From assembly GCF_000426685.1 (NCBI RefSeq), contig NZ_AUFV01000002.1, positions 372,001 to 436,000 of the forward strand: a stretch of DNA of 64,000 nucleotides. Reading direction: 5' to 3'. This document shows, piece by piece, positions 1 through 64,000 of this stretch. Below the pieces are notes generated by a model. The model was given only the letters and a program-made list of their open reading frames with translations. It did not search any database and was not told where the DNA came from. This DNA is from Solimonas flava DSM 18980. GTDB taxonomy: Bacteria > Pseudomonadota > Gammaproteobacteria > Nevskiales > Nevskiaceae. Numbering within the stretch: position 1 is the stretch's first letter; each line of letters opens with the position of its first letter. A program made the position numbers and the translations under genes.

Positions 1-77
1 AGTCGCCGGTCATGGGCTGTTCGGTAACGCCCCGTCGGTGCGGCGAACGAGCGATGCACATCGCTGAACGTGTGTGC

Positions 78-704
78 TTACCTCTCCAAAGCACCCTTGC
101 CGGCGAGGATATGATTCCGATATTTGGCTAGACGCAAAATCCGGGTTTCAGGTTTCTTCGCGGAATTGAGATTGATCAGGTAGCTTTTTTGTCGGCCCGG
201 CGTCAGATTGTGAAAGGCCTCCGCCAACTCCGGATCGGAATCGAGCGCATCAGCCAGCTCTTCCGGCCATTCGATAGCTGCCTCATTTCTGGGAGGTTTG
301 ATTCCCTTCTCGGCATACGCCATTGCCTCTTTCAGGTAAGCATGAATCGTAGAGGCTAAGGAGTCGACTGCTGCGTTATCGGCGAAGCGAATCATGTCAG
401 CGTGCCGAGTATTGGGCCCCTGTTTCTCAAGCACGTTGTCAGGGTCTCGCATCAGCGCGGCATTGAAGAAGATGATTCGATAATCGCCTCGGAACGCACT
501 GATAAGCGCGATGTTGCGTTCTGCGTGCAGGTAGCAGGGGTGTGCCCACTTGACCGTTTCGATCAGGCCGGCTGCGGTGCAAATCGCACGAAGCCGCTTC
601 AAGCCGTCGTTCCATTTGCGGACGGAGCAGTCCGGAGTGGAGAACCGTTCACAACGGCCGCATCCCTGTGCGAAAAAATCTTCGACGTCCGTGATCATCG
701 TCAT
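78..704 (-). CDS. YdeI/DUF1801-type protein
   Basis: The product of about 208 residues joins an N-terminal DUF1801-like domain (motifs WNDGLKRLR and VKWAHPCYLH) to a C-terminal YdeI/OmpD-associated segment (EAFHNLTPGRQKSYL). The molecular function of this family is not established. I chose the ATG at 704 because the family fold starts just after it (DVEDFF). An upstream in-frame ATG at 767 would add 21 unremarkable residues, and an ATG at 698 is also possible. Base composition is clearly less GC-rich than the genes that follow, so the gene may have a separate origin. No operon partner is visible. Family assignment is by recognition, and the biochemical role is unknown. Confidence 0.8.
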   Translation of the reverse strand: MTMITDVEDFFAQGCGRCERFSTPDCSVRKWNDGLKRLRAICTAAGLIETVKWAHPCYLHAERNIALISAFRGDYRIIFFNAALMRDPDNVLEKQGPNTRHADMIRFADNAAVDSLASTIHAYLKEAMAYAEKGIKPPRNEAAIEWPEELADALDSDPELAEAFHNLTPGRQKSYLINLNSAKKPETRILRLAKYRNHILAGKGALER

Positions 705-767
705 GCTCAACCCCACTGCGTCCGACGAATGACCATACATGAACTTTGCGGGTTCGAGGTTGTGCAT

Positions 768-1195
768 TGCTCACAGTGTTCCCTGAACTGACTGTTTTGC
801 CCAACGCCTGCCGATGGAGTCGCCGCTGCTGCAGCCGCTCCTGCAACAGGCAGTGCTCCTGCGATGCAGGGCGGTTGCCGGCGCTTGCGATTTCCTCCGC
901 CGGTGAAACAGGTGAAGCTCCAAAAAATGCCGTCGCAATAAGTAAGACTGCTGCCAGAGCAACGACGCCGAGTGAAAACAGTGATGCCTTAAGTTCTGAG
1001 GCTCGCCTTCTGCTGCGGATTTGACGACGCGAGGTGCCGGGTTGCTGGCCTGGCGCGCAAAGAAAATGGCCCGTGACGGCGGGCCGAATCCTGATACGAA
1101 GAGGCAGCGCTTGCAGGATCGGCGCCGCGGTGGGCGGGTGTCCCGGGACTTTGTCCTGTCGTGCGCGCCGGGCCGACGCTTGTGCGGGCGGGCGT
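768..1195. other. Intergenic region with a possible gene remnant
   Basis: This 428-base stretch lies between the YdeI-type gene and the 3' end of the TonB receptor gene. On the minus strand, about 1010 to 770, an open frame encodes a convincing hydrophobic helix (LFSLGVVALAAVLLIATAFF) followed by a polar tail. I see no ATG, GTG or TTG start in a sensible place, and the frame runs on into the next gene out of its frame. It may be a decayed membrane-anchored gene or chance. I saw no clear intrinsic terminator for the receptor gene here. Confidence 0.3.
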
Positions 1196-3574
1196 TCAGG
1201 CGCCGTAGCGGTAGCGCAGGCCGAGCACCCAGGTGCGAGGCGCGCCGGGCGCGACGAAACGTGCCGGCGCGGCGTCCCCGGCAGCGAGATGGGGTTGCAG
1301 CAGCTCGCCGTTCGGAAACAGGTCGGCGGCGATCGCGCCGAAGGTCTCGTAGCGGCGGTCGAACAGGTTGTCGATGCGCGTGTACAGCTCCACGGCCGGA
1401 TGCGGCTGCCAGTGCGCGCGCAGGTCAACGAGCGCGTAGCCGGCGGTGCGCCAGTCGTGGCGGGTATCGTCCTCGTTGTCGATGCGCCCGTCCTCGTTGC
1501 CGCTGCTGCGCTGCGAGGAGAAGGCGAGCAGATCGGCGCCGACGCCGAGGTTCTCGCGCAACGTCCAGTCGAGGCCGAGGCGCGCGCTGTGTTCCGGCAG
1601 GCCGGCGATGCGCGTGCCGCTGCGCACGGCGACGTCGCGTTCGCCGGAGGCCAGCGTGGTCGCCGCCTGGTAGCGGGCATCGAGCCAGCTGTAGCCGAGG
1701 CGCAGTGCCAGCGCGCCGAGTGTGGCGCGCAGCGAGAGGTCGGCGCCCTGGTGGCGCGTGCGCGGGACATTGGCGAAGTAGCCCTGCTGGGTGCTGGCGG
1801 CGCGCAGGAACAGGATGTCGTCGCGGTTGTCGGTGCGGTACAGCGCGAGCGACGCGCGCCAACGCTCGCCCGGCTGCCAGCGTGCGCCGAGCTCGGTGGT
1901 GCGGGAGACGACCTGATCGAGATAAGGATCGGCCTGCAGGCCGGTCGGCAGGCGGCACGGCCGCGCGGGATCGGCGCAGCCGAGTTCGATCGCGGTCGGG
2001 GTGCGGCTGTTCTGCGACCAGCCGCCGAACAGCTTGAAGCCGTCGCCGAGCGATTGCGCGAAGCCGATCGCCGGATTGATCTGCACGTAGTGGAAGCGCT
2101 CGCGCGGCTGCGCGCCGGCGTTGGTCTCGATGCGGTTGGCGACGGTGCTGCGATCCCAGCGCAGCGATAGCGTCAGGTGCGTGCGTGACCACGGCGACCA
2201 GGTGTCGCTGCCGTAGACGCCGACTGCATGCGTGTCGCCGGAGACGCCGGAGAAGAACGCGCGCGCGCTGCCGTCGAGCGCGCGCACACCGCGATCGGCG
2301 CCGATCGTGCCGTCCTGTTCGTACTGCGCGTAGTCGATGTCACTGAGGTCGACGCTGGCGCCGAACAGCCAGCGATGCCGCGTGAGCCGCCCCGCGAGGT
2401 TGAGCGCGCCGCCGCCACGCCGCTGTGTTGCGTGGGTGGTGTTGAGCGTGCCGCTCGGTATCGCCGCGCCTTCGGCGCGTGTGTACGGGCAGCCGTCGTC
2501 GAGCGGACTGCCGTCGGCGGCGAAGCCGTCTTCGCACAGTTCGACGTATTCCTCATAGTCCTCGCCGACGTCGCCGTTGACGGTGTCGCGCGTGCCGCGG
2601 CGCAGATAGGCGAGTCCGGCGACGTGCAGGGCATCGCCGTAGCGGTGCTCGCCTTGCAGCGTCAGCTGCGTCAGGCGGTTCTCGCTGCGGTCCGGATAGG
2701 TGTAGACGGCGCGCCGGTCGGACTCGTAGAGGCCGTTGTCGCGTGCGCCGTCTTCGAGCCGCCAGCTTGGCAGCAGGCCGTTGCCGAGCAGGCGGCTGCG
2801 GCCATGGAGGACGGACAGCGAAACATCGTCGCGCGCGCCGTGACGGCCGGCCTTGGCGAAGACATTGCCGAGCCGGCTCGCCGAATGGTCGCGCCAGCCG
2901 TCCTCGGCGTAGCCGGTGCCGGCGACGAAAGCATGCCAGCCGGCATCGTCGCGCCAGCCGTATGAGAGGTCGGCGCGGCGCCGTGCGTCGTTGCCGCCGC
3001 TGAGTTCGGCCGCGAGACCCTGCTGGTCGAGGCCCGAGCGCGTGCGCAGTCTCAGCGCGCCGCCGAGCGCGTTCTGGCCGTACAGCGGATTCGAGCCGGC
3101 CGCGAGCTGCACGTCGTCGAGCGCGGCTTCCGGCACGAGGTCCCAGTTGACGACGTCGCCGAACGCTTCGTTGACGCGTACGCCGTCGAGGAACACCGCC
3201 AGGCCCTGCGCAGCGCCGAGCGTCGGCGAGGCGCGGTAGCCGCGAAAGCTCAGGTCGCCGAGGTAGGCATTGCCCTGCACGTCGTTGACCTGCACGCCGT
3301 CGAACTCACGCAGCAGCGCGTCGCCGAGGTTCTGTGCGCGCGGGCCGATCAGTGCGCCGGCGTCGGCGCGCTGAGCCTGATAGGGCAGCGTGTCGGCGTC
3401 GCGCGCGTCGTCGCCGAACGGCGCCGCGCCGATCACGTAGACGGTCGGCAGCGCGGCCAGCAGCGCCGGATCGGCGGCGGGGTCGGCGTCGGTCGCGGCC
3501 GACGCCACGGCGCAGGCCGGCGCGGCAAGCAGCACCAAGGGGCAGGCGAGCGCGAGACGGCGCGCGGGGTTCAT
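1196..3574 (-). CDS. TonB-dependent outer-membrane receptor of the pqq operon
   Basis: A 792-residue outer-membrane receptor. It has a signal peptide (residues 1 to about 27), a plug domain with the TonB-box-like LPTVYVIG and the plug motif LDGVRVNEAFG, and a long beta-barrel ending in an aromatic-rich strand (WVLGLRYRYGA). Two short Cys-bearing loops (CEDGF...DDGCPY and CADPARPC) look like extracellular loops. The ATG at 3574 is preceded by GAGGAG at good spacing. The gene lies about 100 bases downstream of pqqE on the same strand and is probably the last gene of the pqqA-E transcript. Context suggests uptake of PQQ, or of a metal chelate used by the quinoprotein. The substrate cannot be read from sequence. 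Confidence 0.88.
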   Translation of the reverse strand: MNPARRLALACPLVLLAAPACAVASAATDADPAADPALLAALPTVYVIGAAPFGDDARDADTLPYQAQRADAGALIGPRAQNLGDALLREFDGVQVNDVQGNAYLGDLSFRGYRASPTLGAAQGLAVFLDGVRVNEAFGDVVNWDLVPEAALDDVQLAAGSNPLYGQNALGGALRLRTRSGLDQQGLAAELSGGNDARRRADLSYGWRDDAGWHAFVAGTGYAEDGWRDHSASRLGNVFAKAGRHGARDDVSLSVLHGRSRLLGNGLLPSWRLEDGARDNGLYESDRRAVYTYPDRSENRLTQLTLQGEHRYGDALHVAGLAYLRRGTRDTVNGDVGEDYEEYVELCEDGFAADGSPLDDGCPYTRAEGAAIPSGTLNTTHATQRRGGGALNLAGRLTRHRWLFGASVDLSDIDYAQYEQDGTIGADRGVRALDGSARAFFSGVSGDTHAVGVYGSDTWSPWSRTHLTLSLRWDRSTVANRIETNAGAQPRERFHYVQINPAIGFAQSLGDGFKLFGGWSQNSRTPTAIELGCADPARPCRLPTGLQADPYLDQVVSRTTELGARWQPGERWRASLALYRTDNRDDILFLRAASTQQGYFANVPRTRHQGADLSLRATLGALALRLGYSWLDARYQAATTLASGERDVAVRSGTRIAGLPEHSARLGLDWTLRENLGVGADLLAFSSQRSSGNEDGRIDNEDDTRHDWRTAGYALVDLRAHWQPHPAVELYTRIDNLFDRRYETFGAIAADLFPNGELLQPHLAAGDAAPARFVAPGAPRTWVLGLRYRYGA

Positions 3575-3674
3575 GGGCTTCTCCTCGTTCGTGGCTGCGG
3601 CGTCTGTGCGCCGATGCGGCAGCCTCGCACGCCGCCGGCGCGCTAACGACGGGAGAAGTTCCCGAGATGCGCTG

Positions 3675-4832
3675 TCACGCCGGCGTGACGCCCGCTCCGC
3701 TTCCGCTTGCGGCGGCGCCGCGACGGCTGTTGCGCGCATTGCGGAACAGCAGCGGGAACTCGCGCGGCGTGGCGGCCGCTTCGGCGATCGCCGCGTCGAT
3801 GCGGCCGCGCAGCGGCGAATGCTCGCAGACCGGGTCGGTGTTGGCCGGATCGCCGGTGTACAGATAGGCCTGGCAGCGGCAGCCGCCGAAGTCCTGTTCC
3901 TGTTCCGGACACGAGCGGCACGGCTCGCGCATCCAGTCGCGGCCGCGGAAGCGGTTGAACGCATCGGACGCGTACCAGGCTTCGTGCACGCTGCTCGTGC
4001 GCAGATCCGGAAACGCGAGACCCGGCAGCTGGCGTGCGGCGTGGCAGGGCAGGGCGAGGCCGTCGGGCGTCACCGTCAGGAACACCGAGCCCCAGCCGTT
4101 CATGCACGGCTTCGGCCGCTTCTCGTAGTAGTCGGGCACCACGAAGTAGACCTTGGTCGCGCTGCCTGAGCGCGCCGCGCGCCAGGCCTGCACTGCGGTC
4201 TCGGCCTCGCGTACCTGTTCGAGTGTCGGCAGCAGGCGCGCACGGTTGCGCGCCGCCCAGCCGTAGTACTGGACGGTCGCCAGCTCGACGTAGTCCGCTT
4301 CCAGCGTCTCGGCGAGCGCCAGCATCTCGCCGATCTGCGCGATGTTGTCGCGGTAGATGACGAAGCACAGCACCATCGGGAAACCGTGCCGCTTCACCGC
4401 GCGCGCCATGTCGACCTTGTGCGCCCAGGTGCGGGTTCCGGCGATGCGGTCGTTGAGTTCCTGACCGGGCGCCTGGAAGCTGATCTGGATGTGGTCGAGA
4501 CCGGCTTCGCGCAGGGCCGCGACGCGCGCGTCGTCGAGTCCGTAGCCGGAGGTGATGAGGTTGCTGTAGTAGCCCAGCGTGCGCGCCTCGCGCACCAGCG
4601 CGTCGAGATCGGGCCGCACCAGCGGCTCGCCACCGGACAGGCCGAGCTGCAGCGCGCCGAGCGCGCGGGCTTCGCGCAGCACGCGGCGCCAGTCCTCGGT
4701 GCCGAGTTCCTCGCCGTGCGTGGCGTAGTCGAGCGGGTTGCTGCAGTAAGGGCACTGCAGCGGACAGGCATAGGTCAGCTCGGCGAGCAGCCAGCGCGGT
4801 CCGGCGATCGCCGTGGCGCCGTCAGCGGACAC
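3675..4832 (-). CDS. pqqE: PqqE, radical SAM PqqA peptide cyclase
   Basis: PqqE forms the carbon-carbon bond between the conserved Glu and Tyr of the PqqA peptide, the first step of PQQ synthesis. The 385-residue protein has the radical SAM cluster motif C23-x3-C27-x2-C30 (CPLQCPYC), the GGEPL motif, and a C-terminal SPASM region rich in Cys (CRSCPEQEQDFGGCRC) that binds auxiliary iron-sulfur clusters. I chose the GTG at 4832, which overlaps the end of pqqD by 11 bases and places the radical SAM core at the usual distance from the N-terminus. A read-through frame starting far upstream is an artefact of the overlap. Length matches the family. Confidence 0.96.
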   Translation of the reverse strand: MSADGATAIAGPRWLLAELTYACPLQCPYCSNPLDYATHGEELGTEDWRRVLREARALGALQLGLSGGEPLVRPDLDALVREARTLGYYSNLITSGYGLDDARVAALREAGLDHIQISFQAPGQELNDRIAGTRTWAHKVDMARAVKRHGFPMVLCFVIYRDNIAQIGEMLALAETLEADYVELATVQYYGWAARNRARLLPTLEQVREAETAVQAWRAARSGSATKVYFVVPDYYEKRPKPCMNGWGSVFLTVTPDGLALPCHAARQLPGLAFPDLRTSSVHEAWYASDAFNRFRGRDWMREPCRSCPEQEQDFGGCRCQAYLYTGDPANTDPVCEHSPLRGRIDAAIAEAAATPREFPLLFRNARNSRRGAAASGSGAGVTPA

Positions 4833-5100
4833 GGACCCAGCCCCGATGGCTGGCGACGTCGATGAATTCGGCGACGTCGTCGGAGAGATCGCCGGCCTCC
4901 GGGAAGCGCGCGGCCAGCGTGCCGACGATGTCGCGGAAGGTGTGCAGGCCGTCGCACAGTTCGAGGATCGCGGCGGCGGACGGATTGAGCTGCACCATGC
5001 CTTCGGGATAGAGCAGCACGTGGCATTCCTGCGCGGCTTCCCATTGCAGGCGCAGCGCGGGCGCGAGACGGACATGGGCGTCGATCGGGATCGGACTCAC
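4822..5100 (-). CDS. pqqD: PqqD, peptide chaperone for PQQ synthesis
   Basis: PqqD is the RiPP recognition element that binds PqqA and delivers it to PqqE. The 92-residue product shows the family pattern LRLQWEAAQECHVLLYPEG, LNPSAAAIL and the C-terminal winged-helix half. I chose the GTG at 5100 because AAGGTG lies about 8 bases upstream and the length is typical. An in-frame ATG at 5130 would add ten residues (MPPSATQGAP) and cannot be excluded. The 3' end overlaps pqqE, consistent with translational coupling of the two partners. Confidence 0.93.
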   Translation of the reverse strand: MSPIPIDAHVRLAPALRLQWEAAQECHVLLYPEGMVQLNPSAAAILELCDGLHTFRDIVGTLAARFPEAGDLSDDVAEFIDVASHRGWVRVR

Positions 5101-5135
5101 CGGAGCACCTTGGGTTGCGGATGGTGGCATCGGAT

Positions 5136-5900
5136 TCACGGCACGCCCGGCACCGCGGCGTACGGTGGCATGTGGTGGACGTAGGCCAGGTGCATGGCGT
5201 CGAGCATGCTCCACAGCACGTCCTGCTTGAAGCGCACGATGGCGACCGCGCGATCCTGCGCGGCACGCGTGCGGAAGTGCGACAGCGTCAGTTCGAGGCC
5301 GTGTTCGACGTCGCGATGGGCCTGCGTCAGGCGCTTGCGGAAGTAGTCGAGTCCCGACGGTTCGATCCAGGGGTAGTGCTGCGGCCAGCTGGCAAGGCGT
5401 TCGCGGTGGATGGTCGGCGCGAACAGCTCGGTCAGCGACGAGGCGACGCCGTCCTGCCAGGACGCGCGGCGCACGAAGTTGACGTAGGCCTCGACCGCGA
5501 AGCGCACGCCCGGCAGCACCTGGTGCTGCGATTCGATTTCCTCGCGCGTCAGGCCGCAGGCGATGCCGAGCCGCACCCAGCATTCGATGCCGCCTTCGTC
5601 GCGGCTGTCGCCGTCGTGATCAAGGATGCGCTGGATCCAGCGCCGTCGCACGTCGCGGTCCGGGCAGTTGCTGAGCAGTGCCGCGTCCTTCATCGGGATG
5701 TGCACCTGATAGCAATAGCGGTTCAGCACCCAGCCGCGGATCGCGTCGGCATCGAGCTGGCCGTCGTTCATCAGGCGCTGGAACGGGTGGTGGATGTGAT
5801 AGCGCGGTTCAAGCGCACGCAGGCGCTCGGCGAACCGCGCCGGCGCATCGCCCGGCGCATCGTCGCGCGCATCGAAGCGGGGTTCGGGAAATCCGGCCAT
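5136..5900 (-). CDS. pqqC: PqqC, pyrroloquinoline-quinone synthase
   Basis: PqqC is a cofactorless oxidase that carries out the final ring closure and eight-electron oxidation giving PQQ. The 254-residue protein is full length (family about 250) and has the characteristic N-terminal YHIHHPF and [13 protein letters not shown] motifs, the Glu/His-rich core (DEGGIECW) and the C-terminal [17 protein letters not shown] helix. The ATG lies one base after the pqqB stop codon, so the two genes are tightly linked. Confidence 0.97.
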
Positions 5901-5901
5901 G

Positions 5902-6831
5902 TCAGAACGAAAGCTCCATGCCGTCCTCGGCGACTTCGATGCCGAGCAGCCGCAGCTGCGCGCGCTCGGCGCTGTCCTCGTCGAGGATCGGGTTGGTGTT
6001 GTTGATGTGAATCAGCACGCGTCGCTTGTCCGGGTGCCGCTGCAGCCATTCGAGCATGCCGCCGGCGCCGCTCTGCGGCAGGTGGCCCATTTCGGTGGCG
6101 CGCTTGTGGCCAACGCCGCGACGGCTCATTTCGTCGTCGGTCCAGCAGGTGCCGTCGACCAGCATCAGGTCGGCGGCGCGCATCGCCGCATCAATGTCCT
6201 CGTCGAACACGCCGAGGCCCGGCGCATAGAACAGGCGCTGGCCGCTCGCCGGATTTTCGATCAGCAGGCCGAGGTTGTCGCCGGGCGCCGGCCGCGCGCG
6301 GTGCGGCGAGTACGGCGGCGGCTTGCTGTGCAGCGGCAGCGCGCGCAGGCGGATGCCGGGCACGCCATCGACCGCGAAGGCTTCGCCGTCGGGCCGGATC
6401 TCGTGCCAGCGGCTGCCGCAGTAGGGCTCCAGCAGCGGCAGCATCGGCAGGCCGGAGCGCAGGTCGTCGCGTACGCGGTTCGTGCAGTAGACCGGCAGCG
6501 GCTGCGTCGCTTCGCGCAGCATCGCCAGGCCGGCGACGTGGTCGATCTGCGCGTCGGTCAGCAGCACGGCGGCGATGCCGCTGTCGCGCCGCGTGCGGGC
6601 CGGTTGCAGATCCGGCGTCGCCAGAATCTGCGCGCGCAGGTCGGGCGAGGCGTTGATCAGCAGCCAGTGCGTGCGGTCGGCGCTGACGGCGATCGACGAC
6701 TGCGTACGCGGCTTGGCGCGGACGCGACCGCGGCGCAGGCCGTCGCACATCGCGCAGTTGCAGTTCCACTGCGGAAAGCCGCCGCCCGCGGCGGAACCGA
6801 GAACGCGGACGGTAAGTGTTTCGCCGGACAT
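5902..6831 (-). CDS. pqqB: PqqB, PQQ biosynthesis metallo-hydrolase-fold oxygenase
   Basis: PqqB belongs to the metallo-beta-lactamase fold. It acts between the PqqE and PqqC steps, where it has been shown to hydroxylate the tyrosine ring. The 309-residue product begins with the family signature [19 protein letters not shown] and contains the zinc-type motif [11 protein letters not shown]. The ATG at 6831 was chosen because it sits immediately before this signature, and upstream in-frame sequence is not protein-like. It is the first gene after the terminator-like attenuator that separates it from pqqA. Confidence 0.96.
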
Positions 6832-6863
6832 GGCTGGGACGGAAAGACGCGGGCAGTGGGCAG

Positions 6864-6899
6864 AAAAAACCCCCGGCCGAGGATCGCCCGGGCAGGGGG
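6864..6899 (-). terminator. Intrinsic terminator/attenuator between pqqA and pqqB
   Basis: Read on the minus strand, a GC-rich stem (CCCCCTGCC paired with GGCCGGGGG, one T-C mismatch) is followed directly by six T residues. It lies about 100 bases after the pqqA stop and about 30 bases before the pqqB start. It should end most transcripts after pqqA, leaving a small amount of read-through for the catalytic pqq genes. This fits the need for much more PqqA substrate than enzyme. Confidence 0.75.
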
Positions 6900-7003
6900 C
6901 CAGTCGCCGTGGCGGTCGCGCGCTGGGAGGGGGAGTTGGCGCGACGGCCATCCGCGTCGCGGCCCCGCAAGGACCGCGCCGCGGACACCACACCGCCGGG
7001 CGT

Positions 7004-7081
7004 TCAGGCCTGGCGGTTCAGGATGTACATCGTGATCTCCATGCCGAAGCGCAGGTCACGGAAGCTCGGTTTGGTCCACAT
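7004..7081 (-). CDS. pqqA: PqqA, PQQ precursor peptide
   Basis: A 25-residue precursor peptide, MWTKPSFRDLRFGMEITMYI followed by LNRQA. Glu15 and Tyr19, spaced as E-x3-Y, are the two residues that are cross-linked and excised to become PQQ. GAGGAG lies at ideal spacing before the ATG. The gene is the first of the pqq set and is preceded by a -24/-12 promoter about 75 bases upstream. The peptide is too short to be noticed by length-based gene finding. Confidence 0.97.
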   Translation of the reverse strand: MWTKPSFRDLRFGMEITMYILNRQA

Positions 7082-7155
7082 GCTGAATATCTCCTCGTTT
7101 CGTCGTTGGCTTGGAACTCGTGGCCGCTCGCTTGGCGCGTCGGCATCACCGTTAA

Positions 7156-7171
7156 AGCAGCGAGCGTGCCA
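7156..7171 (-). promoter_or_regulatory. Sigma54 -24/-12 promoter of pqqA
   Basis: On the minus strand the sequence TGGCACGCTCGCTGCT fits the sigma54 consensus TGGCACG-N4-TTGCW with one mismatch in the -12 box and exact spacing between GG and GC. It is about 75 bases upstream of the pqqA ATG. The enhancer-like inverted repeat is about 141 bases further upstream. Confidence 0.7.
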
Positions 7172-7293
7172 GCCCGGCGCCGCCCGCCGCGCGGGGCGGC
7201 GCGACGCCGTGCAAAGCGCGCTGTGAAGCGGTTTCGAGGATATCGGCAGAAACCAGAAGCGCCGCTAGGGCGGCGCTCGTGGTGTCTCGAATC

Positions 7294-7307
7294 GCGACAG
7301 TTGTCGC
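7294..7307. promoter_or_regulatory. GCGACA/TGTCGC inverted repeat
   Basis: GCGACAGTTGTCGC has 6-base arms around a 2-base centre and lies next to the enhancer-like 20-mer at 7312. Its arms resemble the half sites of that 20-mer (TGTCNC/GNGACA), so it may be a second, differently spaced activator contact. This is inference from similarity. Confidence 0.4.
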
Positions 7308-7316
7308 GCGACTGTC

Positions 7317-9353
<2,037 letters not shown>

Positions 9354-9523
9354 GTCTCTCCTCAAAGCTCAGGCGCCGTTGCGGTTGCCGGTCCGTCTTG
9401 TCGCGGTGTGCTGGCGAAGGCCCTGCAGGCCTTGCCCCGGCTCTATTGCGGGTGACCGTACTCCGCTGCGCAAAAGTTCGTCAATGCGAATGCCGGGGCG
9501 CTGCCCACCGCTGTGTCGTCCGA

Positions 9524-9543
9524 CTGTGTCAGGGCCGTGACAG
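9524..9543. promoter_or_regulatory. Enhancer-like 20-bp inverted repeat (aldehyde dehydrogenase copy)
   Basis: CTGTGTCAGGGCCGTGACAG shares the arms and 4-base centre of the pqqA and alcohol dehydrogenase copies. Its last base lies 107 bases before the first base of the -24 element, exactly as at the alcohol dehydrogenase. A weaker copy follows at 9559-9578, keeping the right arm CGTGACAG. Confidence 0.7.
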
Positions 9544-9649
9544 CGGCGCGCCGCAGCGCTGCGCCCGGGGCGTGACAGCCGGCTGCGGCGGCCGCGGGTC
9601 CGTTCTGAAAAGTTCTTTTCATTCATGGATCTGAAGGCGCACTTCGGGT

Positions 9650-9665
9650 TGGCAGGGTCCTTGCC
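9650..9665 (+). promoter_or_regulatory. Sigma54 -24/-12 promoter of aldehyde dehydrogenase
   Basis: TGGCAGGGTCCTTGCC keeps all invariant positions of the sigma54 consensus (TGGCA, TTGC, correct spacing). It lies 88 bases before the ATG of the aldehyde dehydrogenase gene. Confidence 0.75.
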
Positions 9666-9752
9666 CCGCAGCCTTCCGTGCGCACCGCGCGGCGGCGCCC
9701 CGAACACGGCCCAAGGCCGTACCGATATTTCATCCCAGTGAGGAGATTTGCG

Positions 9753-11270
9753 ATGACCAAAGATGCACCCCTCGTTTCGCTGCACCCCAACGTCAAGGCC
9801 TTCATCGGCGAAAAGCGCCGCATGCTGATCGACGGCAAGTGGGTCGACGCCAAGAGCGGCAAGAGCTTCGAAGTGCTGGACCCGGCGACCGGCCAGGTCA
9901 TCGCCCACGTGCCGGCCGCCGAAAAGCCGGATGTCGATGTCGCCGTCGCCGCCGCCAAGCGCGCGTTCGAGTCCGGCCCATGGTCGCGCATGACGCCGGC
10001 CGAGCGCGGCAAGATCGTCTGGAAGATCGGCGAGCTGATCATGGAGCACCAGGAAGAACTGGCGCAGATCGAATCGCTCGACAACGGCAAGCCGGTGACG
10101 GTGGCGCGCGCCGCCGACGTGGTGCTCGCCGCCGAGCTGTTCCAGTACATGGCCGGCTGGTGCACCAAGCTCGACGGCCGCTCGCTGACGCTGTCGGTGC
10201 CGTACACGCCGGGCTCCGAGTACCACGCCTTCACGCGCCGCGAGCCGGTCGGCGTCGTCGCGCAGATCATTCCGTGGAACTTCCCGCTGCTGATGGCGGC
10301 CTGGAAGCTCGGCCCGGTGCTTGCCTCGGGCTGCACGGTGGTACTCAAGCTCGCCGAGGAGACGCCGCTGTCGGGCCTCAAGCTCGCTGAGCTGATCCAG
10401 AAGGCCGGCGTGCCGGACGGCGTCGTCAACGTCATCACCGGCTTCGGCGAGACCTGCGGTGCGCCGCTGGCCGCGCATCCCGACGTGTCGAAGGTCGCGT
10501 TCACCGGCTCGACCGAAGTCGGCAAGCTGATCGTCAAGGCCGCCGCCAACGATCTCAAGAAGGTGACGCTGGAGCTCGGCGGCAAGTCGCCGAACATCAT
10601 CCTCGACGACGCCGATCTGGAGCAGGCGATCCCCGGCGCCGCCAGCGCGATCTTCTTCAATCACGGCCAGTGCTGCTGCGCCGGTTCGCGCCTGTTCATC
10701 CAGGACAAGATCTACGACAAGGTCGTCGAGGGTGTTGCCGAGTATGCGCGCAAGCTCAAGGTCGGTCCGGGCCTCGATCCGTCGACGCAGATGGGCCCGC
10801 TGGTCTCGCAGGTCCAGCTCGACCGCGTCTGCGGCTATCTCGAATCCGGCAAGGAGCAGGGCGCGACGTTCGCCGCCGGCGGCAAGCGCCTCGGCGAACA
10901 GGGCTACTTCGTCGAGCCGACGGTGATCGTCGACGCGCACGAGAACATGAAGGTCTATCAGGAAGAGATCTTCGGGCCGGTGGTCGCCGCGGTGCGCTTC
11001 AAGGAACTCGATGACGATCTGGTGCGCAAGGCCAACGACACCATCTACGGTCTCGCTGCCGGCATCTACACCAGCAACATCACGCGCGCGCATCGTCTGG
11101 CGACGAAGCTGCGCGCCGGCACCGTCTGGATCAACTGCTACAACATCTTCGACGCGGCGCTACCGTTCGGCGGCTACAAGCAGTCGGGCTGGGGCCGCGA
11201 GATGGGCGTCGAGGTGTTCAACAACTACCTCGAGACGAAGTCGGTCTGCGTCGGCCTCGGCCAGGGCTGA
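9753..11270 (+). CDS. NAD-dependent aldehyde dehydrogenase
   Basis: A 505-residue member of the aldehyde dehydrogenase superfamily, oxidising an aldehyde to its acid with NAD+. Landmarks are the cofactor-binding PWNFP (Asn175), the GSTEVG nucleotide loop, the general base Glu274 in LELGGKSP, and the nucleophile in FFNHGQCCCAGSR (Cys308). The ATG at 9753 follows GAGGAG; the open frame extends 25 codons upstream without protein-like sequence. It sits beside the sigma54 activator and probably removes the aldehyde made by the PQQ alcohol dehydrogenase, a role like that of ExaC. Cytoplasmic; no signal peptide. Confidence 0.95.
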   Translation: MTKDAPLVSLHPNVKAFIGEKRRMLIDGKWVDAKSGKSFEVLDPATGQVIAHVPAAEKPDVDVAVAAAKRAFESGPWSRMTPAERGKIVWKIGELIMEHQEELAQIESLDNGKPVTVARAADVVLAAELFQYMAGWCTKLDGRSLTLSVPYTPGSEYHAFTRREPVGVVAQIIPWNFPLLMAAWKLGPVLASGCTVVLKLAEETPLSGLKLAELIQKAGVPDGVVNVITGFGETCGAPLAAHPDVSKVAFTGSTEVGKLIVKAAANDLKKVTLELGGKSPNIILDDADLEQAIPGAASAIFFNHGQCCCAGSRLFIQDKIYDKVVEGVAEYARKLKVGPGLDPSTQMGPLVSQVQLDRVCGYLESGKEQGATFAAGGKRLGEQGYFVEPTVIVDAHENMKVYQEEIFGPVVAAVRFKELDDDLVRKANDTIYGLAAGIYTSNITRAHRLATKLRAGTVWINCYNIFDAALPFGGYKQSGWGREMGVEVFNNYLETKSVCVGLGQG

Positions 11271-11276
11271 TGCCTT

Positions 11277-11308
11277 GCGACCGCCGGCGCGTCGGCGCCG
11301 GCGGTCGC
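11277..11308. terminator. Strong hairpin after aldehyde dehydrogenase
   Basis: A perfect 14-base-pair stem (GCGACCGCCGGCGC with its complement) encloses the loop GTCG a few bases after the stop codon. There is no T-run, so it may slow or protect the transcript rather than act as a classical terminator. Confidence 0.55.
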
Positions 11309-11447
11309 CGCTTCGATGTACGCAAAAGAGCGGGGCGAACGGATCGTGGAGCGGAGCCTGGGCCGCCGGCCAGACGCGGCGGCCCCGTTGTCGTTCCGCG
11401 CCGTTCGCAGCCGTCGAGCCGCCGCGAAGCGGCCGGAGGAGAACGCC

Positions 11448-12077
11448 ATGGAATACGTGCGGGTCCTGCTCGTCGACGACCACGCCGTGGTCCGCGCCGG
11501 CTACCGGCATCTGATCGAAACGCAGGCGCGCATTCGCGTCGTGGCCGAGGCCGCGAACGGCGCGCAGGCCTATCGCCGCCTGCTCAAAGGCGGCGTCGAC
11601 GTGGTGGTGATGGATCTGTCGCTGCCCGGCATCGGCGGGCTCGAAGTGCTGCACCGCATGCGGCAGCGCCAGTCGGCGCTGCGGGCGCTGGCGTTCAGCA
11701 TGCACGAGGAGCGCGTCATCGCCGATCGCGCATTCGAGGCCGGTGCGCTCGGCTATCTGTGCAAGCGTTCCGGTCCGGAGACCCTGCTCGGCGCGATCGA
11801 GACGGTCGCCGCCGGCCGGCGCTTTCTCGATCCGCGCTTCGAGATCGTGCCGCAGCGGCTGGCGCCGACGCTGGCGCGCCTGTCGCTGCGCGAGCTGGAG
11901 ATCTTCCGCCAGCTCGCCGAGGGCCGCGCCGTCGCGCAGATCGCCTTGGCGATGAGCCTCAGCGACAAGACCGTCGCCAACTACAACACCACGATCCGCC
12001 ACAAGCTCGGCGCCGGCAACCGTGCCGAGCTGGCGCGCATCGCGATCGCCGCCGGCCTGCTGCCGGCGCTGCCATGA
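11448..12077 (+). CDS. NarL/LuxR-family response regulator
   Basis: A 209-residue response regulator. The receiver domain shows the acidic pair Asp10-Asp11 and the phosphoacceptor Asp56 (VVMDLSLPG). The C-terminal LuxR-type helix-turn-helix is LSLRELEIFRQLAEGRAVAQ followed by IALAMSLSDKTVANY. GGAGGAG precedes the ATG at 11448. The stop codon overlaps the start of the sensor kinase gene (ATGA), so the two form a co-translated two-component pair. Systems of this kind (ErbR, ExaE, PedR) control quinoprotein alcohol oxidation in pseudomonads; that role here is inferred from position. Confidence 0.93.
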   Translation: MEYVRVLLVDDHAVVRAGYRHLIETQARIRVVAEAANGAQAYRRLLKGGVDVVVMDLSLPGIGGLEVLHRMRQRQSALRALAFSMHEERVIADRAFEAGALGYLCKRSGPETLLGAIETVAAGRRFLDPRFEIVPQRLAPTLARLSLRELEIFRQLAEGRAVAQIALAMSLSDKTVANYNTTIRHKLGAGNRAELARIAIAAGLLPALP

Positions 12078-13486
12078 GCGTCAGCGCGCCGAGCGTCGCG
12101 GCGCCGCGCCGCGAGTGCCGCGGTTTGCGCGCGCTCGATCTGCGCTGGCGGCTGTCGGCCGGCATCGGCCTGATCCTGCTCGCCTGCCTGTCGCTGGCCA
12201 GCGTGCTGGCGATTCGCGAGGCGCGTCGCTCGGTCGCGCTGGAGCTGCGTGCCGGCGTCAGCGCCGCCGCCGGCCATCTCGATCTGACGCTGGACCTGCT
12301 CGACGCCATGCCGGACCCGGCCGCAGGCGCGGCGCTGCGCGCATGGGCGCAGGCCTATGCCGGCAGCCGCCATCTATGCATCGCCGTCGCCGATCCGCGG
12401 GCCGACGCGCGCCGGGCCGCAGACTGCGCGCCGCGTGCACCGCGCCGGGCGCCGGACTGGTTCGCCGCCGGCATCGTCGGCGCGCCGGCAGCGGTCGAGC
12501 GCGTCTGGACGCACGGCGCGGCGCGCTATGCGGTGCGCATCGTGCCGATGCCGGACGACGAGATCGACGAAGCCTGGAGCGACGTGCGTGGTGTGCTCGT
12601 CGTGCTGGTCGCGATGGGTTTCGCGATCAACCTGCTGGTATTCGCCTGGCTGTCGCGCTCGCTGCGGCCGCTGTCGCAGGCGGTTGCCGCGCTTGAACGC
12701 CTGCGCGACGGTCAGTTCGAGACGCACCTGCCGCGCGGCGGCACGCCGGAGCTGCGCCGTCTGCTGACACAGGTCGAGGCGCTCGCGCGTCAGCTCGCCG
12801 GCATGCGCCAGCAGAACCGGCGCCTGCTGCTGCAGCGGCTCGATGTGCAGGAGGAGGAGCGGCGCTATGTCGCGCGCGAGCTGCACGACGAGATCGGCCA
12901 GCACGTCGCGGCGATCGAGGTCGAAGCGGCGACGCTGGTCGCCGCTCCGGGCCGCGTCGACGATGCCGCGCTGCGCGCCGGCCTCGGCCGCATTCGCACG
13001 CTGGCCGGTGACGTGCACGACATCAGCCGGCGCATGATCCAGCGCCTGCGGCCGCCGACGCTCGACGCGCTCGGGCTCGTCGCCAGTCTCGAATCGCTGC
13101 TCGGTCAGTGGCGGCAGCGGCGTCCCGACTGGACGCTGCAGGCAGAGCTCGATCCGGACTGCGACGTGGCCGCCGACGAGCTGGCGATCCACGTCTTCCG
13201 CATCGTGCAGGAGGGCCTGTCCAACGTCGCGCGCCATGCCGACGCCAGCCACGTCGCGGTGCGCGTCGGATTCGGCGAGCCCGATGCGCGCGGCCGGCGT
13301 GCGCTGCAGCTGCTGGTCGCCGACAACGGACGCGGCTTCGACGTGCATTTGCGTGCGGCCGGCCTCGGCATCGTCGGCCTCGCCGAGCGCGTCGACGCCC
13401 TCGGCGGACGTCTGCAGGTCGACAGCGGCCGCGGCCTCGGCTGCCGCCTGCAGGTCGGACTGCCGTTCACGCTGCGCCGGACGTAG
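12074..13486 (+). CDS. Membrane sensor histidine kinase, HisKA_3 type
   Basis: A 470-residue kinase with two transmembrane helices (about 27-48 and 172-193) framing a periplasmic sensor domain of about 120 residues. A HAMP-like linker follows, then the HisKA_3 dimerisation helix with phosphoacceptor His271 (ARELHDEIGQH), and an HATPase domain with N-box VQEGLSNVARHA and G-box motifs DNGRGF and GLGIVGLAERV. It is NarX/UhpB-like. The start overlaps the response regulator stop codon. The signal is not evident from sequence; location suggests an alcohol, PQQ or metal-related cue. Confidence 0.92.
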   Translation: MSVSAPSVAAPRRECRGLRALDLRWRLSAGIGLILLACLSLASVLAIREARRSVALELRAGVSAAAGHLDLTLDLLDAMPDPAAGAALRAWAQAYAGSRHLCIAVADPRADARRAADCAPRAPRRAPDWFAAGIVGAPAAVERVWTHGAARYAVRIVPMPDDEIDEAWSDVRGVLVVLVAMGFAINLLVFAWLSRSLRPLSQAVAALERLRDGQFETHLPRGGTPELRRLLTQVEALARQLAGMRQQNRRLLLQRLDVQEEERRYVARELHDEIGQHVAAIEVEAATLVAAPGRVDDAALRAGLGRIRTLAGDVHDISRRMIQRLRPPTLDALGLVASLESLLGQWRQRRPDWTLQAELDPDCDVAADELAIHVFRIVQEGLSNVARHADASHVAVRVGFGEPDARGRRALQLLVADNGRGFDVHLRAAGLGIVGLAERVDALGGRLQVDSGRGLGCRLQVGLPFTLRRT

Positions 13487-13583
13487 CGTTTCGCGTTCGC
13501 TTCACGTTCTGCCGCGGCGGCCCGCTGCGGCAGCGTGCGGGCGTTCCTCATGGCGCTGCGTCTGCGCACGCCGCGGATGACGC

Positions 13584-13658
<75 letters not shown>

Positions 13659-13739
13659 CGTCGCCGGCCAAGCCAAAGCTGCGCGCGCTCCGCGGCGGGG
13701 GCGCGCGCCGGATCGCGCGGCCGCGCACGGCACCGTCGC

Positions 13740-13781
13740 CGTGACAGTGCCGCGTGGCGTGTTCGTGACAGCCGCGTGTCA
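13740..13781. promoter_or_regulatory. Activator half-sites upstream of the porin promoter
   Basis: Two copies of CGTGACAG (13740 and 13764) match the conserved right arm of the 20-bp enhancer repeats, and TGTCA at 13777 gives a reverse arm. A full 8-4-8 inverted repeat is not present. They end 115 and 91 bases before the -24 element, bracketing the 107-base spacing seen at two other promoters. Confidence 0.5.
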
Positions 13782-13861
13782 TCGCTCGCATGGTCGTCGG
13801 GATTCTCCTGAGGCCTCAGAAAAACCTCATGTGCATCAAGGCGCTGCAGCGCTGTTTCGAA

Positions 13862-13877
13862 TGGCATGTGGCTTGCG
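13862..13877 (+). promoter_or_regulatory. Sigma54 -24/-12 promoter of the porin gene
   Basis: TGGCATGTGGCTTGCG has the invariant GG and GC of the sigma54 consensus at exact spacing. It is 97 bases before the porin ATG. Confidence 0.72.
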
Positions 13878-13958
13878 CCTGCGGCTTCCGACCTCGCGCC
13901 GGCTTCCCCGCCGGCAGCGCGGCGACATCCGTCAAACATGAGGAGAGCAGGGGGTTTT

Positions 13959-15176
13959 ATGAGCAAGACCATTCATCTGTCGTGGGTCCTCGGCGCCGGT
14001 GCGGTGCTGGCGTCGGCGCAGGCTGCGGCCGTCGAGCTGAAATCCGGCGACTGGACTTTCACCGTCAACGGCAACGTCAACGTCCATTACATCCATTCGT
14101 CGTGCGAGCGCCATCCGGCGCCGATCGTCACCGTCGGCGGCGCCTGCACGCCGGACTCCGGCGGCGAGGACAACACCTCGTCGATCAGCAACGGCCTGCT
14201 GCCGGCGTCGATCAAGTTCGGCGTGACCACCACGCAGCTCGGCTACGACATCGGCGTGCACTTCGGCTTCTATCCGGGCGTCAGCACCAACGACGGCGGC
14301 AGTCCGAATCTCGGCGGGACCAACACCGCGCTCGGCACCACTGGCCTGGACGTGCGCCAGGTGTTCATGACGTTCGGCAACGCCGACATGGGCACCTTCC
14401 TATTCGGTCGCAACTTCGGTCTGTTCCAGTTCGACGCGATCATCAACGACATGACGCTGCCCGGCGTCGGCGCCGGCAACGGCAACTACGCATCGCCGTC
14501 GAATACTTCGCTCGGTTCGATCGGCTTCGGTTACATCTACACCGACACGCTGGCGCAGATGAACTACACGACGCCGAGCTTCTACGGCGCGACGCTGACG
14601 CTGGGCATCTTCGATCCGGTCGAGCCGCTGCTGCAGGGCACGGCGACGGCCGAGAGCACGCCCGGCTTTCACGGCAAGCTGGCGTGGACCTACGGCGACT
14701 ACTACCTGTCGACCAGCTTCCTGAGCCAGAAACAGCAGCTGCCGAACGACGCCGGCGACTACAACAGCTTCGGCGTCGACGTCACCGGCAAGGCCAAGTT
14801 CGGCCCGGTCGAACTGCTGGCCAGCTATTACGACGCCAGCGGCGTCGGCACCACCGGCCTGTTCGTGCTCGGCGACGACGGCAACGGCCACAAGCGCGAT
14901 TCCGACGGCTACTTCGTGCAGGCCACCTGGACGATCGCCCAGACCAAGATCGGCGCGAACTACGGCGTCTCCAAGCTCGATTACGCCAACGCCGCCGATG
15001 CCGCCGCGGTGCCGAACCTGGTCGAGAAGAACAGCAAGTACACGCTCGGCGTCTATCACGCGCTGACGCCGAACCTGACGCTGCTCGGCGAGTTCAGCGA
15101 CGTGAAGACCGAGGCCCACGACGGCGCCGAGAACCAGAGCAGCAACTTCAACGTCGGCGCCTATCTGTCGTTCTAG
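13959..15176 (+). CDS. Outer-membrane porin-like protein
   Basis: A 405-residue exported protein with a signal peptide ending near the AQAAA site (residues 19-25). The mature part alternates polar and aromatic residues as in beta-barrels, carries the porin-type segment VRQVFMTFGNADMGTFLFGR, and ends in Phe after a typical last strand (FNVGAYLSF). I chose the ATG at 13959 because it begins a clean signal peptide. It has its own sigma54-type promoter and lies between the two-component genes and the alcohol dehydrogenase. A role in letting the alcohol substrate across the outer membrane is inferred from position. Confidence 0.82.
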   Translation: MSKTIHLSWVLGAGAVLASAQAAAVELKSGDWTFTVNGNVNVHYIHSSCERHPAPIVTVGGACTPDSGGEDNTSSISNGLLPASIKFGVTTTQLGYDIGVHFGFYPGVSTNDGGSPNLGGTNTALGTTGLDVRQVFMTFGNADMGTFLFGRNFGLFQFDAIINDMTLPGVGAGNGNYASPSNTSLGSIGFGYIYTDTLAQMNYTTPSFYGATLTLGIFDPVEPLLQGTATAESTPGFHGKLAWTYGDYYLSTSFLSQKQQLPNDAGDYNSFGVDVTGKAKFGPVELLASYYDASGVGTTGLFVLGDDGNGHKRDSDGYFVQATWTIAQTKIGANYGVSKLDYANAADAAAVPNLVEKNSKYTLGVYHALTPNLTLLGEFSDVKTEAHDGAENQSSNFNVGAYLSF

Positions 15177-15210
15177 GCCGGCGCGGGGCTGTGTCAGCAC
15201 GGAGGCGGCG

Positions 15211-15230
15211 CTGTCACGGGGCTGTGACAG
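15211..15230. promoter_or_regulatory. Enhancer-like 20-bp inverted repeat (alcohol dehydrogenase copy)
   Basis: CTGTCACGGGGCTGTGACAG is the most symmetrical of the three copies (7 of 8 arm positions, centre GGGC). A further half site CTGTGTCAG lies at 15189-15197. The repeat ends exactly 107 bases before the -24 element. Confidence 0.72.
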
Positions 15231-15336
15231 CGCCGCGGTCCGGGCTACGCGAGCGATCGCGAAGCCCGCGAGGAAAACAGCAGCGAATCATGGTGATAGC
15301 GCACGCATGCCAGGCCGGCACGTCAGCCATCGCGGC

Positions 15337-15352
15337 TGGCATCGGCGTTGCG
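15337..15352 (+). promoter_or_regulatory. Sigma54 -24/-12 promoter of PQQ alcohol dehydrogenase
   Basis: TGGCATCGGCGTTGCG keeps TGGCA and TTGC at exact sigma54 spacing. It lies 63 bases before the ATG of the dehydrogenase gene. Confidence 0.75.
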
Positions 15353-15414
15353 TTCGCAGCAAGCCATAACACGCGGCGATCTGCCGCATCGATAACTGAA
15401 GAGAGGAGCAGCAC

Positions 15415-17202
15415 ATGAAAGACGAACATCGTCGGGGGAACCCGCAGGGCGCCGGTGCGTGGCGCCGGTTCGGCCGTTTCGCGGCACTGGCCGCGCTGAT
15501 CGGCAGCGGCGCCGCGACGGCCGCCGTCACCGACAAGATGATCGCCGACGACGCGACGACGACGGATGACGTCGTCACCGTCGGCATGGGCCAGGGCGGC
15601 CAGCGCTACAGCCCGCTGACGCGGATCAACACGGCCAACGTCGGTGATCTGGTGCCGGCCTGGACGTTCTCGTTCGGCGACGAGAAGCAGCGCGGCCAGG
15701 AGACGCAGCCGCTGGTCTACAACGGCAAGATCTTCGTCACCGGTTCGTACTCGCGCATCTGGGCCCTCGACGCGCGCACCGGCAAGCGCCTGTGGGCCTA
15801 CGAGCAGCGTCTGCCGGACGGCATCATGCCGTGCTGCGACGTCGTCAACCGCGGTGCCGCGCTGTACGACGATCTGGTGATCTTCGCGACGCTCGACGCC
15901 AAGCTGGTCGCGCTCAGGCAGGACACCGGCAAGGTAGCGTGGAGCGAGACGCTCGGCGACTACAAGGCCGGCTACTCGAACACCGCCGCGCCGCTGATCG
16001 TCGACGGCAAGGTCATCACCGGCGTGTCGGGCGGCGAGTTCGGCATCGTCGGCCGCGTCGACGCGCGCGACGCCAGGACCGGCAAGCTGGTCTGGACGCG
16101 TCCGACCGTCGAGGGTCACATGGGCTATCTCAACGGCAAGGAGAACGGCATCACCGGCAAGCTCAACGCGAGCTGGCCGGGCGATATGTGGAAGTACGGC
16201 GGCGCCGCGACCTGGCTCGGCTGCACCTACGGCGGCGACACCAAGCTGATCTACTGCGGGACCGGCAATCCGGCGCCGTGGAATTCGCATCTGCGTCCCG
16301 GCGACAACCTGTATTCGAGCTCGACGCTGGCGATCAACGCCGACACCGGCAAGATCGTCTGGAGCTACCAGTCGACGCCGAACGACGGCTGGGATTTCGA
16401 CGGCGTCAACGAGTTCATTCCGTTCGACTTCAAGAAGGACGGCAAGACCGTGAAGGCCGGCGCCAAGGCCGACCGCAACGGCTTCTTCTACGTGCTCGAC
16501 CGCAGCAACGGCAAGTTCATCAGCGCGTCGCCGTTCGTCACCAGGCAGACCTGGACCCAGGGCATCGATCCGAAGACCGCGCGGCCGATCGAGGCCGACA
16601 CGCGTCCCGGCGATCCGGCGCAGGCCGAGCGTGGCAAGCAGGTGTTCTCGGCGCCGTCGTTCCTCGGCGGCAAGAACTGGATGCCGATGGCCTACAACGC
16701 CAACACGGGCCTGTTCTACGTGCCGGCCAACGAGTGGGGCATGGACATCTGGAACGAGCCGATCACCTACAAGAAAGGCGCGGCCTATCTCGGTGCCGGC
16801 TTCACGATCCATCCGCTCTACGAGGACTACATCGGCGCGCTGCGCGCGATGGATCCGGCCACCGGCAAGATCGTCTGGGAATACAAGAACCCGGCGCCGC
16901 TGTGGGGTGGCGTGATGACGACCGCCGGCAATCTGGTCTTCACCGGCACGCCGGAAGGCTACTTCAAGGCGTTCGACGCCCGGACCGGCAAGGAGCTGTG
17001 GCAGTTCCAGACCGGCTCCGGCGTCGTCGGCCAGCCGATCACCTGGGAGCAGGACGGCGAGCAGTACGTCGCCGTGGCCTCGGGCTGGGGCGGCGCCGTG
17101 CCGCTGTGGGGCGGCGAGGTCGCCAAGAAGATCAAGGACATCAGCCAGGGCGGCATGCTCTGGGTGTTCAAGCTGCACCGCACGCAGCTCGCCGCGCAGT
17201 AA
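15415..17202 (+). CDS. PQQ-dependent alcohol dehydrogenase, lanthanide-type signature
   Basis: A 595-residue periplasmic quinoprotein of the ExaA/PedH/XoxF family, oxidising alcohols and passing electrons to a cytochrome c. A signal peptide spans about residues 1-37. The eight-bladed propeller W-motifs are evident (for example [11 protein letters not shown] and [11 protein letters not shown]). The vicinal disulfide is Cys140-Cys141 (MPCCDV). Metal ligands by family alignment are Glu208 (GGEFG), Asn285 ([10 protein letters not shown]) and catalytic Asp327. Asp329, two residues on (WDFDGVNE), is the added ligand typical of lanthanide-dependent enzymes; the calcium enzyme ExaA has Ser at this place. 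GAGGAG precedes the ATG. There is no fused cytochrome domain. Confidence 0.96.
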
Positions 17203-17206
17203 GGGC

Positions 17207-17241
17207 TCGGCACGGCGGGCCCTCGCGGCCCGCCGTGCCGA
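17207..17241. terminator. Long perfect hairpin between dehydrogenase and cytochrome genes
   Basis: A 15-base-pair perfect stem (TCGGCACGGCGGGCC with its complement) encloses the loop CTCGC just after the dehydrogenase stop codon. No T-run follows, so it may act as a partial terminator or 3'-end protector that gives more dehydrogenase than cytochrome message. Confidence 0.6.
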
Positions 17242-17288
17242 AGCGGGTTCTCCCGCGATTCATCACGACACGAAATCGAAGGTTCACC

Positions 17289-17726
17289 ATGCGTTTCCCC
17301 ATTCTGAAAACCGCCATCGTCGTCCTGCCGTCGGCTGCCGTGCTCGCCGCCGGCGCCGCACTCGCGCACGGCAACGTCACGCCGCAGGGCGTCAACACCG
17401 ACGGCCTGCCGGCCCTGCAGGGGCCGCTGACCGAGAATCCGTACCGACAGGACAAGAAGGTCTACGCCAAGGCGATCGAGATCGGCTCCTCGGCCTACAA
17501 CCAGAACTGCGCGCGCTGCCACGGCCTCGAAGCCGTTTCCGGCGGTATCGCGCCGGACCTGCGCAACCTGCCGGCCGGTAGCGACGGCGACGAGTATTTC
17601 CAGATGCGCGTGCGGCACGGCTCGGTGCGCAACGGCGTGACCTACATGCCGCCGTTCGAAGCGACCTTCAATGAGCCGGCGATTTGGGCCATCCGCAGCT
17701 ACCTGGACTCGGTCCATGTCGACTGA
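17289..17726 (+). CDS. pedF: Cytochrome c-550, PedF-type
   Basis: A 145-residue periplasmic monohaem cytochrome with a signal peptide (cleavage after AALA, about residue 26), the haem motif CARCH (74-78) and an axial Met in the segment VTYMPPF (Met120). It is the usual electron acceptor of quinoprotein alcohol dehydrogenases of this type and directly follows the dehydrogenase gene. The gene overlaps the next gene by 11 bases, so it belongs to the downstream operon. Confidence 0.92.
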   Translation: MRFPILKTAIVVLPSAAVLAAGAALAHGNVTPQGVNTDGLPALQGPLTENPYRQDKKVYAKAIEIGSSAYNQNCARCHGLEAVSGGIAPDLRNLPAGSDGDEYFQMRVRHGSVRNGVTYMPPFEATFNEPAIWAIRSYLDSVHVD

Positions 17727-18591
17727 ACGCCGGTACCGTGGATTCGGCGCGCTGCTGACGGCGCTGCTGCTGATGTTCGCCGCGCCGGCGATGGCCGGCG
17801 ACCGGCTCGACGAGATTCGCGAGCGCGGCGAGCTGTCGGTCGCGGTCTATCGCGACTTTCCGCCGTACTCGTACGCCGAGGGCGGCCGCTATGTCGGCGT
17901 CGACGTCGATCTGGCGCAGGCGCTGTCCGAGCGGCTCGGCGTGCGCCTGTCGCTGCGGCCGTTCTACGCCGACGAGAACAGCGACGACGACCTGCGCAAT
18001 CAGGTCTGGAAAGGGCATTACCTCGGCGGCGGCGTCGCCGACCTGATGCTGCACGTCGGCCTCGACCCCGAGTACGTCAAGCGCAACGACAAGGCGGAAC
18101 TGTTCAACGTCTACCAGCGCGAGACCGTCGGCGTGATCTATCGGCCGGGGCGTTTCGCGCGCTTCGACTCGCCGCTGGCGCTCGCCGGGCACAAGGTCGC
18201 GGTCGAGGTCGACTCGATCAGCGATTACTACCTGAGCGGCGCATTCAACGGCCGTCTGCGCGACAGCGCGGTGCGCAAGCTGAACGTCGGCGAGGCGATC
18301 GACGCCTGGATCAAGGGCGAGGTCGACGCGGTGATGGCGCCGCGCGGCCAGCTCGAGGGCGCGCTGTTCCGCACCGGCGCCGAGGCGCCGCGCTTCGAGA
18401 TCAGCGAGTTCACCGGGCTGTTCCGGACGTCCTGGGACGTCGGTATGGCGATCAAGGCCGGCAACCCGCAGCTCAAGGCCGCGCTCGTCGACGCGCTCGC
18501 CGCGCTGCGCCGCGACGGCCGATTGCAGACGATCTACGCCGCTTACGGCCTGACGCAGGCGGACGCGCCGCTCGCGCTCGCCGGGCACTGA
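17716..18591 (+). CDS. Quinoprotein-associated periplasmic binding protein, family 3
   Basis: A 291-residue exported protein of the amino-acid-type solute-binding family 3, matching the subgroup found beside quinoprotein dehydrogenases. It has a signal peptide (about residues 1-27) and the fold motifs LSVAVYRDFPPYSY, VGVDVDLAQALSERLGV and a C-terminal LRRDGRLQTIYAAYG. No ABC permease or ATPase genes are nearby, so it probably does not feed an importer and may instead assist the dehydrogenase or its cofactor in the periplasm. I chose the ATG at 17716, which begins a proper signal peptide. Confidence 0.88.
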   Translation: MSTERRYRGFGALLTALLLMFAAPAMAGDRLDEIRERGELSVAVYRDFPPYSYAEGGRYVGVDVDLAQALSERLGVRLSLRPFYADENSDDDLRNQVWKGHYLGGGVADLMLHVGLDPEYVKRNDKAELFNVYQRETVGVIYRPGRFARFDSPLALAGHKVAVEVDSISDYYLSGAFNGRLRDSAVRKLNVGEAIDAWIKGEVDAVMAPRGQLEGALFRTGAEAPRFEISEFTGLFRTSWDVGMAIKAGNPQLKAALVDALAALRRDGRLQTIYAAYGLTQADAPLALAGH

Positions 18592-18602
18592 GGCTTTTGC
18601 GC

Positions 18603-19355
18603 ATGCGATGCCGGGCCTGGCTGCTCGCCGCCGCATGGGTCGCGCCGGCGCTCGCCGCGCCGCCCGACGATCCGCTGCGTTCGCCGGCCTGGCCGTACAT
18701 GGCGGAGCGCTACTTCGCCGGGCAGACGGTGCGCTTCGATGCGGCGGTGCGGGTGCTGATGGCGGGCGCGGCCGAGGACCCGCTGGCGGTGCCGGTGCAC
18801 GTCGATGCCGACGCGCTCGCCGACGTGCGCGAGATCCTCGTGTTCGCCGACCTCAATCCGATCACGACCATCCTGCGTTACGAGCCGAGCGAGCTGGCGC
18901 GGCCGGCGATCGGCTTTCGCTTCAAGGTCCAGCAGGCGACGCCGCTGCGGGCCGCGGTCCGCACCGGCGACGGCGTCTGGCACCTCGGCGGCGCCTGGCT
19001 CGACGCTTCCGGTGGCGGCTGCACAACGCCGAGTCAGGCCAGCGGCAGCGGTCTGTGGAAGGATCGCTTCGGCGAGATCGACGCGCGCCTGTGGCCGCGC
19101 GCCGATGGCTGGCGCCGCCTGCGTCTGCAGCTGATCCATCCGATGGACACCGGTCTGGCCGGCGGCATTCCGGCGTTCTATCTGGAAACGCTCGATCTGC
19201 GGGACGCCGACGGCCGCACGCTCGCGCATCTGCAGACCTTCGAGCCGGTGGCCGAGAACCCGCTGCTGAGTTTCGATCTGGGCGGCCGCGGCGTGGTCTC
19301 GATCCGCGGCCGCGACACCCAGGCCAACCGCTTCGCCGGCACGGTGGCGCCATGA
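18603..19355 (+). CDS. Quinoprotein-associated SoxYZ-like carrier protein
   Basis: A 250-residue exported protein. The N-terminal half resembles SoxY with a single Cys in a Gly-rich stretch (SGGGC, Cys140), which in SoxY is the swinging arm that carries sulfur. The C-terminal half resembles SoxZ (IPAFYLETLDLRD). This fused carrier is a recognised companion of PQQ dehydrogenases and of the zinc hydrolase that follows. Unlike SoxY, the Cys is internal rather than at the C-terminus. The ATG at 18603 is preferred over a TTG two codons upstream. The stop codon overlaps the next start (ATGA). Confidence 0.87.
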   Translation: MRCRAWLLAAAWVAPALAAPPDDPLRSPAWPYMAERYFAGQTVRFDAAVRVLMAGAAEDPLAVPVHVDADALADVREILVFADLNPITTILRYEPSELARPAIGFRFKVQQATPLRAAVRTGDGVWHLGGAWLDASGGGCTTPSQASGSGLWKDRFGEIDARLWPRADGWRRLRLQLIHPMDTGLAGGIPAFYLETLDLRDADGRTLAHLQTFEPVAENPLLSFDLGGRGVVSIRGRDTQANRFAGTVAP

Positions 19356-20308
19356 GGTGTCTGCCGGGTTCCAGCGCGCTGCTGGCGCTGCTGGCGTTGC
19401 TCGCCGTCGGCGCGGCGCCTGCGCAATACGACTACCGCCTCGCGCCGCAGGCGCTCGGCAACGGCGCCTACGTTTTCGTCGGCGCGCTCGAACATTTCAC
19501 ACGTGCCAACGGCGGCAACATCGTCAACACCGGCTACATCGATACGCCGGCCGGCGCCATCGTCATCGACAGCGGACCGTCGCGCCTGTACGGCGAGCAG
19601 CAGCGCGCGCTGATCGAGCGGCGCAGCGGCCGGCCGGTCGCGCGCGTCTACATCACGCACGCGCATCCCGATCATTTCTTCGGCGATCAGGCTTATGCCG
19701 GCGTTCCGGTCTATGCGCTGCCGGCGACGCGCGAGGCGATTGCTGCCAACGGCGATGCGCTGGCCGACAATCTGTACCGCCTCGTCGGCGACGCGATGCG
19801 CGGCACGCAGGCGGTCGCGCCGGGTCTGCCGGCCGGTGCCGGACGCGTCGAGGTCGGCGGTCGCGCGCTGCAGCTGATCGCGCTGGCCGGGCACACCGAC
19901 GCCGATCTCGCGGTGTTCGACGAGCGCAGCGCCACGCTCTACGCCGGCGATCTGGTCTTCCACCGGCGCACGCCGAGCACGCCGAACGCCGATCTTGCGC
20001 GCTGGCTGGCCGCGCTCGACAGGCTCGAAATGATTCCGTACAAGACGCTGGTGCCCGGCCACGGACCGGTGCTGCAGGGCCCGGAGGCGATTCGCGAGAC
20101 GCGCGACTACCTGCACTGGCTCGACGCAATGCTGCGCGAGGCGGCTGCGCGCGGCGTCGACCTGCCCGAACTCGCCGAGCTGCCGGTGCCGGCGCGCTTC
20201 GGCGATTTCGCGGTGCTGCGCGCCGAGCTGTCGCGCTCGGCGGCACATCTGTACCCGGCGCTGGAGACGCAGGCCTTGCGGCGTCTGGCGCCGGACGTGC
20301 GCGAGTAG
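19352..20308 (+). CDS. Quinoprotein relay zinc metallohydrolase
   Basis: A 318-residue metallo-beta-lactamase-fold hydrolase exported by a signal peptide (residues 1 to about 24). Zinc ligands are visible in THAHPDHFFGD (His103, His105, Asp107, His108), LAGHTDAD, LYAGDLVF and PGHGPV. It is translationally coupled to the SoxYZ-like carrier, and this pairing is characteristic of quinoprotein gene sets. The substrate is unknown; by analogy with SoxB-like steps it may cleave a group from the carrier Cys. Confidence 0.9.
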   Translation: MRCLPGSSALLALLALLAVGAAPAQYDYRLAPQALGNGAYVFVGALEHFTRANGGNIVNTGYIDTPAGAIVIDSGPSRLYGEQQRALIERRSGRPVARVYITHAHPDHFFGDQAYAGVPVYALPATREAIAANGDALADNLYRLVGDAMRGTQAVAPGLPAGAGRVEVGGRALQLIALAGHTDADLAVFDERSATLYAGDLVFHRRTPSTPNADLARWLAALDRLEMIPYKTLVPGHGPVLQGPEAIRETRDYLHWLDAMLREAAARGVDLPELAELPVPARFGDFAVLRAELSRSAAHLYPALETQALRRLAPDVRE

Positions 20309-20361
20309 AAAACGACAACATCGCCGGCCGCGCTGCGCCGGTGTCACAAGGAGGGGAAACG

Positions 20362-20760
20362 ATGCAATGGCTGGGACTGTGGGGCGCTTACGCGCCCGTC
20401 TACCTCAAGGTGCTGGTGATCGGCACGACGCTGGCGTTCGCGCTGCCGATCTTCCTGGTGCCGCTGCACTGGGCGCGCGCCATGCAGTGGCGCATCCCGG
20501 AGCATACCGATCTGGCCGTCTACTTCGGGCGCTGCCTCGGCGCCTTCATCCTGATCTTCGAATGGCTGGCCTGGCGCGCCGCGCACGGCCACGACATCGA
20601 GGTCGTGTTCCGCATGCTGCTGGCGATCACCGGTTCGATGGTGCTGGTGCACATCTACGGCGCGCTGCGCCGCATCCAGCCGTGGACCGAGACGCTGGAG
20701 ATCGGCTTCTACGCCGGGCTGTTCGCGCTCAGCGTGCTGTTCTATCCGCTGGCGACCTGA
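20362..20760 (+). CDS. Small four-helix membrane protein of the quinoprotein cluster
   Basis: A 132-residue protein with four predicted membrane helices (about 13-35, 55-72, 81-100 and 111-130) and a conserved-looking loop with His residues (WRAAHGHDIE). AAGGAGGGG gives an excellent ribosome binding site before the ATG. I do not recognise the family. Its place directly after the zinc hydrolase suggests a membrane partner of the relay genes, perhaps an electron-transfer or anchoring subunit; this is inference only. Confidence 0.75.
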   Translation: MQWLGLWGAYAPVYLKVLVIGTTLAFALPIFLVPLHWARAMQWRIPEHTDLAVYFGRCLGAFILIFEWLAWRAAHGHDIEVVFRMLLAITGSMVLVHIYGALRRIQPWTETLEIGFYAGLFALSVLFYPLAT

Positions 20761-20998
20761 TCCGGCATCGCCGGCGTCGGGCGGCCGTCGCGGCGCTGTC
20801 CGCTGCCGGCGACGGCAGCCGCAACGAACCCGGCTACGGCGCCTGTGTCGACCGTCCGGGGCGCCGCAGTCGCGATCGTCGAGGACTGCAGGCGCCGCCG
20901 GAGCGACGTCTGCTCGATGATCGGGCCGGCCCGGCTGGCGGCGGACGTTGCCTGCACCGGTATCGCCCGGGCCTGGGCGGCACGCGCCGGGCGTGCTT

Positions 20999-22258
20999 TC
21001 AGCCGAAGCTGTCGCGCAACAGCTGTGCCTGCCAGCCCTCGGCGTGGCGCGCCTCGAGTTCGCGCAGCGCCGGGTCGGCGTGCGCCGGGCTCAGTCCTGA
21101 CGACAGCTCGTTGAGACGGCCGCCGACGGCGCGATAGCTGCCGGAGATCGACAGCGCGTAATCCGGAGCGAGCAGGCTGTAACAGGTATTGAGCAGCAGC
21201 GCCGCCGGCGGCGTTTCGCCGGCGAGCCGGTGCGCGATCGCCAGCGCGCAGGCCTTGCCCTGATTGTTGGCGGCGAACGCCGACTTCGGCATCGGCGCGG
21301 CGATGCAGGCGTCGCCGAGCACGTGGATGCCGGGATGGCGCGTCGACTCGAACCCGAGCGGCTCCACCGGACACCAGCCCGACGCGTCGGCGAGATCGGC
21401 GTCGCGCGCGAACGCGGCGGCGCGCTGCGGCGGGATCAGGCTGAGCAGCGCGGCGTGCACCGTCTCGCCACCGGCCAGGTGCACGCGGCGTGCCGCGACG
21501 TCGACGGCGACGACGGCGCCGCCCTGCGCGCGCGGCCACCACTCGATCATGCCTGGATACAGCGCGTTCCAGCTCGCCATGAAGGCGGCGCGCTTGGAGA
21601 AGTCGTCCTTGGCGTCGGCGATGACGATGCGGCGGCGCAGGCCGCGTCGCTGCGCGTGCCAGGCGAACAGGCTGGCGCGCTCGTAGGGGCCGGGCGGGCA
21701 GCGGTACGGATTCGGCGGCGCGGCGATCAGCACGGTCGCGCCGTCGGGCAGCGCGTCGAGCTGCGCGCGCAGCCGCGCGAACTGGCCGTCGATCCGCCAC
21801 GCGTGCGGCACGGCATCGCTGTTCGCGGCGCTGAGTCCGTCGATGGCCTCGTAGACGAAGTCGATGCCGGGGGCGACGACGATGCGCTCGGCGCGCAGGC
21901 GCCGGCCATCGGCGAGGCGCAGCTCGCGCGCGACCGGATCGAGCGCGACCGCCGCTTGCGCGAACCAGCGGATGCCGTGGCGGCGCAGGCCGTCGCCGGG
22001 CCGCGCGCGGATGCGCTCGGGGCCGATCAGGCCGGCGAGCGCGGCGTTGGAGAACGGCCCGGTCAGGAACGTGCCGCGCGGCTCGACGACGGCGAGTTCC
22101 AGCGCCGGCGCGATGCGGCGCAGCGCCAGCGCGCAGCTGGCGCCGGCGAAACCGCCGCCGACGATCACGACGCGCGCCGAGGCTGCACGCACGGCGGCCG
22201 GCAGCGCCACCGTCGCCAGCGCCGCGAAGCCGCCGAGCAGCTGGCGCCGGGTCGTCAC
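20999..22258 (-). CDS. fccB: Flavocytochrome c sulfide dehydrogenase-like flavoprotein
   Basis: A 419-residue FAD protein of the FccB family. A twin-arginine signal (TTRRQLLGG) directs folded export. The FAD-binding VVIVGGGFAGASC follows at about 30. The family's redox-active cysteines are present as Cys187 (PYRCPPGPYER) and Cys359 (NTCYSLL), and the C-terminal FCSD domain is complete. The GTG start at 22258 overlaps the stop codon of the cytochrome gene (GTGA), so the two subunits are coupled. FccB oxidises sulfide in sulfur bacteria; next to a SoxYZ-like carrier and a PQQ dehydrogenase it may instead accept electrons from a thiol carrier. Confidence 0.9.
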   Translation of the reverse strand: MTTRRQLLGGFAALATVALPAAVRAASARVVIVGGGFAGASCALALRRIAPALELAVVEPRGTFLTGPFSNAALAGLIGPERIRARPGDGLRRHGIRWFAQAAVALDPVARELRLADGRRLRAERIVVAPGIDFVYEAIDGLSAANSDAVPHAWRIDGQFARLRAQLDALPDGATVLIAAPPNPYRCPPGPYERASLFAWHAQRRGLRRRIVIADAKDDFSKRAAFMASWNALYPGMIEWWPRAQGGAVVAVDVAARRVHLAGGETVHAALLSLIPPQRAAAFARDADLADASGWCPVEPLGFESTRHPGIHVLGDACIAAPMPKSAFAANNQGKACALAIAHRLAGETPPAALLLNTCYSLLAPDYALSISGSYRAVGGRLNELSSGLSPAHADPALRELEARHAEGWQAQLLRDSFG

Positions 22259-22566
22259 GGCGCGCCGCCGCGCTCGCAGGCGATCGCGGCGGCGAGCGCC
22301 TGCAGGGTCTGATCGTCGAGGCCGGCGAGCAGGCGCGGCATCACCGTGCCGGTGTACGGCGCGTCGCGCAGGCGTGCGAGCCGCGCGTACAAGGCCGGGG
22401 CCGGAGCGCGCGGCAGTGCCGGCAGTGCGTCCGGCGCCGCGCCATGGCAGCTGCCGCAGCCGAGGCTCAGCTCGGGGTTCGGGCAGGCGCCGGACGCGGC
22501 CGCCGCCGGCAGCGGCGCCAGCGCACAGCTTCCGAACAGCAGGGCGGCAGGCAGACGCAACAGCAT
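22255..22566 (-). CDS. fccA: Small cytochrome c, flavocytochrome c haem subunit
   Basis: A 103-residue monohaem cytochrome c with a signal peptide (about 1-25), the haem motif CGSCH (37-41) and a likely axial Met in YTGTVMPRLL. It resembles the haem subunit of flavocytochrome c and is coupled to the flavoprotein gene by a 4-base overlap. It would take electrons from FccB and pass them to the respiratory chain. A 20-bp inverted repeat similar to the sigma54 enhancer repeats lies upstream. Confidence 0.87.
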   Translation of the reverse strand: MLLRLPAALLFGSCALAPLPAAAASGACPNPELSLGCGSCHGAAPDALPALPRAPAPALYARLARLRDAPYTGTVMPRLLAGLDDQTLQALAAAIACERGGAP

Positions 22567-22629
22567 GGCCGGGATGCTTGCGGAATCGGCGCTCCGGCGC
22601 AACGCATGCCGCCGGCGGTACGCCCGGCG

Positions 22630-22649
22630 CTGTCGCGTAAACGGGACAG
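22630..22649. promoter_or_regulatory. Inverted repeat resembling the enhancer repeats, upstream of fccA
   Basis: CTGTCGCGTAAACGGGACAG has the same 8-4-8 design and outer arms (CTGTC/GACAG) as the three repeats of the PQQ genes, but a different centre. I found no correctly spaced -24/-12 element between it and the fccA start, so it may act with another sigma factor or be coincidental. Confidence 0.4.
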
Positions 22650-22805
22650 TACCGGGTGCTTCGCCGGGCCGCGCGCGGGGCCGAGCCGCCCGGACGGGGG
22701 ACGGCTCGCAGTTGCCCCTGCCGGCCAGCATCGGTAATGTTTTTCATTTCTCGGCCGGCGACCGCCGGCGCGTCCCCCCGTTTCACCCTTTGGTTCCAGA
22801 AACTT

Positions 22806-23258
22806 ATGTCGGATATCGCGGCTCTGCTGAAGAGCGAAATCACCCGCCTGTCGAAGAAGGTCGTGCGCCAGCAGGCGGCGTCGCTGCAGAAGGCCAGCAC
22901 GGCGCACCGGCGGCAGCTCGCGGCGCTGAAGAAGCAGGTCGGCGACCTTCAGAAGGAAGTGACGCGGCTGCGCCGCGCTGCGGCGAACGCTGTGCCGGAC
23001 GTCGAGGCCGACGCGCCGGGGCGCAAGCTGCGCTTCGTCGCCAAGGGGCTGAAGCCGCTGCGCACGCGCCTGGGCGTCAGCGCCCGCGAGTTCGGGCTGC
23101 TGATCGGCGTCAGCGAGCAGGCGGTCTACAACTGGGAAACGCGCCGGGCGACGCCGCGCGCCGCCCAGCTCGAGAAGATCGCCGAACTGCGCGGCGTCGG
23201 CAAGAAGGAAGTGCGCGCGCGGCTCGCCGCGCTGGAAGGCGAAGCGGCCGAGGCTTGA
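22806..23258 (+). CDS. Coiled-coil protein with C-terminal XRE-like helix-turn-helix
   Basis: A 150-residue basic protein. Residues about 10-65 form a Lys/Arg-rich coiled coil (SLQKASTAHRRQLAALKKQV). Residues about 85-125 form an XRE-like helix-turn-helix (SAREFGLLIGVSEQAVYNWE). The order, with dimerisation helix first and DNA-binding domain last, is unusual for XRE regulators and could suit a nucleoid-associated or local regulator. No function is recognised. It stands alone, facing the convergent czc operon. Confidence 0.75.
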   Translation: MSDIAALLKSEITRLSKKVVRQQAASLQKASTAHRRQLAALKKQVGDLQKEVTRLRRAAANAVPDVEADAPGRKLRFVAKGLKPLRTRLGVSAREFGLLIGVSEQAVYNWETRRATPRAAQLEKIAELRGVGKKEVRARLAALEGEAAEA

Positions 23259-23265
23259 TCGGCCC

Positions 23266-23286
23266 GGCTCCGGAGAGTCCGGAGCC
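23266..23286 (+). terminator. Hairpin after the helix-turn-helix gene
   Basis: A perfect 9-base stem GGCTCCGGA / TCCGGAGCC with loop GAG begins 8 bases after the stop codon. No T-run follows, so termination strength is uncertain. Confidence 0.5.
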
Positions 23287-23323
23287 TATCGCGGGCGGCG
23301 CCCGTCGCCCGCGAAGCTCGACC

Positions 23324-23382
23324 AAAACGAAAAAGGCCGGTGCAGCGTCGGCGGCCTTGCGGCCCTCGGCGCTGCACCGGCC
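23324..23382 (-). terminator. Intrinsic terminator of the czc operon
   Basis: On the minus strand a 13-base perfect stem (GGCCGGTGCAGCG with its complement) containing a second inner hairpin is followed by TTTTTCGTTTT. It begins 13 bases after the czcA stop codon and is a good rho-independent terminator. Confidence 0.8.
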
Positions 23383-23394
23383 CGCTTGCGGCCG

Positions 23395-26300
23395 TCAGTC
23401 CGTATCGCGGCGGTGCGCGGCCTGATACAGCGCCGGCAGCACCAGCAGGCTCAGGATCGTCGCCGAGATGATGCCGCCGATGACGACCGTCGCCAGCGGC
23501 CGCTGCACTTCGGCGCCAGTGCCGGTGTTGAGCGCCATCGGCAGGAAGCCCAGCGACGCCACCAGCGCCACCATCAGGATCGGCCGCAGCCGTGACAGCG
23601 CGCCTTCGGTGATCGCTTCGTTGAGCGGCCGGCTCTGCGACAGCAGGTTGCGGAACATCGCGACCATCACCACGCCGGTCAGCACGGCGACGCCGGACAG
23701 CGTGATGAAGCCGACGCCGGCCGAGATCGACAGCGGAATGTCGCGCAGCCAGAGGGCGATGATGCCGCCGGTCAGCGCCAGCGGCACGCCCGAAAACACC
23801 AGCAGCGCGTCCTTGACCGACGAGAACGTCAGGTACAGCAGGCCGAAGATCATCAGCAGCGAGATCGGCACGACGATCATCAGGCGGTTGGCCGCCGAAG
23901 ACAGCTGCTCGAACGTGCCGCCCCAGCTCACGTAGTAGCCGGTCGGCAGCTTGATGCCGGATTCGACCGCGGTGCGCGCTTCGGTGACGAAGCCGCCGAG
24001 ATCGCGGCCGCGCACGTTGGCGGTGACGACGACGCGGCGCTTGCCGTTCTCGCGCGAGATCTGGTTCGGGCCGAGCGTGCGCTCGATTTTCGCGACCTCG
24101 GACAGCGGCACGTAGCCGCCGCCCGGCAGCGGCACCGGCAGGCGCGCGAGCGCCGCCGGATCGGTGCGCGCCGCCTCGGGCAGGCGCACCACGACCGCGA
24201 AGCGCGCGTCGCCCTCGAAGATCGTGCCGGCGCCGCTGCCGCCGACGGCGGTGGCGACCAGATCCTGCACGTCGGCGACGCGTACTCCGTAGCGCGCCAG
24301 CTGCGCGCGGTCCGGCAGTACCGCCAGCATCGGCAGGCCGCTGGCCTGCTCGACTTTGACGTCGGCGGCGCCGGCGATGCCGCCGATGCGCGCGGCGATG
24401 CGGTTGGCGAGCCGCTGCAGGGTGTCGAGATCGTCGCCGAACACCTTGATCGCGACGTCCGAGCGCACGCCCGAGATCAGCTCGTTGAAGCGCATCTGGA
24501 TCGGCTGCGTGAAGCTGTACGCCGCGCCGGGCACCGCGTTGACGGCGGCGGCCAGTTCGTCGATCAGCTGCGCTTTCGGCTTGTCCGGGTTCGGCCATTC
24601 CTCGTGCGGCTTGAGCATCACGAAGGTGTCGGTCTCGCCCGGCGACATCGGGTCGGTCGCCGCCTCGTTGGTGCCGGTGCGCGCGAACACCAGGCGCACT
24701 TCCGGCACCTCGAGCAGCGCGGTGTTGACGAGCTTCTGCGTCGCCACCGCCTGCTCGATGCCGATGCCCGGGATGCGGGTCGGCTGGATGACGACGTCAC
24801 CCTCGTCGAGGTTGGGGATGAACTCGGCGCCGAGCCGCGTCACCAGCCAGCCACAGGCCAGCGTCAGCGCCACGGCGCCGCCGAGCACCAGCGGACGGTG
24901 CGTCAGCGCCCAGTTCAGCATCGGCGCATAGACGCGCTTGGCGCCGCGCACCAGCACGTTGTCCTTCTCCGAGATCGGGCCGGTCAGCAGGATCGCGACC
25001 AGCGCCGGCACCAGCGTCACCGACAGCAGCAGCGCGGCGAGCAGGGCGATGATCACGGTCAGCGCCATCGGATGGAACATCTTGCCCTCGACGCCGGTGA
25101 GGGCGAGGATCGGCAGGTTCACCAGCACCACGACCAGCACGCTGACCAGACTGGGGCGGAACACCTCGCCGGTCGCCTCGTGCACGACGGCGAGCCGGTG
25201 GCGCAGCGGCAGCACGCCGCCGCGCTCGTGCTGCGCGTGTCCGAGCCGCATCAGGCAGTTCTCGACGATGATCACCGAACCGTCGACGATCAGGCCGAAG
25301 TCGAGCGCGCCGAGGCTCATCAGGTTGGCGCTGATGTCGCCGCTGACCATGCCGGTGAAGGTCATCAGCAGCGACAGCGGGATCACCAGCGCAGTCAGCA
25401 GCGCGGCGCGCAGATTGCCGAGCATCACGAACAGCACCACGACGACCAGCACCGCACCTTCGATGAGGTTCTTCTGCACGGTGGCGACGGTCTTGCCGAC
25501 CAGCACGGTGCGGTCGTAGACGGTGACCGCCTCGACGCCTTCGGGCAGGCGGCCGCGGATCTCGTCGAGTTTGGCGGCAACGCGACGGGCGACGATGCGG
25601 CTGTTCTCGCCGATCAGCATGAACGCCGTCGACAGGACCGTCTCCTCGGTGCCGAGCTGCGCGGCGCCGGTGCGCAGCGGACCGCCGAGGCTGACCTCGG
25701 CGACGTCGGCGACCGTGACCGGCACGCCGTTGCGCGTGGCGACGACGACGCGGCGCAGGTCATCGAGCCCGCGTAGCTCGCCGGGCACGCGCACCAGCAG
25801 CTGTTCGCCGTAGCGCTCGATGTAGCCGGCGCCGCGGCTGCCGTTCGACGCGATCAGCGCCATGCGCAGATCGTCGAGGCTCAGCTGCTGGGCCAGCAGC
25901 CGCGCCGGATCGGGCAGCACGTGGAACTCCTTGACGCGGCCGCCGATGGTGTCGACTTCGGTGATGCCGGAGGTCTGCCGCAGCTGCGGCCGCACGATCC
26001 AGTCCTGGATCGTGCGCAGCGCGGTGGCGTCATACGGCGTGCCGTCCGACTGGCGCGCGTCGGGCTTGGCGCGCAGCGCGTACATGAAGATCTCGCCGAG
26101 ACCGGTCGCGATCGGGCCGAGCGAGACTTCGGCGTCGGCCGGCAGGCTGGAGCGGACGTCGATCAGGCGCTCGTTGACGAGCTGGCGGGCCAGATAGATG
26201 TTGGTGCCGTCCTCGAACACCGCGGTGATCGTCGCCAGGCCGTACTTGGAGATCGAGCGCGTCTGTTTGAGGCCGGGCATGCCGCCGAGCGCGGTTTCGA

Positions 26301-26505
26301 TCGGGAAGGTGACGCGGCGTTCCGTTTCGAGCGGCGAATAGCCGGGCGCACGCGCCGCGACCATCACCTGCACATTGGTGATGTCCGGTACCGCGTCGAC
26401 CGGCAGGCGCTGGTACGAGAACACGCCGATCGCCGCCAGCAGCAGGGCCAGCAGCACCATCATCCATCGCCGCGTGACGGCGAGGTGGAGCAGGGAGTCG
26501 ATCAT
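23395..26505 (-). CDS. czcA: CzcA-family heavy-metal RND efflux pump
   Basis: A 1036-residue inner-membrane proton antiporter of the HME-RND family. It has the N-terminal helix, two large periplasmic loops (about 35-335 and 560-860) and twelve membrane helices. The signature DFGLIVDGSVIIVEN in helix 4 carries the charged residues that drive proton-coupled divalent cation export (the Co/Zn/Cd type rather than the Cu/Ag type, by resemblance). It forms a tripartite pump with the periplasmic and outer-membrane components encoded just upstream. Only 4 bases separate it from czcB. Confidence 0.95.
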   Translation of the reverse strand: MIDSLLHLAVTRRWMMVLLALLLAAIGVFSYQRLPVDAVPDITNVQVMVAARAPGYSPLETERRVTFPIETALGGMPGLKQTRSISKYGLATITAVFEDGTNIYLARQLVNERLIDVRSSLPADAEVSLGPIATGLGEIFMYALRAKPDARQSDGTPYDATALRTIQDWIVRPQLRQTSGITEVDTIGGRVKEFHVLPDPARLLAQQLSLDDLRMALIASNGSRGAGYIERYGEQLLVRVPGELRGLDDLRRVVVATRNGVPVTVADVAEVSLGGPLRTGAAQLGTEETVLSTAFMLIGENSRIVARRVAAKLDEIRGRLPEGVEAVTVYDRTVLVGKTVATVQKNLIEGAVLVVVVLFVMLGNLRAALLTALVIPLSLLMTFTGMVSGDISANLMSLGALDFGLIVDGSVIIVENCLMRLGHAQHERGGVLPLRHRLAVVHEATGEVFRPSLVSVLVVVLVNLPILALTGVEGKMFHPMALTVIIALLAALLLSVTLVPALVAILLTGPISEKDNVLVRGAKRVYAPMLNWALTHRPLVLGGAVALTLACGWLVTRLGAEFIPNLDEGDVVIQPTRIPGIGIEQAVATQKLVNTALLEVPEVRLVFARTGTNEAATDPMSPGETDTFVMLKPHEEWPNPDKPKAQLIDELAAAVNAVPGAAYSFTQPIQMRFNELISGVRSDVAIKVFGDDLDTLQRLANRIAARIGGIAGAADVKVEQASGLPMLAVLPDRAQLARYGVRVADVQDLVATAVGGSGAGTIFEGDARFAVVVRLPEAARTDPAALARLPVPLPGGGYVPLSEVAKIERTLGPNQISRENGKRRVVVTANVRGRDLGGFVTEARTAVESGIKLPTGYYVSWGGTFEQLSSAANRLMIVVPISLLMIFGLLYLTFSSVKDALLVFSGVPLALTGGIIALWLRDIPLSISAGVGFITLSGVAVLTGVVMVAMFRNLLSQSRPLNEAITEGALSRLRPILMVALVASLGFLPMALNTGTGAEVQRPLATVVIGGIISATILSLLVLPALYQAAHRRDTD

Positions 26506-26509
26506 GGGT

Positions 26510-27421
26510 TCACTCCTCGCTCTTGGCCTGCCACTGCGACTTCAGCAAGAAGCTGTTGCCGACCACGACGCGCTCGCCGGCGGCGAGGCCCTCGCGCACT
26601 TCCGCGTAATGGCGGTCCTGCGCGCCGAGCACGACGGCGCGCGCGACGAAACCGCCGTCGCGCTCGACGAACACGCTGCTGCGACCCTCCAGCTCCTGCA
26701 GCGCCGATTGCGGCACGGCGAGCGCGACGGCGTGCTCGGCGGTGATCAGCTCGGCGCTGACGAACTGGCCCGGGCGCCAGCGGCCGTCGGCGTTGTCGAG
26801 CGTCGCGCGCACGCGCACGCTGCGGCGCTGCGGATCGCTCTCCGGCGCCACGTAGTCGACGCGGGCGCGCGTCGCCTCGCTGCCGCGCTCGGCGTAGAGA
26901 TCGACGGGCTGGCCGACGCTGACGCGCCCGGCGTCGTGCGGGAACACCGCCAGCTCGGCCCAGACCTTCGACAGGTCGCCGATCAGGAACAGCGTCTGGT
27001 CGCCGAGCGACTCGCCGTCGTTGACCTGGCGGTCGAGGATGCGGCCGCCGATCGGCGCGGTGATGCGATAGGGCTCGAGGCTGTCGTTCGATTCGACCAC
27101 CAGCAGGGTCTCTCCGGCGGCGACGCGGTCGCCGATGTTCTTGGTGACCTTGCGGGCGATGCCGGGGTAGCGCGCGGCGACGCGGCGGATGTGGTCGGCG
27201 GCCGGCGCGATCTCGCCGTAGACGCTCAGCACGTCGGCGATCGTCTGCGGGCCGGCCGGCGCGACTTCGACGCCGGCCTCGCGGCGGTGCGCCTCGTCGA
27301 GCTGGATGACCAGTTCGGTCGCGGCCGCCGGCGTGGCGATCGCGGCCGGCGGGGCGTCGCCGCCGCAGGCGCTGAGCAGGGCGGCGAGCGCGATGCTGGT
27401 GAGAGCAAGAGTGTGGTTCAT
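26510..27421 (-). CDS. czcB: CzcB-family periplasmic adaptor
   Basis: A 303-residue membrane-fusion protein. It begins with a lipoprotein-type signal (LAALLSACG), so it is probably anchored by Cys19 to the inner membrane. A short hairpin and barrel-sandwich domain follow (YPGIARKVTKNIGDRVAAGE and APIGGRILDRQVNDGESLG), then beta-barrel and membrane-proximal domains. It links CzcA to the outer-membrane channel. The start codon overlaps the stop codon of czcC (ATGA). Confidence 0.93.
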   Translation of the reverse strand: MNHTLALTSIALAALLSACGGDAPPAAIATPAAATELVIQLDEAHRREAGVEVAPAGPQTIADVLSVYGEIAPAADHIRRVAARYPGIARKVTKNIGDRVAAGETLLVVESNDSLEPYRITAPIGGRILDRQVNDGESLGDQTLFLIGDLSKVWAELAVFPHDAGRVSVGQPVDLYAERGSEATRARVDYVAPESDPQRRSVRVRATLDNADGRWRPGQFVSAELITAEHAVALAVPQSALQELEGRSSVFVERDGGFVARAVVLGAQDRHYAEVREGLAAGERVVVGNSFLLKSQWQAKSEE

Positions 27422-28713
27422 GGCGAGGGAGTTCCGTTCGGGGCGGCGGCCAGCGCGGTCATGCGCTCGACGGCGGCCAGCATGCGGTGGTAATCGGCGG
27501 CGTTGGTCAGCAGTTCGCGTTCGAGGTCGAGGCGCGTCTTCTGCGCGTCGAGCAGGTCGATCTGCGAATAGCGGCCATTGGCGTAGCCACGGCGCGTCAG
27601 CGTCAGTGCTTCTTCGGCCTGCGGCACCAGCACATCGCGCAGCGATTCGACCATGGTGCGCGCGTGGCGCAGTTCCTGGACGAAGTCGTACAGCGTCGTT
27701 TCGCTCTTGACCGCCGCGGCGCGGCGTTCGGCGCCGACGCGGTCGCGCAGCGCCGCGGCTTCGGCGATCGCGCCCTGGTTGCGGTTGCCGATCGGCAACG
27801 GCAGCAGCATCGAGGCGATCAGCGCGTAGTCGCCGGTCGACTGCAGACGGCGCACGCCGGCGCTGAACAGCGGGTCGCCGTTGACCTGCGACTGCGCGTA
27901 GCTCAGCTCGGCATTGCGCAGGCGCTGCTCGACGTCGTAGCGCGCGAAATCCGGGCTGCGCCGCAGGCGCTCGACCAGCACGCTGTAGTCGTCCGTCGCC
28001 GGCAGCATGCGCAGCTCGGCGCGGGCATGGTCGAACTGCGGCTCGGATTCACCCCACTGCGCGCCGAGCATGCGGCGCTGCGTCGACAGCAGATGCTCGT
28101 AGTGCTCGTACTCCAGCTGGGCGCGTTCGAGCGCGATGCGCGCGCGGTTGACTTCGAGGCTCGACGCCGCGCCGGCGCGCACGCGGCGCTCGGCCGCGGC
28201 CAGCGTCAACTTGGCGTTGTCGATGCTGCGCTGGGCGAGATCGAGCTGCTCCTGCGACTCGACCACATCGATGAAGCGGCGCGTGGTCTCGGCCAGCACG
28301 TCGAGTCGCGCCAGCTCGGTGTCAGCGTCGACCTGTTCGATCTGCGCGCTGGCGACGCCGATGCGCGCTTCGCGCTTGCCTGCGCTCTGCCAGACCTTGG
28401 CCAGGCGCAGCGTCGCCTCGATCGATTCGGCGTTGCGGTAAGGGCCGCTGCCGGCGAAGTTCTCGAGATCGACGCCGACTTCGGTGCGCGGGCTGAGCCC
28501 GGCCTGCACGCGGCGGCCGTCGGCGGCGGCGCGGTCGTAGGCGTAGCGGGCCAGATCCGGATGCGCGCGCAAGGCGAGCGTCGCGGCCTGATCGAGGCGC
28601 AGTTCGCCGAGCGGATGCGGCACTTCGGCCACGGGGGGCGCGGCGGCGGCCGCGCAGGACAGCGCCAGCAGCAGGCCGAGGCCTGCGGCGGGACGCCAGC
28701 GTTTGGGCAACAT
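27418..28713 (-). CDS. czcC: CzcC-family outer-membrane channel
   Basis: A 431-residue TolC-type outer-membrane efflux protein with a signal peptide (cleaved near AAAAAPP) and two repeats of the OEP coiled-coil fold (LTLAAAERRVRAGAASSLEV and LTLTRRGYANGRYSQIDLLD). It completes the CzcCBA tripartite metal exporter. I chose the ATG at 28713, after GGAG, because it starts the signal peptide. The open frame upstream is not protein-like. Confidence 0.93.
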   Translation of the reverse strand: MLPKRWRPAAGLGLLLALSCAAAAAPPVAEVPHPLGELRLDQAATLALRAHPDLARYAYDRAAADGRRVQAGLSPRTEVGVDLENFAGSGPYRNAESIEATLRLAKVWQSAGKREARIGVASAQIEQVDADTELARLDVLAETTRRFIDVVESQEQLDLAQRSIDNAKLTLAAAERRVRAGAASSLEVNRARIALERAQLEYEHYEHLLSTQRRMLGAQWGESEPQFDHARAELRMLPATDDYSVLVERLRRSPDFARYDVEQRLRNAELSYAQSQVNGDPLFSAGVRRLQSTGDYALIASMLLPLPIGNRNQGAIAEAAALRDRVGAERRAAAVKSETTLYDFVQELRHARTMVESLRDVLVPQAEEALTLTRRGYANGRYSQIDLLDAQKTRLDLERELLTNAADYHRMLAAVERMTALAAAPNGTPSP

Positions 28714-28831
28714 GTGTAGCTCCCGAAACTGATGAATACGACGGCATCGCCCATGCCGGACGGCATGCGGGCGATATTGGGGCAGGCCGCAGCCGCACGC
28801 CTTGACGGGCGTCAGCCGCAGCAATCGGGAA

Positions 28832-29230
28832 CTAGCGGGGCGGGCCGCGCAGCGGCGGCGGGAGCTGTGGCTGTCGGTACAGCCCGGACGGGCTGGCGCG
28901 CTCGGGGCGCAGGCCGGTGTGCGGCGGCGCGAACAGCAGCAGCAACAGCGGCAGCAGGACGACGAGGGCGACCGGCCAGGCCGTCAGGGGCATGACGGCC
29001 TGTGCCGAACCGTCGTCGCCGAACATGCGCACGTCGTGATCCTGATCGTGCGGCAGGTGCGGGGTCGAGGCGTCGGCGATATAGGTCAGCGGCACGATGC
29101 TGCCGTCGACGGTCGTCTGCGTTTCGCCGAGATGCTGGTGCCAGTGCAGGTCGACGGCGCGCACGAGCAGCATCGAGCTGACCAGGACGGTCAGCAGGAC
29201 GGCGAGCAGCGGCGAGCCGTGACGGAACAT
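28832..29230 (-). CDS. His-rich membrane protein, CzcI-like
   Basis: A 132-residue protein with an N-terminal signal or anchor helix (about 8-24), a periplasmic His/Asp-rich region (LHWHQH and HLPHDQDHDVRM) and a second hydrophobic helix (about 85-102). Position immediately upstream of czcC, size and metal-ligand content match the CzcI group, small periplasmic proteins implicated in tuning czc expression. Sequence similarity is not certain. A role in sensing or buffering Zn, Co or Cd is inferred. Confidence 0.72.
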   Translation of the reverse strand: MFRHGSPLLAVLLTVLVSSMLLVRAVDLHWHQHLGETQTTVDGSIVPLTYIADASTPHLPHDQDHDVRMFGDDGSAQAVMPLTAWPVALVVLLPLLLLLFAPPHTGLRPERASPSGLYRQPQLPPPLRGPPR

Positions 29231-29319
29231 GTGATCAGTGTAGCAGCCGGTGTCCGGCGGTGCGTAAATGAGAAGCACGACGCGTGCCGGGACGCGCCGT
29301 GCTGGCCGGTTGGCGCGCG

Positions 29320-29682
29320 TTACTTGGCCGGCGTCGCCGACAGGCGCTTGCAGATCGGCCGGTCCGGATTGGCCTTGCAGGCTTCCTCGAGCTTGGCGCG
29401 ACGCTCTTCCTTGCACGACTCCGGATGGGCCTGGCACTCGGCCGCCTTCTCCTGCATCTTCTGCTTCATTTCCTCGCACTTGGCCGGATCGGCGTCGCAC
29501 TTGGCCTTGATGCGTTCCTTGGCCTGTTCGCAGCGCTCCGGATGCTGCTGGCACCAGGCGGCGCCGGCACCGGAACCGGCCGGTGGCGTCGCGCCGTCCT
29601 GCGCGTGCGCGAGCGGGGCGCTGCCGAGCACGGCGAGCGCGACGAAACACAGCGAACGGATCTTCGAGGAGCGGATCTTCAT
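29320..29682 (-). CDS. Secreted protein with four Cys-pair repeats
   Basis: A 120-residue exported protein (signal peptide to about AHAQ, residue 27). The mature part is a string of four helical units each holding a Cys pair: CQQHPERC, CDADPAKC, CQAHPESC and CKANPDRPIC. Each unit is likely a helix-turn with a disulfide or metal site. Lys and Glu dominate between the units. I do not recognise a named family. Placement next to the His-rich protein and czcCBA suggests a periplasmic metal-binding or stress role. Confidence 0.75.
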   Translation of the reverse strand: MKIRSSKIRSLCFVALAVLGSAPLAHAQDGATPPAGSGAGAAWCQQHPERCEQAKERIKAKCDADPAKCEEMKQKMQEKAAECQAHPESCKEERRAKLEEACKANPDRPICKRLSATPAK

Positions 29683-29781
29683 GGCGGGGCTTCCAGTCGG
29701 GGAGGGCACGGGCAGTGTGCCGCAGCCGCGTCGCCGACGGTGTAACGCTTTGTCACGCCGGCGCGGCCGCCGCGGCGACGC

Positions 29782-30552
29782 TCAGGCCGGCCGGATGTCG
29801 CCGGCGACCGGCGCATTGTTGACGATGACCGCGGTGCGCAGCTGCGTGAGATTCTCGCGCATGATGTCGGCGACCAGCTCGTCGGTACGCGGGTCGGCGA
29901 GCACGTCCTCGACGATGCGGAAGCCGGCGTCGACCAGCGCCTCGCTGATGTCGCGATAGAACGGCAGCCGCGACAGCCGGCTGGCGCGCGGATCGTTGGC
30001 GAGCTTTTCGAAGACCATCGCGCGCAGGTCCTTCTCGTTTTCCTTGAGTGCGCGCGCGATGTTGCGCGTGTAGGTGCCGCGGCCGAGCACGTCGGCGACC
30101 TCGTCGAGCACGGCGACGGTGACGGCGTCGCTGATCGAATCGACGATGGTGTTCTTGAAGCGGTTGACGAGCAGGTAGGTGAAGTCGTCGCCGAGCGCGC
30201 GGTCGGCGGCGCTGCCGAAGCGCGACAGCAGTACGACGATGCGGATCACGCGGAACAAGCGGAAGCCGCGGATCGCCGGATGCGCCGCCGGGATCATGCC
30301 GAGAATCTCGTACCAGTTGCGCATCAGGAACTGGCGCTTCCAGCCCTCGGCGCGCCAACGCCACAGGAATTCGACGGCGAAGATCGCGCAGATGACGAGA
30401 TCGGCCAGGATGATGTCACGGCGTTCCTGGGCGGTGACCGGCCCCCAGGTTTCGTAGGCGAGCAGGCCGATCGAAATGATCGCCAGCGCCAGCATCAGCC
30501 AGTCGACGGGGCCGATGCGGCGGCGGGGCGGGGCGGCGGTGGCGTGGGTCAT
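29782..30552 (-). CDS. Voltage-sensor-domain membrane protein
   Basis: A 256-residue protein of the bacterial ion-transporter superfamily. Helices S1 (about 17-36), S2 (45-67), S3 (80-90) and S4 (93-113) are visible. S4 has the regular Arg spacing RGFRLFRVIRIVVLLSRFG (Arg95, 98, 101, 104). After S4 there is no S5-pore-S6 and no selectivity filter. A cytoplasmic helical region of about 135 residues follows. It is therefore a voltage-sensor-only protein, either a proton-conducting sensor or a voltage-controlled regulator. Its neighbours give no clue. Confidence 0.78.
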   Translation of the reverse strand: MTHATAAPPRRRIGPVDWLMLALAIISIGLLAYETWGPVTAQERRDIILADLVICAIFAVEFLWRWRAEGWKRQFLMRNWYEILGMIPAAHPAIRGFRLFRVIRIVVLLSRFGSAADRALGDDFTYLLVNRFKNTIVDSISDAVTVAVLDEVADVLGRGTYTRNIARALKENEKDLRAMVFEKLANDPRASRLSRLPFYRDISEALVDAGFRIVEDVLADPRTDELVADIMRENLTQLRTAVIVNNAPVAGDIRPA

Positions 30553-30620
30553 GGAGCTCCTTCGCGGTCGCGAGCGGCGATCCCGCCGTCAGGTCGGCGG
30601 CGGTCGCGCAGAATGAGGAA

Positions 30621-30644
30621 ATGCCCGCTCTGAACGGCGGGCAT
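30621..30644. promoter_or_regulatory. Hairpin and -10 element upstream of the DUF885 gene
   Basis: ATGCCCGC and its complement form an 8-base stem around TCTGAACG. A -10-like TATGAT follows at 30652-30657, about 28 bases before the ATG. I see no good -35 box. The stem could be an operator or the end of an upstream transcript. Confidence 0.3.
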
Positions 30645-30684
30645 GCGCCGCTATGATGCGGCCACCGCAACAGGAGCGCACCCC

Positions 30685-32445
30685 ATGATCCGATCCGTCA
30701 CGATGGCACGTGCCGTCGCCGCCGCCCTGCTGCTGCTCGCCGGCGCCGTGCGGGCCGACGCCGGCGCGACGTTCCGCGCGCAGTTCGGCGATGCCTTTCT
30801 CGATCGCTACTGGGCGCTGCAGCCGGACGCGGCGATCACCGTTGGCTATTACCGCTATGCCGCGCGCATCGCCGTGCCGGACGCCGCCTACCGCGCGCGC
30901 CGGCTCGCCTTTCTCGACCGCTCGATCGCCGCGCTGCGGCGCCTGCCGGAGGCCGGCATGGACGCAGCGACGCGTACCGACCGCGCGGTGCTGCTGAGCC
31001 AGCTGGAGCAGGAACGCTGGTCGCTCGCCGAGTTCCGCGAGTGGCAGTGGAACCCCTCGCTCTACAACGTCGCCGACGCCTTCGCGCTGCTGCTGAACAC
31101 GCCATACGCGCCCGAGGCCGAGCGTCTGCGCACGGTCTCGCAGCGCCTGACGCAGGTGCCGGCCTATTACGCGGCGGCGCGCGCCGCGATCGAGCGGCCG
31201 GTGCGCGAGCAGGTGCAGCTGGCGATGCAGCAGAGCCAGGGCACGCTCGACGTGTTCGGCGAGGCGCTCGAACGGCAGCTCGCCGGTTCGGCGCTGCGCG
31301 CCGACGAGCGCGCGCGCTTCCTGCAGCGGCTGCGCGCCGCACGCGCCGCGGTCGAAGGCTACATCGCCTTTCTCGAGGCGCTCGACCAACGGCTCGCGCG
31401 CGACGGCGGCGGCCGCGACTTCCGCATCGGCGCCGCCGCCTACGAGCGCCTGTTCGGCTACGCGATCCAGACCGGCGTCACGCCGGACGCGCTGCATGCG
31501 CGCGCGTTGCAGGAGAAGGAGCGGCTGCACGAGCGCATGGCCGAGCTCGCCGACCACCTGTGGCCGAAGTACTTCCTGGATCAGGCGCCGCCGCCCGAGC
31601 GCGTCGCACGCATCGGCCAGCTGATCGCCCGGCTGTCGGACAACCACGCCACGCCCGCCGGCTTCTACGGCGAGGTGCAGGCGCTGATTCCGCGCCTGGA
31701 GGACTGGGTGCGCACGCACGGGCTCGTCGATCTCGATCCGAGCCGCCCGCTCGCGGTGCGCGTGACGCCGCCGTACCAGCGCGGCGTGGCGATGGCCTCG
31801 GTCAACGCGCCGGGCCCTTACGATGCAACCGCCAGGACCTACTTCAACGTCACGCCGCTCGACGACTACACGCCGGCGCAGGCCGACAGCTTCCTGCGCG
31901 AGTACAACCGCTGGCTGCTGCAGATCCTGGTGATCCACGAGGCGGTGCCCGGCCACTACGTGCAGCTGGTCTATGCCAACAAGGCGCCGAGCCGCATCAA
32001 GAGCGTGTTCGGCAACGGCCCGATGATCGAGGGCTGGGCGGTCTACAGCGAGCGCATGATGCTGGAAAGCGGCTGGGACCCGTCGCCGGAAATGGAGCTG
32101 ATGTACTCGAAGTGGCTGTTGCGCGTGGTCTGCAACACGCTGCTCGATTACGGCGTGCACGTGCGCGGCATGTCGGAGGACGAGGCGCTGCACCTGCTGC
32201 GCGACGAGGCCTTCCAGAGCGAGACGGAGGCGCACGGCAAGTGGCGCCGCGCCCAGCTCAGTTACGTGCAGCTGGCCAGCTACTTCGCCGGCTACTCGGC
32301 GATCTACGACTTCCGCGAAAGCCTGAAGCAGCAGCTCGGCGAGCGTTTCGACCTGAAGAAGTTCAATGACCGCTTCCTGAGCTACGGCAGCGCTCCGGTC
32401 GCGGTCATCACGCCGCTGATCGGCGCCGAGGACGTCGCGCGCTGA
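30685..32445 (+). CDS. DUF885 family putative metallopeptidase
   Basis: A 586-residue exported protein (signal peptide about 1-26) of the DUF885 family. The zinc-binding motif HEAVPGHYVQ and the downstream Glu-rich helix (GPMIEGWAVYSERMM) match the active site of this thermolysin-like group. Helical N-terminal sequence is typical of the family. It probably cleaves peptides in the periplasm, but substrates of the family are poorly known. AGGAG precedes the ATG at 30685. The gene stands alone. Confidence 0.9.
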   Translation: MIRSVTMARAVAAALLLLAGAVRADAGATFRAQFGDAFLDRYWALQPDAAITVGYYRYAARIAVPDAAYRARRLAFLDRSIAALRRLPEAGMDAATRTDRAVLLSQLEQERWSLAEFREWQWNPSLYNVADAFALLLNTPYAPEAERLRTVSQRLTQVPAYYAAARAAIERPVREQVQLAMQQSQGTLDVFGEALERQLAGSALRADERARFLQRLRAARAAVEGYIAFLEALDQRLARDGGGRDFRIGAAAYERLFGYAIQTGVTPDALHARALQEKERLHERMAELADHLWPKYFLDQAPPPERVARIGQLIARLSDNHATPAGFYGEVQALIPRLEDWVRTHGLVDLDPSRPLAVRVTPPYQRGVAMASVNAPGPYDATARTYFNVTPLDDYTPAQADSFLREYNRWLLQILVIHEAVPGHYVQLVYANKAPSRIKSVFGNGPMIEGWAVYSERMMLESGWDPSPEMELMYSKWLLRVVCNTLLDYGVHVRGMSEDEALHLLRDEAFQSETEAHGKWRRAQLSYVQLASYFAGYSAIYDFRESLKQQLGERFDLKKFNDRFLSYGSAPVAVITPLIGAEDVAR

Positions 32446-32575
32446 GCCGCCGGCCGCGGCCGGCCGGCGCCCGCCGTGCGCCGGCCTGGGGCGAATCGCG
32501 TACGGCGGCGCTGGCATCAAACATGCTTGCGAATCATCCGACCGTTCAAGGTGGAACGGCATCGGGGGAAATTTC

Positions 32576-33910
32576 GTGCGCCTACGCCTGTTCCGGCAGC
32601 CGTCGCTGTGCGCCGCATTCGCGGCATTCGTCGCCACCGTCCTGAGTGCGCCGGCCGCGGCCGAGGTCGCGGCACGCCCGCATCTGGTCGCCGCCGACAC
32701 CATCAGCGCCGGCGACACCGCGTGGATGCTCAGTTCGACGGCGCTGGTGCTGCTGATGACGATTCCCGGCCTGGCGCTGTTCTACGCCGGCATGGTGCGC
32801 AAGAAGAACGTGCTCGCCACCGCGCTGCAGAGCTTCTTCGTCTGCGCGCTGGTCACCGTGCTCTGGGTGCTGGTCGGCTACAGCCTCGCGTTCACGCCGG
32901 GCAGCCCGTACCTCGGCGGCCTCGACCGCTTCGCGCTGCAGGGGCTGCTGTATCTCAAGGACGCCGGCCAGCTGACCGTCAGCCACGTCGCGACGACGAT
33001 TCCCGAATCGGTGTTCGTGATGTTCCAGATGACCTTCGCGATCATCACCCCGGCGCTGATCACCGGCGCCTTCGCCGAACGCATGCGCTTCGGCGCGATG
33101 GTGCTGTTCATGGCGCTGTGGTCGCTGCTGGTCTACGCGCCGGTCGCGCACTGGGTCTGGGAGCCGACCGGCTGGCTCGCCGGCCTCGGCGCGCTCGACT
33201 TCGCCGGCGGCACGGTCGTGCACATCAACGCCGGCGCCGCCGGCCTGGCCTGCGCCTACATGCTTGGCCGGCGCACGCATTACGGCAGCGAGCCGTTCAT
33301 TCCGTTCAATCTTGGTTTCACGATGCTCGGCGCCTCGCTGCTGTGGGTCGGCTGGTTCGGCTTCAACGCCGGCTCGGCGGTCGCCGCCGACGGCCGCGCC
33401 GGCATGGCGATGCTGGTCACGCAGACGGCGACGGCGATGGCCTCGCTGACTTGGGTCACCGCCGAGTGGCTGATCCGCGGCCGCGTCTCGCTGCTCGGCG
33501 CGCTGTCCGGCGCCGTCGCCGGCCTGGTCGCGATCACGCCGGCGTCCGGCTTCGTCAATGTCGGCGGCGCGCTGGCGATCGGCGTCGCCGCCGGCGTCGC
33601 CTGCTACTGGGGCGCGACCGGCCTCAAGCGCCTGCTCGGCGCCGACGACTCGCTCGACGTGTTCGGCATTCACGGCATCGGCGGTCTGGTCGGCGCGCTG
33701 CTGACCGGCGTGTTCGCCGACAAGAACATCGGCGGCGCCGAAGGCCACGTGCTGACGCAGGCGATCGGCGCGTTCGCGACGCTGGTCTACAGCGGCGTGG
33801 TGTCGCTGCTGATCCTGGTCGTCCTCAAGTACACCGTCGGCCTGCGCGTCAGCGCCGAGGAAGAGCTCACCGGACTCGATCTCTCGCTGCACGGGGAGAC
33901 GATTCCGTAG
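32576..33910 (+). CDS. amt: Ammonium transporter
   Basis: A 444-residue Amt/MEP/Rh-family channel. A cleavable signal peptide precedes the eleven-helix core that begins at DTAWMLSSTALVLLMTIPG. The family motifs ALFYAGMVRKKNVL and FGIHGIGGLVGALLTGVF (which carries one pore His) are present. The GTG start follows GGGGAAATT. Uncommonly, no glnK gene accompanies it; the next gene is a small unknown protein. PII control, if any, must come from a distant locus. Confidence 0.95.
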   Translation: MRLRLFRQPSLCAAFAAFVATVLSAPAAAEVAARPHLVAADTISAGDTAWMLSSTALVLLMTIPGLALFYAGMVRKKNVLATALQSFFVCALVTVLWVLVGYSLAFTPGSPYLGGLDRFALQGLLYLKDAGQLTVSHVATTIPESVFVMFQMTFAIITPALITGAFAERMRFGAMVLFMALWSLLVYAPVAHWVWEPTGWLAGLGALDFAGGTVVHINAGAAGLACAYMLGRRTHYGSEPFIPFNLGFTMLGASLLWVGWFGFNAGSAVAADGRAGMAMLVTQTATAMASLTWVTAEWLIRGRVSLLGALSGAVAGLVAITPASGFVNVGGALAIGVAAGVACYWGATGLKRLLGADDSLDVFGIHGIGGLVGALLTGVFADKNIGGAEGHVLTQAIGAFATLVYSGVVSLLILVVLKYTVGLRVSAEEELTGLDLSLHGETIP

Positions 33911-34005
33911 ATCGCGATCGACGCGGCGCAAGGCTGGATCTGGGGCAGACGGAAGGAGCGGTTTTTGCGCGTCCGGCATGAAGCCGGCGCAAGGGAGTTG
34001 TCGTC

Positions 34006-34296
34006 ATGACCGAGAACGAAGCATTGCTGCTCGCCACGCGCCTCTATGTGCGCATGCGCGCCAACGGCGGACGCGTGATCGACGCCGTGTGGATGACGCA
34101 GAACGTCGAGTACGCGCGCGAGGTCCTGCGTCTGGCCTACGCGCACGCCGACGGCGAGGTCCAGCGTCTGGCGGCGCGTTTCGAGGAACTGGTGTTCGGC
34201 GCCGCGGCACCGCGCGCCGCCGCGCCGGCCGCACCGCGCCCGGCGGCGGCGCCGGGGCTGGCGGTGCCGAACAAGTACGTCGGCGTGCTGCGCTGA
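34006..34296 (+). CDS. Small hypothetical protein downstream of amt
   Basis: A 96-residue soluble protein: a helical N-terminal half (NEALLLATRLYVRMRANGGR then VIDAVWMTQNVEYAREVLRL), an Ala/Pro linker and a short conserved-looking end (LAVPNKYVGVLR). AGGGAG lies before the ATG. I do not recognise it. It occupies the place where glnK often follows amt but has no PII features. Confidence 0.7.
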   Translation: MTENEALLLATRLYVRMRANGGRVIDAVWMTQNVEYAREVLRLAYAHADGEVQRLAARFEELVFGAAAPRAAAPAAPRPAAAPGLAVPNKYVGVLR

Positions 34297-34314
34297 GGAA
34301 GGTCTGAAAAACGC

Positions 34315-34411
34315 CGTCATCGCAAGGCTGCAGCGGCCGTGGCGATGCAGAGACGCCACGGGTGTCGTGCGCCGCCGGATGGCTTCATCGCCGCGGCTCC
34401 TCGCCATGACG
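34315..34411. repeat. REP-like imperfect inverted repeat
   Basis: The outer arms CGTCATCGCAAGG and CTCCTCGCCATGACG, and the inner arms CGTGGCGATG and GCTTCATCGCC, are imperfect complements. The whole resembles the widespread intergenic palindromes with ends like CGTCATNGCGAGG. Small open frames through it are not real genes. Copy number elsewhere in the genome cannot be judged here. Confidence 0.5.
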
Positions 34412-34494
34412 ATGGATGAGCTTTATCAGCGGTTCCCTAAACGCGCTCTGTCGCGCCGGCGCGGACGTGACGCCGCGCTTCCCGGCTTTTCTTC

Positions 34495-35997
34495 CTACGA
34501 CGAGCAGCTGATGCTCAGGTGCCGGGCATCCGCCGGCGGCTCGGCGGCGTAGGCCTCGTGTTCCGGCTGTTCGTCGTACGGGCGCCGCAGGATCGTCAGC
34601 AGGCGTTCGATTTCCGCGCCGCTGCCGCGCTCCGCCGCCTCGATGGCGCGCTGCGCGAGATGGTTGCGCAGCACGTATTTCGGATTGACTGCGTTCATCC
34701 GCGCCGCACGCGCGGCGTCGTCGGTGCCGTCCTCGGCACGCAGGCGCGCGCGCCAGTCCGGCAGCCAGGCGTCGAAGGCCTCGACCGCCGGCAGCCAGTC
34801 GCGCAGCGCCGAGGCGTCGCCGCCGTCGGCGGCCGGCACGGCGGCGAGGCGGCGGAAACTGAGCGTGAAATCCGCGCGACCCTGGTGCAGCAGCGACAGG
34901 AAGCGGTTGATCAGCGCCGCATCGTCGTCGCGTGCCTCGCGCAGGCCGAGCTTGGCGCGCCAGCGTGCCGTCACCGTCTCGCCGTAGACCGGGCCGTAGC
35001 GTTCGAGCAGGCTTTCGGCGATCTCGACGGCGCGGTTCTCGTCGGCGTCGAGCAGTGGCAGCGTTGCCTGCAGCAGCCGCGAGCAGTTCCAGTAGCCGAT
35101 CGCCGGCTGGCGGTCGTAGGCGTAGCGGCCGCCTTCGTCGCTGTGATTGCAGATGTGGTGCGCGTCGAACGCGTCGAGAAAACCATAGGGGCCGTAGTCG
35201 AGCGTCAGGCCGAGCACCGACATGTTGTCGGTGTTCATCACGCCATGGCAGAAGCCGACGCTCTGCCACTGCGCCATCAGCCGCGCGGTGCGCTCGACGA
35301 CTTCGCCGAGCCAGCGTGCGTAGCGGTCCGGCGCGCCGCGCAACGCGGGGAAGTGCTCGTCGATGACGTGGTCGGCGAGCGGCGCCAGGCGCTCCGGCTG
35401 GCCGCGGTAGTAGAACACCTCGAAGTGGCCGAAGCGGATATGCGAGGGTGCGACGCGGCAGATCACGGCGGCGCGCTCGATCGTCTCGCGATAGACCGGG
35501 TCGTCGCCGACGATCAGGCTCAACGCACGCGTGCTGGGGATGCCGAGATGATGCATGGCTTCGCCGGCGAGATATTCGCGCACGCTCGAGCGGATCACGG
35601 CACGGCCGTCGGCGAAGCGCGAGTACGGCGTGCGTCCGGCGCCCTTGAGCTGCAGATCCCAGCTGGCGCCGGCGGCGTCGCGGAGCTGGCCGAGCAGGAT
35701 CGCGCGGCCGTCGCCGAGCTGCGGCACCCAGACGCCGAACTGATGGCCGGCGTAGAGCGTGGCGAGCGGCGCGCCGCCGGGCAGCGCGCGGTTGCCGGCG
35801 AAGGTCTCGACGAAGGCCGGACTCTGCAGCGCGCCGGGATCGAGGCCGAGCTGCGCGGCGAGCGCGGCGTTGGCGTGCAGCAGCCGCGGCTCGCGCAGCG
35901 GCGTCGGCGCGACGCGCGTGCCGTAGGCCTCGCCGAGCGCGGCGAGGCGGTTGTCGAAGCGCAGCGGATCGAGAGGCTCGGGCACGGTGGATTTCAC
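34495..35997 (-). CDS. selO: SelO, protein adenylyltransferase (AMPylator)
   Basis: A pseudokinase-fold enzyme of about 500 residues that transfers AMP from ATP to protein Ser, Thr or Tyr residues, linked to redox stress in known homologues. Family motifs include LYAGHQFGVWVPQLGDGRA, LQLKGAGRTPYSR, GVMNTDNM and LDYGPYGFLD. The protein ends in CSS, with Cys at the position that is selenocysteine in animal SelO. No start has a clear ribosome binding site. I chose the GTG at 35997; GTG codons at 36030 and 35985 are alternatives. Confidence 0.93.
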   Translation of the reverse strand: MKSTVPEPLDPLRFDNRLAALGEAYGTRVAPTPLREPRLLHANAALAAQLGLDPGALQSPAFVETFAGNRALPGGAPLATLYAGHQFGVWVPQLGDGRAILLGQLRDAAGASWDLQLKGAGRTPYSRFADGRAVIRSSVREYLAGEAMHHLGIPSTRALSLIVGDDPVYRETIERAAVICRVAPSHIRFGHFEVFYYRGQPERLAPLADHVIDEHFPALRGAPDRYARWLGEVVERTARLMAQWQSVGFCHGVMNTDNMSVLGLTLDYGPYGFLDAFDAHHICNHSDEGGRYAYDRQPAIGYWNCSRLLQATLPLLDADENRAVEIAESLLERYGPVYGETVTARWRAKLGLREARDDDAALINRFLSLLHQGRADFTLSFRRLAAVPAADGGDASALRDWLPAVEAFDAWLPDWRARLRAEDGTDDAARAARMNAVNPKYVLRNHLAQRAIEAAERGSGAEIERLLTILRRPYDEQPEHEAYAAEPPADARHLSISCSS

Positions 35998-36078
35998 GGA
36001 GACGCGGCCGGGGCGGCACGAAAGGCGCACTGTAGCGAAGCCGTCCGCGCAATGCCGGCGGCGCGTCGCCGCGCATCT

Positions 36079-36087
36079 GTTATAAAG
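36079..36087 (+). promoter_or_regulatory. Extended -10 promoter element
   Basis: TGTTATAAA fits an extended -10 box about 70 bases before the PLDc_N gene. It stands out as AT-rich in very GC-rich surroundings. No clear -35 box is visible. Confidence 0.4.
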
Positions 36088-36155
36088 ACCGCCATCGCGC
36101 GCCCGGCCGCCGGCGGCCGGCGACGCATCACTCTGGCGCAGGGAGCGTTAACGGC

Positions 36156-36344
36156 ATGATGAACTTCAACCACAACATGGGCCTCTGGGGCTTCCTCGTC
36201 CTCGTCGCCGACATCTGGGCGATCGTCAGCGTGGTGCAGAGCGCCCTGACGACCGGCAAGAAGGTGTTGTGGATCCTCCTGATCCTGTTCCTGCCGGTGC
36301 TCGGCTTCATTCTCTGGCTGCTGGTCGGTCCGCGCGGCCGCTGA
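36156..36344 (+). CDS. Small PLDc_N membrane protein
   Basis: A 62-residue protein with two membrane helices (about 8-30 and 38-57) and the PLDc_N-type pattern GLWGFLVLVADIWAIVSV and VLWILLILFLPVLGFILWLL. In larger proteins this domain precedes phospholipase D or cardiolipin synthase domains; stand-alone copies are common and of unknown role. AGGGAG precedes the ATG. Confidence 0.8.
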   Translation: MMNFNHNMGLWGFLVLVADIWAIVSVVQSALTTGKKVLWILLILFLPVLGFILWLLVGPRGR

Positions 36345-36357
36345 CGCCAGTTCGCGT

Positions 36358-37341
36358 TCAGCCCCCGAGCCGCGCGCGCAGCGCCGCCGGTGTCCAGTAG
36401 GCCGGCGGCAGCGCCGCGCCGAGCGCGTCGACCAGCTCGACCAGTGCCGCATTGCGCGGCGCGGCGCCGCCGATGCGCGCGGCGAGCCGCACGATTTCGC
36501 CGTTCAGTTCCGCGACCTCGGTGCGCTTGCCGTGCTCGACGTCGGCGACCATCGACGGATAGGTGCGGCCGTGCAGGCCGTTGCGCCAGCGCGCGAAGTG
36601 CCAGGGCAGCTGCGTGCGGCCGGCGAGCAGCGCGCGGTAGACGCCGTACGGAAACGGCATCGGCAGATCGAACGCGGTGCCGCTGGCGCGCAGCAGGCCG
36701 ACCGCTTCGTCGAGGATGGCGACGTAGATGGCGCGCAGGTCGCGCTGCGTCAGCAGTTCCTCGAAGCTCGCGTGCGTCAGCGCGCAGATCGCGTTGGCGA
36801 GGTTGATCAGCAGCTTGCCCCAGGCCGCGGCTTCACCCTCGGCGCGCTTCACGGCGACGCCGGGCGCCGCCAGGGCGCGGCGCAGCCGGACGTCGTCGCT
36901 GCCGACGATCAGCTGCGGGCGCGTCGTCAGCTCGGTTTGCAGCGGCGCCAGCCACTGCGCGTTGAACATCACCGTCAGCGGCACGACGCGCGCGTGCGGC
37001 AGGCGCTCGCGCAGGCGGCGCAGCGCCGACAGGCCGTTGAGCGTCGAGACGATCGTGCAACCGCGCGGCACCGGCGGCAGCGTGTCGATCAGCGCGTCGA
37101 GTTGCGGATGCTTGACGGCGATCAGCAGGTAATCGACGCCGTCGAGCGCGAGGCTGCCGGCCAGCGGCGGCCGCGGCGCGCGCAGTTCGCCGCCGGCGTG
37201 CCGCACGCACAGCGACGCGGCGGCCGCGAAGGCGGCGCGATCCTTGTCGCGCGCATAGATCCGCAGCGGCTCGCGACCGGCGGCGGCGATGAAAGTCGCC
37301 AGCGTCGTGCCGACCGCGCCGGCGCCGACCAGCATCATCAT
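36358..37341 (-). CDS. Ketopantoate reductase family protein
   Basis: A 327-residue PanE/ApbA-type NADPH-dependent reductase. It has the Rossmann motif VGAGAVGTTLATFIAAAG, the KHPQLD segment, the catalytic Lys region (EGEAAAWGKLLINLANAICAL) and the C-terminal helical domain with PSMVADVEHGKRTEV. It may make pantoate for coenzyme A, though many paralogues act on other 2-oxo acids. Three ATG codons lie in a row (37341, 37338, 37335). A 13-codon open frame with a good GAGGAG site (ATG at 37379) ends over them, so its translation could help initiation. Confidence 0.88.
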   Translation of the reverse strand: MMMLVGAGAVGTTLATFIAAAGREPLRIYARDKDRAAFAAAASLCVRHAGGELRAPRPPLAGSLALDGVDYLLIAVKHPQLDALIDTLPPVPRGCTIVSTLNGLSALRRLRERLPHARVVPLTVMFNAQWLAPLQTELTTRPQLIVGSDDVRLRRALAAPGVAVKRAEGEAAAWGKLLINLANAICALTHASFEELLTQRDLRAIYVAILDEAVGLLRASGTAFDLPMPFPYGVYRALLAGRTQLPWHFARWRNGLHGRTYPSMVADVEHGKRTEVAELNGEIVRLAARIGGAAPRNAALVELVDALGAALPPAYWTPAALRARLGG

Positions 37342-37574
37342 CGCCGCATCGCGCCGTGCGGCGCGCGTTGAATGTCCATGTCGGTTCTCCTCATTTTTAA
37401 CGGGGGCGGTGTCCGATGGCACCGGCGCTCGAGCACGATTATGCGTGGCCGCCGCGCCAGACGCGGGCGGCGGCCGGACAATGACAGCTGCGGCCGGCTC
37501 TGCGAGCGTGCCGGCACGAAGCGCGCGCCCGGACATGACACAATCGCCGGCGCCAGAACCGCGAGGGGGAGAAC

Positions 37575-38381
37575 ATGCTGAGACGCTGGATCGTCGGAGG
37601 ATGCGGGGCCGTGCTGTGCGGCGTCGCCGCCGCGCTGCCGCTGGCCGCCGCCGCCCAGGCCGGCGCCGCGGCCACGGCCGACACGGTGCTCGCCTGCATG
37701 CGCGGCAATATCCCGCAGACGCTGACGATCAAGGACATCCTGCTCTCCGCCTCGGACCGCAACGGCAGCAGCCGCACGCTGCAGGGGCGGCTCTACGCCA
37801 GCCGCGAGCAGGACAAGCTGCGCGCGATGATCCGCATCGCCTCGCCGTCCGATCTCGCCGGCGCCGCTTACCTGCTGCGCGAGCGTGACGGCGGCGATGA
37901 GATGTATACCTATCTGCCGGCGCTGGCCAAGGTACGCCGCATCAGCGGCGCCGCGGTCGACGGGTCTCTGTGGGGCACCGATCTGTCGTACGGCGACGTC
38001 AAGCAGATCGCCAACGCCTTCACCGGCTCGCAGGCCCGCCTGGAGAAGGAAGAAACGCTCGCCGGCCGTGCGACGCACGTGCTCAGCGTGGTGCCGAGCG
38101 CCGCCGACAGCGCGCGCTTCAGCCTGCTGCGCGCCTGGGTCGATGCCAAGACCTGCATGGCCATCCGCGTCGACTTCCTCGACGGCGAGACGGTGCGCAA
38201 GCGGCTCACGGTCGAGCCGCAGGATCTGGCGCAGAGCGGGGGCTACTGGTACGCCTCGCAGGCGCTGATGAAGGACCTCAAGGAAGGCTCGCAGACGCGG
38301 CTGAAGGTGCTCGGCATCAGCGCCGACAAGGATCTGGCCGACCGCTATTTCAATCCCGGCACGTTCTACGTCGGCAACTGA
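37575..38381 (+). CDS. LolA-like outer-membrane lipoprotein-sorting family protein
   Basis: A 268-residue periplasmic protein with a signal peptide (about 1-33) and a LolA/LppX-like half-barrel (LQGRLYASREQDKLRAMIRI, DEMYTYLPALAKVRRISGAA and GTDLSYGDV). Proteins of this type are found beside MMPL/RND transporters, as here, and are thought to pick up a lipid or hydrophobic cargo from the transporter. GGGGGAG precedes the ATG. The pump gene begins 16 bases later. Confidence 0.9.
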   Translation: MLRRWIVGGCGAVLCGVAAALPLAAAAQAGAAATADTVLACMRGNIPQTLTIKDILLSASDRNGSSRTLQGRLYASREQDKLRAMIRIASPSDLAGAAYLLRERDGGDEMYTYLPALAKVRRISGAAVDGSLWGTDLSYGDVKQIANAFTGSQARLEKEETLAGRATHVLSVVPSAADSARFSLLRAWVDAKTCMAIRVDFLDGETVRKRLTVEPQDLAQSGGYWYASQALMKDLKEGSQTRLKVLGISADKDLADRYFNPGTFYVGN

Positions 38382-38396
38382 GCGCCGGAGCCGCGC

Positions 38397-41129
38397 GTGC
38401 AGAGACTGATCGTCTGGATGGCGCGGCGGCCCTGGCAGGTCGTGCTGCTGACGCTGCTGCTCAGCGTCGCCGCGGTACTGGTGATCGTCGATCCGGCTTC
38501 GCGCACGCTGCGCCTGCAGGTCGATCCGTCGATCGAGCGGCTGCTGCCGGCCCGCGATGCCGACCGTGCGCTGTACGACCATGTGCGCGCGAGCTTCGGC
38601 AATGCCGACCCGGTGATCATCGCGGTGCAGATCGAGCCGCTGTTCAGTCCCGAGGGCATGGCCACCGTCGAGCGTCTGAGCCGGCGCTATGCGGCGCTGC
38701 CCGGCGTCAGCGCGGTGCTGTCGCTGGCCAGCGCGCCGAACCTGCATGCCAGCGGCGACGAGCTGGAAATCAGCCCGTTCACGCAGCAGGCGCGCGAGCA
38801 TCCCGAGCGCATCGCCGGCTTCGCGCAGGGCATCGCCGGCAATCCCTTGTACCGCGGCACGCTGGTCTCGGCCGACGGCCGCAGGGCGGCGTTCGCGCTG
38901 GTCGCCGACGGCGTCAGCGAGCAGCAGTTCCTGAAGGACGACTATCCGGCGCTGATCCGCGCCGCGACGCGTGAGGTCGTCGGCGACGCGCCGGTCTGGA
39001 TCACCGGCACCCAGGTCGGCCGCGCGGCGACCGCGCGCGCGCTGATCGATGCGCTGAAGTTCACGGTGCCGGCGGTATTCGCGATCATCGTCGGCCTGCT
39101 GCTGCTGGCCTTCCGCAACGGCCGCGCGACCCTGGCCGCGGCGCTGACCGTCGGTCTGACGCTGCTGTGGACGCTGGCCAGCGCGGTGCTGCTGCGCATG
39201 CCGTTCAATCTGGTCACCGCGATCGTGCCGGCGCTGGTCGTGACGCTGGGTCTTTCGTACACGATCTATCTGCTGTCGGCCTACTTCGGCGCGTTCGGCC
39301 GTCCCTGGCTGCGCCACGACCGCGCGGCGCGCACGCGCTGGGTCATCAACCGCTCGGGCATCGGCCTGGTGCTGTCGGCGGCGACGACCTCGGCGAGCTT
39401 TCTGGCGCTGCTGATCAGCGCGCTGCCGGCGATCCGCCATTTCGCGGTGCTGGCGGCGCTCGGCTCGCTGTACGGCGCGCTGCTGGCGCTGAGCTTCCTG
39501 CCGTCGCTGCTGGCGCTGAGCGGTTGCTCGCGGCGCGAGCGGCCGCCGCCGGGCGAAGTGCTGTTCACCGCCGCCGCGACCCGGCTGGCGGCCTTCGCGC
39601 AGCGTCGGCGCGCCGCCATCATCGCGCTGGCGTTGCTGCTGATCCCGGTCGGCGGTCTGTTCGCCACGCGCATTCATGCCGGCGCCGAGTTCAGCAAGAG
39701 CTTCTCCGAGCGCAGCACGGTGCGCCGCGATTTCGAAGCCATCAACCGCGAGTTCGACGGCGCCAGCCTGATCTCGATCCACATCGACACGCACGTCAAC
39801 GATGCGCTGACCGATCCGGCGCTGATCGCCCAGCTCGACGCGCTGCAGCAGTGGTTGCGCGCGCAGCCGGAGGTCGGCTCCGCAGTGTCCTACGTCGATC
39901 ACCTCAAGCTGCTGAACCGGGCCTTCCACGACGACGATCCGGCCGCCTTCGCGATCCCGGACAGCGCCGCGGCGGTCAAGCAGCTGCTGGTGTTCGGCGG
40001 CGGCGACGCGATCCGCCATGTCGTCGATCCGCGCTTTCGTTCGGCGCTGATCCAGCTGCGCATCCGCGTCGACGGCTCGCGCCCGGTCGAGGATCTGGTC
40101 GCGCGCATCAACCAGCGTCTGCAGGCGATGCCGCCGCCGCTCAATGGCGTCGTCACCGGCAGCCCGGTGCTGGCGACGCGCATGGTGCAGGAGATCGCCG
40201 CGGGCCAGTTCCTGTCGATCGCCGTCGCCACCACCGCGATCTGGCTGCTGCTGACGCTGATGTTCACCTCGGCGCGCGCCGGCTTCATCGCGCTGCTGCC
40301 GACGGTCGTGCCGGTGGCGATCTACTTCGGCACGCTCGGCGTGCTCGACATCGCCCTGTCGCCGACCACCTGCCTGATCGCCTGCATCGTCATCGGCATC
40401 GCCGTCGACGACACCATCCAGTTCCTGGCGCGCTTCAATGCCGACGCCCGCGCCGGCGCCGCCGAGGCGCCGGCGGTGTCGAGCGCGCTGGTCGCCGTGC
40501 TGCGGCCGGTGACGCTGAGCACGGTGGCGCTGTGCTCGGGCTTCATGGTCTTCGCCGGCAGTTCGCTGGCGACGCAGGTGCAGTTCGGCCTGCTGTCGGC
40601 GTTCACGCTGTTCCTGGCGTGGATCATGAACATCACGCTGACGCCGGCGCTCGGCAGCAAGCTGCGCATCGTGACGCTGTGGGACATCCTGCGCCTCGAT
40701 CTCGGCGCCTCGCCGCAGTACACGATCCCGCTGCTGTCCGGCCTGTCGCTGCGTCAGGCGCGCGTGTTCGCGTTGCTGTCGAGCCTCGAAAAGCATCCGC
40801 CGAACACGCTGCTGATCCGCGAGGGCGATCTGGCGCGCGACATCTACGTCGTGCTCGACGGCCAGCTCGAGGCCTGGGTCGAACGCCACGGCGAGCGCAA
40901 GCGCCTGGCGACGCTGACGCGCGGCGCGGTGATCGGCGAGGCCGGCTATTTCGGCCAGCGCCGCACCGCCAACGTCGACACGCTCGGCGCGGTGCGCGTA
41001 CTGCGCTTCGACTCGCAGGACCTCGAACGCCTGCGCCTGCGCTATCCGCGCATCGCCGCGCTGATCCTGCGCAATCTCAACCGCATCCAGGCCGAGCGTC
41101 TGGCGCGCGCGACGGCGATGCTGCAATAG
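38397..41129 (+). CDS. MMPL/RND transporter with C-terminal cNMP-binding-like domain
   Basis: A 910-residue inner-membrane protein. Two MMPL/RND repeats, each with a periplasmic domain and a sterol-sensing-type bundle of helices, fill residues 1 to about 770 (FRNGRATLAAALTVGLTLLW and IGIAVDDTIQFLARFNADA). A cyclic-nucleotide-binding-like domain follows (about 788-905) with the cassette-like GEAGYFGQRRTANV (Glu848, Arg856, Arg857). This tail suggests cytoplasmic control of lipid export by a nucleotide or by protein contact. The GTG start is close to the LolA-like gene, which is its likely periplasmic partner. Confidence 0.9.
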   Translation: MQRLIVWMARRPWQVVLLTLLLSVAAVLVIVDPASRTLRLQVDPSIERLLPARDADRALYDHVRASFGNADPVIIAVQIEPLFSPEGMATVERLSRRYAALPGVSAVLSLASAPNLHASGDELEISPFTQQAREHPERIAGFAQGIAGNPLYRGTLVSADGRRAAFALVADGVSEQQFLKDDYPALIRAATREVVGDAPVWITGTQVGRAATARALIDALKFTVPAVFAIIVGLLLLAFRNGRATLAAALTVGLTLLWTLASAVLLRMPFNLVTAIVPALVVTLGLSYTIYLLSAYFGAFGRPWLRHDRAARTRWVINRSGIGLVLSAATTSASFLALLISALPAIRHFAVLAALGSLYGALLALSFLPSLLALSGCSRRERPPPGEVLFTAAATRLAAFAQRRRAAIIALALLLIPVGGLFATRIHAGAEFSKSFSERSTVRRDFEAINREFDGASLISIHIDTHVNDALTDPALIAQLDALQQWLRAQPEVGSAVSYVDHLKLLNRAFHDDDPAAFAIPDSAAAVKQLLVFGGGDAIRHVVDPRFRSALIQLRIRVDGSRPVEDLVARINQRLQAMPPPLNGVVTGSPVLATRMVQEIAAGQFLSIAVATTAIWLLLTLMFTSARAGFIALLPTVVPVAIYFGTLGVLDIALSPTTCLIACIVIGIAVDDTIQFLARFNADARAGAAEAPAVSSALVAVLRPVTLSTVALCSGFMVFAGSSLATQVQFGLLSAFTLFLAWIMNITLTPALGSKLRIVTLWDILRLDLGASPQYTIPLLSGLSLRQARVFALLSSLEKHPPNTLLIREGDLARDIYVVLDGQLEAWVERHGERKRLATLTRGAVIGEAGYFGQRRTANVDTLGAVRVLRFDSQDLERLRLRYPRIAALILRNLNRIQAERLARATAMLQ

Positions 41130-41255
41130 GCGGCGTACGGCGGACCGGCAATCGCCATTTCCGCGGCGCTCCCCGCTAGGCTGGGCTCCCATGAAAGCAG
41201 CAGGCCGCGGCACGGCCGGCATGCAAAGATTTCGAAAAACTGCGAGGAGCGCATC

Positions 41256-42116
41256 ATGAGCCTGAAAGGCAAGACCCTGTTCATCACCGGCGGTTCGCGC
41301 GGCATCGGCCTGGCGATCGCCGTGCGCGCGGCGCGCGACGGCGCCAACGTCGCGATCGCCGCCAAGACCGCCGAGCCCAATGCCAAGCTGCCGGGCACGA
41401 TCTACTCGGCGGCCGCGGACATCGAGCAGGCTGGCGGCCGCGCGCTGCCGATCGTCTGCGATCTGCGCGACGAGGCGCAGCTGGCGGCGGCGGTCGAGAA
41501 GACGGCGAGCACCTTCGGCGGCATCGACATCCTCGTCAACAACGCCAGTGCGATCTCGCTGACCGGCACGCTCGCGACCGACATGAAGAAGTACGACCTC
41601 ATGAACGGCATCAACGCGCGCGGCACCTACATGGCCGGGCGCTACTGCATCCCGCATCTGAAGGAGGCCGCCCGGGAGCGCGGCGGCGCGCACATCCTGA
41701 CGCTGTCGCCGCCGCTCGACATGCGCGCCAAGTGGTTCGCGCCGCACGTCGCGTACTCGATCGCCAAGTACGGCATGAGCCTGTGCACGCTCGGCTGGGC
41801 CGAGGAGTTCCGCAAGGACGGCATCGCCGCCAACTCGCTGTGGCCGCGCACGGCGGTGGCGACGGCGGCGCTGAAGCTGGCCGGCGGCGATCCGGTGGTG
41901 CGCGCGTCGCGCAAGCCGGAGATCATGGCCGACGCCGCCTACGTGATCCTCAACAAGCCTTCGCGCGAGTTCACCGGCCAGTTCTGCATCGATGACGTGG
42001 TGCTGCACGGCGAGGGCATGCGCGATTTTTCGATGTACGCGGCCGTGCCGGGCACGCCGGAGTCGGCGCTGGCGCCGGATTTCTTCCTGCCGGACGATCT
42101 GCCGAAGTTCCGCTGA
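41256..42116 (+). CDS. Short-chain dehydrogenase, HSDL2-like
   Basis: A 286-residue NAD(P)-dependent oxidoreductase. The cofactor motif is TGGSRGIG (residues 11-18), followed by NNAS and the catalytic YSIAK. The segment AAKTAEPNAKLPGTIYSAA is typical of hydroxysteroid dehydrogenase-like 2 proteins, which act in lipid metabolism. The substrate is unknown. GAGGAG precedes the ATG. It is not closely linked to the genes on either side. Confidence 0.92.
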   Translation: MSLKGKTLFITGGSRGIGLAIAVRAARDGANVAIAAKTAEPNAKLPGTIYSAAADIEQAGGRALPIVCDLRDEAQLAAAVEKTASTFGGIDILVNNASAISLTGTLATDMKKYDLMNGINARGTYMAGRYCIPHLKEAARERGGAHILTLSPPLDMRAKWFAPHVAYSIAKYGMSLCTLGWAEEFRKDGIAANSLWPRTAVATAALKLAGGDPVVRASRKPEIMADAAYVILNKPSREFTGQFCIDDVVLHGEGMRDFSMYAAVPGTPESALAPDFFLPDDLPKFR

Positions 42117-42235
42117 CGGACCCGTGCGGGCGGGCCGGCGCGCCGCGGCGTGCGCAGCGTGCCGACCCGCCTTGACGTGCGGCGGCGCTGCACTACGCTT
42201 GCCGACCGTCTCTTGCGTTCGTACCCGTCCATCCC

Positions 42236-42742
42236 ATGTCCCGCTGGCGTCCGCCGTCCGAGAAGTCCTCGCCGTACATCACCGCCGAGGGCCACGCGCG
42301 TCTGAAGGCCGAGTTCGAACAGCTCTGGCGCGTGCGCCGGCCCGAGGTCGTGCGCGCGCTGTCGGCCGCCGCCGCCGAGGGCGACCGCAGCGAGAACGCC
42401 GAGTACCAGTACCGCAAGAAGGAACTGCGCGAGATCGACGCGCGCCTCAAGTATCTGACGCTGCGTCTCGAAGACGTGAAGATCGTCGAGCTCAAGCCCT
42501 CGCGCGACGGCAAGGTCTTCTTCGGGGCCTCGGTCGAGCTCGCCGACGAGGACGGCGAGAGCCGCCGCTACCGCATCGTCGGCGCCGACGAGACCGATTC
42601 GGCGCGTGGCTGGATCAGCGTCGATTCGCCGGTCGCGCGCGCCGTGCTCGGCCGCGCCGAGGGTGAGATCGTGAAGGTGCGGCTGCCGTCCGGCGAGACC
42701 GAGTTCGAGATCGTCGAGGTGAGTTACGCGTTTGCGGACTGA
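42236..42742 (+). CDS. greB: GreB transcript cleavage factor
   Basis: A 168-residue Gre factor that restarts backtracked RNA polymerase by stimulating transcript cleavage. The N-terminal coiled coil contains the acidic tip motif [21 protein letters not shown]. The C-terminal FKBP-like domain is complete ([20 protein letters not shown]). Basic residues at the N-terminus ([10 protein letters not shown]) and the KSSPYIT pattern indicate GreB rather than GreA. Confidence 0.95.
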
Positions 42743-42777
42743 GTGCGCATCGTCCAAGGCTTCCGAACCGCGCCGGC

Positions 42778-43539
42778 TCACTCGCCGAGCGCCGCGCTGA
42801 TGCCGCGATGCTCACGGTAGATGCGCCGTACGTATTCGCAGCCTGCATGGCCCTGCCAACGCGCCAGCCAGTGCGCCCAGCCCGGCGGTAACGGCCTTGG
42901 AATGTGAACCGGAAATTCCGGCGGCAAGCAGGTCGGCATCAAGATGGTGGCGGCGGTGAGGTCCGCAACGCTGAATTGGTCGCCAACCAAATAGCCGGTC
43001 CGCTGCGACTTCTCGGCAACGAAATCCAGTGCCTCCCGCGTCAGGTTGCGCCCGGCATCGGCACCAGCGGCGTCTATCTTCATGTCGAGCATCATGATCG
43101 CGCGGATCGCAGGGAATGCCCATGCGTACAGTTTCTGCTGCCATTCCGACAGCCCCGTGGCTATGCGCCTTGCGCTGTATTCGGTATGCGGCAGCCACTC
43201 GTAGAAACCCGCGCGCCGTACTGCGGGTCCGATCGCTTCATCGAACCACTTCTGAAGTTCCAGTGCCTGTTCGCGCAGCACGGGGTCGGTCGGGTACAGC
43301 GGCGGGTCGGGCCAGGTTCGTTCCACATAGTCGAGCACCGCGGCGGAGTTCTTCAGTACCTTGCCCTCATGACGCAATATGGGCATGGCCTTCTGACCAA
43401 AGCGTGCAATCAGCTGCACGGCGTGCGGCCCCGGCAACAGCGAGCGCCGGACATGAGGTACGCGCTTGTGGTCCAAGGCCCAGCGCGCCTTCTCCGGATA
43501 CATCGAAAAGCGCATTTGCCAAAGCTCCGGATTGCTCAT
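42778..43539 (-). CDS. Glutathione S-transferase family protein
   Basis: A 253-residue protein with an N-terminal thioredoxin-like domain (MRFSMYPEKARWALDHKRVP, then KAMPILRHEGKVLKNSAAVL with the cis-Pro and glutathione-contact Ser) and a helical C-terminal domain (TGYLVGDQFSVADLTAATIL). It should bind glutathione; the substrate is unknown. GGAGAG precedes the ATG. Codon choice is less GC-biased than in neighbours, which hints at recent arrival. Confidence 0.88.
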   Translation of the reverse strand: MSNPELWQMRFSMYPEKARWALDHKRVPHVRRSLLPGPHAVQLIARFGQKAMPILRHEGKVLKNSAAVLDYVERTWPDPPLYPTDPVLREQALELQKWFDEAIGPAVRRAGFYEWLPHTEYSARRIATGLSEWQQKLYAWAFPAIRAIMMLDMKIDAAGADAGRNLTREALDFVAEKSQRTGYLVGDQFSVADLTAATILMPTCLPPEFPVHIPRPLPPGWAHWLARWQGHAGCEYVRRIYREHRGISAALGE

Positions 43540-43598
43540 GATCTCTCCGCAAGAGCGTGCGGTGTGCAGGGCGTGCAGGGCACGGCCGCGATCCAGCC

Positions 43599-44045
43599 TC
43601 AGTTTTCCCAGAGCGCCGGCGGGTCCGGCAGCTGCGCCGGCAGGTCGACGACCGGCACCGCTTCGAGGCGCGCGCTGTTGGCGCCGATCTTGGCGGCGAT
43701 CCACTCGCGCAGCTGCTTGCGGTTGTCGGCGATCACCGGCTGCTCCGGCGCCAGCCGGGCGGCGCGGTCGAGCAGCTGCAGCGCGGCGTAGACATCGCCG
43801 TTGCGCGCGCGCGCGGCGGCGAGATTGTTGAGCTGCACCGGGTCGAAGGGGTTGTCGCCGAGCGTGGCTTCGAGCGAGTCGACCGCCTGCGAGACGCGGC
43901 CGGATTCGAGCAGCGACTGCAGCTGCGCCGAACTCGGCGCGGGGCCCTGCGCGAGCGCAGCCAGCGGCAGCAGCAGGCCGCCGGCGGCGATCTGCACGAG
44001 CAGGCGCGAAGCGCGCAGTCGCGATGCGGAACGGATCGGCGTCAT
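43599..44045 (-). CDS. Small exported TPR protein at the end of the bcs operon
   Basis: A 148-residue protein with a signal peptide (about 1-33) and one or two TPR repeats (DSLEATLGDNPFDPVQLNNL and VYAALQLLDRAARLAPEQPV). Its start codon overlaps the bcsC stop codon (ATGA), so it is the last gene of the cellulose operon. It may assist BcsC in the periplasm. I do not recognise a named cellulose subunit. Confidence 0.82.
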   Translation of the reverse strand: MTPIRSASRLRASRLLVQIAAGGLLLPLAALAQGPAPSSAQLQSLLESGRVSQAVDSLEATLGDNPFDPVQLNNLAAARARNGDVYAALQLLDRAARLAPEQPVIADNRKQLREWIAAKIGANSARLEAVPVVDLPAQLPDPPALWEN

Positions 44046-47000
44046 GGCAGCGGTCCCTTGAAGACGTTGGGCGCGTTGGGCTCGGGCGGCAGCGGCTGCA
44101 CACCGGAGAAATACCAGCGCAGATAGCCGAGCAGGACCAGTTCTTCGTAATCGCGGGCGTTGTCGACGCTCAGCGTGCCGCCGAGCGACAGCCGCTCGGT
44201 CATGCGGTACTGCACGGCGCTGCCGACGCGATAGGCCAGGCCGCTGTTGTTCTGCGAGGCGTAGCCGGTCGCCAGGTTCGAGGCCGGTTCGGAGGCGGCC
44301 AGATCCTCCACTTCTTTCTGCAGCGCGCCGTTGTTCGGATACAGCGCTGCGCCGTCCTCGCGGAAGCTCTGCAGGCCGAGCGCGAGCTCGGCGCGGTAGC
44401 TGAGCGCGCCGTAGGTGCCGGTGAACGAGATCGGCACCGTGACCGCGCCGAAGTACTGCGGGCTGAAGTAGCCGCCGTGGCCGAAGCTGAAGTAGCGCAG
44501 GTTCTTGTCGAAGCCGAGCGCGGTCAGATTGAGCCCGACGGTCAGCGTCTGCGAGCCGCGCTGGTAGGCGCGGATGAACAGGCCGCCGCCGATCTCGTAT
44601 TCGCTGTTCTCGTCGACGTTGCGGCCGGTGTAGACCGAATAGCCGCCGTTGCCGTAGAGGCCGTAGCGGCCGAAGTCGTAGGCCGCATCGAAACGGCCGC
44701 CGGTGCGCGTCACGCCACCCCAGTCGTGGCCGGTCAGCGGGTCGTAGGCGCCGGCATACGACAGCAGACTGTCGGTGACGGCGCGCCGCGAGACGTCGAA
44801 CTTGAGGCTGAGTTCGCCGAACTGCGGTGCCCACTGCAGGCCGCCGACCAGATTCTCGATGCTGAAGCCGACCGGCGTCGTGCCGAGGTCGGCGCTGAAG
44901 TCGGCGATCTGCCAGGCGGCGGCGAGCGCGATGCCGCTGTCGGACTGGTCCAGCTCCTGCGAATCGCCGTTGATCAGCGCCAGCGTGCCGAACTTGAGCA
45001 GGTTGTCGCCGGACACCGTGCTGGCGTCGAGATAGACCGGCCGCACGCGCAGGCCGATGCGGCCGGCGCGCCACTGGCGGCTGGTCCAGTCGATCGGCGT
45101 TTCGAGATCGTAGAGCTGACCGAGCCCGGATTCGCCGTTGCGCGAGCGGCTCATGAAGCCGCCGAGCGCCCAGCCGCTGACCTGCGCTTCGAGGCGGTCG
45201 ATCGGCTTGACCTGGGTTTCGTCGTACGGCGCGACCCATTCCGAATCCGGTGCCGGCGTGCGCAGCCGGCGTTCGAACTGCAGCGCCAGCGGCGCGCCGT
45301 AGCGCGAGCTGCTGGCGCTGGCGAGCTCGCGGCCGCTGCCGCCCTGCAGCTTGGCGTCGAGGCGGTAGCCGGCGTAGCGCGCATCGGCCGGCGGCACGGC
45401 TGCGGGCGTCGGGGCCGCGCCGCGTTCGGCGGCCGGCAGCGCGGGCGTCGCCGGCAGCACCGCCTCGCTGCCGGCATCCGGCGCCCGCGGCAGCAGCGGT
45501 CCGACCGGTACGTCCTCGCCGCGCAGCATGTCGCGCAGCGGCTCGGGTAGCAGGCGCGCGTCGCCGCTGGCCGGGTCGATCAGGGTCAGGTCCGGCGGCT
45601 GCGCGCCGTAGGCATCCTGTTTCTGGGCGAGCAGTTCGGCCTCGCGGTAGTGGCCGAGCGCTTCGGCCTGACGGCCGCGCTGTTCGGCGAGGCGGGCGGC
45701 GGCGCGGTGCGCGGCGACCGGGTCGTTGCCGCGCTGGAAGGCGAGGTCGATCCAGCGCGCGGCGCTGTCGCGGTCCTGGGCGGCGAGCGCGGCGTCGATC
45801 GCCGCGTACAGCTGCTCGTCGCTCGGCTCGGCCGACTTCATCAGCGCGCGGCCGATCGCCAGCGCCTTGTCGGGCTCGCCGGCCGACGTGAACAGGCGCG
45901 CCAGCGCCATCTGCACGCGCGGCTGATCGGGATAGCGGGCGACGACCTCGCGCAGTTGCTTGTAGGCGGTGCCGAAGTCGCCGCGCTCGCGGGCGCGGTC
46001 GGCGAGCTTGATGCGGTAGCCGACGATCAGGTCTTCGAGCGTGCGCGACTGCGCCGGCGTCAGGCCGCCGCGCTGGATCAGCGTGGTGCTGACCGCTTCG
46101 AACTCGGCGTCCTGGTCGATCTGCAGCAGCAGCGCCGCGTACTGGATGCGGTCGCCGGCCGAGGGCTCGCCGCGCGACGCGAAGCTGCGGCGCAGCACGG
46201 CGACCGCGCGCGCCGGATCGCCGAGCGCGGCCCAGCCCTGCGCCAGCGCGCTGGCCAGCGCCGGATCGTTGCCGGCGCCGTCGACCGCGGCGCCGAGCCA
46301 TTCGGCGGCGTGGCTGGCGTCACCGCGCTGCGCGGCCTGCGTGGCGCGCTGCACCTGGTAGCGGACCCAGGCCTCGTGCTGCAGCTTGCGCGCGTCGGCG
46401 TTGCGGTCGGCCGGCGCCAGTTGTTCGAGCGCCTGCAGCGCCTCGTACCAGCGCTGCGATTCGGCATAGGCGTAGGCCTGCGCGAGGCGCGCCTGCGCGG
46501 TGTTGCTGGCCGCCTCGACCATGGCGTTGAGCAGCGATTCGGCTTCGGCGTCGCGGCCCATGCGCCGGTAGAGGCGAGCGAGGTCGAGGCGCACCCACGG
46601 CGATTCCGGCGCCGCGACCAGCGCTTCGCGCAGCTTCTGCTCGGCTTCGGCGTTGCGGCCGGCCTGCACGAGCGCGGCGGCCTGCTCTCGCGAGATCTCG
46701 GCCTGTGCGGTACGGAACTCGATGCGCGAGGCTTCCGGCGCGTTGGCCAGCAGGCGATTGGCTTCGTCGTTGCGGTGGCTGCGGATCAGCACGCCGGCGA
46801 GGCCGCTGACCAGCTCGGGCTGGTTCGGATGCGCTTTCAGCGCCTCGCGCAGCTTCTGCTCGGCGAGCGTCGCCTTGTCGTTGGCGACCAGCGCATCGGC
46901 GTAGGCGCGCACCACCGAGGCCGGTGCGCCGCCCGGCGGCGGCGCCGCGAGCGCGCTGGCGTAATCGGTCTCGGCCTGGCGCGTATCGCCGTCGGCGGCG

Positions 47001-48118
47001 GCCTGCTCGGCGCGGCGTACGCGGCCCCAGAAGGTCGCCGTGCGGCGCGCCTCGCGGTAGCGCGGTTCGAGGCCGGGCTTGGCGCGGATCGCGGCGTCGA
47101 ACAGGCCGCCGGCCTCAGCGAAGCGCTGCTGGCGCAGGCGCACCAGCGCGAGTCCGGCGCGGGCGTCGGCGACGTTACCGGTGTTGCGGCCGATCAGGCG
47201 CTCGAACGTCGCCTCGGCGACGGCCAGTTCGCCGTCGTCGAGCGCACGAAAGCCATGCGCGAGTTCGGCGTCGGCGGCCTGGCCGGCCTGGGCGATGACG
47301 GCGCCGGCGCGCGCCTGCTTGAGCGCGTCGAGCTTGTCGGCGATTTCGGCGTCGCGGCCGACGCCGTCGAGGTAGGCCTGATACAGCGGCTGGTCGGCCG
47401 AGGTCGCCTGCAGCCAGACCAGCGCCTGACGCCAGGCGCGACGGGCGTCGGCGCCGTACTTGGGATCGCCGGCCAGCGTGCGCAGGCGCTGGATGCCCTC
47501 GCGGCGCGAGGCGGCGCGGTAGGTCAGCACGCGCGCATAGGTCAGCGCGTAGCGGGTGTCGCCGGCATTGCGCTGCGCCAGCGTTGCCAGGGCGTCGCGC
47601 GCCTCGGCGTAGCGGCGCTCGATGCCGGCCATCGTCTCGTAGTACTCGAGCGCGGTGACGTCGTCCGGCGGCGTGCTGCCGCCGAAGGCCTGCTCGTAGG
47701 CGGCGACCGCGTCGGCGGCCTTGCCCTGCTGGCCGAGCGCGCGGGCGCGCGCCAGTGTCGCCGGCGCGCCGCCGCTGAGCAGCTCCTGCTGCGCGCGGCG
47801 CAGTTCCGGCGAATCCGGCGCGACCTGGCGCAGCGTGTCGAGATAGCGGCGCGAGTCGCCGGCGTTGCCGTTCTGTTCTTCGAGCACCGCCAGACGTGCC
47901 AGCGCGCGGGCATTGCGCGGATCGGCGGCGAGCACGCGCTTCCAGCTTTCGCGCGCGAGGTCGGGGCGCTGCTTGGCGTCCCAGAACTCGGCCTGCTGCA
48001 CGAGCTGGGCGACGGCGCCGTCCTGCTGGGCCAGCGCCGCCGGGATCGGCGCGGCGCCGAGCAGCAGGCCGGAGCACAGGCCGAGCGCGACGCGGTGCCG
48101 TGCGACTTTCATTGCCAT
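44042..48118 (-). CDS. bcsC: BcsC, cellulose export outer-membrane protein
   Basis: A 1358-residue protein: signal peptide (about 1-29), a long periplasmic superhelix of TPR repeats (about 35-950), then the BCSC C-terminal beta-barrel that exports cellulose (GYRLDAKLQGGSGRELASAS to the final strand LVLLGYLRWYFSG). Length is usual for the family. Two in-frame ATGs are possible, at 48118 and 48112; the second overlaps the bcsZ stop codon. It is the outer-membrane exit of the cellulose synthase complex. Confidence 0.95.
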   Translation of the reverse strand: MAMKVARHRVALGLCSGLLLGAAPIPAALAQQDGAVAQLVQQAEFWDAKQRPDLARESWKRVLAADPRNARALARLAVLEEQNGNAGDSRRYLDTLRQVAPDSPELRRAQQELLSGGAPATLARARALGQQGKAADAVAAYEQAFGGSTPPDDVTALEYYETMAGIERRYAEARDALATLAQRNAGDTRYALTYARVLTYRAASRREGIQRLRTLAGDPKYGADARRAWRQALVWLQATSADQPLYQAYLDGVGRDAEIADKLDALKQARAGAVIAQAGQAADAELAHGFRALDDGELAVAEATFERLIGRNTGNVADARAGLALVRLRQQRFAEAGGLFDAAIRAKPGLEPRYREARRTATFWGRVRRAEQAAADGDTRQAETDYASALAAPPPGGAPASVVRAYADALVANDKATLAEQKLREALKAHPNQPELVSGLAGVLIRSHRNDEANRLLANAPEASRIEFRTAQAEISREQAAALVQAGRNAEAEQKLREALVAAPESPWVRLDLARLYRRMGRDAEAESLLNAMVEAASNTAQARLAQAYAYAESQRWYEALQALEQLAPADRNADARKLQHEAWVRYQVQRATQAAQRGDASHAAEWLGAAVDGAGNDPALASALAQGWAALGDPARAVAVLRRSFASRGEPSAGDRIQYAALLLQIDQDAEFEAVSTTLIQRGGLTPAQSRTLEDLIVGYRIKLADRARERGDFGTAYKQLREVVARYPDQPRVQMALARLFTSAGEPDKALAIGRALMKSAEPSDEQLYAAIDAALAAQDRDSAARWIDLAFQRGNDPVAAHRAAARLAEQRGRQAEALGHYREAELLAQKQDAYGAQPPDLTLIDPASGDARLLPEPLRDMLRGEDVPVGPLLPRAPDAGSEAVLPATPALPAAERGAAPTPAAVPPADARYAGYRLDAKLQGGSGRELASASSSRYGAPLALQFERRLRTPAPDSEWVAPYDETQVKPIDRLEAQVSGWALGGFMSRSRNGESGLGQLYDLETPIDWTSRQWRAGRIGLRVRPVYLDASTVSGDNLLKFGTLALINGDSQELDQSDSGIALAAAWQIADFSADLGTTPVGFSIENLVGGLQWAPQFGELSLKFDVSRRAVTDSLLSYAGAYDPLTGHDWGGVTRTGGRFDAAYDFGRYGLYGNGGYSVYTGRNVDENSEYEIGGGLFIRAYQRGSQTLTVGLNLTALGFDKNLRYFSFGHGGYFSPQYFGAVTVPISFTGTYGALSYRAELALGLQSFREDGAALYPNNGALQKEVEDLAASEPASNLATGYASQNNSGLAYRVGSAVQYRMTERLSLGGTLSVDNARDYEELVLLGYLRWYFSGVQPLPPEPNAPNVFKGPLP

Positions 48119-49230
48119 GAAGGAATCACTCTGCCGTGGGCGTCGAAGCGATAGCGGCCGTCGACGTAGCCTTTGCCGAACAGCGTCAGCACCTGATCGT
48201 AATAGCGCGCCGGCTTGCCGTAGAGGCCGTCGACGCGGCTGGCCGCGAGCCGGGTGCGGGCCAGTTGGTAGCTGTCCGGATCGCTGACCGTCAGCAGGTA
48301 CGGCAGCAGGGCCGCATAGAAGCCGGGCGGCGCCTCGCCGCCGACGCCGCTGTTGCCGGTCGTCCATTTCTCCGGTGCGCGCTTGAGTTCGGCGACCAGA
48401 TCGCGGAAACCGAGCAGGGCGAGGCGCATCTGCTGCGCGTGCGGATTGTTGATCGGCGCCAGACCGGCCCACAGGTAGGCGCGGATCGCGTCATAGCTGC
48501 CGACGCCGCCGGTCTTCGGATCGACGACGATGCGGTCGGTACGCCACATCGTCCAGTCCGGCACGCGGCCGAGCGGGGCGATCTGCGGCAGCAGCGCCAC
48601 GTAGTCGCGCAGCAGGCGCAGCCACGGTCCCTGCGGGTCCTCGTCCTGCAGCGCCGCCAGCTGCAGCGGCACGTAGTAGCTCGGATTGATGCGCACCGCG
48701 TTGTCGTCGCCGACGAAGCCTTGCGGTGCCGGCAGCAGCAGGTACGGACCGGCCGGCATGCGCACGACTTCGCGCGCGGCGATCTGCGCGAGCAGGGCGC
48801 GGCCTGTGGCGCGGTAGTCCGGCTGCTTCCAGAGACGGCCCGCCTCGATCAGCGTGTAGGCCAGCCAGAGGTCGGCGTCGCTGGCCGGATTGGCGTCGAT
48901 GACGCCCCAGCTGCCGTCGTCGCGCGCGCCCCAGTGCCAGGCTGGCAGGTTCTGGCGCAGGTTGCCGTAGGCGAGGTTCTTCTCGGTCCAGTCGAGGATC
49001 TGCGCGAAGCGCTTGCGGTCGTTGGCGACGAGCGCGAAGAACAGCGCGTAGGCCTGGCCCTCGGACACCGTGCGTGCGCGCTCGGTCCAGTCGATGACGC
49101 GGCCCTGCACGTCGATGAAGGCGTCGTCGAAGGCACGCCAGTCGTCCCACACCGGCGGCGGCGCGGCGCGCGCCGCCTGCGCGCTCAACAGCGTCAGCAG
49201 GCAGGCCAGCCAGCGCATCGGTCGGATCAT
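48109..49230 (-). CDS. bcsZ: BcsZ, periplasmic endo-1,4-beta-glucanase (GH8)
   Basis: A 373-residue family 8 glycoside hydrolase with a signal peptide (about 1-22). The catalytic acid is Glu57 in VSEGQAYALFFALV, and Asp247 in GSYDAIRAYLW matches the family's second acidic residue. It trims misordered glucan in the periplasm during cellulose export. It sits between bcsB and bcsC, overlapping the latter slightly. Confidence 0.94.
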   Translation of the reverse strand: MIRPMRWLACLLTLLSAQAARAAPPPVWDDWRAFDDAFIDVQGRVIDWTERARTVSEGQAYALFFALVANDRKRFAQILDWTEKNLAYGNLRQNLPAWHWGARDDGSWGVIDANPASDADLWLAYTLIEAGRLWKQPDYRATGRALLAQIAAREVVRMPAGPYLLLPAPQGFVGDDNAVRINPSYYVPLQLAALQDEDPQGPWLRLLRDYVALLPQIAPLGRVPDWTMWRTDRIVVDPKTGGVGSYDAIRAYLWAGLAPINNPHAQQMRLALLGFRDLVAELKRAPEKWTTGNSGVGGEAPPGFYAALLPYLLTVSDPDSYQLARTRLAASRVDGLYGKPARYYDQVLTLFGKGYVDGRYRFDAHGRVIPSWQ

Positions 49231-49259
49231 CTCGGACGGTCTCGGCTCGGCTGGAGCTT

Positions 49260-51512
49260 TCAGGTTTTGTGGGCGAGGCGCTGCGCGGCGCGACGCCGCA
49301 TCAGGCCCATGACGACGGACCCGAGGATGATGACAAGCAGCAGCGCCGTTGGCCAGATCAGATACGGGTGCAGGTAGAACCAGCGGCGCAGCGCGAACCA
49401 CCAGGGCAGGTGGCCGACGTCGTAGTGCACGCCGAGTTCGTAGCCGCTGAGCTTGCTGCCCTGCATGATGGCCAGTGAGCCGTGGATGAACTGCGAAGTG
49501 CCGGCGTCGGTCAGCGCCAGGGCCGCATCGCGCACGTCGCCGTCGCGGCCGGCCGTCAGCAGGACCACGCTGCGGCCGCGCTGCAGCGGCGATTCGAAGC
49601 CTTCGATGGCGGCGAAGCGCTGGCCGGCGTCGACCAGTACACGGCTGGCGTGCTCGCGTGCGGCGCCGACATCGTGGCCGCGCAACCAGCGCTCGTTGAA
49701 CACGCGCAGCGTGCCGATCGGCGCGAGCTCGACCTGCTGGCCGTTGAGGCGCAGCGGCATGCGGGTGGTCCAGTCTTCCGGCAGGCCGAGCCGGTCGAGG
49801 CGGCCGACCAGCAGCAGGTCCCGGTCCTTGATCGAGGCGAGACCGTCGGTGGTCGTGATGCTGACGCGGGTCGCCGCATCGCGCGTCCAGCGGCCGAGAT
49901 GGCCGAGCGCGATCAGCGCCGCCGAGATGTCCTCTTCGACCGGTGCCGCCGGCAGCACGACGGTGGTCTCGCCGAGGTCGGAGAGCCGCGAGTACGGATA
50001 GCCGCCGGCGGCGAACTTTTCGAGCGCCGGCATTTCCGCGAAGTGCGCGTAGTGGCGGATCTCGACCGTCGATTCCGGATCGACCGAGCCCTGCAGCGCG
50101 GTGACGTCGAAGTCCTGACAGGCGCTGTTGGTGTCGCGGCGGAAGTGGTACTGGGCATCGAGCCGGTTGTGCGCGCGCAGCAGGCCGAACGGCACCGTCA
50201 GCTTGAGCGTGCTGCTGCGGTCGACGACTTTCCCGCCGTTCTGGCGGTCGAGCGAGACGCCGCCGATGAACTGCTCGTTGAACAGCACGTTGAGCGAGGA
50301 GCTGACCGCGGACACCGGCGCGGCGCGGTACTTGAGCGTGACCAGCACGCTGCTGTCGGACAGCGGGTAGAGATCCGGCGGCAGCGAGAACTCGAAGCCG
50401 ATCGGCCCCGGCATCAGGCCGGTCACCGTCATCGGTCCGATCGCGCCGTCGGCGAGCCGGAACGGCTGCGACGGATCGATCCATTGCGGCCCGACCCAGG
50501 GCTGGCGCGGCGCCGGCAGCTGCAGATCGCCGATCGTGGCTTCGCTGCCGCGCAGCGTCAGCTTGCCGAGCGCCAGCGCCTCGGCGGCGGTCACCAGACC
50601 GTCAGCGTCCGCGGCGCTGAACACCAGCAGTTCATGGCCGGGCGAGGTCGGGTTCTCGACCACCGACACGCTCGGTTCGTGGCGCGCGCCGAGGCGTTCG
50701 AGGCCCGGCCACGGCCCGCTGCCGATCACGAACAGCACGGCATGGCTGTCCGGCAGCGGGCCGAACGAAACCGGGAAGTCGGCGCCGCGATAGGCCGACT
50801 GTGCGCCGAACCAGCCGGCGACCACGCCGGCCGCCTTCAGCGTGGTCGTGTCCGGGCTGCCGGCGAACACGAACGGCAGCTGCACGCGGCGTTCGTCGCC
50901 GGCGTCGAACAGCGGCGCCGGCAGATTTTCCAGCTTCGGTGTCTGCGGCAGCGAGGCGAAGTTGAGCGTGATGCGGCTTTCGTTGCTGATGTCGGCCCAC
51001 AGCGTGGTATGCGCCGGATCCTCGCACTCGTTGGGCTTGGCGTAGTGGGCGACCAGTTCGAAGCGGATCTGGTTGTTCGGCAGCAGCAGGCGCGGGTCGA
51101 TCGGGATCTGCGCGGTGGCGCCGGATGCGCTTTCGGCGCTCAGCGGGATCGTGCGCAGCAGCTGGTCGTTGACGTAAACGCTGAGGTGGCTGAGGTCGAA
51201 GCGCAGCGACGGCGAGTGCGCGTAGCGCAGTTCGAGGTTGGCCCCGGTGACGATCTGGTCGCTGCGCAGGTTCAGCGGCAGCGAGGCCTGACCGAACACC
51301 GTGCGCAGCTTCAGCGAATAGAGCATGCCGAGATCGCGCAGGCTCAGCGTCCGCGAACTGGCCGCGCCGGCGACCGGGGTCGTGGCCGCTGCCGGCGCGC
51401 TGACGGCGGCGGTGTCTGTGGCGGTGGCCGTGGCCGGTTCGGCGGCAGCCAGCGTCGTCGTCGCGGCGAGCGCGGCGGCGGCGAAGGCGATGAGGGGCTT
51501 GAGCGTACGCAT
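49260..51512 (-). CDS. bcsB: BcsB, cellulose synthase periplasmic subunit
   Basis: A 750-residue BcsB protein. A signal peptide is followed by an Ala/Thr/Pro-rich spacer, two carbohydrate-binding and flavodoxin-like domain pairs (for example LPLNLRSDQIVTGANLELRY) and a single C-terminal membrane helix (YLIWPTALLLVIILGSVVMG) that docks on BcsA. It guides the nascent glucan through the periplasm. The start lies 31 bases after the bcsA stop codon. Confidence 0.95.
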   Translation of the reverse strand: MRTLKPLIAFAAAALAATTTLAAAEPATATATDTAAVSAPAAATTPVAGAASSRTLSLRDLGMLYSLKLRTVFGQASLPLNLRSDQIVTGANLELRYAHSPSLRFDLSHLSVYVNDQLLRTIPLSAESASGATAQIPIDPRLLLPNNQIRFELVAHYAKPNECEDPAHTTLWADISNESRITLNFASLPQTPKLENLPAPLFDAGDERRVQLPFVFAGSPDTTTLKAAGVVAGWFGAQSAYRGADFPVSFGPLPDSHAVLFVIGSGPWPGLERLGARHEPSVSVVENPTSPGHELLVFSAADADGLVTAAEALALGKLTLRGSEATIGDLQLPAPRQPWVGPQWIDPSQPFRLADGAIGPMTVTGLMPGPIGFEFSLPPDLYPLSDSSVLVTLKYRAAPVSAVSSSLNVLFNEQFIGGVSLDRQNGGKVVDRSSTLKLTVPFGLLRAHNRLDAQYHFRRDTNSACQDFDVTALQGSVDPESTVEIRHYAHFAEMPALEKFAAGGYPYSRLSDLGETTVVLPAAPVEEDISAALIALGHLGRWTRDAATRVSITTTDGLASIKDRDLLLVGRLDRLGLPEDWTTRMPLRLNGQQVELAPIGTLRVFNERWLRGHDVGAAREHASRVLVDAGQRFAAIEGFESPLQRGRSVVLLTAGRDGDVRDAALALTDAGTSQFIHGSLAIMQGSKLSGYELGVHYDVGHLPWWFALRRWFYLHPYLIWPTALLLVIILGSVVMGLMRRRAAQRLAHKT

Positions 51513-51543
51513 CAGGTCATGCTCCGGTCGGAACGCTGCGGAT

Positions 51544-53658
51544 TCATGCGGAACTGGAGCGCGCGGCGCGATCGCCGGCGCGATGGAGCAGGGCGCCGAA
51601 CGCCCAGCGGAAGAAGGCGCGCGCGCCGCGCAGGCCGTTCTGCGCGACTTCGCCGAACGCGTGCAGCGGGCGATCGACGTCCTGGCGGTCGCGCCACTGC
51701 ATCCAGGCGTCGGCACGGCCGAACAGCGCCTGCACCAGCGCGCTTTCCTGGGCGATCGACAGCGCCTCGTACTCGACCGCGATCATGCGATGGCCGCTGC
51801 GGCGGACCACGGCGTCGATCCAGACGTCGCTGCGCTGCGGCATCAGCAGCACCTGCAGGCGCTGGCCCGGCTGCACGCTCAGGCCTTCCGGCGCCTGCAG
51901 CGCGGCACCGCCGTAGGAGACGTCGAGCGTGTCGGTGAGATGGGCCGTGCCGCCGGGCTCGGCGGCGATCGCCGCCGGAATGCGGGTGCGCACGCGCACG
52001 GCCTCGCGCACCTGGCGCTTTTCGCTGGCCACGGCCAGCGCGCCGCCGATGATCAGCAGGTTGTAGGCGGTCCAGCCGAGGTTGAGCAGCACCGTATCCG
52101 GATGCGGATTGCCGAGCAGCAGGCGGCCGATGCCGACGCTGAGGCCGGCCAGATTGAGCAGGAACAACACGTAGTACGGCCGGGCGATGTCCTTGTCGAA
52201 GTAGTCGCGGTCGACAATGCCGCCCTTGGCGGTGACGTTGAACTTGCCGAGCTTCGGGTTGAGGACCGCCAGCAGCGTCGGGGCGATGATGAAGGGCGCC
52301 AACACCGTTTCGTAGATTTCCGCCCAGAACGAGTGCCGGTAGCGGCCCTGCAGGCGGCTGTTGGTGATCGTCGCCAGCAGCACGTGCGGTGCGGCGTAGG
52401 CCAGCACCATCCAGCCCTGCGCCTTGATGATGTCGGCGCCGAGCAGCAGGTAGGCGAGCGGCGAGGTCAGGAAGATCAGGCGCGGCAGCCCGTAGAAGAA
52501 GTGCATCATCGCGTTCGTGTAGCACAGCCGCTGGCCGAGCTTGAGACCGCGCATGGTCATCGGATTGTCGACGCGGAAGATCTGCGCCATGCCGCGCGCC
52601 CAGCGGATGCGCTGGCCGATGTGCGCCGACAGCGATTCGGTCGCCAGGCCGGCGGCCTGCGGAATGTTGATGTAAGCGCTCTTCCAGCCCCGTGCATGCA
52701 TGCGCAGCGAGGTATGGGCGTCCTCGGTGACCGTGTCGGTGGCGATGCCGCCGATCTCGTCCAGCGTCTGGCGGCGCAGCACCGCGCACGAGCCGCAGAA
52801 GAACGAGGCATCCCAGGAGTCGTTGCCGTCCTGGATCAGGCCGTAGAACAGCTCGCCTTCGTTCGGCACCTTGCGGAAGGTGTTGAGGTTGCGTTCGAAC
52901 GGATCAGGCGAGAAGAAGTGGTGCGGCGTCTGCACCAGCGATACCCGCGGATCGGCGATCATCGTCCCCATCGTCATCTGCAGGAACGAGCGCACCGGGA
53001 TGTGGTCGCAGTCGAAGATCGCGATGAATTCGCCGCCCGTCCGCTGCAGCGCGGCGTTGATATTGCCGGCCTTGGCGTACTTGTTGTCGCTGCGCGTCAG
53101 GTGCGTGACGCCGACCTCCTCGCAGAACTGCCGGAATTCCTCGCGGCGGCCGTCGTCGAGCAGGTAGATGTTGAGCTTGTCCTGCGGCCAGTCGAGCGCC
53201 AGCGCCGCCAGCACCGTCGGCCGCACGATCTGCAGCGGCTCGTTGTAGCTGGGAATGAAGACGTCGACCGTCGGCCATTGCGCGGGATCGGCCGGCAGCG
53301 GCTCGGGTTTGCGGTGCAGCGGCCAGGCCGTCTGCACGAAGCCGAGGACCAGGATCATGTACGCGTACAGCTCGGCGACGATCAGGCCGCAGGCCCAGAA
53401 GATGTCCCAGGCGTTGAAACCCTGACCGATCGGCAGGGTTTCGGTCAGGCGCCACCACATGTAGCGCGAGCTGGCGAGCACCGACAGGCCCATCATCACC
53501 AGCGCCCAGCGGTAGTCGCGCAGGCGGACCAGGATATTGGCGGCGACGAGCATGCCGATCGCCGTGAATGCCTGCCAGAACAGCGACAGCGGTGCGCTGA
53601 TCACGGCGTACGCCGGCACGGCGAAGGCAACGATCAGCAGGATCACGAGCAGCCGCAT
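51544..53658 (-). CDS. bcsA: BcsA, cellulose synthase catalytic subunit
   Basis: A 704-residue processive family 2 glycosyltransferase that polymerises UDP-glucose and secretes the chain across the inner membrane. Active-site motifs are DDG (168-170), DCD (216-218), TED (311-313) and QRIRW (349-353). Membrane helices flank the domain. A C-terminal PilZ domain carries the c-di-GMP motifs RxxxR (Arg551 to Arg555) and DVSYGG (579-584), so c-di-GMP should activate it. GGGAGG precedes the ATG. Confidence 0.97.
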   Translation of the reverse strand: MRLLVILLIVAFAVPAYAVISAPLSLFWQAFTAIGMLVAANILVRLRDYRWALVMMGLSVLASSRYMWWRLTETLPIGQGFNAWDIFWACGLIVAELYAYMILVLGFVQTAWPLHRKPEPLPADPAQWPTVDVFIPSYNEPLQIVRPTVLAALALDWPQDKLNIYLLDDGRREEFRQFCEEVGVTHLTRSDNKYAKAGNINAALQRTGGEFIAIFDCDHIPVRSFLQMTMGTMIADPRVSLVQTPHHFFSPDPFERNLNTFRKVPNEGELFYGLIQDGNDSWDASFFCGSCAVLRRQTLDEIGGIATDTVTEDAHTSLRMHARGWKSAYINIPQAAGLATESLSAHIGQRIRWARGMAQIFRVDNPMTMRGLKLGQRLCYTNAMMHFFYGLPRLIFLTSPLAYLLLGADIIKAQGWMVLAYAAPHVLLATITNSRLQGRYRHSFWAEIYETVLAPFIIAPTLLAVLNPKLGKFNVTAKGGIVDRDYFDKDIARPYYVLFLLNLAGLSVGIGRLLLGNPHPDTVLLNLGWTAYNLLIIGGALAVASEKRQVREAVRVRTRIPAAIAAEPGGTAHLTDTLDVSYGGAALQAPEGLSVQPGQRLQVLLMPQRSDVWIDAVVRRSGHRMIAVEYEALSIAQESALVQALFGRADAWMQWRDRQDVDRPLHAFGEVAQNGLRGARAFFRWAFGALLHRAGDRAARSSSA

Positions 53659-53691
53659 GCAGGTCCTCCCTGGACGGGTGCGAGCTGGTGG

Positions 53692-54201
53692 TTAGGAGAT
53701 GTTGCGCTGAGGGCTCGTCGCGCGGCAGAGCGAGCCGAAGACTTCCGCCAGGGAACGTTTCTGCAACTGATCGAGGCGCGAGGGCAATGTGGCGCGGGTG
53801 CGCGACGGCAGCTTGAGATCGAGCTGCAGCGGCGTGGCGCGCGACGGGATCGCCTGACGGCGCAGGCGCTCGAACGTGAAGTTGAGCGGACTTTCGTGCA
53901 CGGCGCGCGGTGTCGCCGCCGGGCTCCGGGCCGGTGCCGGCCGGGTGGCGGTGTCCGGCAGCAGCGGCGCCGCGACGGCGGCCGGCGCGGCAGGCTCCGC
54001 TGCGGGGGCGGCCGGCGCTGCGTCCGCTGCGGCCGGGTCGGCGGAAGTCGAGGCGGCTGCCGGCGGTTCAGCCGACCGGTTCGGCGCCAGCCGCAGGCGG
54101 GCCGCCTGCGGCTTGGCGAACTCGCGATACTGCAGGTCGCCGATGCTCAGGTCGCGCAGCAGCTGCTGCACATCATCCGAAGATTTGGGTTGATCCGGCA
54201 T
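53692..54201 (-). CDS. BcsR/BcsP-like cellulose operon protein
   Basis: A 169-residue protein. The N-terminus (DDVQQLLRDLSIGDLQYREF) resembles the short regulator BcsR. A Pro/Ala-rich linker of about 60 residues follows, and a basic C-terminal part (SRLDQLQKRSLAEVFGSL) may bind partners. This layout matches BcsP-like proteins of proteobacterial bcs operons, thought to organise the synthase complex. It lies just upstream of bcsA. The exact name is uncertain. Confidence 0.7.
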   Translation of the reverse strand: MPDQPKSSDDVQQLLRDLSIGDLQYREFAKPQAARLRLAPNRSAEPPAAASTSADPAAADAAPAAPAAEPAAPAAVAAPLLPDTATRPAPARSPAATPRAVHESPLNFTFERLRRQAIPSRATPLQLDLKLPSRTRATLPSRLDQLQKRSLAEVFGSLCRATSPQRNIS

Positions 54202-54207
54202 GTCCTT

Positions 54208-54684
54208 TCAGATTCCGAACGCAGATTCATGGGCGAAGCGCAGCCGGTAGAGACCGGGCGGCAGCGCGCCATCCTCGATCTCATGAACGTCGAGCCGCGC
54301 GTCGGCGCCCAGTTGCGCCATCCATTCCGCGTAGAGACCTTCGAGCAGGCCGGGGGCCCACTCTTCGGCGTTGGCGCCGAACCAGTTTTGCAGCGGCGCG
54401 CCGCCATGCACGAAGTCGACCGCGCCGGAGACTTCCTCGACCTGTACCCAGCCGAGATCCAGCTCGGCGAGCTTGCGCAGCGCGAACTGCTCGAACTCGG
54501 CGAGGGTCTTGATGCTGCCGACCGAATGGCGGTCGGCCAGACCGCGGCCGACGCGATACAGCAGGCCGCGCAGCTGGGCCGCGGGGATCTGACTCGCCAG
54601 CTCGCCGCTGAGGCCTTGCAGCACTTCCGGAGCCGCAGTGGGGCGGGGCAAGCGCTGCAGATATTCCTGCGTCTTTGAGTCCAC
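54208..54684 (-). CDS. bcsD: BcsD, cellulose crystallisation subunit
   Basis: A 158-residue BcsD-family protein. BcsD forms periplasmic or cytoplasmic octameric rings that align glucan chains or synthase units into crystalline fibrils. Family features are the helix LRGLLYRVGRGLADRHSV and the segment WAPGLLEGLYAEWMAQLGA. I chose the GTG at 54684, with AGGGA upstream and family-typical length; an ATG at 54738 would add 18 residues. It is the first gene of the operon. Confidence 0.85.
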   Translation of the reverse strand: MDSKTQEYLQRLPRPTAAPEVLQGLSGELASQIPAAQLRGLLYRVGRGLADRHSVGSIKTLAEFEQFALRKLAELDLGWVQVEEVSGAVDFVHGGAPLQNWFGANAEEWAPGLLEGLYAEWMAQLGADARLDVHEIEDGALPPGLYRLRFAHESAFGI

Positions 54685-54837
54685 CGGGCTCGTTCCCTGT
54701 GCCGTTGACGAATTCCACCCCGGATTGTCCCCGTGCATTCACACACATGCAATCGGCAGTTTTCTCTATGGGGCTCTGTAAAAGCCGGGTGCCGCGCTTT
54801 GCTAAAGTGCGTGCTCCATCCGTCTGCCGTGGCTTTC

Positions 54838-55641
54838 ATGACCGCCCATCGGTGTCTTTTCCTGGTTCTGTTCGTCCTGACGGCGGGGCTGGTCGCCTGT
54901 AGCTCGCAGAACGACACAATCAGCACGCCGGTCGTGCGGCCGCCGAGCGTCGCCCCGGCCGGCATCTACGAAGGCACCTGGACCTCGACCGCGACCGGCG
55001 ACAGCACCGCGGTGACCGCCTTCCTCGACAGCGACGAAACCATGATGGTGTTCGACGCCGACGGCGCGCTGATCGCCTCCGGCGTGTACGCGACGATCGA
55101 GGACGCGCGCAGCATCAGCTGGACGGCGCGCGTGTTCGAGCCGGTCACGAGTACCGACGAGACCACCGGCGAGACCACGACCGGCACCGCGATCACGACG
55201 CTGACCGCCGGCGGCAGCTATGCCGAGCAGGCCAGCCTGCTGCTGACTTTCACGCGTTCGACCGGCGAAACCGGCACGCTGGCGCTGAACTACGACGAAA
55301 CGGCCTATGAATCCCGCTCCGACGTCTCGCTGATCCAGGGCAGCTGGGGCACCAAGGACGCCTACGGCGCGGCGACGATCAGCCTGAGCGTCGACGCCGG
55401 CGGCGGCTTTTCCGGGTCCGACGAGAACAACTGCAGCTACAGCGGCCGGTTCTCGATCATTACCCAGCAGTACAACCTCTACGGCGTGACGCTGACCAGT
55501 TCCTGCCCCGGCAACACCACCCCGTCGACGACCACCGGTCTGGCGACGCTGAAGGCGGCCACGAGCACCAGCGCCAAGACGCTGATCTCGGTGTCCACCG
55601 CGCAAAAGGCTGCGGTGCTGCTCAAGCTCAAGCCGCTCTGA
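54838..55641 (+). CDS. Putative lipoprotein of unknown function
   Basis: A 267-residue protein with a lipoprotein signal (FLVLFVLTAGLVAC, lipobox LVAC at about residue 21). The mature part is Thr/Ser/Gly-rich with beta-strand character (GIYEGTWTS and LIQGSWGTKDAYGAATISL), perhaps two related beta-rich halves. I do not recognise the family. The ATG at 54838 starts the signal peptide. It is divergent from the cellulose operon, with about 150 bases between. Confidence 0.75.
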   Translation: MTAHRCLFLVLFVLTAGLVACSSQNDTISTPVVRPPSVAPAGIYEGTWTSTATGDSTAVTAFLDSDETMMVFDADGALIASGVYATIEDARSISWTARVFEPVTSTDETTGETTTGTAITTLTAGGSYAEQASLLLTFTRSTGETGTLALNYDETAYESRSDVSLIQGSWGTKDAYGAATISLSVDAGGGFSGSDENNCSYSGRFSIITQQYNLYGVTLTSSCPGNTTPSTTTGLATLKAATSTSAKTLISVSTAQKAAVLLKLKPL

Positions 55642-55685
55642 GCGGGTAAAGGCGCCGGACCGCGCGACGCGCGGCACCCATCGCC

Positions 55686-55691
55686 TACAAT
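55686..55691 (+). promoter_or_regulatory. -10 element of the tRNA gene
   Basis: TACAAT lies 10 bases before the tRNA and matches a sigma70 -10 box. No clear -35 box is seen. Confidence 0.45.
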
Positions 55692-55700
55692 GCGCGCCAC

Positions 55701-55777
<77 letters not shown>

Positions 55778-55825
55778 CTCGCGGTCTGGTCCTTCTCCGC
55801 CCGCGCTGCCGCGGGTGGGCATCCC

Positions 55826-56617
55826 TCAGAACTCGCCGTGACGGCCATTGCCGTCGCGGAAGCGGCTGGCGCCGGCCAGCGTCTCGCCGCTGCCGAGCGT
55901 GCGCAGGCCGTGCGCGAACTCATTGGTGATCGCCGCCGGTTCGTCGAGGTCCCATTGCTCGTAGGCGCTGCGTCGGTCGCCGCGCAGGCAGGTTTGCGGA
56001 AAGGCGCTGAGCTGCGCGGCGAGTTCGAGTGCCGCGGTTTCGGCCTGGCCGGCGGCCACCACGCGATTGGCGAGCCCGATCGCCAGTGCTTCCGGCGCGG
56101 CGACTGCGCGGCCGGTGAGGATCAGGTCCATCGCCCGCGACATGCCGATCAGGCGCGGCAGGCGCACGCTGCCGCCGTCGATCAGCGGCACGCCGAAGCG
56201 CCGGCAGAACACGCCGAACACGGCGCTTTCGTCGGCGATGCGCAGGTCGCACCAGCATGCGAGTTCGAGCCCGCCGGCGACGCAGTAGCCGGATACCGCG
56301 GCGATCACCGGCTTGCTCAGGCGCAGGCGGGTCGGGCCCATCGGTCCGTCGCCGTCGCCGTCGGCATCGAGCCGGTTCATGCGCGCCGGATCGCCGCTGG
56401 CGACGGCCTTCAGGTCGGCGCCCGCGCAGAAGTGCGCGCCTGCACCGGCGAGCACGGCGACGTCGAGCGCGGCATCGGCGTCGAAGGCGCGGAACGCATC
56501 GGCGAGCGCCTGCGCGGTCGGACCGTCGACGCAGTTGCGCACGGCGGGCCGATCGATGCGGATCAGCAGCACCCGGCCGTGGATTTCGCGGGTGACAGTG
56601 GACGGGGATGCGGACAT
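55826..56617 (-). CDS. Enoyl-CoA hydratase/isomerase family protein
   Basis: A 263-residue crotonase-fold protein with the oxyanion-hole segments HFCAGADLKAVASG and AVSGYCVAGGLELACWCDL. The position that usually carries the second catalytic Glu (pattern PExxLG) reads FCRRFGVPLIDGG here, so classical hydration is doubtful and an isomerase or other crotonase reaction is possible. The ATG at 56617 has only a weak ribosome binding site. It lies downstream of the DUF2147 gene on the same strand. Confidence 0.88.
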   Translation of the reverse strand: MSASPSTVTREIHGRVLLIRIDRPAVRNCVDGPTAQALADAFRAFDADAALDVAVLAGAGAHFCAGADLKAVASGDPARMNRLDADGDGDGPMGPTRLRLSKPVIAAVSGYCVAGGLELACWCDLRIADESAVFGVFCRRFGVPLIDGGSVRLPRLIGMSRAMDLILTGRAVAAPEALAIGLANRVVAAGQAETAALELAAQLSAFPQTCLRGDRRSAYEQWDLDEPAAITNEFAHGLRTLGSGETLAGASRFRDGNGRHGEF

Positions 56618-56672
56618 GGGCGCGGTGCCGGCGACGGAGGGTGTCGCAGTTTGCCGCCGCGCGCCGTCTTCG

Positions 56673-57167
56673 TCAGCGTTGCCGCGCCGGCTCCGAGGTG
56701 CCGTCCATCGCCGTGCCCGGCGCGCGGCGCCAGGTGCGCGACTGGCCGAATGCGCGCAGGCCGCGATAGGCGTGCAGCTCCAGCGTATCGCCGTGCACGC
56801 TGATTTCCGCATTGGCGGTGACGCCCTGCGTGAGGCCGTCGCGCAGGTCCATGACGGTGCCGCCGTCCCAGAGGCCGTCGGCGCGGTGCAGGTTCCAGAG
56901 AAAGCGCAGGCCGGTGAGCGGCCGGCCGCGCAGCTCGCCGCTGCAGCCGGCGCAGACCGGCGCCAGCGCCGCGCCGTGGCGATCGACGATGCGGACGACG
57001 CGCCCGGCAACCGTGTCTCCTTCGCGATACAGCTCGACGACGGTAGTGGTGCCGGCGTCCGGTTCCTCGGCGAGCCAGCGGCCGAGCACGGCGTCGTCCG
57101 GCGTGGCGGCTAAGGTCCGGCCGGCGCCGAGCAGCAACAGGAGAACGGCCAGCGATCGTCGTTTCAT
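56673..57167 (-). CDS. DUF2147 family exported protein
   Basis: A 164-residue protein with a signal peptide (about 1-21) and the DUF2147 pattern: LGRWLAEEPDAGTTTVVELY, a two-Cys motif CAGC, and GLRFLWNLHRADGLWDGGTV. The fold is a small lipocalin-like barrel of unknown function. The start lies 5 bases after the stop codon of the TonB receptor gene, so the two are probably co-transcribed. Confidence 0.87.
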   Translation of the reverse strand: MKRRSLAVLLLLLGAGRTLAATPDDAVLGRWLAEEPDAGTTTVVELYREGDTVAGRVVRIVDRHGAALAPVCAGCSGELRGRPLTGLRFLWNLHRADGLWDGGTVMDLRDGLTQGVTANAEISVHGDTLELHAYRGLRAFGQSRTWRRAPGTAMDGTSEPARQR

Positions 57168-57172
57168 GATGC

Positions 57173-59764
57173 TCAACGGTATCGGTAGACGAGGTCGATG
57201 CCAAACGCGCGCGGATCGCCCCAGACCACGGCGCGGTCGGCGTGCGGCAGGTTGTCGACGGCGGTCAGCGGGTATTCCTTGTCGGCGAGGTTGCGGCCCC
57301 ACAGCGACACGTCGAGCGCGTTGTCGGCGCCGAGCCGCAGGTCGGCGGCGGTGAGGCGCGCGTTCCACACGCCGTAGCCGTTGATCGCGGTCAGGCCGCG
57401 CTTGTCCTCGGTGATGACGAAGCCCTGGCGATCGCCGGTGTACTGGTAATTCACATAGGCGCGCAGATTGCCCCAGCCGCGCTGCAGGAAGGTCCAGTCG
57501 ATGGTGCCGACGCCCGAATGGCGCGGCGCGGCGATGAACGGATAGAGCTTGGCGACGTTGTTGCCGTTGATGTCGATCACTTCCTGGACCTTGGCGTCCA
57601 GATAAGCGTACTGCAGCGAGACGATCAGGCCGGGCAGCGGGACCACGGCGCTGTCGAGTTCGACGCCGCGCATGCGCGCGCGGCCGGCGTTGCGCGCCTT
57701 GGTGTCGGAGATCGTGCCCGGGATCATGAAGTTGGTCTGCATGTCGCGGTAGTGGCTGTCGAACAGCGCCGTGTTCAGGCGCAGGCGCCGTTGTAGCCAT
57801 TCGCTTTTCAGGCCCAGCTCGATCGAACGCACCTCTTCGGGCTTGAAGCCCTCGACGAAGCCGAAGCCGTAGTTGGTGCCGTCCGAGGCCGCGCCGGAGG
57901 CCGCCGAGATCTGCGGATCGCGCGTGTTGAAGCCGCCGCTCTTGTAGGCGGTCGCGTAGGAGGCGTACACGGTCGCGTTCCGCTCGAGGTCGTACTGCAG
58001 GTTGAAGCTCGGCGAGAAATTGCTGTCCTTGCGCGAGGCCTGCACGTTGTCGAAGGTGTCGGTGCCGCCGAGCACGAAGGCCGGCACCGGCACCGCGGTG
58101 AGGCCGATCCCGAGCAGTTGCGCCTCGATGTACTGCGTTTGCACGAAGTCCTTGCGCGCCCAGCGTTCGTCCCAGGACTGGCGCAGGCCGAGCGTCAGGC
58201 GCAGGCGCTGGTCGAACCACTCCGGCGCCCAGGTGAACTGGCCGAACAGCGCGGTCGCCGAGTTGTCGATCGCGTAGTCGTAGTCCCAGAACGCGGCGAG
58301 TCCCGGCAGCGCCGCGTCGCGCAGCAGCTCGCGCAGCGACGGAGCGAGATCGAGGATGGCGTTGAGCTGCGAGGGATCGAGCTTGGTGTTGAAGATGTGA
58401 TGCGTCGGCCCGCCGTGCTCGCCGCCCTGCTCGGTGAAGTAATAGGCGCCGACGATGAAATCGACGTCGCTGAACAGCTTGCCGCTCAACTGCAGCTCGT
58501 GCGACCACTGGTGCTGGTAGGTGCGCGGGATCACCAGCGGCGTCGGCTCGCCGCCGCCGGCGATGATGCCGGCCGGGCCGTCGTAGGCGTTGGTGTCGAC
58601 GCGATAGCCGGTCGAGCCGGCGCCGCCGCCGAGATCCGGATACTGATCGTCGGTCAGCTCGCGATAGGCGCCGATGTACTTGAGATCGAGCTGCTCGGCC
58701 AGCGGCGAGGTGAGCACCAGCGCGTGGCCCTGCGTCTTCGAATGCGAGGCTTCGAGCGGCGCGCCGGTGGCGAGGTGGTCGAGGCGCCGCGACGAGTAGA
58801 CCGTCTGCGACTGTGCATACGGCTTGAAGTAGTCGGCCATGCCGTGCGGCGTGTTCGACGGGATCACCGCCTGGAACATCGCGTTCCAGTATTCGAGATC
58901 GGTGCGGTCGTAGGCGTAGTCGGCGGTCAGCCAGTCGGCGGCGAGCCAGCGCGCGTCGAGGCGCGCCGCCCATTCGCGGCGGTCGCCGAAGTCGCCGCCG
59001 GGGCCGGTATTGTCGACGAAGCCGTCGCTGCGGCTGCCGAGCGCGGCGATCTTTACCGCCAGGCTGTCGCTGAGCGGAATGTTGAGCGAGCTCTTGGCGC
59101 GCAGCAGATTGCGCGAGCCGTAGGTGAGCTGCTGCTGCATCGAAAAGCCGTCGAACGATGGCCGGCGCGTTACCAGGTTGACGGCGCCGCCGGTGGTGTT
59201 GCGGCCGTACAGCGTGCCCTGCGGGCCGCGCAGCACTTCGACGCGTTCGAGATCGGCGAGTTCCAGCGCCAGTCCGGCCGAGCGCGCGAGATAGACGCCG
59301 TCGAGGTAGATGCCGACCGCCGGGTCCTGCGTGACCTGCGAATCGGTGATGCCGACGCCGCGGATCGTGATGCGCAGGGTGCTGCTCGACAGCGGATGCG
59401 GCTCGATGACCATGCTCGGCACGTTGGCGGCGAGGTCCTGCACGCCCTGAATGCCGCGCTGCGCGAGCTTGTCGGCATTGAAGGCTTCCATCGAGATCGG
59501 CGTTTCCTGCACCGAGGCGGTGCGGCGCTGCGCGGTGACGATCACTTCCTCGAGCGCGGCGTTCGCGGCCGGCGGTTCGGGCGCCGGCGGCGGTCCGGGA
59601 TGGTCCGGCAGCGGGATCGTCGCCAGCAGTTCGGGCGCTTCCGCAGCGCGGGCATCGGCGACTTCGGCGGCATCGGCTTCGGACGTCGTGCCGGCGCCCT
59701 GCGCGAGCGCGACGCTCGTGGGCAGCGCCAGCAGGACCGTCAGCCATCGGCTGTGCTTGGACAT
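57173..59764 (-). CDS. TonB-dependent receptor
   Basis: An 863-residue outer-membrane receptor: signal peptide (about 1-23), a Pro-rich N-terminal spacer, TonB box (EEVIVTAQRR), plug domain (ITIRGVGITDSQVTQDPAVG and VEVLRGPQGTLYGRNTTGGA) and a 22-strand barrel ending in FGIDLVYRYR. GGGGAGAAG precedes the ATG. It resembles receptors for organic ligands common in aquatic proteobacteria. With the adjacent short-chain dehydrogenase, TetR regulator and crotonase, uptake of a lipid-like or aromatic carbon source is a reasonable guess. Confidence 0.92.
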   Translation of the reverse strand: MSKHSRWLTVLLALPTSVALAQGAGTTSEADAAEVADARAAEAPELLATIPLPDHPGPPPAPEPPAANAALEEVIVTAQRRTASVQETPISMEAFNADKLAQRGIQGVQDLAANVPSMVIEPHPLSSSTLRITIRGVGITDSQVTQDPAVGIYLDGVYLARSAGLALELADLERVEVLRGPQGTLYGRNTTGGAVNLVTRRPSFDGFSMQQQLTYGSRNLLRAKSSLNIPLSDSLAVKIAALGSRSDGFVDNTGPGGDFGDRREWAARLDARWLAADWLTADYAYDRTDLEYWNAMFQAVIPSNTPHGMADYFKPYAQSQTVYSSRRLDHLATGAPLEASHSKTQGHALVLTSPLAEQLDLKYIGAYRELTDDQYPDLGGGAGSTGYRVDTNAYDGPAGIIAGGGEPTPLVIPRTYQHQWSHELQLSGKLFSDVDFIVGAYYFTEQGGEHGGPTHHIFNTKLDPSQLNAILDLAPSLRELLRDAALPGLAAFWDYDYAIDNSATALFGQFTWAPEWFDQRLRLTLGLRQSWDERWARKDFVQTQYIEAQLLGIGLTAVPVPAFVLGGTDTFDNVQASRKDSNFSPSFNLQYDLERNATVYASYATAYKSGGFNTRDPQISAASGAASDGTNYGFGFVEGFKPEEVRSIELGLKSEWLQRRLRLNTALFDSHYRDMQTNFMIPGTISDTKARNAGRARMRGVELDSAVVPLPGLIVSLQYAYLDAKVQEVIDINGNNVAKLYPFIAAPRHSGVGTIDWTFLQRGWGNLRAYVNYQYTGDRQGFVITEDKRGLTAINGYGVWNARLTAADLRLGADNALDVSLWGRNLADKEYPLTAVDNLPHADRAVVWGDPRAFGIDLVYRYR

Positions 59765-59830
59765 CTTCTCCCCCTGCGTCTTTATGAACCGCTCGCGGCC
59801 GCGCTTCGTGCGCGGTCCGTACCGCAATCG

Positions 59831-60742
59831 CTACACGTTCCAGCGCAGCCCGGTCAGCGCTTCCGAGTGTTGCCACAGGCGGGCGGCGAGCGCGGCGTCG
59901 CGCGCCGCCGGGCCGAGCGGCGACAGGCCCACCGGGCCGAAGCTCTCGAACAGCCAGCGCGGGCCGACGAAGCTGCCGGGCGTGAAGCGCTCGCTGGTGG
60001 CGACGGCGACGACCGGCTCGGCGCCGCGTTCCGGCGACTGGCCGACATGGCGCAAACCGAAGCTCAGGCTGGCCGTCGCCAGACGCTGCCAGGCGTTGTC
60101 CTGCGTCGAGCGCGCGCGGTTGCGGCCGATCTGCGTGCGGCAGACGCCGGGATGCGCGGCGTAGCTGGCGATGCGTCGGCGGCCGGCATCGAGCCGGCGC
60201 TGCAGTTCGACGGCGAACAGCAGGCAGGCGAGCTTGGCCTGCTGATAGGCGACGATCGGCTCGTAGGCCTGCGCGAAGGCGAGATCGTCGAAGCGCAGTT
60301 GCGCGCGGCGCTGCACGAGGCTGGAGATCGAGATCACGCGCGCCGCCCCGGCCTGTTCGAGCAGCGGCCACAGCGCGTGCGTCAGGCGGAAGTGCCCGAG
60401 ATGCGCGATCGCGAACGTCAGCTCGTGGCCTTCGGGCGACAGCCGGCGGCGCGCCGGCGGGTAGATGCCGGCGTTGTTGACGAGCACGTCGACCGGCTCG
60501 CCGCGCTCGCGCAGGCGCCGCGCGAAAGCCACGACGCTGTCCGGGTCGGCAAGGTCCAGCGTCTCGGCCTGCAGGCGCGCATCGGCCGGTCCGCCGGCGG
60601 CGAGCGCCGCGACGGCGCGCGCAGCGCCTTCACGGTTCAGATCGGCGATCGTGACGTGGTGGCCGAGCGCGCGAAAGCGCGCGGCACAGCCCAGGCCCAG
60701 GCCGCTGGCGCCTCCGGTGATGACGACATTCTTCTTCTCCAT
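59831..60742 (-). CDS. Short-chain dehydrogenase, retinol-dehydrogenase-like
   Basis: A 303-residue oxidoreductase with the cofactor motif TGGASGLGLG (residues 9-18), NNAG and a catalytic YQQAK. C-terminal sequence (HPGVCRTQIGRNRAR) resembles retinol dehydrogenase and WWOX-like enzymes. A perfect palindrome ends 8 bases upstream of the start codon, pointing to repression by the neighbouring TetR protein. It probably shares a transcript with the TonB receptor gene. Confidence 0.9.
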   Translation of the reverse strand: MEKKNVVITGGASGLGLGCAARFRALGHHVTIADLNREGAARAVAALAAGGPADARLQAETLDLADPDSVVAFARRLRERGEPVDVLVNNAGIYPPARRRLSPEGHELTFAIAHLGHFRLTHALWPLLEQAGAARVISISSLVQRRAQLRFDDLAFAQAYEPIVAYQQAKLACLLFAVELQRRLDAGRRRIASYAAHPGVCRTQIGRNRARSTQDNAWQRLATASLSFGLRHVGQSPERGAEPVVAVATSERFTPGSFVGPRWLFESFGPVGLSPLGPAARDAALAARLWQHSEALTGLRWNV

Positions 60743-60749
60743 GCCGGAA

Positions 60750-60766
60750 CGATACGGTACGTATCG
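60750..60766. promoter_or_regulatory. Palindromic operator upstream of the short-chain dehydrogenase
   Basis: CGATACGGTACGTATCG has perfect 7-base arms around a 3-base centre, and a partial extra arm CGTACA follows. Position, length and symmetry fit a TetR-family operator. It lies between the dehydrogenase gene and the TetR gene. Confidence 0.7.
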
Positions 60767-60817
60767 TACACATCGTCATCCCGCAAACGGACGAGGGCGA
60801 TCCGGCCCGCCGGGCAT

Positions 60818-61402
60818 TCAGGCCCGGCGCGCGCGCCGCGGGCGGACGCCGTCGAGCAGCAGGCGCACGAGCTTGCGGATCCAGTCCTCGCTCAACGCGT
60901 CGAACAGAAAGTACAGCCGGATCGAGATCGCACCTTGAATGACGTCGATCAGCAGTTCGGCGTCGCTGTCGTCCGGCAGTTCGCCGCGTGCGATCGCCTG
61001 CTGGATGACGTGGCGCAGCGGTGCGCGACGGCGCTCGTTGACCTCGACCAGCAGCGCCGACAGTGCCGGATTGTTGATGCACTCGGCGACCAGCATCGGC
61101 AGCACGCCGCGCAGCGGCGACTCCTGCATGATCTTCGAGAACTGGCGGAACAGCGCGATCAGGTCCGCCTCGAGTGCGCCGCGGCTCTCGGGGATCGCGA
61201 TCGGCAGTTGCATGAAGACCGCGAGCACCAGGTGCTCCTTGGTCTTCCAGCGCCGATAGATCGTGGTCTTGCTGGCGCGCGCGACGGCGGCGACGCGATC
61301 GATCGTCAGCGCCGAGTAGCCGCCTTCGTGGAGGAGTTGCAGGGTCGCGCGGAGAATTGCCTGTTCGGCCGCGACGCCGCGCGCGCGAGGGTTCGTGGAC
61401 AT
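60818..61402 (-). CDS. TetR-family transcriptional regulator
   Basis: A 194-residue repressor. The N-terminal helix-turn-helix is complete (YSALTIDRVAAVARASKTTI then YRRWKTKEHLVL), and the C-terminal domain resembles the TetR_C group with PLRGVLPMLVAE. I chose the ATG at 61402 (MSTNPRARG); another ATG five codons upstream is possible. It is upstream of, and on the same strand as, the dehydrogenase and receptor genes. The palindrome at 60750 is its likely target. Confidence 0.92.
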   Translation of the reverse strand: MSTNPRARGVAAEQAILRATLQLLHEGGYSALTIDRVAAVARASKTTIYRRWKTKEHLVLAVFMQLPIAIPESRGALEADLIALFRQFSKIMQESPLRGVLPMLVAECINNPALSALLVEVNERRRAPLRHVIQQAIARGELPDDSDAELLIDVIQGAISIRLYFLFDALSEDWIRKLVRLLLDGVRPRRARRA

Positions 61403-61595
61403 GCTGCTCGATGCCATGCGGGAACCGGCATTCTAGGGGCCGCGTCCGATGTTGGGGGCGCGGCGCGCCATGCGCGGGCCGCGTGCCGCACTGTCGCCCG
61501 GCTGCATTGCGCGGCGCCGGCCGGGACGCCGGTGTTCCGGCTCGCCGTGCCGCGCGTGCGGCTGGGTTGCCGGCTCTGCGCTGCGGGAACGGGCC

Positions 61596-61994
61596 TCAGC
61601 CGCGCCGCGTGCTGATCGGCGCGCCCTGCTTGACGGTCAGTGTCACCGGCGTTTTCTCGGCGACGGCGAGCAGCTTGTCCCATTGCTCGTCGCTGAGCGG
61701 CGCATCGCTGTGCAGGCTGCGTTCGATCTGCGTGTTGCCGTCGCGGTCCTTCAGCAGCGTCAGCTCGACCTTGAGCTCGCCGAGGTCCCAGCCCTTCTTT
61801 TCGGCGTACATGCGCAGCGTGATCGCGGTGCAGGCGCCGAGTCCGGACAGAAACAGCTCGTAGGGCGCCGGGCCGGCGTCGAGGCCGCCGTGCTCCGTCG
61901 GCTCGTCGGCGAGCAGCGCGTGGCGGCCGGCCTGGATTTCGTGCCGGTAGTTCGGTCCTTCGGAGCGGACGTGGGCGTTGGCGATCGGTTTCAT
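61596..61994 (-). CDS. OsmC/Ohr family protein
   Basis: A 132-residue OsmC-like protein. The redox Cys lies in LGACTAITLRMYAEKKGW, and the N-terminal part has HALLADEPTEHGGLDAGPAP typical of the YhfA/OsmC group. A second conserved Cys is not evident, so peroxidase activity is uncertain. It is 27 bases from the FMN reductase gene on the same strand, and the two may form a small redox operon. Confidence 0.9.
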   Translation of the reverse strand: MKPIANAHVRSEGPNYRHEIQAGRHALLADEPTEHGGLDAGPAPYELFLSGLGACTAITLRMYAEKKGWDLGELKVELTLLKDRDGNTQIERSLHSDAPLSDEQWDKLLAVAEKTPVTLTVKQGAPISTRRG

Positions 61995-62021
61995 CGGTGA
62001 TGGTCCGGGTGGGCGCGCGCG

Positions 62022-62573
62022 TCAGCCGCGCACGAAAGCGGCGTAGGCGCGCAGGAAGTCGCCGAGTTGGCGGCGCACGTTTTCGTCGTTCAGTTCGCCG
62101 TCGGCGCCGAACGCCTGGTGCGCGCGCGACACCATCAGGCGACCGCCGGCCCAGTGCCGTACGCCGAGCGTGCGCAGCACCGGCAGCCAGCCGTTCTGCG
62201 CGAGGATGGTGCCGAAGCCGCCGGGCGAGGCGCCGACCAGGGCTACGGCGCGTCCGCCGAACACGGCGCTGATGTCGCTCGCCGGCCGCGACAGCCAGTC
62301 GATCGCATTCTTGAAGACGCCCGGCACGCCGTTGTTGTACTCGGGTGTCGCCAGCAGCAGGGCATCGCTGGTCTGCACGCGCTGCTTGAGCGCCGTGACC
62401 GCCGGCGGCGGGCCCTCGCGCTGCTCGAGGTCGCCGTCGTAGAGCGGAATGCCGTGCAGCGTCGCCAGCTCGATCTGTACGTCGTCGCCGGCCAGCTTCT
62501 GCGCGGCGCGCAGCAGCGCGGTGTTGTACGACTGCGCGCGCAGGCTGCCGGAGATGCCGAGGATCCTGATCAT
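62022..62573 (-). CDS. NAD(P)H-dependent FMN reductase
   Basis: A 183-residue flavodoxin-fold reductase with the FMN phosphate loop GISGSLRAQSYNTALLR, the flavin-contact ATPEYNNGVPGVFKNAIDWL, and GASPGGFGTI. It reduces quinones, azo compounds or chromate in known homologues. It lies directly upstream of the OsmC gene on the same strand. Confidence 0.93.
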   Translation of the reverse strand: MIRILGISGSLRAQSYNTALLRAAQKLAGDDVQIELATLHGIPLYDGDLEQREGPPPAVTALKQRVQTSDALLLATPEYNNGVPGVFKNAIDWLSRPASDISAVFGGRAVALVGASPGGFGTILAQNGWLPVLRTLGVRHWAGGRLMVSRAHQAFGADGELNDENVRRQLGDFLRAYAAFVRG

Positions 62574-62721
62574 GTCTGCTCCCTGGGGTTCGGCCGCAGT
62601 CTACGCGTTGGTCACGGGACGCGGCGCCTGTGCGTTTTGTGCCCGGCGGTTATGCTTGTCGTCTTGTACTTCCGGACTTTTTCTGCGGCTCTGTATCGCC
62701 GCGGGCTTCACCTCACCTGCA

Positions 62722-63594
62722 ATGCCTTCTCGAAATTCCCCCGCCGCCGAGCAGTGGCTCGACGTGCCGGCGCGCCTGCTCGCCGAGAGCGGCACGATCC
62801 GCCTGCGCGAACCTCGCGGCAGCAACGTCTCGGACATCGTGCAGCGCCTGCGCGCCGGCGAGTACGACAAGCCTTTCGTCGTCGACGACGGCAAGTGCCG
62901 GCGCCTGCATTTCAATCTCGACTTCGTGCAGAGCGAGATGCGCATCGACGATCCGTACGCGCTGAACTTCGCATACACGCGCAAGATGATGTCGTTCCTG
63001 CTCTTCGTGCCGCGCCCGAAGCACGTCGTGCTGGTCGGGCTCGGCGGCGGCTCGCTGAGCAAGTTCTGCTACCGCCAGCTGCCGAAGACGCGCGTCACCA
63101 CGATCGAGATCGACGGCGACGTGCTGGCCTTCTCGCAGCTGTTCGAGCTGCCGGACGACGAGGAGCGCATGCGCATCGTGCACGCCGACGCCGCCGATTA
63201 TTTCGCGACCACCGAGGAACGCGCCGACGTGGTGCTGATCGACGGCTGCGACCGCCAGGGTGTGGCCCCGGCCTTGTGCAGCGAGGCCTTCTATCGCGAC
63301 GTCGCCGCCCGCCTGCGGCCGCGCGGCATGCTGGTGATGAACCTGATCGGCCCGGCGCACATCGCCGAGACCCATCTGCGCCTGGTCGCCGGCGCATTCT
63401 CGGGCCGCATCTGGCTGCACAAGCTGCCGGTCGGCGGCAACCGCCTGCTGTTTGCGCTCAAGGACCCGCGCTACATGCCGGACTGGTCGGCGATCCAGGA
63501 CGCCGCCAAGCAGTTGAAGGAGACGCACGGCCTCGACTTTCCGGCGTTCGCGCGCCAACTGCGCCACGCCCAGCAGTTCCAGTTCGCCCGCTGA
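62722..63594 (+). CDS. Spermidine synthase-like methyltransferase-fold protein
   Basis: A 290-residue protein of the spermidine synthase superfamily. The nucleotide-binding loop is VVLVGLGGGSLSKFCYRQLP, followed by the acidic TTIEIDGDV and DVVLIDGCDRQG. The decarboxy-AdoMet-specific active-site motif of true spermidine synthases is not clearly present, so the substrate is unknown. The ATG at 62722 begins family-like sequence; upstream in-frame sequence is not protein-like. Confidence 0.85.
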   Translation: MPSRNSPAAEQWLDVPARLLAESGTIRLREPRGSNVSDIVQRLRAGEYDKPFVVDDGKCRRLHFNLDFVQSEMRIDDPYALNFAYTRKMMSFLLFVPRPKHVVLVGLGGGSLSKFCYRQLPKTRVTTIEIDGDVLAFSQLFELPDDEERMRIVHADAADYFATTEERADVVLIDGCDRQGVAPALCSEAFYRDVAARLRPRGMLVMNLIGPAHIAETHLRLVAGAFSGRIWLHKLPVGGNRLLFALKDPRYMPDWSAIQDAAKQLKETHGLDFPAFARQLRHAQQFQFAR

Positions 63595-63631
63595 GCCGGC
63601 GAGCCGGGCGCGGCCGCGCCGCGCCGTATCC

Positions 63632-64000
63632 TCAGCGCAGCGCGGCGAGCTGTTCGAGCGTCTGTGTCCAGAGCCGCGCGGCGACTGCGGCGTCGCGCGC
63701 ATCGGCGCTCGGCCGCGCCGGCCGGCAGTCGCGGAAGTAGCCGCCGCCGGCGAGGTCGGGCTGCGTCGCGCAATACAGCGACGTCTGCGCGCCTTCGTCC
63801 GGCGTGCGCAGGAAGAACGCCTCGACCGGCGCCAGCGTGCGGCGCAGGGCCTCGACGGTGCGCTGACCGGCGAGACCCTTGGCGGCGATGTTGGTGTAGA
63901 CGGCGCCGGGATGCAGGCAGTAGGCGCCGAGGCCGTCGCCGCCGTAGCGACGCTGCAGTTCGGCGGTGGCATGGACGAGCGCCAGCTTCGAGACGCCGTA
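63632..64000 (-). CDS. Short-chain dehydrogenase, C-terminal part (cut by window edge)
   Basis: The last 122 residues of a short-chain dehydrogenase read YGVSKLALVHATAELQRRYG at the window edge, giving the catalytic YxxxK, then CLHPGAVYTNIAAK and a C-terminal tail like that of retinol dehydrogenase/WWOX-type enzymes. The cofactor domain and start lie beyond the window. The stop codon is at 63632-63634. Confidence 0.85.
   Translation of the reverse strand, partial: YGVSKLALVHATAELQRRYGGDGLGAYCLHPGAVYTNIAAKGLAGQRTVEALRRTLAPVEAFFLRTPDEGAQTSLYCATQPDLAGGGYFRDCRPARPSADARDAAVAARLWTQTLEQLAALR

Follow-up and report, generated by a model that had tools for sequence, protein, structure and literature searches.

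The window analysed here, a 64,000-nucleotide stretch of DNA, carries a ped-type alcohol-oxidation operon consisting of a PQQ dehydrogenase, PedF, PedG, a SoxYZ-like carrier and a SoxH-like hydrolase; the bacterial order concerned has supplemented it with a flavocytochrome of its own, FccAB, that is inherited with the carrier. The occurrence of carrier and hydrolase beside PQQ dehydrogenases is already known and the pair has been named; a link of a flavocytochrome to this pair was not found in the published literature. We tentatively read the set as a thiol/sulfane redox module that is dedicated to the carrier and serves the quinoprotein (probability about 0.4). A 2026 review (PMC12997753), in its part devoted to these genes, offers only guesses for the association of SoxYZ-like carriers and SoxH-like hydrolases with PQQ dehydrogenases. 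FccAB brings in a third protein, whose fold and redox class are known and whose gain or loss went along with that of the carrier in one order, and its link narrows the carrier question to a measurable reaction, i.e., whether electrons pass from the carrier arm to FccAB. What SoxF and SoxH do in sulfur bacteria would be illuminated by the same answer.

Organization of the locus

The genes under study are as follows:

15415..17202, + strand: PQQ-dependent alcohol dehydrogenase, PedH-like (TIGR03075, 783 bits; cut-off 480)
17289..17726, + strand: cytochrome c-550 PedF (TIGR04494, 184.4 bits; cut-off 122)
17716..18591, + strand: PedG-like periplasmic solute-binding protein (PF00497, 53.9 bits); its start overlaps the pedF end
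18603..19355, + strand: fused SoxYZ-like carrier (TIGR04557, 192.6 bits; cut-off 140)
19352..20308, + strand: SoxH-like zinc metallohydrolase (TIGR04558, 384 bits; cut-off 300)
20362..20760, + strand: small four-helix membrane protein, no family; probably a neighbour outside the module
20999..22258, - strand: FccB-like flavoprotein (PF21706, 125.1 bits; PF09242, 63.1 bits)
22255..22566, - strand: FccA-like monohaem c-type cytochrome with one CxxCH (CGSCH)

The PQQ dehydrogenase and its cytochrome lie upstream of the set formed by PedG, carrier, SoxH, four-helix protein and fccBA. The PedF equivalog adjoins the dehydrogenase, as in a ped cluster, and the PedG-like gene has the same position as in the ped clusters described in part of PMC12997753. 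In the window, fccBA is convergent to the carrier operon and not operonic with it. The parts named in the first-pass annotation (a SoxYZ-like fusion, a zinc hydrolase, a four-helix protein and fccA/fccB on the opposite strand) were all confirmed where it had placed them. The PedG-like gene (17716-18591) falls inside the same interval and was absent from the title of that annotation.

In the carrier, Pfam SoxY (residues 37-140) and SoxZ (residues 167-247) occupy a single frame. The internal Cys140 that had been proposed for the fusion is indeed present in an arm, GGGCTTPS, with numbering from the ATG at 18603 (a TTG at 18597 could also serve as the start). This Cys was kept in 18/18 homologues of the order (alignment A2, n = 18 sequences) and in 30/30 sequences of a wider set that includes the window sequence. 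The carrier model had a mean pLDDT of 86.6, with a flexible stretch at 141-146 (pLDDT <50) directly after Cys140. The ATG of the SoxH-like gene at 19352 overlaps the carrier stop codon, and the hydrolase has the full binuclear metal-ligand set, all seven ligands (H103, H105, D107, H108, H181, D200 and H237) being conserved in 20/21 homologues. Its similarity to hydroxyacylglutathione hydrolase is weak (TIGR03413, 29 bits; cut-off 200.8).

The central and FAD-binding domains of FCSD (PF21706 and PF09242, both above their cut-offs), the redox Cys pair and a c-type cytochrome subunit gene are all present in fccAB. As had been noted, FccB carries the redox cysteines: Cys187 and Cys359 align with cysteines conserved in flavocytochrome c sulfide dehydrogenases of known structure, which we take to be the positions forming the redox disulfide. 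The pair was found in 17/17 aligned FccBs of the order (alignment A1, 17 of 19; G355, where the gene is split, and G351, a near-copy, were excluded). FccBs of the order form one clade (in a tree without L169 and L180), and a CxxCH frame was present upstream of FccB in 18/19 loci. However, the window FccB lacks the covalent-FAD Cys of flavocytochrome c sulfide dehydrogenase; the corresponding position, where the flavocytochrome c Cys presumably holds FAD, is Gly67. Gly occupied this position in 17/17 members of the clade, whereas Cys was found in 73/80 other FccBs listed (2/80 were gapped). An additional residue, Cys42, was present in 17/17 of the clade and in 8/80 of the other FccBs listed. 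Loss of the covalent-FAD Cys may mean that the sulfide chemistry was changed or lost.

The small membrane protein, previously included as a member of the set, did not keep this place. It had no NCBIfam or Pfam match, and its model, a predicted helical bundle (mean pLDDT 90.4), had no PDB fold match at E <= 0.001. A clear copy was detected in 9/61 relatives, 4 of which had the carrier (Fisher p = 0.44), and among the loci read the gene adjoins the hydrolase only in G000, G305 and G308. With linkage to the carrier absent over 61 genomes, the four-helix protein was rejected as a relay member.

Inheritance of the carrier and FccB

Among 61 relatives, FccB orthologues were detected in 19 genomes, the same 19 that had a fused carrier over the cut-off, and both were absent in 42 (Fisher p = 3e-16). 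Co-occurrence was also significant within the six genera of mixed presence (exact within-genus p = 2e-7). The FccB threshold was placed in the gap between 202 bits (first half of the FccB of G355, which is split in two frames) and 104 bits (G299); a weaker flavoprotein match was present in 54/61 relatives. Carrier and FccB were within 22 kb of each other in 17/19 genomes, the linked carrier copies in G339 and G355 being below the TIGR04557 cut-off (85.9 and 112.3 bits, respectively). Placement of FccB varied: convergent, co-directional within the operon (three loci, L072, L100 and L073), 8-22 kb off, on another contig and, in G307, 1.2 Mb off. G327 (locus L317) has an 80% identical dehydrogenase with PedF and PedG, and has no carrier or FccB orthologue genome-wide and no SoxH at this locus. 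Conversely, G339 and G355 have adjacent carrier, SoxH and FccB genes in the absence of a PedH-type dehydrogenase. Therefore, FccB follows the carrier, not the dehydrogenase. It should be considered that an island inherited as a unit could give the appearance of functional coupling.

Outside the order the situation was different. In a phylum sample of 299 genomes, 50 genomes were over the TIGR04557 cut-off, of which 11 were excluded as non-fused (G034, G010, G093, G109, G089, G065, G045, G061, G073, G101 and G077), the match reading through stop codons or joining two genes. FccB occurred anywhere in 17 of the 39 fused-carrier genomes and within 25 kb of the carrier in only 1/39, the window's own genome; FccAB can thus not be a general component of carrier systems. 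In addition, a PQQ dehydrogenase was near FccB in 0/80 FccB loci listed from named genomes, in the surrounding DNA examined (near relatives may be missing from this list); FccAB is thus at most a lineage-specific addition. No FccB domain match was found in five sampled carrier genomes (G054, G062, G127, G139 and G167), which we assume to be Pseudomonas-type, the family being a guess. The expectation in the first-pass annotation that these families co-occur beyond the locus holds within this order for the carrier and FccB (19/19 genomes).

Classical Sox was also considered and, from searches for SoxB and SoxY, rejected. The best SoxB match in the window genome was 18.5 bits (cut-off 550), and a separate SoxY with a C-terminal GGCGG arm was not found there (TIGR04488, 31.5 bits; cut-off 125), the carrier arm being internal. 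No second SoxY was detected in this genome, in which the carrier gene is the sole SoxY match. SoxB exceeded the cut-off in just two of the 19 carrier/FccB genomes; since it was below the cut-off in the other 17, including the window genome, the system is not classical Sox, in agreement with its earlier description as unlike that pathway. SoxB frequencies were similar with and without FccB (2/19 and 7/42, p = 0.71), i.e., FccB does not track SoxB.

Possible functions of the carrier module

In the favoured reading, the carrier arm Cys would capture a thiol-reactive species in the periplasm (sulfane sulfur, sulfide or a thiol adduct being the likeliest) and so keep it from attacking PQQ or the dehydrogenase. 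FccAB would take electrons from the thiol or sulfane via the Cys187-Cys359 disulfide and FAD, as SoxF may do beside SoxYZ in some Sox systems, and these electrons would flow from FccB FAD to FccA haem and on to c-type cytochromes. SoxH would hydrolyse the remainder on the arm and free the carrier Cys. Such a module would keep the carrier turning and protect or tune the quinoprotein, and would not be a sulfur-respiring pathway. A title cited in PMC5336275 indicates that the SoxF flavoprotein of Chlorobaculum tepidum stimulates thiosulfate oxidation in vitro. We favour this reading because of the carrier/FccB concordance, the universal Cys pair and nearly universal haem partner of FccB in the order, the rarity of SoxB and the sulfur proteins published as neighbours of the carrier/hydrolase pair elsewhere, namely rhodanese (in a portion of PMC12997753) and YeeE-like PmpAB (in a portion of PMC11582611). 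Counting against it are the carriers of other orders that have no FccAB nearby, the low-scoring carrier copies beside FccB in G339 and G355, the split FccB of G355, the wide separation in G307 and the loss of the covalent-FAD Cys.

An unlikely alternative is an aldehyde-thioester relay, a periplasmic protein counterpart of the glutathione formaldehyde pathway, in which the aldehyde produced by the dehydrogenase and the carrier Cys would form a hemithioacetal, the quinoprotein or FccAB would oxidise it on the carrier to a thioester, and a glyoxalase-II-like SoxH would free the acid. A PQQ alcohol dehydrogenase was present in 39/39 fused-carrier genomes versus 44/260 others (p = 6e-26), which is consistent with this relay, as are the conserved metal ligands of SoxH and its weak resemblance to hydroxyacylglutathione hydrolase. 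Formaldehyde genes were found near the carrier at two loci: in L093, the carrier and SoxH type 2 occur with S-formylglutathione hydrolase and with S-(hydroxymethyl)glutathione dehydrogenase and synthase, and in L074 the synthase occurs. These genes fit an aldehyde reading better than a sulfur reading, but may merely reflect methanol use. To our knowledge, the chemistry of flavocytochrome c enzymes concerns sulfide and thiols, not aldehydes, which counts against the relay, as do the rhodanese and YeeE-like neighbours. Part of PMC11237559 makes a case, based on context, for involvement in carbon metabolism; on the other hand, part of PMC12997753 describes Pseudomonas-type dehydrogenases as oxidising aldehydes themselves. 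It is also conceivable, but improbable, that FccAB of this clade is the dehydrogenase of the carrier itself and not of sulfide, converting a carbon adduct (an aldehyde hemithioacetal) to a thioester that SoxH hydrolyses, in a self-contained periplasmic protein-thiol aldehyde pathway; the lost covalent FAD link and clade-specific Cys42 would then be traces of the switch. That FccAB is instead an ordinary sulfide dehydrogenase, co-inherited on one mobile or ancestral island without shared chemistry, appears quite unlikely. Retention of both redox cysteines, the convergent arrangement in the window and the fact that no FccB-carrier linkage was seen outside the order (39 fused-carrier genomes and 80 FccB loci listed) would suit it, but the concordance outlasts rearrangement, from convergent genes to genes 1.2 Mb apart, and both the Gly67/Cys42 signature of the clade and the independence of FccB from SoxB argue against it.

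A very unlikely possibility concerns the dehydrogenase itself, whose vicinal Cys140-Cys141 (MPCC) disulfide could be made or guarded by carrier, hydrolase and FccAB acting as a maturation tool. A role in the vicinal disulfide is one proposal in the part of PMC12997753 on this subject, and the genes are close together and the proteins thiol-active. However, the CC pair is near-universal (36/38 dehydrogenases within 20 kb of a carrier versus 94/98 others; residues were read in 136 of 150 listed hits, and every hit of four carrier-less genomes is among the 14 omitted), which weakens this idea, and 44/83 dehydrogenase genomes lack a fused carrier. The dehydrogenase list is a lower bound, because at most four candidates per genome were scored. 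The best solved relative of the window enzyme is 6zcv, a quinoprotein ethanol dehydrogenase (865 bits). In the window enzyme, a WDFD motif at 326-329 places Asp329 two residues past the catalytic Asp327. This extra Asp is, we assume, the lanthanide-type (rare-earth), PedH-like signature, by which the enzyme is a predicted lanthanide-type PQQ alcohol dehydrogenase. However, Ser-type dehydrogenases lie beside carrier and FccB in L072 and L100 and beside the carrier in L086, and the carrier genome G054 has Ser- and Thr-type enzymes only, which weakens a strict lanthanide link. Two expectations are thus corrected: the vicinal cysteines are no marker of the dehydrogenases linked to a carrier, and the lanthanide-type residue, though common, is not a strict rule. 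A term search of the text of a lanthanide transposon paper (PMC7391723) found no mention of Sox genes.

Comparison with known systems

The window resembles the ped cluster of Pseudomonas putida (pedE-pedF-pedG-PP_2677-PP_2678-pedH) in having matching families in the order dehydrogenase, PedF, PedG, SoxYZ-like and SoxH-like; unlike the window, the ped table of PMC12997753 contains no FccAB. SoxYZ-S2 and SoxYZ-S4 of lucinid symbionts share with it the fusion, a soxH neighbour and a quinoprotein neighbour (PQQ dehydrogenase, xoxF), although the passages of PMC11237559 on these loci name no flavocytochrome. The window carrier and hydrolase both exceed the curated cut-offs of TIGR04557 and TIGR04558, the quinoprotein relay families of NCBIfam, whose names come without established chemistry and which do not include FccAB. 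Homology between the FccB profile and flavocytochrome c sulfide dehydrogenases of known structure (PDB 1fcd, 3vrd and 5n1t; 456.9, 456.0 and 527.8 bits, respectively) extends over the whole length, and both redox cysteines and a c-type cytochrome partner gene are common to them and the window FccAB, which differs in Gly for the covalent-FAD Cys, the extra Cys42, a single-haem FccA and linkage to a quinoprotein operon. Compared to Paracoccus-type Sox with SoxEF and SoxH, the window genome lacks SoxB over the cut-off and a second SoxY. Nevertheless, its carrier, SoxH-like hydrolase and FccAB are presumably homologues of the Y, Z, F, E and H proteins of that system, placed side by side.

The ped-type region and its dehydrogenase

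The interval and its upstream neighbors constitute a ped-type alcohol-oxidation region, in which the following genes were observed.

Genes of the locus (window coordinates)
13866-15176, plus strand, porin
15415-17202, plus strand, PQQ alcohol dehydrogenase
17289-17726, plus strand, PedF
17716-18591, plus strand, PedG-like binding protein
18603-19355, plus strand, fused SoxYZ-like carrier
19352-20308, plus strand, SoxH-like hydrolase
20362-20760, plus strand, four-helix protein
22258-20999, minus strand, fccB, convergent to the plus-strand genes
22566-22255, minus strand, fccA, convergent to the plus-strand genes

Upstream in the window are the genes pqqB, pqqC, pqqD and pqqE, together with genes for an aldehyde dehydrogenase and for a two-component pair. 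The 7-base unit CCCGCAT is repeated perfectly in tandem 10.7 times at 13584-13658, a stretch that separates the histidine kinase from the porin. On the other side, an HTH_3 regulator (22806-23258) is divergent from fccA, and beyond it are a CzcA-type heavy-metal RND pump (TIGR00914, 1456 bits), an adaptor and outer-membrane-like genes (23395-28824).

The solved structures nearest to the dehydrogenase are ethanol dehydrogenases 6zcv (865 bits) and 6zcw (858 bits), and the protein has a WDFD motif, the lanthanide-type signature. Among 299 phylum genomes, 39 had a fused carrier over the cut-off and without stops; all 39 had a PQQ dehydrogenase over the cut-off, compared with 44 of the 260 others (Fisher 6e-26). 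Among the matches listed, a dehydrogenase with the lanthanide-type Asp occurred in 38/39 carrier genomes versus 21/40 sampled carrier-less dehydrogenase genomes (p = 3e-6). Per enzyme, again among the matches listed, this Asp was present in 31/38 within 20 kb of a carrier versus 57/98 others, whereas the vicinal CC was not discriminating (36/38 versus 94/98). Five loci (L088:7331, L090:5459, L092:7785, L084:11009 and L079:6536) contain an additional, divergent protein resembling PQQ dehydrogenases in which Gly replaces the catalytic Asp; it adjoins the hydrolase in four of them.

Inheritance of FccB with the carrier

A phmmer search with the window protein as query identified FccB orthologs in 19 of 61 relatives belonging to the window's own genus, family or order. 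These were 42-100% identical to the query, and the group below them began at 33% and 104 bits. The first-pass annotation had suggested that carrier and flavocytochrome c may belong to one periplasmic relay, and their co-occurrence does extend beyond the window locus: a fused carrier over the cut-off was observed in the same 19 genomes, and both were absent from 42/61 (Fisher 3e-16). Six genera were mixed for presence (4/11, 1/3, 1/2, 1/3, 1/2 and 6/11), every one of them concordant (exact p 2e-7). The nearest FccB-carrier distance was 0.8-22 kb in 17/19 genomes, including G339 and G355, in which the carrier beside FccB did not reach the cut-off (85.9 and 112.3 bits) and a different copy, located elsewhere, exceeded it. 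In genome G333 the two were on separate short contigs, and in G307 they were 1.2 Mb apart. Gene order was dehydrogenase, FccA, FccB, PedF, carrier, hydrolase in loci L100 and L072, and FccA, FccB, dehydrogenase, PedF, PedG, carrier, hydrolase, on a single strand, in L073.

A PedH-type dehydrogenase (at least 55% identity) was found in 18 of the 61 relatives, 17 of which had carrier and FccB. The remaining genome, G327, is a case of natural loss: it retains PedF and PedG along with the dehydrogenase (L317:7278-10376), carrier and FccB are missing genome-wide, and SoxH was not found in the 15.6 kb read at the locus. Conversely, this dehydrogenase is missing from G339 and G355, which do have the carrier and FccB. 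FccB thus tracks the carrier slightly better than the dehydrogenase, a difference of three genomes.

In some relatives up to four unnamed genes come after fccAB (clusters c11, c10, c7 and c20, in 6, 7, 9 and 4 of 24 gene sets; L083:5131-7701, also L092, L096, L097, L098 and L074). The first resembles MotA/TolQ/ExbB slightly below the Pfam cut-off (22.1 versus 22.9 bits) and the others have no family; possibly they form a proton-driven envelope device. They are absent between hydrolase and fccB in the window.

Across the phylum sample, FccB (PF09242) was over the cut-off in 70/299 phylum genomes and 17/39 fused-carrier genomes, but within 25 kb of the carrier in only 1/39, the window's own. Among the matches listed, no PQQ dehydrogenase above 100 bits was present at 80 FccB loci of named genomes (4-21 kb each). 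The FccB link is thus so far a feature of the order.

Active residues and possible roles

We built an FccB tree from 17 order sequences and 78 proteins of named genomes (among the matches listed, with two fragments dropped). By sequence, the order FccBs form a distinct clade: all 17 are separated from the rest by a branch whose SH-aLRT support is 96, in a quick tree without bootstrap in which some rows, the window's among them, are of unusual composition. The redox pair Cys187 and Cys359 was conserved in 17/17. All 17 have Gly at a site that, among the matches listed, is Cys in 73/80 others (Asn 3, Pro 2, gap 2); in the alignment to 1fcd and 5n1t, this site corresponds to the Cys that anchors FAD covalently. 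A Cys at window position 42 was present in 17/17 versus 8/80 others, among the matches listed. Directly upstream of FccB, a monohaem CxxCH frame was found in 18/19 loci.

The carrier has its SoxY and SoxZ domains (Pfam) in a single frame, separated by the region that bears the arm Cys, and SoxY chains from solved SoxYZ complexes are matched by its N-terminal portion. This Cys was conserved in 18/18 homologs of the order and in 30/30 of an alignment of the window protein with 29 carriers from other orders, in which the motif is GGC, then Ser/Thr/Ala, then usually Ala-Pro or Val-Pro. The predicted model has a mean pLDDT of 86.6, with low confidence at residues 141-146, directly after the Cys. 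These features are consistent with a linker derived from a swinging arm. A SoxH-like protein was found in 26/30 carrier loci, each read over 3.7 kb around the carrier.

Our best reading, with a probability of roughly 0.4, is a thiol or sulfane redox module dedicated to the carrier, which would keep its arm turning and may shield or tune the quinoprotein. The analysis establishes the gene content, the joint inheritance and the conservation of active residues; the substrate, direction and benefit of such a module are what we infer. A sulfur-based role gains from FccAB family chemistry and from rhodanese (PMC12997753) and YeeE-like (PMC11582611) neighbors described in published reports. An aldehyde-thioester relay seems unlikely, but gains from L093 (687-15586): in this XoxJ-type locus, carrier (SoxYZ) and hydrolase (SoxH type 2) occur beside glutathione-formaldehyde genes, namely those for S-(hydroxymethyl)glutathione synthase, S-(hydroxymethyl)glutathione dehydrogenase and S-formylglutathione hydrolase, and a RuBisCO large subunit is encoded there too; the synthase also occurs in L074. 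It is less probable still that FccAB is an ordinary sulfide dehydrogenase carried along, and a role in disulfide maturation is improbable.

Comparison with known systems

As the first-pass annotation proposed, the locus is unlike classical Sox: the window's genome has no SoxB over the cut-off and no SoxY besides the carrier. SoxB was over the cut-off in 2/19 FccB genomes versus 7/42 other relatives (p = 0.71), and in G333 one contig ends in a partial SoxB as well. The carrier-hydrolase pair is already in print for ped clusters (PMC12997753), Hyphomicrobium (PMC11582611) and lucinid symbionts (PMC11237559), and this part of the finding is therefore not new. For FccAB with a quinoprotein carrier cluster, we found no description in open-licence PubMed Central literature. 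Another FccB-carrier pairing, a classical Cys-type FccB next to a fused SoxYZ of divergent sequence (52 and 38 bits), was detected in Pollutimonas and Halomonas (L110:9998-12474 and L112:9935-12417), with PQQ dehydrogenase absent at both loci. According to one report, the genome of Methylophaga thiooxydans encodes both fccAB and SoxYZ fusions, but fccA and fccB bear locus numbers distant from those of the fusion genes (PMC6548844).
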